From the NCBI GenBank assembly GCA_947178085.1, contig CAMWWS010000009.1, positions 1 to 19,529 on the forward strand: 19,529 nucleotides of DNA, written 5' to 3'. The position numbers and the translations under genes are program-made. The stretch's first letter is position 1, and every line of letters starts with the position of its first letter. Of this stretch, positions 1 to 19,529 are shown piece after piece. Below the pieces are notes generated by a model. The model ran no database searches. It saw nothing but the letters and a program-made list of their open reading frames with translations, and was not told the DNA's origin. This DNA comes from an uncultured Lachnospiraceae bacterium (GTDB lineage: Bacteria > Bacillota_A > Clostridia > Lachnospirales > Lachnospiraceae).

Positions 1-399
1 GTGTTCTCCGCTTACAAAAAAGAGATACCCGATATATCAGAACTGGTACAAGGATTTCATTTCGAAGATTATACGGATATTCTGTTAAAAGACTTATCGA
101 CGGGCAACCGAAAAAAGGTGTTTCTGATCACTGCTTTTGCGCTAAAGCCCGATCTGCTTTTCCTTGATGAGCCGGTCAACGGATTGGATTTTCAAAGCAC
201 TGAATACTTGTATCAGCAGATTTCCGGTTATAAAGAGCATGGAACAATCCTGTTTTCCTCTCACATTTTAGAGAGCATCACTTTGACTTCTGACCGGGTT
301 TTAGTTCTGGAAAACGGAAATATCAGGCAAATATTTGAGCATGAGCAAATCAATGCCACAGATATTCGGGAGGTTCTGCGCTATGAAAATGACATTTAA
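1..399 (+). CDS. ABC transporter ATP-binding protein, C-terminal part (5' end outside window)
   Basis: This is the last 132 residues of an ABC ATPase that would power the membrane protein encoded next. Visible motifs in order are a variant signature (DLSTGNRKK, about residues 31-39), Walker B with catalytic Glu and D-loop (LLFLDEPVNGLD), and the H-loop His (SSHILE). Walker A and the Q-loop are missing because the gene starts before the window; the GTG at position 1 is just an internal in-frame codon. The signature LSTGN departs from the canonical LSGGQ, as seen in ABC-2-type drug or antibiotic export ATPases. The stop overlaps the permease start by 17 bases, so the two are translationally coupled. 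The substrate cannot be read from the sequence. Confidence 0.9.
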   Translation: MFSAYKKEIPDISELVQGFHFEDYTDILLKDLSTGNRKKVFLITAFALKPDLLFLDEPVNGLDFQSTEYLYQQISGYKEHGTILFSSHILESITLTSDRVLVLENGNIRQIFEHEQINATDIREVLRYENDI

Positions 400-1597
400 G
401 GCTTTTGCAAAAAATCTGTTTGGCGCAAAATATGAAAGACTGCAACGAAGCATTTTCATCTGTTTGATTGTATTCTGGGGTTTGTATATTACTGATTGGA
501 AAGTGCAAATTGCACCGTTTATCCGATATCTCATGTTAAGTACCTTTACTGCTGATATGATGTGGCAAGCCCTTTGTTCGGAAGATAACGCCGCCAAAAT
601 GCAGAATATGTTCATGCTTCCGTTTGACAGGAAAAATTTTGTTTTTTCCTATGCTGCCGCTTTAGGAGCTTACACGATTTTAACAAAGACCGCAGCGCTT
701 TTCGCAGTCTTACTTGCAGTCTCCGTTTGGAAGCCCATAGAGCTTTTTGGAGGTGCAGTCTGCGTAATAAATGCAATTTTTATGACCGTTGCTGTTTATT
801 CCTTAAAAAAGTATTGGTATGCAGGTATTCTTTGGGCGGGTACGATAATTGCGGGTTTTTTACTATTAGGAAATAAAGTATGGATTATACCGCTCTTAAT
901 TGTCAACATCGTATTTGCAGCTATACGTTTACAAATAACAGACGGATATATTTTTTATTCCGGGGAGGACAAAAAAAGTTATAGGGTAAAACAACATAGA
1001 CGCTTTTCCGTATTGAGGTATCTTTTCAGATATTTGAACTGCCATAAAAACTATTTGATAAATACTGCTGTTATGTGGTGCATAGCTCTCATATTGCCGC
1101 ACTTTTTGGGTAAAATGGAAAATCTGTTTGTTGCTCCGATTGGCTTTGCGATTTTGTCCTTAAATACCCCTATCTGCATTTTGTTATCCTGCGACCCGGA
1201 TTCAGAACAGGCAATCCGCTTTTTACCCGGTCAAAAGAAAGCGTTTTGTATGCCATACTGCCTGTTTATATTTTTTTGTAATATGGCTGCAAATGTAATC
1301 TTCCTTTGCAGTTGGTTAATGAAAAACAACAGCGTTACTGCTCTGATGATTTTAACCGCTGTTTTCTTTGCTCTACAGAGCGCAATCTTATCTGTACTGT
1401 TGGAATGGTTTTTTCCTATCCGGGATTGGAAAATCGAGAGCGACTTATGGCATCACCCTCGAAAATATGTCGTTCCGGTAATAATGTTGTTGGCTGCGGG
1501 ATTAATTGGATCATTCCCGACTCTGATATATGGGCTGCTGCTCTTGTTGGCTATTGAAGTCGTGATATTAGTTTTTATATTTTGGAGGTGTTCATAA
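383..1597 (+). CDS. ABC transporter membrane (permease) protein
   Basis: A 404-residue integral membrane protein with about ten to twelve hydrophobic segments spread over its length and a basic stretch in the middle (around residues 195-215). It is probably the membrane half of the ABC transporter whose ATPase ends at 399. I chose the ATG at 383 because GGGAGG lies about nine bases upstream; an in-frame start at 335 would sit deep inside the ATPase gene and lacks such a site. I recognise no named permease family by motif, so the assignment rests on hydrophobicity and on the overlap with the ATPase gene. The stop (TAATG) overlaps the next start by one base. Confidence 0.75.
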   Translation: MKMTFKAFAKNLFGAKYERLQRSIFICLIVFWGLYITDWKVQIAPFIRYLMLSTFTADMMWQALCSEDNAAKMQNMFMLPFDRKNFVFSYAAALGAYTILTKTAALFAVLLAVSVWKPIELFGGAVCVINAIFMTVAVYSLKKYWYAGILWAGTIIAGFLLLGNKVWIIPLLIVNIVFAAIRLQITDGYIFYSGEDKKSYRVKQHRRFSVLRYLFRYLNCHKNYLINTAVMWCIALILPHFLGKMENLFVAPIGFAILSLNTPICILLSCDPDSEQAIRFLPGQKKAFCMPYCLFIFFCNMAANVIFLCSWLMKNNSVTALMILTAVFFALQSAILSVLLEWFFPIRDWKIESDLWHHPRKYVVPVIMLLAAGLIGSFPTLIYGLLLLLAIEVVILVFIFWRCS

Positions 1598-1818
1598 TGA
1601 AAAATAATGGAAAATGCCCGAAGTGCAGTTCGGTAAATATCGTCCGTGTTCCGGATAATCCTTACAGACACGCAAGTGGAAATAATATTTATACTACTAC
1701 TGCGACACTGATAGGAAAAATACCTGTTATCCGCTATGTATGTTGTGATTGCGGATATGTAGAAAATTGGGTTGAGCGTGAAAAAGAGCTTGAGAAAATC
1801 AAACAGTCTTTCGGCTAA
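1597..1818 (+). CDS. Small zinc-ribbon protein
   Basis: A 73-residue soluble protein with two Cys pairs, CPKC near the N terminus and CCDCGY about 50 residues later, the layout of a zinc ribbon. The C-terminal tail is charged and probably helical (ENWVEREKELEKIKQ). The ATG at 1597 is chosen because it forms a TAATG overlap with the permease stop and has GGAGGTG seven bases upstream; the in-frame TTG at 1582 would use that ribosome site as coding sequence. Translation is probably coupled to the permease. Function is unknown; it could be a small nucleic-acid or protein-binding adaptor. It converges on the CPBP gene, with no clear terminator in the 28-base gap. Confidence 0.7.
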   Translation: MKNNGKCPKCSSVNIVRVPDNPYRHASGNNIYTTTATLIGKIPVIRYVCCDCGYVENWVEREKELEKIKQSFG

Positions 1819-1846
1819 ATAGCAAAGCCAGTCGAGCCAGTCAATG

Positions 1847-2452
1847 TTAAATTATACGAAACATTGAAATTATTGCAGAGAACGTGTTGGATATTCCATG
1901 AATTATCCAGCTTGGTATAATAGAGCCATCCGCTTTTTTCTCATTCGCATAGCCCATGCACCATGCGATAAGTCCCGTAGATGCAATAATAAGCAAAACC
2001 TTTTCAAAGCTAATCAGAGGAAAAAACATTACGCCATGCAGCAATCCAAAAAGGGTACTCTGTACTATATTTCCAATAGTAAAGCCAAACTTACTTGATA
2101 GGCGTTTTAATAAAAATCCCCTAAACAATATTTCTTCTGAAAGCGCCGTTTTTATGAAAGCAAAAATAAGCGCAGATGGCAGTCCTGCTATTCCCATGCC
2201 TGAGAACTCAGATGTTGCCGTTTCCACTCCTTTTAATGAATATAATATTCCTACGGGAACCACTATAAAAGCCGCTATAGTGAAAGCAACAAATCTCAAT
2301 AGTGTTCTGTCAAATACAAGCGGTCTTTTCAAGCCAATCCACCGGAAAAAACCGGAACATTTTTTGTTGCAAATTACATACCAAATAAAGGGAATAAATG
2401 TAAAAAATGCTAATTGCGATATAGCGCTTAATGCTTGGTTTATTATGTTCAT
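1847..2452 (-). CDS. CPBP family intramembrane glutamic-type protease
   Basis: A 201-residue membrane protein of the CPBP (CAAX protease and bacteriocin-processing, also called Abi) family. The three family motifs are present: EExxxR (E106, E107, R111), FxxxH (F135 to H139) and HxxxN (H185, N189), embedded in several hydrophobic helices, so the catalytic set looks intact. In bacteria such proteins are linked to peptide processing, self-immunity or membrane-protein cleavage. AAGGAG is well placed before the ATG. It follows the two ABC exporter genes on the same strand after an 88-base gap, so it may be co-transcribed; I found no convincing separate promoter. A role in processing or immunity linked to the exporter is inference. 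Confidence 0.85.
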   Translation of the reverse strand: MNIINQALSAISQLAFFTFIPFIWYVICNKKCSGFFRWIGLKRPLVFDRTLLRFVAFTIAAFIVVPVGILYSLKGVETATSEFSGMGIAGLPSALIFAFIKTALSEEILFRGFLLKRLSSKFGFTIGNIVQSTLFGLLHGVMFFPLISFEKVLLIIASTGLIAWCMGYANEKKADGSIIPSWIIHGISNTFSAIISMFRII

Positions 2453-2540
2453 GGTGCGCTCTCCTTATATTAATAAATTTTGATGTCTCTACGGTACAGC
2501 ACTAACCTTACATTATCTTTTCCGAAACCTTATTTTTACC

Positions 2541-4217
2541 TTAATTTTTGGATTCGCTTCCTATAACATATATCATATCCGCCTTTTCAATAGTCGATGG
2601 TCTATGTGCCACTACAAGAGTCGTACGTTCCCCCATGGGCGTTTCAATTCCTTTTTGAACAAGCTGCTCGCTCTCCGAATCCAAAGCAGAAGTCGCTTCA
2701 TCCAGAAGAAGTATCGGCGCATTCCTGATAAATGCACGGGCTATCGCAATTCGCTGACGCTGACCGCCTGACAGGCTTTCGCCGCGCTCCCCAACCATTG
2801 TCTCATATCCATTGGGAAAAGCCATAATAAATTCGTGGGCATAAGCACTCTTTGCAGCCTCAATAATTTCTTCATCACTCGCATCCAGTCTGCCATATCG
2901 TATATTTTCTTTTATGCTTGTTGTAAAGAGATAAGCATCCTGCGGAACATAAGCAATATTTTTTCGCAGTTCATCCAACGTATAATCAGGCAGCTGTTTA
3001 CCGAGTATACTGATAGTGCCACAGTCCGCCGGATAAAACCCTAACAGAAGTTTAACAATCGTACTCTTACCGGCGCCGCTTTCTCCTACAAGCGCAGCAG
3101 TTTTTCCTCTATCCACTGTAATATCAACGCCGTTTAGCACTTTTTCTGATTCATTATAGGAAAATACAACATTATTCATTACGATACCGTAATCTTCCTT
3201 GAAAGAAGAGATATCCATATCTATACTGTCCTTACTATAGCGTTCGGGCGCAATAGGCTGGTCCAAAATCTCAAACACCCTGTCCGCAAGAACAAAGGAA
3301 TCTATCAGGCTTCCCCATGCGCTGCCGATGTTTCTAAGGAAATACGATACCATATCCTGCAAACTGAGAATTGCTACCACCGTACCGAACTCCACCAAAC
3401 CGGCAAAGGACATAAATACGCCGATAAGCAAAATAACAATATTGCTCAAGAATCCAAACACCCATTCTACCGCCTGTACATCAGACATCCTGCGAAACCG
3501 CTTCATTGTCTGAACTTCCACATCTGCATTGGTATCAGAATACCTTGTTACCATAATCCGCGCTCCCGGAAACATCTTAATGATGTCAATCCCAGCCAAT
3601 ATATCCGTCAGGCTTTCCGTACATGCAGCAAGAAATTTCTGTATCCTGACCGCCATGCTGCGAAGCGGTTTGGACAGAATCATATTGATTCTCACCGATA
3701 TTATGCTTAATGCAAGTACCATAAGCCCTATCACCGGGTCCAGCAGCAATATAATTACGATTGCCGATACACCCACTATTATAGGGCTTATAAATCGCGA
3801 ATGCCTGTTCGCAAGGGAAGTTTTTATATCCTCTACGTTGAAACAGAGTTTTTGTATGGAATCCGCCGTATGATGCCCCTCAAAATATGACATCGGAAGA
3901 TGGAAAAGATGTGTCATGACCCGCATACGAAGCCTCGCCATAATCCGGCGGATATGATACATATATGTATAAGTAATGAAACATTTTGCCATACCTGCTG
4001 CCAGCACAACTACCGACAGCCATAGAGCCGCTTTAAATAAAGCCATATCGGAAGCCATTACCGCATTAATAATCTTTTGATAAAACAATGCGTTCGTTGA
4101 GCTTACAAATACTTCCGTAATTGGAATCAGTAACGTGCAAAACCAGTATACACCCGATTTTTCAAATAACGACAGATATTTTTTCAGTCCTGCAACTGTT
4201 ATTTTACCTTGATTCAT
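2541..4217 (-). CDS. ABC exporter half-transporter (membrane domain plus ATPase), short C terminus
   Basis: A 558-residue fused membrane/ATPase protein of the type I ABC exporter (MsbA/LmrA-like) class. The membrane domain covers about residues 20-310. The ATPase has an A-loop Tyr354, Walker A 378-385 (GESGAGKS), Q-loop Gln426, signature LSGGQ 482-486, Walker B ending in Glu507, and H-loop His538. All catalytic residues are present. The protein stops at ...YVIGSESKN, about 35-40 residues earlier than its neighbour, so the usual C-terminal helix is missing; the DNA after the stop shows no remnant of it in the other frames. The ATG has AAGGAG upstream. It starts two bases after the previous gene's stop, so the two halves probably form a heterodimer. 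Confidence 0.93.
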   Translation of the reverse strand: MNQGKITVAGLKKYLSLFEKSGVYWFCTLLIPITEVFVSSTNALFYQKIINAVMASDMALFKAALWLSVVVLAAGMAKCFITYTYMYHIRRIMARLRMRVMTHLFHLPMSYFEGHHTADSIQKLCFNVEDIKTSLANRHSRFISPIIVGVSAIVIILLLDPVIGLMVLALSIISVRINMILSKPLRSMAVRIQKFLAACTESLTDILAGIDIIKMFPGARIMVTRYSDTNADVEVQTMKRFRRMSDVQAVEWVFGFLSNIVILLIGVFMSFAGLVEFGTVVAILSLQDMVSYFLRNIGSAWGSLIDSFVLADRVFEILDQPIAPERYSKDSIDMDISSFKEDYGIVMNNVVFSYNESEKVLNGVDITVDRGKTAALVGESGAGKSTIVKLLLGFYPADCGTISILGKQLPDYTLDELRKNIAYVPQDAYLFTTSIKENIRYGRLDASDEEIIEAAKSAYAHEFIMAFPNGYETMVGERGESLSGGQRQRIAIARAFIRNAPILLLDEATSALDSESEQLVQKGIETPMGERTTLVVAHRPSTIEKADMIYVIGSESKN

Positions 4218-4219
4218 AA

Positions 4220-5932
4220 TTATATCTCTCCTTCAGAAGCATACATGGAATAAAGCTTTGGATAAACCCTGCCTCGTTCCATCAATTCTTCATGTGTCCC
4301 ACTCTCAGCTACTCTCCCATGCTCTATAACCACGATATGGTCTGCGTTCTTTATGGTAGACAACCGGTGTGCAACCACAAGCGTTGTACGTCCTTCTGCC
4401 AACCTGTCGAGTGCTTTTTGCACAGCCGCCTCCGACTGTACGTCAAGCGCCGATGTTGCTTCGTCTAAAAGCAGCATAGGAGCATCTTTTAAAATTGCCC
4501 GCGCTATGGAAATACGCTGTACCTGCCCTCCTGAGAGACGCGAGCCCCGTTCGCCTGCCAAAGTATCGTACTTTTCCGGAAGTTCGCTTATAAAACCGGA
4601 GGCATACGCTGCCTCGGCAGCCATACGAATTTCATCTTCACACGCCTCCGGCTTACCCATGGCAATATTTTCTCCCACAGACACCGGAAACAAATAGCTA
4701 TGCTGCGATACATAGGAAAGGCGTGAGCGCAGCGCTTCCAGATTCCAATCCTCAAGTTTGACCCCTTCAATTAGAATACTCCCTTGCTGCTGCCTGTAAA
4801 ATCCGCATAAAAGACGAAGCAATGTGCTTTTTCCGCCACCGCTTGCCCCCACCACTGCTACAGTCTTACCTCTGGGAACTTTAAAGCTGATACCATTCAG
4901 CACCGGAACCCCTTCCTCATAAGAAAACGACACATCTTTAAATTCTATTGCAGGAGCATCCTCTGTTCCGGATATTGTGCTCCCCGTCGGTTCAACTGGT
5001 GTATTCAATATTTCAAACACCCTTTCTATCGCCGCCAATGCAACCTTGCTGTTAAAAGTCCTATATGCCATGTCATTAATGACTTCCACCATCTTTGGCA
5101 AAAGAGCAAAAAATGCCACCAGACCTCCTATTGTCAATCTTCCCTGTATACAAAACCATCCTCCCGCTACAAGGCAGAGTATGGAAGAAAATGTTCCCGA
5201 CAGAATCCAAAACGCACGTCCCTTATACTGGTTCTTATCATTACAGATTGCCATATCCGTCATTTTCTGTACATTTTTACGATAATCTTCTAAAAGAGTA
5301 TCCTGAAGAGAATAGCTTTTAACTACTTCCATACCTCCTATTATGTCTGCTGACGTACTGATAACATCAGCTGAATACTGCATATATGCCTTTGAGCCGG
5401 CCTTGAACTTCGTAGTCAGCGATGCGCCAAATGGCAGACATATTATTGCAGGCACTATTGAAAGCAGAAATAGCGGCAAATTGAGATGCAGCAGATATAT
5501 AAAATAGAAAATAATTAAAAAAGGATTCATAATAACAAGAATTAAATCATCTTGTACAAAACCACTTATCCGGTTCACATCATCTGTCAATCTGGACAGA
5601 ATATCACCTGAGCGGTTTTTCGCCATAAATTCTGCTGTCACTCCGGTAATATGAGTTACCGCATCATCTTTGATCTGCCTAAGTATCTTAGTTGCCATAC
5701 CTCCGGATGCATACCTTGTAATCCATGCCGAACCTGCTCCGGCTATCAGTATGCAGATACACATAAAAGTAATATGACCTATGTTTGTTAATGTTCCTGC
5801 CTCCAATCCATCAATCACATACTTTAAAAGCTCGGAACCGGCAACACCGCAGCCGGCGCATAAAGCTGCGGCTAACAGGGCAAGAAGTATTAATTTTATG
5901 TGTTTACCGACATATTTTAAGATTACTGCCAT
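4220..5932 (-). CDS. ABC exporter half-transporter (membrane domain plus ATPase)
   Basis: A 570-residue type I ABC exporter half with an N-terminal six-helix membrane domain and a C-terminal ATPase. Seen are Walker A (GASGGGKS, about residues 362-369), Q-loop (SYVSQHSYLF), signature LSGGQVQR, Walker B with D-loop (LLLDEATSALD), H-loop (VAHRLST) and a normal C-terminal end (EHGRVAESGTHEELM). Both this protein and its partner keep the catalytic Glu, so neither ATP site looks degenerate. I chose the ATG at 5932 because GGGAGG lies five bases upstream; the in-frame ATG at 5953 has only a poor site one base away. The start overlaps the stop of the XRE-PurM regulator gene by ten bases. The substrate (drug, peptide or lipid) cannot be told. 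Confidence 0.93.
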   Translation of the reverse strand: MAVILKYVGKHIKLILLALLAAALCAGCGVAGSELLKYVIDGLEAGTLTNIGHITFMCICILIAGAGSAWITRYASGGMATKILRQIKDDAVTHITGVTAEFMAKNRSGDILSRLTDDVNRISGFVQDDLILVIMNPFLIIFYFIYLLHLNLPLFLLSIVPAIICLPFGASLTTKFKAGSKAYMQYSADVISTSADIIGGMEVVKSYSLQDTLLEDYRKNVQKMTDMAICNDKNQYKGRAFWILSGTFSSILCLVAGGWFCIQGRLTIGGLVAFFALLPKMVEVINDMAYRTFNSKVALAAIERVFEILNTPVEPTGSTISGTEDAPAIEFKDVSFSYEEGVPVLNGISFKVPRGKTVAVVGASGGGKSTLLRLLCGFYRQQQGSILIEGVKLEDWNLEALRSRLSYVSQHSYLFPVSVGENIAMGKPEACEDEIRMAAEAAYASGFISELPEKYDTLAGERGSRLSGGQVQRISIARAILKDAPMLLLDEATSALDVQSEAAVQKALDRLAEGRTTLVVAHRLSTIKNADHIVVIEHGRVAESGTHEELMERGRVYPKLYSMYASEGEI

Positions 5933-7185
5933 GATATCCTCCCTTTGCTCCATACCTTTTCGCCTTTGTGTCCATTATCGGTTTCCACCTGTCCGATACG
6001 CCAGCACTCCGAAAACTGCCCAATAACTTCCATTGCTTCTTTACAGTCTTTTTCCGGCACAGCCACTACCATACCTATTCCCATATTAAAATGATATGAA
6101 AACACATTTTCCCCAATCATTCCCTGTTCAAAGAGGAATTGATGCAGGGGCATGACAGGAAGCTCAGACAAATCAATGCACACACCTAATCCCTCCGGTA
6201 TGCCACGCCATATTCCCTCATTCATCAGGCTATTACTAATACGAAAAGCGTCCCGTAAATATCCTTTTTCCTGTAACGCTGTTATTTCTCTCGCGAATGC
6301 TGAGTTTGCTTTCATAAGCTCATCAAGAAAAAATCTTTTTTCGTCAATTTTGGCATGATAGAGTCCGGGGTTTTTATCCAGCATTATCTTAACAAAAGGA
6401 TAGCTAGTTCCATCTATGCCCTCTGTCTTAATGCCAATCAATACATCCCCTTTTTCCAAACAGCTTCCTGTCAGCAATTTATCTTTGTCCTGTACTCCTA
6501 CCACCGTAGCGCTTACCTCATACTCCTCTGAGGTAAAATTGACCGGCTGGGCAGAAATCTCCATTCCGGTAAATAATATATTATTTTTATCACAGATTTT
6601 CCTAAAGGACTGAGCCATAAGATAAAGCTGTTCCTGATTATAATTTCCACAAATAATCATTGATTTTAAGATGACCGGCTTCATGCCATGCTGCAGCGTG
6701 TGATTTATTGCACTTGCCGCTGCATCCGCACAAATTTCCTGATTATATCTATACTCTTTTGCTAATTTTTCCTTCGAACCCGGCACACAGGTAACACATG
6801 AATATACCGGTTCTTTCATTTGCGAGGTATCTATTTGAAACATACAGATATCCGCATAATCTGCAGACAATATACTCTTGTCCTTTGAGTTAAGTTTCAT
6901 TATTTCATGCTTTAAGGCATGTAACCTTTTGGTATCCAATCCCGAAGCCCGATATGAAATACTCCTGTTTTTCCATTCATCTTCATTTAGCAGCATATCA
7001 ACCGTCACATTCAGCAGACTGGAAATCTCATACAGTATATCAACCGCAGGTAGACTTTTTCCTAACTCCCATTTTGATACAGCCTGATATGAAATATGCA
7101 AAAAATCAGCAAGTTCCTTTTGGGTAATACCTTTTCCTTTTCTAAAAAAAGCAATTCTTTTACCGACTTCTTCTTTGTTCAGCAT
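5923..7185 (-). CDS. XRE-type HTH regulator fused to a degenerate PurM (AIR synthase)-like domain
   Basis: A 420-residue two-domain protein. Residues 7-68 form a Cro/C1-type helix-turn-helix (TQKELADFLHISYQAVSKWE as core). Residues about 105-408 align by eye with PurM, the AIR synthase of purine synthesis: LFTGMEISAQPV matches the GGETAEMPG region, KGDVLIGIKTEGI matches PGDVLIGLPSSGL, IPEGLGVCIDLSELP matches LPEGLAAVIDL, and FNMGIGMVVAVPEKD matches FNCGVGMVIAVPAED. The enzyme signature DGVGTK has become CVPGSK (133-138) and the GGG loop of the C domain is lost, so catalysis is unlikely and ligand sensing is likely (inference). It leads an operon with two ABC exporter halves. The ligand may be a purine intermediate or nucleotide, but this is not shown. 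Confidence 0.85.
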   Translation of the reverse strand: MLNKEEVGKRIAFFRKGKGITQKELADFLHISYQAVSKWELGKSLPAVDILYEISSLLNVTVDMLLNEDEWKNRSISYRASGLDTKRLHALKHEIMKLNSKDKSILSADYADICMFQIDTSQMKEPVYSCVTCVPGSKEKLAKEYRYNQEICADAAASAINHTLQHGMKPVILKSMIICGNYNQEQLYLMAQSFRKICDKNNILFTGMEISAQPVNFTSEEYEVSATVVGVQDKDKLLTGSCLEKGDVLIGIKTEGIDGTSYPFVKIMLDKNPGLYHAKIDEKRFFLDELMKANSAFAREITALQEKGYLRDAFRISNSLMNEGIWRGIPEGLGVCIDLSELPVMPLHQFLFEQGMIGENVFSYHFNMGIGMVVAVPEKDCKEAMEVIGQFSECWRIGQVETDNGHKGEKVWSKGRISWQ

Positions 7186-7217
7186 ACGTAATCCGGCCTT
7201 TCTAAGTTCAATTTATC

Positions 7218-7245
7218 ATATTTCAAATATATCATGCCGATTATA
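7218..7245 (-). promoter_or_regulatory. Candidate promoter -10 and palindromic operator of the XRE-PurM operon
   Basis: On the minus strand a perfect TATAAT lies at 7245-7240, but no good -35 sits 17 bases upstream (CTATAA), so it may need an activator. Just downstream is an exact 13-base palindrome with an odd centre, ATATTTCAAATAT (7218-7230), placed over or just after the expected start of transcription. This is a typical site for an XRE regulator to repress its own operon. The local DNA is AT-rich, so chance palindromes are possible. Confidence 0.4.
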
Positions 7246-7310
7246 CTGCTGCAATAATCGCTTTATAGAGTCATTTTTGAAAAAATCAACCAATAGTTGA
7301 GCGGAGTAAT

Positions 7311-7351
7311 CAAAAAAGAAACATCCGTTTTTTCCTGAATGTTCCTTTTTT
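7311..7351 (-). terminator. Probable terminator of the redox operon (minus strand)
   Basis: In the minus-strand RNA, AAAAAAGGAACAU (7351-7339) pairs over 13 positions, with one G-U, to AUGUUUCUUUUUU (7324-7312), with a 14-base loop. The run of U ends the stem. On the plus strand the same hairpin has a mismatch, so the minus-strand reading fits best: it ends transcripts from the aldo/keto reductase gene that stops at 7421. The stem is AT-rich and therefore weak. Confidence 0.45.
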
Positions 7352-7420
7352 ATTAACATCGCTATATTAGATTATGTGTCCTAAAGGTACAAATTTTTGA
7401 TATAAATAACGTTTCATCAT

Positions 7421-8596
7421 TTATTTAATTATGAATTTGCGAGCCGCATTTATGCCAATCTTATAGGGCAATGGTCTTAAGTCGCGGTCGGCTTCCTTTA
7501 GCTTTTCACGGATATTGATATGCTGCGGGCAGTGTTGTTCACATTTACCACAGTTGGCGCACTGTGATGCAAAACCGGGTTCTTTACGCAATCCCATGTT
7601 CTGGGCAAACTCAATGCGGGCTGAGGTCTTTTTCTCCATATACATCAGATTATAATAATAGAAATTGCCCGGAATATCCACCCCTTTAGGACAGGGCATA
7701 CAGTATCTGCATCCCGTGCATCCTACCTTTTCCCGTTCACGGATGACCTGCTTAATCTGCTTAACAATCTCCATATCTTCTTCTGTCAAATGTCCCGGCT
7801 CGGCCTCTGATGCAATGCGGATATTCTCATTCACCATATCCTCAGAATTCATACCGGAAAGCACACAGGTCACTTCCTGCTGGTTCCACAGCCAGCGCAG
7901 TCCCAGTTCTGCGGGTGTATAGCCATTGCTGTCAGACGCAAGTATCTCTTTCGCTTTATCCGGCAGGTTGACCAGCTTGCCGCCGCGGAGAGGTTCCATA
8001 ATAATAACCGGAATTCCTTTCTCTGACGCTGCCTGAAGACCTCTCTTTCCTGCCTGGGTATGCTCATCCAGATAGTTATACTGTATCTGACAGAAGTCCC
8101 AGTCATAAGCAGCCAGAATTTTCAGGAACATTTCCGTATCACCGTGGTAGGAAAAACCGATGTTATGTATACTTCCTTCTTCTTTTTTCCGTTTGATCCA
8201 ATCCTCAATACCCAGTTCTTTCAGATGCTCCCACTCCGCATAATCTGTGAACATATGCATCAGGTAGTAGTCAATATGATCTGTGCGAAGACGAGAAAGC
8301 TCCTCATTAAAGGTTTTTTCGATTGCCGCAGCAGAACGTATGATATACTGCGGAAGCTTGGTGGCAATATAGACTCTGTCACGGCATTTGTTTTCATCCA
8401 GTATCCGACCGAGACACTCCTCACTGCCGGGATAAATATAAGCGGTATCAAAATAATTGACGCCCTTTTCTATAGCAAGAAGGACTTCCTTCTCCGCTTT
8501 TTCATAGTCAATGGCATTTCCCTTTCTGCTGAATCTCATGCAGCCATAACCCAGCTGCGAAATCTGATTACCATATCGGTCAGGTCTGTATTTCAT
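7421..8596 (-). CDS. Aldo/keto reductase with C-terminal 4Fe-4S motifs
   Basis: A 391-residue NAD(P)H-dependent oxidoreductase of the ferredoxin-containing aldo/keto reductase group (COG1453-like). The AKR tetrad is visible: Asp50 and Tyr55 (YFDTAYIYPGSE), Lys80 (IATKLP) and His114 (YYLMHMF). The C-terminal region has two Cys clusters, CTGCRYCMPCPKG and CANCGKCEQHCPQ, expected to hold 4Fe-4S clusters. The ATG at 8596 is chosen because GGAGG lies just upstream (ATATGGAGGAAGAT); longer in-frame starts up to 8647 overlap the previous gene and lack a site. It is the last gene of a three-gene operon, 25 bases after the nitroreductase. The physiological substrate is unknown. Confidence 0.93.
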   Translation of the reverse strand: MKYRPDRYGNQISQLGYGCMRFSRKGNAIDYEKAEKEVLLAIEKGVNYFDTAYIYPGSEECLGRILDENKCRDRVYIATKLPQYIIRSAAAIEKTFNEELSRLRTDHIDYYLMHMFTDYAEWEHLKELGIEDWIKRKKEEGSIHNIGFSYHGDTEMFLKILAAYDWDFCQIQYNYLDEHTQAGKRGLQAASEKGIPVIIMEPLRGGKLVNLPDKAKEILASDSNGYTPAELGLRWLWNQQEVTCVLSGMNSEDMVNENIRIASEAEPGHLTEEDMEIVKQIKQVIREREKVGCTGCRYCMPCPKGVDIPGNFYYYNLMYMEKKTSARIEFAQNMGLRKEPGFASQCANCGKCEQHCPQHINIREKLKEADRDLRPLPYKIGINAARKFIIK

Positions 8597-8621
8597 ATCT
8601 TCCTCCATATTTTTATAATCT

Positions 8622-9440
8622 CTACTGCAAGAGCAGATACGAGGCAATATATTCTATATCGGCATCTGCCGCAATCCCCGGATCACTCACGCTAAAACGA
8701 ATATTTATGTTATTTTCCTCTGCCGCAAGGGCAAAATGGCACAGTGCTATCCCCAAGTCTATCTTCTGCATATCTCCTACTGCTTCACTGACAAAGCCTT
8801 TTGTTCTCTTCAGATAAAAATGAACACCGTTTTTGTCCAGTATAGCCCGCCATGGCTGTTTATTGACTGCCGATGGAGCTAAACGAACCATTTCCAGAGG
8901 CTCCGCCAGCCTGCCAGCCGCTTCCTTTGTCAAAGGTACATCAAATGTGCTGTCAAAGAAAATCTTTTCAAACGGATTCCTGCTGTCCGCCTTGATGGCT
9001 TTCCGCATCATATTCTCGCGGACAGACTTTTTTCCTGCCGTGTATCCGATGGGGCTTACACAGGGCATCTTTTCATTCTGTTCCAAAACAATCGCACGCT
9101 CAAAAGCGGGACGGTCCATAGTGCCTCCAATCCAGACCGTGCCAATTCCAATGGACCATGCATATAGCACGAACATCTCAAATGAATATCCAAAAGCCTC
9201 CTCCATATGCGGCACACGGTGAGACTTTGCCGCCACATAGAGGTCTGTGCCGCTGACAACGGGGCATGGCAGAGTCTGCTTTTTCCCATCCAGAAATTTA
9301 AATTCAATGGGTATCCCATACGGATTCTCTATCTTTTCCATAAACGAAGACAGTTTGTTTATATCATCCATATTTACTTCATTACCGTCAAACGTTCGGA
9401 CGCTTCGCCGTTCGCGGATAATCTTAGTTATATTTTCCAT
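8622..9440 (-). CDS. Nitroreductase family protein
   Basis: A 272-residue flavin-dependent nitroreductase-like protein, probably of the longer subgroup with two tandem half-domains (the TM1586 type, from memory). Seen are the N-terminal FMN-binding ERRSVRTF (residues 10-17), AWSIGIGTVWIGG in the middle, SPIGYTAGKK, and a second-half motif LAPSAVNKQPWRA, which resembles the PSANNxQPW element of nitroreductases. A GAGGGAAG site precedes the ATG. It lies between a membrane protein gene (31-base gap) and the aldo/keto reductase gene (25-base gap). Its role is probably reduction of a quinone, nitro or related electrophile with NAD(P)H; the substrate is unknown. Confidence 0.9.
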   Translation of the reverse strand: MENITKIIRERRSVRTFDGNEVNMDDINKLSSFMEKIENPYGIPIEFKFLDGKKQTLPCPVVSGTDLYVAAKSHRVPHMEEAFGYSFEMFVLYAWSIGIGTVWIGGTMDRPAFERAIVLEQNEKMPCVSPIGYTAGKKSVRENMMRKAIKADSRNPFEKIFFDSTFDVPLTKEAAGRLAEPLEMVRLAPSAVNKQPWRAILDKNGVHFYLKRTKGFVSEAVGDMQKIDLGIALCHFALAAEENNINIRFSVSDPGIAADADIEYIASYLLLQ

Positions 9441-9471
9441 TTTCTTCCCTCAATTATGGCATTTTTTGCTT

Positions 9472-10149
9472 TTATTTCTCTGTCTGCTGCAGATTTCTTT
9501 TCATATCATAATATCCGGTCAGGACCGCCCACACATAAGCGCAGGTCTTCGGTATCATAAGCATACCAAGCATAGGAACCGCATCCGCAAAAAGCACTAC
9601 CGGAATATAAAATCCGAAGCTTAACACTATCGCCATCCACATAAACCGGAATGACCTATCGCTTGTTTCATGTGCTTTTTTGTAAAAGAGAATAATTATA
9701 AGCGCCCCAAGCAATACAAACGGAATATTTCTGTATATCCCCCATGACAACGGCGCATCTGCGGATGTCCATTCATTTTGCGGAAACAGGCACAGAACGA
9801 TTCTTGAAGCTGCAAGCAGACAAATACAGGCACTTAATCCATTTTCACCCTGCACCTTATAACGAACGCGCCACACATAATATAACAGCACATAGAACAC
9901 CGTCATAGTGATTGAGGTAACCAGTTTTCCAACGCCAAGCGCTACAGTGAAGTTTTCCAGGCCGGTCGTACATAATGCATATGCGCGTGGAAGAAGGTGA
10001 AATGCATCTCCTGTTCCAAGAATGACTGCCATCATTCCGAACAGAAAGTATTGCTTTTCATTGCGCCCTTTTATCATCATTCTGATTCCAACGGTAATAA
10101 CAAGAGTTAAATACACAATATCAAACAGTGTTTCCATAATTGCCTGCAT
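9472..10149 (-). CDS. Seven-helix membrane protein of unknown function
   Basis: A 225-residue protein with about seven hydrophobic helices, short loops and a basic C-terminal tail (YYDMKRNLQQTEK). Conserved-looking elements are GTGDAFHLLPR in an early loop and GIYRNIPFVLLG in the middle. I do not recognise a named family. The ATG at 10149 has AAGGAG eight bases upstream; an in-frame ATG four codons later is possible. It is the first gene of the redox operon and divergent from an HxlR regulator, so it may work with the nitroreductase and aldo/keto reductase, for example as a membrane sensor or carrier. That link rests only on operon position. Confidence 0.8.
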   Translation of the reverse strand: MQAIMETLFDIVYLTLVITVGIRMMIKGRNEKQYFLFGMMAVILGTGDAFHLLPRAYALCTTGLENFTVALGVGKLVTSITMTVFYVLLYYVWRVRYKVQGENGLSACICLLAASRIVLCLFPQNEWTSADAPLSWGIYRNIPFVLLGALIIILFYKKAHETSDRSFRFMWMAIVLSFGFYIPVVLFADAVPMLGMLMIPKTCAYVWAVLTGYYDMKRNLQQTEK

Positions 10150-10193
10150 AATCAGCTCTCCTTCTATTCCACAAGCTTGCTCTTATTTGTTCC

Positions 10194-10222
10194 TTTACAA
10201 CGGATTTCTTATCTGATACAAT
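10194..10222 (+). promoter_or_regulatory. Sigma-A promoter of the HxlR regulator gene
   Basis: TTTACA (10194-10199) and TACAAT (10217-10222) are separated by exactly 17 bases. Transcription would start near 10229, giving a leader of about 75 bases. The -10 overlaps the first bases of the minus-strand -10 for the divergent operon, so polymerase can occupy only one of the two at a time. Confidence 0.6.
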
Positions 10223-10249
10223 CATACAGTGAAAAAAAACGCACGTCAA
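10221..10249 (-). promoter_or_regulatory. Sigma-A promoter of the redox operon
   Basis: On the minus strand TTGACG (10249-10244) and TATGAT (10226-10221) are separated by exactly 17 bases, a strong match to the vegetative consensus. Transcription would start near 10214, about 65 bases before the membrane protein start. Confidence 0.7.
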
Positions 10250-10272
10250 TCACCTAAAAAAAAGATGAGTAA

Positions 10273-10288
10273 GTAAGAAAAAGCTTAC
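10273..10288 (+). promoter_or_regulatory. Inverted repeat, possible HxlR operator
   Basis: GTAAG and CTTAC form a 5-bp inverted repeat separated by six bases, between the divergent promoters and the HxlR ribosome site. A further GTAAG copy overlaps just upstream (10269-10273). HxlR-family proteins bind dimeric sites of this kind close to their own gene, but the arms are short. Confidence 0.3.
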
Positions 10289-10304
10289 CATCAGGAGGAG
10301 TACA

Positions 10305-10652
10305 ATGTCACTAAACCACTCTTGTCCCTGTTTTGAATCCTGTTTTCTGCAAAAAGCAATGAGTACAATCGGAGGAAAATGGAAACTCCCGATATTGTGT
10401 TCACTTACTGCAAACGGCACAACGCGGTATAATGACATGCTGCGCAACATAAAAGGCATATCCAACACGATGCTCTCAAAATCCTTAAAAGAGCTCGAAG
10501 ATGATGAATTGGTTGAGCGTTTTGAATATCTGGAAATCCCTGTCAGAGTGGAATACGCCCTTACAGAAAAAGCCGTTAAGCTTCAGCCGATATTGCTTGA
10601 ACTGATCAAGTGGGAAATTGCGAGAGAAAACAAAACAGACTGTAGCGAGTAA
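10305..10652 (+). CDS. HxlR family transcriptional regulator
   Basis: A 115-residue winged-helix regulator of the HxlR family. The hallmark start (CPCFESCFLQKAMSTIGGKW) with Cys residues at 7, 9 and 14 is followed by a helix-turn-helix (NDMLRNIKGISNTMLSKSLK) and a wing (EIPVRVEYALTEKA). HxlR regulators often sense electrophiles or oxidants through N-terminal Cys residues and control divergent reductase genes. That fits the neighbouring nitroreductase and aldo/keto reductase operon. AGGAGGAG lies just before the ATG. It probably controls both its own gene and the divergent operon through the shared promoter region. Confidence 0.93.
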   Translation: MSLNHSCPCFESCFLQKAMSTIGGKWKLPILCSLTANGTTRYNDMLRNIKGISNTMLSKSLKELEDDELVERFEYLEIPVRVEYALTEKAVKLQPILLELIKWEIARENKTDCSE

Positions 10653-10681
10653 TGACAATAATGACTCTTTTTTGCAAATAT

Positions 10682-11014
10682 TTATTGAAATTCTTTTCGC
10701 AAAATCTCATGAGGCGCTTCTATCTCATTTGCTATTGTATGTTCTGTTAATTCAGATAACGATTTAATCTTTGCATTTATTATCGGACGCATACAATTCG
10801 GAACATGCTCCTGATGAGCTCTATGTATTGCAATACATTCTTTACAATTACCGTGATATCTACATGCCTTTTTACAGGAACAATGGTCTTTATCTTTATA
10901 TTCTTCCCTGAACTCAGCTACAAATTCTTCCTGTAGTTCAAGCCCTCTTTGCCTGTTTCCTTTATGAAATTCTTTCATTGCATCTATCTCTTTTTGGTTT
11001 CCTTCGATTATCAC
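10682..11014 (-). CDS. Small Cys-rich protein of unknown function
   Basis: A 110-residue protein with an acidic, helical N-terminal half and a central Cys/His cluster, CSCKKACRYHGNCKECIAIH, followed by a Pro-x-Cys (VPNCMRP). The spacing CxCx3Cx4GxCx2Cx3H suggests a metal-binding knuckle and resembles small Cys-rich Clostridia proteins (DUF6485-like, from memory, not checked). The start is a GTG at 11014 with a strong GGAGGGAG site about five bases away; an in-frame ATG twelve codons later lacks one. It lies 36 bases after the GNAT gene on the same strand and is probably co-transcribed. It converges on the HxlR gene with no clear terminator between. I assign no function. Confidence 0.7.
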   Translation of the reverse strand: MIIEGNQKEIDAMKEFHKGNRQRGLELQEEFVAEFREEYKDKDHCSCKKACRYHGNCKECIAIHRAHQEHVPNCMRPIINAKIKSLSELTEHTIANEIEAPHEILRKEFQ

Positions 11015-11050
11015 TAAACTCCCTCCGTAAAATCCCGCTTGTTCAAAACC

Positions 11051-11575
11051 CTAACGTAATACTTTCGACAAATACAAAACCAAATCGTCATCATTACAGC
11101 AATCCGCATACTGCGGACAAACCTTATCCTTATACCAGACACCACTTCCATCGGGGATATATCCGCGCTTAACATACATTCTCTGTGCGCTTCCGTATCC
11201 GCTATGCAGACCGACACCGAGATAAACAATATCCGAATATTTCGAAGCTATTTGCTCCGCAACATCCATCATCTTGCTTCCGATACCGTTTTTTCGATAC
11301 TTTTCCAGTACGCCGAAATCCACAATTTCAGGATATCCCTGATTAGCAAAAGATCCCCACTCGGAATTAGGATATACATGTATATATCCGGCTACATTTC
11401 CTTTATACTCTGCAACTAATGCAACATTCTTTCCGGCTGCCTGATGCTCCAGTCTCATTTCATATTTATCTATAGTCTGATGCCAGCCTTGGGCTATTTC
11501 CTCATCAGTAATGATCTGTGCGTCACTCTGTACCATATCACGAATTAATATTTTTTCATCTTCATAATAAACCAT
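11051..11575 (-). CDS. GNAT family N-acetyltransferase
   Basis: A 174-residue acetyl-CoA-dependent acetyltransferase. The acetyl-CoA-binding motif A is clear (FGVLEKYRKNGIGSKMMDVA), with the R/QxxGxG core at residues 94-99, preceded by a strand that carries VAGYIHVYP and followed by YGSAQRMYVKRGYIPDG, the usual motif B region. GAGG lies about eight bases before the ATG. The acceptor (small molecule or protein) cannot be read from sequence. The gene is first of a pair with the Cys-rich protein. Confidence 0.9.
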   Translation of the reverse strand: MVYYEDEKILIRDMVQSDAQIITDEEIAQGWHQTIDKYEMRLEHQAAGKNVALVAEYKGNVAGYIHVYPNSEWGSFANQGYPEIVDFGVLEKYRKNGIGSKMMDVAEQIASKYSDIVYLGVGLHSGYGSAQRMYVKRGYIPDGSGVWYKDKVCPQYADCCNDDDLVLYLSKVLR

Positions 11576-11612
11576 AGCTTTATCCTCAAATGAACATTTA
11601 AATCTCTATTCA

Positions 11613-11641
11613 AGAATAGCACCTTTCCGCCAGATAGGCAA
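11613..11641 (-). promoter_or_regulatory. Possible promoter of the GNAT gene
   Basis: On the minus strand TTGCCT (11641-11636) and TATTCT (11618-11613) are 17 bases apart. Each box departs from consensus at two positions, so this is a moderate match, placed about 40 bases before the start codon. Confidence 0.4.
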
Positions 11642-11706
11642 GCTGCTTCATAAATAGGAATTATTTCGTAAGAATAGATATATTTAAAATATTTTCCCAT
11701 ATACTA

Positions 11707-11735
11707 TTGACATAAGATATACTGTGTAGTACGAT
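11707..11735 (+). promoter_or_regulatory. Sigma-A promoter of the PadR-HAAS operon
   Basis: A perfect TTGACA (11707-11712) and TACGAT (11730-11735) are separated by 17 bases. Transcription would start near 11742, only about 16 bases before the start codon, so the leader is very short. Confidence 0.75.
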
Positions 11736-11759
11736 ATACCTACAGGAGGTACAGTATAT
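11717..11759 (+). promoter_or_regulatory. Inverted repeats, probable PadR operator
   Basis: A perfect 9-bp inverted repeat, ATATACTGT (11717-11725) and ACAGTATAT (11751-11759), brackets the -10 box and the ribosome site. Inside it lies a second one, TGTAG (11725-11729) and CTACA (11740-11744), ten bases apart, across the -10. GATATAC also occurs twice, at 11716 and 11733. PadR proteins usually repress their own promoter by binding such dyads. Confidence 0.55.
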
Positions 11760-12090
11760 GAATATTGATGATTGGAAATCCCAAATCAAACGAGGAACAC
11801 TTGAATTCTGTATTCTTTTGATGATTAAGCAACAACAGTCCTATGGATATGAAATTATCAGCACTTTAGAAAAATATCCTATTCTGTCTGCAAAAGAGAA
11901 TACAATTTATCCGTTGCTAAGACGGTTGTTAAAGGAAGATTTCATCTCATCCTCATGGCAGGAAAGCACTGAGGGTCTGCCGCCAAGGAAATATTATTCC
12001 ATTACGGACAAGGGACTTGAATACCTTTCCACGATGTCTGTTGAATGGGACAATTTGTTAAAAGCAATTAACGAAATCAAAGGAGAATAA
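11758..12090 (+). CDS. PadR family transcriptional regulator
   Basis: A 110-residue winged-helix protein of the short PadR (PadR-s2) type. Seen are the N-terminal RGTLEFCILLMIK, SYGYEIISTL, the recognition region ENTIYPLLRRLLKEDFI and the wing GLPPRKYYSITDKG, then a short dimerisation helix. AGGAGGT is seven bases before the ATG. It is followed four bases later by a HAAS-domain membrane protein, a pairing very common in Firmicutes, where the PadR protein controls the pair. The dyads over its promoter fit autoregulation. Confidence 0.95.
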   Translation: MNIDDWKSQIKRGTLEFCILLMIKQQQSYGYEIISTLEKYPILSAKENTIYPLLRRLLKEDFISSSWQESTEGLPPRKYYSITDKGLEYLSTMSVEWDNLLKAINEIKGE

Positions 12091-12094
12091 AGCT

Positions 12095-12652
12095 ATGGAA
12101 AAGATTTTGAATGACTATCTGGAAAAGATTGAAAAATGCCTGAAACCCTTGCCTGTTTCTGAGCGAATTGATATTGTAAAGGAAATCAAGAGCGAAATCC
12201 TTGAGTTGCAGAGCAACGGAAAAACCGCAGAAGAAATTACTGAGAGGTTAGGAAATCCTAAAGAATTAGCCAAAGCTTATCTGGGCGACATGATTGCAAA
12301 GGACGATTCCTTCAGCTTAAACAGGATTCTTGCAATCTGCGCATTTTACAGTCTTGCAGGCTTTTCAGGGTTGATTGTAATTCCTACACTTGCTATCTGC
12401 GCTCCTACATTTATTCTTTGTGCAATAATCACTCCGATTGCAGGAACGATTAAATTAATTAATGCATTGCTGAATTTGGGCATTCCTTATGCTGATAATA
12501 TCGGCATATCCGGAATTGACAATCCGTTTATTGTTTTTGCAGCCTGCATAATTTTTGGCGTGATAATGTATCTAATCGGACGTGGATGCTGGAAGTTGCT
12601 GGTTAGTTATATAAAAGCTGTAAGTAATACCCAAAAACGACTGTCGCTTTGA
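12095..12652 (+). CDS. HAAS/DUF1700-type membrane protein
   Basis: A 185-residue protein with an N-terminal helical HAAS domain (LNDYLEKIEKCLKPLP, then a run ending LGNPKELAKAYLGD, residues about 1-65) followed by three to four hydrophobic segments. HAAS proteins form the partner of PadR regulators and are thought to pass signals at the membrane; the ligand is unknown. AAGGAG inside the end of the padR gene serves as ribosome site. A strong terminator lies directly after the stop, so this is a two-gene operon. Confidence 0.88.
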   Translation: MEKILNDYLEKIEKCLKPLPVSERIDIVKEIKSEILELQSNGKTAEEITERLGNPKELAKAYLGDMIAKDDSFSLNRILAICAFYSLAGFSGLIVIPTLAICAPTFILCAIITPIAGTIKLINALLNLGIPYADNIGISGIDNPFIVFAACIIFGVIMYLIGRGCWKLLVSYIKAVSNTQKRLSL

Positions 12653-12659
12653 ATTGCAT

Positions 12660-12703
12660 CGGCCGGTATGAATAGCTAACCTATTCGTACCGGTCGTTTT
12701 TTT
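12660..12703 (+). terminator. Rho-independent terminator after the PadR-HAAS operon
   Basis: A 16-bp stem (12660-12675 with 12681-12696, including two G-U pairs) and a five-base loop CTAAC are followed by seven T. On the minus strand no U-run follows the hairpin, so it mainly ends the plus-strand operon. It lies just before the spoVAD stop. Confidence 0.93.
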
Positions 12704-12707
12704 CAAA

Positions 12708-13715
12708 CTATTGCTCCAGCACCACCCCATGCGCTATACCCGGAATGGTCTGGCCTTCATTGAAGCTCGTCTTACTAAGAAGCGCACCTGTAGGCAAAAA
12801 GAGCACTCTTTTCCAAACGCCTTCCTCTATTTTTTTCAGAATATAGGCTGATAAGGTGACAGCAGCGCAGCCGCAGCCTGAGCCTCCGGCATTGGTATTC
12901 TGTTTCTCGCTGTCAAATATTTCAATACCACAGTCCATATGCTGTTTACGGATATCTATCCCATTCTCATCAAGCAGCTCAAACAGAAGCTTCTGTCCTA
13001 CCGAGCCCAAATCGCCTGTGATAATCTTGTCATAGTCATCAGGCTTTCTTCCGAAGTCCTCTAGATTCCGTTTGACTGTATCGGCGGCTGCAGGAGCCAT
13101 GCACGCTCCCATATTCATTGAATCCTTGATGCCGTAATCCATTATTCTGCCGAATGTCACCCCGGCTACCTTCGCACGCACCTTTCCCTCATTCTTGGAA
13201 GAAAGAAGGAAAGCCGCGCTGCCTGTTACGGTCCAGCTTGAGGAAAGCGGTCTCTGATTCCCGTAACCGAGCGGGTAACGGAACTCCTTCTCCGCGCTGG
13301 CAAAATGACTTGAAGTAACACATGCCGCCCTGTCCACGAAACCTCCTGACACGGCAAGGCTTCCGACTGCAATCGAAAGACCGCTGGTAGAGCACGCGCC
13401 ATACAGACCGACATGCGGCGTATTAAAAGACGCCAGACCAAAACTGCTGGCGATTGACTGTCCAAGTAAATCGCCAGCAAAAATAAGCTGTACATCTTCT
13501 TTTTTTAGGTTTGCTTTATCCAGCATAATCTGCAATGCTTCTTTTTGCAGGCTGCTCTCTGCTTCTTCCCATGTATTGGCGCCGAACATATCGTCCTGCC
13601 CCACCTTATCGAACAGTTTCCCCATAGGTCCCTGTCCTTCTTTGCTTCCTACAATTGAACCGCTGCTGATTATATAAACCGGATTATCAAACTGAACGCT
13701 TTGTTTCCCTACCAT
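12708..13715 (-). CDS. spoVAD: Stage V sporulation protein AD
   Basis: A 335-residue thiolase-fold protein. SpoVAD is known to bind dipicolinic acid and help load it into the spore through the SpoVA channel. Family features seen: N-terminal IISSGSIVGSKEGQGPMGK, LIFAGDLLGQ, YGACSTSGLS at the position of the thiolase nucleophile region, PLGYGNQRPLSSSWTVTG, and C-terminal AHGVVLE. The length matches the family. AAGGAG lies nine bases before the ATG, and a near-perfect sigma-G-type promoter lies about 80 bases upstream. Unlike in most spore formers, neither spoVAC nor spoVAE lies beside it: the upstream genes are an NTF2-fold protein and a dehydrogenase. Confidence 0.96.
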   Translation of the reverse strand: MVGKQSVQFDNPVYIISSGSIVGSKEGQGPMGKLFDKVGQDDMFGANTWEEAESSLQKEALQIMLDKANLKKEDVQLIFAGDLLGQSIASSFGLASFNTPHVGLYGACSTSGLSIAVGSLAVSGGFVDRAACVTSSHFASAEKEFRYPLGYGNQRPLSSSWTVTGSAAFLLSSKNEGKVRAKVAGVTFGRIMDYGIKDSMNMGACMAPAAADTVKRNLEDFGRKPDDYDKIITGDLGSVGQKLLFELLDENGIDIRKQHMDCGIEIFDSEKQNTNAGGSGCGCAAVTLSAYILKKIEEGVWKRVLFLPTGALLSKTSFNEGQTIPGIAHGVVLEQ

Positions 13716-13790
13716 CTGTAAACTCTCCTTTTTATGCTGACTTTCATATAAGAAATCGTCGCTGCGGCGTAATTTCCTATCAGATAAAAG

Positions 13791-13819
13791 TAGTATGTAC
13801 AGATATGCAGGGATTATTC
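13791..13819 (-). promoter_or_regulatory. Forespore sigma-G-type promoter of spoVAD
   Basis: On the minus strand GAATA (13819-13815) and CATACTA (13797-13791) are separated by 17 bases. Both match the B. subtilis sigma-G pattern (GHATR, 17-18 bases, CATWHTA; from memory). The site lies just after the stop of the preceding gene and about 75 bases before the spoVAD start, so spoVAD can be expressed alone in the forespore. Confidence 0.8.
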
Positions 13820-13823
13820 TTAA

Positions 13824-14156
13824 TTATTTAGGTCTTACCGTAAGGTTGCAGATAAGTCCTTCTTCATTTACTTCACGAACCGTAGCGATTGCCATGATAT
13901 TATAGCCGCCGAAATTAGCCACGAATTCCGCCTGAGTATCATTTACCACTTCTGCATCAGCTATGGAATACTGACGGAAACCGAATTTGTTCCTAAAGAA
14001 CATATTGATTGCTTCCCTTCCATATATATGATATTCCTTCTGTGATGAAGAATTGGTGCAGTAATCGCACAAAATGCCGTCTTTGGTAAAGATATCAGCC
14101 AATCCGGCATAGTCTTTATTTTGCATAACTTCTACATATTTCTCAATAGGTTTCAT
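13824..14156 (-). CDS. NTF2/SnoaL-like fold protein
   Basis: A 110-residue protein with the look of an NTF2-like (SnoaL/ketosteroid isomerase) cone: N-terminal helix (KYVEVMQNKDYAGLADIFTKDG), a middle helix (GREAINMFFRNKFG) and C-terminal strands ending in TVREVNEEGLICNLTVRPK. Such folds serve as isomerases, dehydratases or small-molecule binders. The ATG at 14156 is preferred because AAGGAG lies ten bases upstream; the in-frame ATG at 14165 would leave only one base. It follows the dehydrogenase gene closely and is probably co-transcribed with it, so the two may act on one substrate. Cys residues at about 30 and 33 are unusual but of unknown meaning. Confidence 0.8.
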   Translation of the reverse strand: MKPIEKYVEVMQNKDYAGLADIFTKDGILCDYCTNSSSQKEYHIYGREAINMFFRNKFGFRQYSIADAEVVNDTQAEFVANFGGYNIMAIATVREVNEEGLICNLTVRPK

Positions 14157-14181
14157 AATCGCCATTCTCCTTTACAAATTA

Positions 14182-14970
14182 CTAATATACCTTTTCTGAA
14201 TTAAGCAGCGCGTCGGTGCCGCCGTCAACGAACATTACATTACCGTTTACGCCTTTTGCCGCATCAGATACCAAGAATACCATAACCTCCGCGATTTCTT
14301 CCGGCTCCATCAGACATTCCTGACCATATTTTGTCGGAACAGGGAGAGCATTTAACGCCATCTTAGCTGAGGTGCCCATTCCTGCTGTCATCGCTGTTTT
14401 TACGTTACCGGGCGCAATAGCATTAATACGCACGCCGTTGGCAGCCCACGATGCCGATACACGCCTAACCCATCTTGACAGGGCATATTTAGTAGAAACA
14501 TACATACTGTTTCCTACGGAAAGATTAGAAGAATCCATTTGTGACACAAGATTAAGCACTCTTCCTTCGTCACCGATATTATTTAACAAATCTGCAATAT
14601 CCATGCGTCCTGCTCCCTGTGAAATCGTGTTGGACGCAGTTACCACACAGCTACCGTGCTTTTTCTCCAAAAGGTCGAATGCTCCTTTTGCAAGGGCCAC
14701 TGTGCCGAAATAGTTAAGCGATATTATTAACTTAAGATTGCCGCAAGCGCCTGATACACCGGCATTACAAATAATACCATCCAATCCGTCAGGGCATCTT
14801 TTATGCAGCTCATCTACCGCAGCCTGCCTGCCCTCCTCAGTCGCAAGATTGACACAGATGTCACCATCTTTTAAGTCAATATTGATTACCTCATGTCCAC
14901 GTTGTAATAAAAGTTCTTTTGCTTTGGCGCCTATTCCGCTTGAAGCGCCGGAAATTGCATATACACCCAT
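14182..14970 (-). CDS. Short-chain dehydrogenase (3-alpha-hydroxysteroid dehydrogenase-like)
   Basis: A 262-residue NAD(P)-dependent SDR. Seen are the nucleotide motif GASSGIG (residues 8-14), Asp32 at the end of strand 2 (favouring NAD), NAG (ICNAGVSG, 69-71), a TASNTIS catalytic Ser region, YxxxK at Tyr157 and Lys161, and C-terminal DGGTDALL. The order of these, with an insertion after TASNTIS and the VxNIDLxDGDI/LATEEGR start, recalls the Comamonas 3-alpha-HSD/carbonyl reductase from memory. The ATG at 14970 has GGAGGG seven bases upstream; earlier in-frame starts lack one. The true substrate (steroid, bile acid, other alcohol) is not known. It leads a pair with the NTF2-like gene. Confidence 0.9.
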
Positions 14971-15051
14971 GTTTTGTCCCTCCAATTCTTTTGGCTTGTC
15001 AGAAGCGTCCCCAATGGGAGCCACATCTGAATAATATTAAACCATATTTTC

Positions 15052-15060
15052 ATTATAGCA
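15052..15060 (-). promoter_or_regulatory. Extended -10 promoter of the dehydrogenase/NTF2-like operon
   Basis: TGCTATAAT on the minus strand combines a TGn extension with a perfect TATAAT. The -35 region 17 bases upstream (TAGTTT) is poor, as is usual for extended -10 promoters. Transcription would start near 15045, about 75 bases before the ATG. Confidence 0.55.
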
Positions 15061-15167
15061 AATATTGGAAGAAAAAACTATCATATAATTTATATATTCC
15101 AAAATGTATTGTATTTATAATTTTTTGTAAAATTTTAACATTTTTTCTATCACTTATCAAAATAAGC

Positions 15168-15196
15168 TTGTATATAATTAATAATTTTTGTATAAT
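15168..15196 (+). promoter_or_regulatory. Probable sigma-A promoter of pta-ackA
   Basis: TTGTAT (15168-15173) and TATAAT (15191-15196) are 17 bases apart in an AT-rich stretch with long A and T tracts upstream (15049-15167), which may act as an UP-type element. Transcription would start near 15203, about 68 bases before the pta ATG. Confidence 0.6.
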
Positions 15197-15215
15197 TTTA
15201 TTTAGAAAAAACAGA

Positions 15216-15252
15216 TTTAAGCCCTCTGCATCTGGCAGAAATCAGGCTTAAA
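15216..15252 (+). promoter_or_regulatory. Structured leader hairpin just before the pta ribosome site
   Basis: An outer perfect 8-bp inverted repeat, TTTAAGCC (15216-15223) and GGCTTAAA (15245-15252), encloses a second hairpin, TCTGC (15225-15229) and GCAGA (15235-15239). The structure ends three bases before the AAAGGAG ribosome site. It has no U-run, so it is not a terminator; it could tune translation or RNA stability. Confidence 0.5.
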
Positions 15253-15270
15253 ATGAAAGGAGAACTAAAT

Positions 15271-16272
15271 ATGGCATATATTGACCTTATGAAGGAGAAA
15301 GCAAGAAGCGACAGAAAGACTATCGTATTGCCTGAGACTACAGATAAGAGGACATTGATTGCCGCCGCTCATATTATAAAGGAGAAAATCGCAGATATTA
15401 TTATGATCGGCAACGAAGAAAAGATTTTAGACGGCGCAAGCTGGCTGGAAGTTGAATTGGACGGGGTTAAGATTGTAGACCCTGAAAAATGCGATAAGCT
15501 GGATGATTATGTAAACCTGCTGTACGAAACCAGAAAAAATAAGGGAATGACACCTGAGCTGGCAAGAGAAACTCTTTTAAAAGACTATCTGACTTTCGGC
15601 GTTATCATGGTTAAGGCAAATGACGCAGACGGTATGGTAGCCGGTGCAAACCATGCAACCGCTGATACCTTACGTCCGGCGTTGCAGATTCTGAAAACCG
15701 CTCCCGGCGTGAAACTGGTATCCGGCTTTTTCATTATGGATGTACCGGACTGCGAATTCGGAGAAGGAGGCACATTCCTTTTTGCAGACTGCGGTCTGAA
15801 TCAGGACCCTACCGCCGAGGAACTGGCAGCCATTGCCGACTCTTCCGCTAAGAGTTTCAAGAGCCTTGTAGGAGCTAAACCGATTATCGCAATGCTTTCA
15901 CATTCCACCAAGGGCAGCGCAAAGCACCCGTTGGTTGACAAAGTAACGGAAGCTACCAGAATTGCACACGAGCAATATCCGCACTTATGCTTAGACGGTG
16001 AATTGCAGGCAGACGCCGCACTGGTTCCGCAGATAGCTAAGACCAAATCTCCCGGAAGCGAAGTTGCAGGCAAAGCAAATGTTTTGATCTTCCCTAATCT
16101 TGACTGCGGTAATATCGGATATAAATTAGTTCAGAGACTGGGTAAAGCCGAAGCTTACGGACCAATGCTTCAGGGTATAGCCAAGCCGGTCAACGATTTG
16201 TCCCGCGGCTGCTCATGGGAAGATATCGTCGGCGTTGTGGCGTTGACAGCAGTACAGGCACAACTCTCATAA
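15271..16272 (+). CDS. pta: Phosphate acetyltransferase
   Basis: A 333-residue soluble enzyme that makes acetyl phosphate and CoA from acetyl-CoA and phosphate. It matches the short single-domain Pta type: IVLPETTDKRTLIAA near the start, DADGMVAGANHATADTLRPA, VSGFFIMDVPD, IAMLSHSTKGSAKHP, LDGELQADAALV, NVLIFPNLDCGNIGYKLVQR and GPMLQGIAKPVNDLSRGC at the C terminus. Length fits the family. The ATG at 15271 has AAAGGAG eight bases upstream; the in-frame ATG at 15253 lies inside the leader hairpin and ribosome site region. It is followed by ackA after 92 bases, giving the acetate and ATP branch of fermentation. Confidence 0.97.
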   Translation: MAYIDLMKEKARSDRKTIVLPETTDKRTLIAAAHIIKEKIADIIMIGNEEKILDGASWLEVELDGVKIVDPEKCDKLDDYVNLLYETRKNKGMTPELARETLLKDYLTFGVIMVKANDADGMVAGANHATADTLRPALQILKTAPGVKLVSGFFIMDVPDCEFGEGGTFLFADCGLNQDPTAEELAAIADSSAKSFKSLVGAKPIIAMLSHSTKGSAKHPLVDKVTEATRIAHEQYPHLCLDGELQADAALVPQIAKTKSPGSEVAGKANVLIFPNLDCGNIGYKLVQRLGKAEAYGPMLQGIAKPVNDLSRGCSWEDIVGVVALTAVQAQLS

Positions 16273-16317
16273 GTTAAAGCTTAGCAGCTTTAACTGCAAG
16301 AATTACTTCGTAATTCT
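16272..16317 (+). promoter_or_regulatory. Two tandem hairpins between pta and ackA
   Basis: The first is a perfect 9-bp stem, AGTTAAAGC (16272-16280) and GCTTTAACT (16287-16295), with a six-base loop, beginning at the pta stop. The second is an 8-bp stem, AGAATTAC (16299-16306) and GTAATTCT (16310-16317), with a TTC loop. No real U-run follows either, so they look like RNA processing or stability elements, or a weak attenuator, and not a full terminator. Confidence 0.55.
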
Positions 16318-16364
16318 CGCTGGTCTTTATATTAAATAGAATTAATTGCAGGAGGCATATAGAT

Positions 16365-17561
16365 ATGAAGATTTTAGTTATTAACTGCGGCAGTTCTTCG
16401 CTGAAATTTCAGTTAATTGACGCAGTGACTGAAGAATTAATTGCAAAAGGTTTATGTGAGCGAATCGGCATTGAGGGCAGCCAGCTAGTCTATCAGCCGA
16501 CCGGAAAAGACAAGATTACAACAGTAACGCCTATGGAGGACCATACACAGGCAATCAGACTTGTACTGAGTTCACTGAGTGATAAAGACACGGGCGTTGT
16601 TAAGGATTTATCAGAAATCGGAGCAGTCGGACACCGTATCGTACATGGCGGTGAGAAATTCGCATCTTCTACCGTCATTACCGACGAAGTTATCAATGCG
16701 ATTACTGACTGTAACGAACTGGCTCCTTTACATAATCCTGCCAATTTAATCGGTATAGCAGCATGTCAGGAACTGATGCCCGGCACTCCGATGGTAGGCG
16801 TTTTCGATACGGCATTCCATCAGACAATGCCAAAGGAAGCTTATCTGTACGGTATTCCTTACGAATATTATGAGAAATACAAGATAAGAAGATACGGTTT
16901 CCACGGCACCAGCCATTCCTATGTATCCAAGAAGGCTGCCGAGGTACTGGGTCAGAAATACGAAGATTTGAAACTGATCGTGTGCCATCTTGGAAACGGC
17001 GCGAGCGTATCGGCTGTCAAAAACGGAAAATGTATCGATACTTCCATGGGTCTGACTCCGTTAGAGGGCTTAATCATGGGAACGCGCTCCGGTGATATCG
17101 ACCCTGCTATCATGGAATTCATCGCTCACAAGGAAGGCAAATCCATTGACGATATCATGACGATTCTGAATAAAAAGTCAGGAGTCCTCGGATTATCAAG
17201 CGATCTCTCATCTGATTTCAGGGATTTGCAGGCATCTTACGAGAAGGGCGACGAGGCAGGCATCCGTACCATGGAAACCTTTGCTTACCGTGTGACCAAA
17301 TATATCGGCGCTTATGCAGCTGCAATGAACGGAGTAGATGCAATATGCTTCACAGCCGGAATCGGCGAAAACAGTCCTTTCATCAGAAACATGGTATGCA
17401 GCCGTCTCGGATATCTCGGTATTACGCTTGATCAGACACAGAACGAAAAACGTGGTGAAGATTTAGTTATTACCACACCAGAGTCAACAACTAAGGTACT
17501 TGTGATTCCGACTAACGAGGAGCTTGCGATTGCAAGGGAGACTTATGCGTTGGTTAAATAA
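16365..17561 (+). CDS. ackA: Acetate kinase
   Basis: A 398-residue cytoplasmic kinase that turns acetyl phosphate and ADP into acetate and ATP, the substrate-level phosphorylation step of fermentation. Family motifs are complete: VINCGSSSLKFQL at the start (Asn7), GHRIVHGGEKF, FDTAFHQTMP (catalytic Asp), RRYGFHGTSHSYV, HLGNGASVSA, MGTRSGDIDPAI (catalytic Arg), FTAGIGENS and TNEELAIARET at the end. AGGAGG lies close upstream of the ATG. It is co-transcribed with pta and ended by a strong terminator. Confidence 0.98.
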   Translation: MKILVINCGSSSLKFQLIDAVTEELIAKGLCERIGIEGSQLVYQPTGKDKITTVTPMEDHTQAIRLVLSSLSDKDTGVVKDLSEIGAVGHRIVHGGEKFASSTVITDEVINAITDCNELAPLHNPANLIGIAACQELMPGTPMVGVFDTAFHQTMPKEAYLYGIPYEYYEKYKIRRYGFHGTSHSYVSKKAAEVLGQKYEDLKLIVCHLGNGASVSAVKNGKCIDTSMGLTPLEGLIMGTRSGDIDPAIMEFIAHKEGKSIDDIMTILNKKSGVLGLSSDLSSDFRDLQASYEKGDEAGIRTMETFAYRVTKYIGAYAAAMNGVDAICFTAGIGENSPFIRNMVCSRLGYLGITLDQTQNEKRGEDLVITTPESTTKVLVIPTNEELAIARETYALVK

Positions 17562-17586
17562 GAGATATGATAAACGGATATGATAC

Positions 17587-17627
17587 TATAAAAGTCAGGC
17601 TTAAAGGCCTGACTTTTATAATATTTT
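17587..17627 (+). terminator. Rho-independent terminator after ackA
   Basis: A perfect 14-bp stem (17587-17600 with 17607-17620) and six-base loop TTAAAG are followed by ATATTTTTAA. The A-rich left flank mirrors the T-rich right flank, so it could work in both directions, though only ackA ends here. Confidence 0.9.
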
Positions 17628-17723
17628 TAAAATTTTTTAGAAATCTACCCAATGAAACATCATTTTAAAGCACTTTATTAATGTGAAAAGCTTTTACTCA
17701 CAAGAAAGGAGAGCGAAAACTGT

Positions 17724-19280
17724 ATGAATGTCACGGTAATCGAGAGCTATATAGACAAAGTGTACGCCTACGCCGTGAAGAGGACATTTACAGAGGAGGA
17801 GGCGGCCGATCTTTCTCAGGAAATTCTGTTCACTGCGGTAAAAGGGCTTCCCAGTCTACGTGAAGAGAGCAGTTTTGAGCCCTGGCTCTGGGGCATTGCC
17901 GGCAATGTTACCAAATCTTTCCGGCGCAAACAGGGGAAACAACGCGCGATGTATTCCTATGATATGCCGGATGATATCAGCGACTCCGGCGGCTTGGAAC
18001 AGGAAAACGAAGAACTGGAGGAACTCTATGGACATCTTCGCAAAAGCATTTCCATGCTTTCCGCCATGTACCGCGACATCATCATACTATTCTACTACGA
18101 CAACCTTTCTACAAAAACAATTGCCGAGCGTCTGGGAATTCCCGAAGGCACCGTTACATGGCGGCTGTCCGAAGCCAGACGAAAACTGAAAAAGGAGTGT
18201 ATTAAAATGGAAGAAAGTGCATTGAGACCTGTAAAACTAAACCTTGACATTTACGGAAGCGGTAATTTTGACGGAGTCAGAATCCCATTCCCTACGGCAT
18301 TTATTGATGATGCCCTGTCCCAAAACATACTATACTATTGTTACGACGGAGCAAAATCCACGGAAGAGCTCGCAAAGCTCTGCGGCGTCCCCGCTTATTA
18401 TGTGGAGGAGCGTCTGGAGAATCTGGTTAAACGAGCGGCTGTCATAGAGACGGTAAAAGGAAAGTATCAGACTGATTTCATTATCTGGTCTGACAAATAT
18501 GGGATATACTGTGAAGAAAACACTGAAAATGCAATTATGCCTATTAAGGACAAAATGATTGCTGCCTTGAAATCCCTTGCGGCAGAAGCCGGAAAAATTG
18601 ATTTCTACAAAGCGGAGAAAAAAGAATCTGACTTGTTTTATCTCTACAGCAGTATGGCTTTTGAGTATATGCTGCATCATTACTGCGAACTGCCGCTTCC
18701 GGAAATCAGGGAAAACTACGACGGCATGCGCTGGCGTTATATTGGAAATATGGAAACCGGGACACATAAGAGAATCCGTTTTTCGATTAACCGCTGTGGA
18801 AACAACATGACCAAAGGACATTATACACACACTGTATACGTAGGAATTGATGGTATACCTTCGCGAGAAATCATGTATGACAACTATATCAACGCATGTG
18901 AAGACATTTTACTTACCGGTTCTTCAGATGATGTTGACGCGGCAGCCCTAACAATTCAATCCGAATATGTTATCCGCCGTGAGAATGGAGAACTCTTCGT
19001 TACTATTCCTGCATTTACTGCGGAGCAGAAAACTGCTTTTGATGCCTTAGTGGAAAAATATCTGTCCCCACTACGTGATGAATATAACGAACTTACCACT
19101 TCCTTTATTGCGGGTTATAAAAAGCTGTTTCCAAAGCACTTACAGGAAGACGCAGACCGACAGAGCAGAAATCTTTATTTTGGACTATGTTACGTTTTGC
19201 TCTCCTTTGCGCAGAAGACAGGGAGTATTGAACCGCCCACTCCCAGATGTTACTGTGATGTGATGCTGGAAAAGAGGTAA
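17724..19280 (+). CDS. ECF-like RNA polymerase sigma factor with long C-terminal extension
   Basis: A 518-residue protein. Residues about 5-70 look like sigma-70 region 2 (EEEAADLSQEILFTAVKGL, then SFEPWLWGIAGNVTKSFRRK) and 105-158 like region 4 (YRDIIILFYYDNLSTKTIAE, then LGIPEGTVTWRLSEARRKLK), so the first third is an ECF sigma factor. The remaining 350 or so residues are unusual. A winged-helix-like stretch (about 198-256, with STEELAKLCGVPAYYVEERL) is followed by a mixed domain I do not recognise, ending with a helical part and CYCDVMLEK. No anti-sigma gene lies beside it, so the extension may itself control activity. AAAGGAG is 11 bases before the ATG, a long spacing. An AAAAGCTTTT palindrome at 17686-17695 lies upstream. 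Confidence 0.88.
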   Translation: MNVTVIESYIDKVYAYAVKRTFTEEEAADLSQEILFTAVKGLPSLREESSFEPWLWGIAGNVTKSFRRKQGKQRAMYSYDMPDDISDSGGLEQENEELEELYGHLRKSISMLSAMYRDIIILFYYDNLSTKTIAERLGIPEGTVTWRLSEARRKLKKECIKMEESALRPVKLNLDIYGSGNFDGVRIPFPTAFIDDALSQNILYYCYDGAKSTEELAKLCGVPAYYVEERLENLVKRAAVIETVKGKYQTDFIIWSDKYGIYCEENTENAIMPIKDKMIAALKSLAAEAGKIDFYKAEKKESDLFYLYSSMAFEYMLHHYCELPLPEIRENYDGMRWRYIGNMETGTHKRIRFSINRCGNNMTKGHYTHTVYVGIDGIPSREIMYDNYINACEDILLTGSSDDVDAAALTIQSEYVIRRENGELFVTIPAFTAEQKTAFDALVEKYLSPLRDEYNELTTSFIAGYKKLFPKHLQEDADRQSRNLYFGLCYVLLSFAQKTGSIEPPTPRCYCDVMLEKR

Positions 19281-19307
19281 TCCATGCTATAATAATGGAA
19301 CAAACAT

Positions 19308-19348
19308 GGGGCCTGTCGCCATTATCACGACAAGCCCCTTCCATTCAT
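19308..19348 (+). terminator. Probable terminator after the sigma factor gene
   Basis: GGGGCCTGTCG (19308-19318) pairs with CGACAAGCCCC (19328-19338), ten of eleven positions, with a nine-base loop. It is followed by the T-rich TTCCATTCAT, not a clean U-run, so it is weaker than the two other terminators. It lies 28 bases after the stop. Confidence 0.6.
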
Positions 19349-19352
19349 TCTT

Positions 19353-19408
19353 TCATATTACAACTATCATATTCTAACTATCATATGCCAACCATCATAT
19401 GACGGCCA
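19353..19408 (+). repeat. Four-copy 14-bp tandem repeat
   Basis: Four direct units of exactly 14 bases: TCATATTACAACTA, TCATATTCTAACTA, TCATATGCCAACCA and TCATATGACGGCCA. The consensus is TCATAT followed by a variable part and AACYA. A fifth partial unit begins with TCAT at 19409, which is the stop codon of the minus-strand gene. The repeat thus abuts a 3' end, in the gap between two convergent genes. Confidence 0.8.
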
Positions 19409-19529
19409 TCATTTCAGCCGCAGCATTTCCGTATAAGCCAACAGGAACGGTCCAACGCCTTTGGCGTCATCTTTTACTACAGGCTCTGACATATAGTAGT
19501 CAAATGTGCCTGAACGCATTCCTTTACCG
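19409..19529 (-). CDS. GH88/GH105-like unsaturated glycuronyl hydrolase, C-terminal end (5' part outside window)
   Basis: The last 39 codons of a minus-strand gene, read from 19528 to the TGA at 19409. The peptide contains GTFDYYMSEPVVKDDAKGVG, then PFLLAYTEML, matching from memory the C terminus of unsaturated rhamnogalacturonyl hydrolases (YteR/YesR type, GH105) in which a Tyr-Tyr-x-SEP strand precedes a KGVGPF motif and a closing helix. The family acts on pectin fragments. With only the tail visible, the exact subfamily is uncertain, and neither substrate nor export can be judged. Confidence 0.75.
   Translation of the reverse strand, partial: GKGMRSGTFDYYMSEPVVKDDAKGVGPFLLAYTEMLRLK

Follow-up and report, generated by a model that had tools for sequence, protein, structure and literature searches.

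The 19,529-nucleotide stretch of Lachnospiraceae DNA analysed here (the window) carries a gene whose product is probably a one-component regulator of its own gene and of the exporter next to it, with a domain related to the purine-synthesis enzyme PurM (AIR synthase) that would have turned into the sensor. This reading, which draws on sequence and a structural model, has as its computed basis (i) the fold; (ii) the loss of enzyme residues; (iii) conservation; (iv) operon linkage; and (v) an upstream palindrome and its spacing. Enzymes repurposed as sensors are already known; here, the direct succession of a gene joining a helix-turn-helix (HTH) to a dead PurM domain and a two-part exporter suggests a worn-out enzyme reused as the sensor that controls a pump.

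Domain layout and predicted fold

5923..7185, minus strand: HTH-PurM class I regulator gene, 420 amino acids (open reading frame, profile, model and Foldseek evidence)
6982..7167, minus strand: XRE (Cro/C1-type) HTH, residues 7-68 (Pfam HTH_3 and HTH_19; helices in the model)
5983..6957, minus strand: PurM-like domain, residues 77-401, the proposed sensor (TIGR00878 below cut-off; Foldseek to PurM)

The gene reads on the minus strand from an ATG at 7185 to 5923, the plus-strand frame of the same interval being full of stops; an earlier note on this DNA had the coordinates right, and the strand is now added. An XRE domain is identified by Pfam HTH_3 (residues 14-63, E 3.8e-13, 49.7 bits against a cut-off of 23), and HTH_19 matches residues 8-67. 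Residues 77-401 match the NCBIfam profile TIGR00878 (purM) with an E-value of 1e-38, but the score of 133.4 bits lies well below the curated cut-off of 236.35, which places the protein outside the enzyme family as that profile defines it. Pfam AIRS_C matches residues 332-407 (E 1.3e-8), while the AIRS N-domain gives only E 0.03, under its cut-off. These matches bear out the HTH plus PurM architecture that the earlier note had proposed, as well as the PurM kinship for which it had suggested a profile search.

Structural comparison agreed. A PDB sequence search returned the PurM structure 2btu (E 2.1e-32), and the AlphaFold2 model (mean pLDDT 94.6, pTM 0.88) placed PurM structures at the top of a Foldseek search (2btu: TMtarget 0.90, rmsd 2.5; 1cli: TMtarget 0.88, rmsd 2.7). 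As modelled, the domain is of the PurM-superfamily fold and of no other, sharing it with AIR synthase (TIGR00878; AIRS plus AIRS_C) at a TMtarget of about 0.9, and the order of motifs, together with E209, N161, mostly D154, and G369, is also common to both. As PurM is a dimer, the regulator may be one as well.

Residues lost and kept in class I

6772..6789, minus strand: CVPGSK, residues 133-138, replacing the enzyme's DGVGTK (residue counts)
6676..6702, minus strand: HTLQHGMKP, residues 162-170, remnant of the ATP motif DX4GAXP (Asp lost in all 114 class I proteins)
6556..6567, minus strand: GMEI, residues 207-210, replacing GGET with the Glu kept (residue counts)

Residues were counted in 114 class I proteins (of 121, seven outside 400-500 amino acids having been dropped) and compared with 32 PurM, 4 class III and the 120 listed class II proteins. 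The 32 PurM rows are those that passed filters for GxGTK and, for 15 of them, ETAE (17 of 18 and 15 of 20 loci), so that these columns are not independent. DGVGTK, GGET, HSNG and HITGGG are catalytic or substrate motifs of PurM, and they are conserved in the 32 rows. Class I proteins lack DGVGTK, HSNG and HITGGG, and retain of GGET only G207 and E209. All 114 have lost the acidic residue of DGVGTK and that of DX4GAXP, together with the His of HSNG and the GGG loop. At the Asp position of DGVGTK, Cys is found in 112 and Ser in two (in the window protein, Cys133 stands at this former catalytic position); at residue 162, the Asp position of DX4GAXP, an ATP-binding motif of the PurM superfamily (PMC4506123), we counted Y in 41, F in 41, H in 30, and Q and L in one each. 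The earlier note had read CVPGSK in place of DGVGTK, as is the case, and had the GGG loop gone, where the window protein has RISNSL at the position of HITGGG; the loss of catalytic residues that it described holds throughout the close homologues counted. Other residues persist: E209, N161 and the loop G-S-K in 114 of 114, and D154 in 112.

A 26-member alignment contains 71 invariant columns, and in all five pairs compared the PurM-like part has a dN/dS of 0.12-0.21, indicating purifying selection; the HTH-PurM protein is therefore neither a chance product nor a decaying one. An ordinary purM gene lies elsewhere in all seven class I genomes checked, the seventh being L095. The regulator thus differs from PurM in its additional XRE HTH, in the losses listed above, in preceding an exporter pair, and in coexisting with the ordinary gene.

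The cysteines allow another reading, which we regard as unlikely: Cys133, Cys152, Cys179, Cys198 and Cys394 would react with an oxidant or electrophile, or bind a metal, and the pump would export the agent or its adduct. Within class I these residues are well kept (Cys133 and Cys198 in 112 of 114; Cys152, Cys179 and Cys394 in all 114). However, Cys152, 179, 198 and 394 are shared by all 120 class II proteins, and ordinary PurM has Cys179 in 24 of 32 and Cys198 in 32 of 32, so that only Cys133 is special to class I.

The adjoining exporter and the upstream palindrome

4220..5953, minus strand: ABC exporter half 1, membrane and ATPase domains (profile matches; conserved partner)
2541..4217, minus strand: ABC exporter half 2, 2 bases past half 1 (profile matches; conserved partner)
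7286..7300, no strand: proposed operator, palindrome TCAACN5GTTGA (conserved upstream of class I)
7252..7257, minus strand: conserved TTATTG, 28 nt past the palindrome, overlapping the proposed -35 (upstream alignments; spaced-pattern scan)
7249..7254, minus strand: proposed -35, TTGCAG (read from the upstream sequence)
7226..7231, minus strand: proposed -10, TATATT preceded by TGA, 17 nt past TTGCAG (read by eye)

The start of exporter half 1 overlaps the end of the regulator gene by 31 bases. In a survey of the next four downstream frames, which required GSK in the regulator and so left out the broken class I relic L201, the regulator gene is followed by both ABC halves in all 18 intact class I loci whose downstream DNA is long enough (the 18th, L196, was read separately from the other 17), with one intervening gene in two of them (L007 and L192). 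These loci do not represent 18 independent events, as several are close relatives (e.g., L005/L189 and L001/L193). Downstream of L201 the pair is absent.

All 23 class I genes have the palindrome upstream, 17 as an exact copy and six with one mismatch (22 regions plus that of L201, which has one mismatch), while mononucleotide shuffling produced an exact palindrome in 4 of 11,000 regions. Of 22 class I rows, only 16 have TTATTG after the palindrome, and a consensus promoter scan under a stricter rule called no promoter at the proposed -35/-10. We then scanned 42 genomes, all chosen for carrying HTH-PurM genes, for palindrome, gap and TTATTG: 25 sites were found in 21 genomes, the other 21 lacking the exact pattern, and none with the reversed control. 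Although gaps of 18-34 nt were allowed, all 25 measure 27-29 nt. Since the pattern was designed after viewing class I and II upstream regions, 20 of the 25 hits are not independent, which leaves five, at other HTH genes, as independent ones; the palindrome site is also carried by five genes of the HTH-methyltransferase or HTH-GNAT type. Every one of the 25 sites precedes a gene encoding an HTH of the same type as the regulator's, which is the pattern of autoregulation. The near-constant distance between palindrome and promoter element, together with the linkage to the exporter pair, strengthens the case for a regulator.

It is conceivable, although rather improbable, that another XRE protein binds the palindrome, or that the palindrome belongs to promoters of this XRE subfamily in general, and that HTH-PurM controls something else. 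The same site does stand at HTH-methyltransferase and HTH-GNAT genes, and a bare palindrome also lies upstream of another XRE gene (L255); against this, each spaced site precedes a gene encoding its own HTH of that type. Bare palindromes numbered 22 in six genomes, compared with six for the reversed control. Nine of these sites belong to HTH-PurM, HTH-methyltransferase or HTH-GNAT genes. For seven of the remaining 13 the loci were read, which placed one upstream of L255, five inside long frames and one in an intergenic region without an XRE gene. In the main text of a survey of XRE palindromes, as distinct from its motif tables, neither TCAAC nor GTTGA appears (PMC12565409).

For the favoured regulator, we propose the following mechanism. 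The regulator gene is followed by both exporter halves in one operon, which its product would control, its XRE head binding TCAACN5GTTGA upstream of the promoter. The C-terminal PurM relative, having kept the fold and lost catalytic and substrate-loop residues, would have gained a sensor role, the simplest history passing through an enzyme-like intermediate. The ligand would be a small molecule, most likely what the pump exports or a metabolite reporting its presence; occupying the reworked active-site cleft, it could change the shape of the protein and so the seating of the HTH on the operator, raising or lowering expression of the exporter operon. The centre of the palindrome lies about 39 bp upstream of a weak -35, and for this reason we lean slightly towards activation. 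A simple blocking repressor fits poorly with a site upstream of the promoter, although such a site does not in itself prove an activator.

The ligand-sensor reading of the earlier note thus stands as to architecture, fold and residue loss in relatives, and falls short as to its first-named ligands: purine intermediates are not favoured for class I, in which the substrate loop and two acidic nucleotide-motif residues are lost. The corresponding alternative, a sensor of FGAM, AIR, FGAR, ATP or alarmones comparable to the PRT-domain PurR of Bacillus, with export of something nucleotide-like, can appeal to kinship with PurM and to a precedent for a repurposed purine-enzyme pocket (PMC8789054). With those residues lost, and no purine gene at any of the 25 sites found by the spaced-pattern scan of 42 genomes, which also disposes of a purine regulon, we consider it improbable.

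Two further candidates were rejected. As to anti-phage defence, the regulator's PADLOC matches lie in its N-terminal part and reach residue 131 at most, and the exporter halves match ATPase models. As to a plasmid cassette, a tblastn search of plasmids yielded 171 records, none reaching 60% identity; among these, the ten that were listed span the PurM part and are purM where annotated.

Class II, class III and known regulators

Class II proteins, found in the family of genome G004, form an intermediate, in which an HTH is joined to a PurM domain with most catalytic residues. They share their architecture and HTH-PurM junction with class I, at about 30% identity, and the palindrome is present at 19 of 26 class II genes. 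Unlike class I, however, they keep HTNG, HITGGG, GGET and DX4GAXP, and in none of the 26 loci do the four frames that follow include the exporter pair. Isolated weak ABC matches (28-31%) lie near two class II genes, L114 and L217.

The TIGR00878 cut-off is exceeded by eight of nine HTH-bearing class II and two of two class III entries. All 11 class II or III genomes tested nevertheless have a separate purM, so that the naming of class II proteins as PurM by this equivalog model is a warning for annotation. Of 390 other genomes in the class and 397 others in the phylum, none yielded an HTH-PurM in a search scoring the best four candidates per genome (E <= 1e-42); the eight hits, considered as possible spread beyond the family, were six ordinary purM and two class III.

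On another view, the PurM domain would remain an enzyme, catalysing an ATP-dependent reaction on another substrate, while the HTH sets only the protein's own level. In its favour, nearly all PurM motifs persist in class II and III, whose scores mostly exceed the purM cut-off; the palindrome occurs at class II genes with no exporter adjoining; and even class I retains E209, N161, D154 and G-S-K at the frequencies given above. The losses common to all 114 class I proteins speak against it; overall we hold this view to be unlikely, weak for class I and quite plausible for class II.

More tentatively, these genes may belong to a modular, self-regulating set, in which one XRE head and a standard promoter (palindrome, 27-29 nt, TTATTG) were placed on PurM, a TehB-like methyltransferase and GNAT, and of which the PurM branch persists as a series. 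This might run from a free PurM paralogue with EEPGSK, through HTH plus enzyme-like PurM controlling its own dose, to a dead sensor that took over the exporter, perhaps as a Cys133 thiol switch. A series with living intermediates would allow a direct test of the order of steps: HTH fusion first, loss of catalysis later and capture of the exporter last. Because of the palindrome, the regulator can be assayed immediately; knowing what the exporter transports would indicate a compound encountered by these bacteria.

Among described regulators, Bacillus subtilis PurR, a winged HTH joined to a catalytically inactive PRT domain, likewise uses a purine-enzyme fold as the effector domain of a one-component regulator (PMC8789054). 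Its HTH and enzyme fold are different, and it controls the purine regulon, whereas the regulator in the window adjoins an ABC exporter. XRE-cupin regulators also combine an XRE domain with a separate signal-sensing domain, which is a cupin rather than a PurM fold (PMC10965056, PMC7901475). Among open-licence papers, the titles and abstract openings returned by searches for HTH-PurM or XRE-enzyme regulators describe no HTH-PurM regulator, which is weak evidence of absence. Some class II proteins are named phosphoribosylformylglycinamidine cyclo-ligase by their sources.

A probable PurM-like regulator adjoining an ABC exporter pair

The regulator gene (420 aa) and the two exporter halves, ABC1 and ABC2, lie on one strand of the window, with the end of the regulator gene overlapping the start of ABC1 by 31 bases.

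Regulator and exporter genes of the window
5923-7185 (start 7185, end 5923), minus strand: HTH-PurM regulator gene, open frame
4220-5953, minus strand: ABC exporter half 1, starting inside the end of the regulator gene
2541-4217, minus strand: ABC exporter half 2, 2 bases after half 1

Pfam detected HTH_3 (E 3.8e-13) and AIRS_C (E 1.3e-8) in the regulator, the match to the AIRS N-domain falling below its cut-off, and residues 77-401 matched TIGR00878 (purM) with an E-value of 1e-38, although the score of 133 bits falls short of the cut-off of 236. AlphaFold2 modelled the protein with high confidence (pLDDT 94.6), and the solved structures that match this model best are PurM enzymes (2btu, TMtarget 0.90, rmsd 2.5; 1cli, 0.88, rmsd 2.7), with ThiL and HypE ranking below them. 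The HTH_3 and AIRS_C matches, together with the PurM-like model, bear out the fusion of an HTH with a PurM-like domain proposed in the earlier note. MsbA-type models pick up each exporter half with a score short of the model's cut-off, and a PDB search matched half 1 to chains of ABCB, Sav1866 and MsbA; these matches do not identify a substrate.

We examined the window and 22 further class I loci, that is, loci encoding close relatives of the window protein, of which 18 are intact and have sufficient downstream DNA. In all 18, a same-strand ABC pair lies downstream of the regulator, mostly overlapping (17 pairs from frame reading; ABC1 of L196 was missed by the frame filter and found by tblastn). 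One gene intervenes between the HTH-PurM gene and the pair at two loci.

Intervening genes
L007:11306-12163: AraC-type regulator (Pfam)
L192: frame of 282 aa downstream of the regulator

Contigs stop within ABC1 at L150 and L190, and within the regulator, which reads in two frames there, at L202. At L201, the class I regulator is broken by stops and there is no exporter pair; its upstream region retains a one-mismatch palindrome (see below) and TTATTG. This locus is possibly a relic left after loss of the pump.

The ABC pairs of class I loci fall into two groups, with 72-98% and 32-39% identity to the window's pair. At L195, the regulator is 75% identical to that of the window but the exporter pair only 33/37%; regulator and pump are therefore exchangeable. 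The remaining neighbours vary among seven class I loci compared, close relatives (e.g., L005 and L189) having some further neighbours in common, and the CPBP gene of the window (1847-2452) is not a conserved part of class I loci. No ABC pair was found downstream of class II genes (0/26 loci, some with a contig end nearby). In a 603 aa database protein, P0119, the PurM part continues into an ABC membrane domain within one frame, either because regulator and exporter are naturally fused there or because a frameshift joins the overlapping genes.

Relatives and active-site residues

A search with the window protein returned 1534 proteins at E <= 1e-3; among the best 120 of these, precomputed Pfam assignments place an HTH domain in 116 and both HTH and AIRS_C in 106. 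The HTH-PurM architecture is present in databases, as the earlier note allowed. An organism is given for six of these 120, a Lachnospiraceae bacterium and, once, Suilimivivens.

Class II proteins, obtained from genomes, share the HTH-PurM layout of class I at about 30% identity; EEPGSK replaces DGVGTK, and GGET, HTNG, HITGGG and DX4GAXP are retained. A class II search gave at least 7999 candidates, the 120 listed showing HTH_3, AIRS and AIRS_C. Among the matches listed, some sources name these proteins phosphoribosylformylglycinamidine cyclo-ligase, and class II proteins are labelled as the enzyme because eight of nine HTH-bearing entries exceed the purM equivalog cut-off (the exception is the incomplete entry from genome G093). 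Class III proteins (L122, L123, L250 and L251) have EEPGSK and no HTH.

Examples of class II and class III genes
L088:1465-2715, minus strand: class II HTH-PurM
L250:1450-2496: class III stand-alone PurM paralogue (EEPGSK), other genome of the phylum
L251:1420-2460: class III stand-alone PurM paralogue (EEPGSK), other genome of the phylum

We compared residues across 32 purM, 4 class III, 120 class II and 114 class I proteins; DX4GAXP is the ATP motif of the PurM superfamily according to PMC4506123.

Residues at catalytic positions
DGVGTK Asp: D in 32/32 purM, E in 4/4 class III and 120/120 class II; class I, C 112/114, S 2/114
DX4GAXP Asp: D in 156/156 purM, class II and class III; class I (n=114), Y 41, F 41, H 30, Q 1, L 1
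HSNG His: H in 156/156 purM, class II and class III; class I (n=114), D 68, E 31, N 9, A 5, V 1
HITGGG GGG: retained in purM, class II (one with S second) and class III; class I, 0/114

The degeneration of DGVGTK and the GGG loop, read earlier from the window protein, thus extends across the 114 class I proteins. PGSK, Cys152, Cys179, Cys394, N161, Glu209, Gln213, Asn216 and Pro263 are each invariant in class I (114/114), and Cys198 and Asp154 are each present in 112/114. Since class I fixes a residue set of its own, its active-site cleft is, judging from these sequences, rebuilt rather than merely decaying. Between the window regulator and five relatives, dN/dS is 0.12-0.21 for the PurM-like part and 0.08-0.14 for the HTH part, but 0.44 for the HTH part of the closest pair.

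A proposed operator and a candidate mechanism

The palindrome TCAACN5GTTGA, the proposed operator (window 7286-7300), lies upstream of 22/22 class I genes including the window's (17 exact, five with one mismatch), and the broken L201 brings the total to 23/23. Exact copies occurred in 4 of 11,000 mononucleotide-shuffled upstream regions; across the 312,258 bases of the class I loci there are 17, the upstream sites accounting for 16. The one-mismatch match at L198, far upstream and without TTATTG, may be due to chance. With up to one mismatch, the palindrome is present in 19/26 class II upstream regions (eight exact), and it is absent from both class III upstream regions (0/2). TTATTG follows it in 16/22 class I and 19/19 class II rows shown.

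Searching 42 genomes that carry HTH-PurM genes for TCAACN5GTTGAN{18,34}TTATTG, with the reversed pattern as control, we found 25 sites in 21 genomes, none in the other 21, and none for the control. The gap is 27 nt in 13 sites, 28 in nine and 29 in three. By coordinates, 20 sites lie upstream of an HTH-PurM gene (class I in 12 cases, class II in eight); because the pattern was chosen from known HTH-PurM sites, only the five others are independent.

Other genes with the spaced site
L226:1716-2573: XRE HTH + TehB-like methyltransferase, palindrome-27 nt-TTATTG promoter (similarity to L242)
L232:1613-2452: the same (similarity to L242)
L242:592-1422: the same (Pfam)
L243:588-1436: the same (similarity to L242)
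L240:1608-2249: XRE HTH + GNAT acetyltransferase domain, same promoter site (Pfam)

The proposed promoter of the window consists of TTGCAG, 17 nt, and TATATT preceded by TGA. A scan of the window under a stricter rule reported none at this position, in keeping with the weak -35 of the predicted promoter.

In the most economical account, the class I protein would be an autoregulated one-component regulator of the adjacent exporter. A precedent for a purine-enzyme pocket as effector site is Bacillus PurR, in which, according to PMC8789054, the inactive pocket holds effectors and controls DNA binding. Sensors derived from an enzyme fold and joined to an HTH are already known as a kind. The version built from PurM looks new, as do its intermediates, the link to the exporter and the common promoter site, and no description of an HTH-PurM regulator was found in the literature searched (open-licence papers, largely titles and abstract openings).

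History and distribution

A tree of 79 PurM domains was built by a quick method that flags long branches, with purM as the outside group. A single branch separates purM (support 100) from the other domains, and another does so for class I (100); class III is grouped with support 97, and class II weakly (59). In the rooted order, class III comes first, followed by classes II and I, the HTH-bearing classes being set apart with support 84; the placement of class I is unsure because its branch exceeds 3 changes per site. The HTH/PurM junction is at the same place in classes I and II, and the simplest history would be that the two parts fused once and that class I later lost catalysis.

Of 397 genomes searched in the family, 10 yielded HTH-PurM genes (one class I, the centre genome itself; nine class II), class III occurring in two further genomes of this set. 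One genus has them in 27 of 77 genomes (seven with class I) and another in 15 of 101 (12 with class I, counting broken and truncated genes). With the best four candidates per genome considered, they were found in 0/390 other genomes of the class and 0/397 of the phylum. A separate ordinary purM is present in all seven class I genomes first found (motifs checked, including L095), and a purM above the cut-off accompanies the class II or III gene in 11/11 such genomes tested.

Elsewhere in the window, 12708-13715 encodes a SpoVAD-like protein that exceeds the cut-off of NF006160 and narrowly misses that of TIGR02845, and 17724-19280 encodes a 518 aa protein with N-terminal sigma-70 regions 2 and 4 and a long unexplained C-terminal part.
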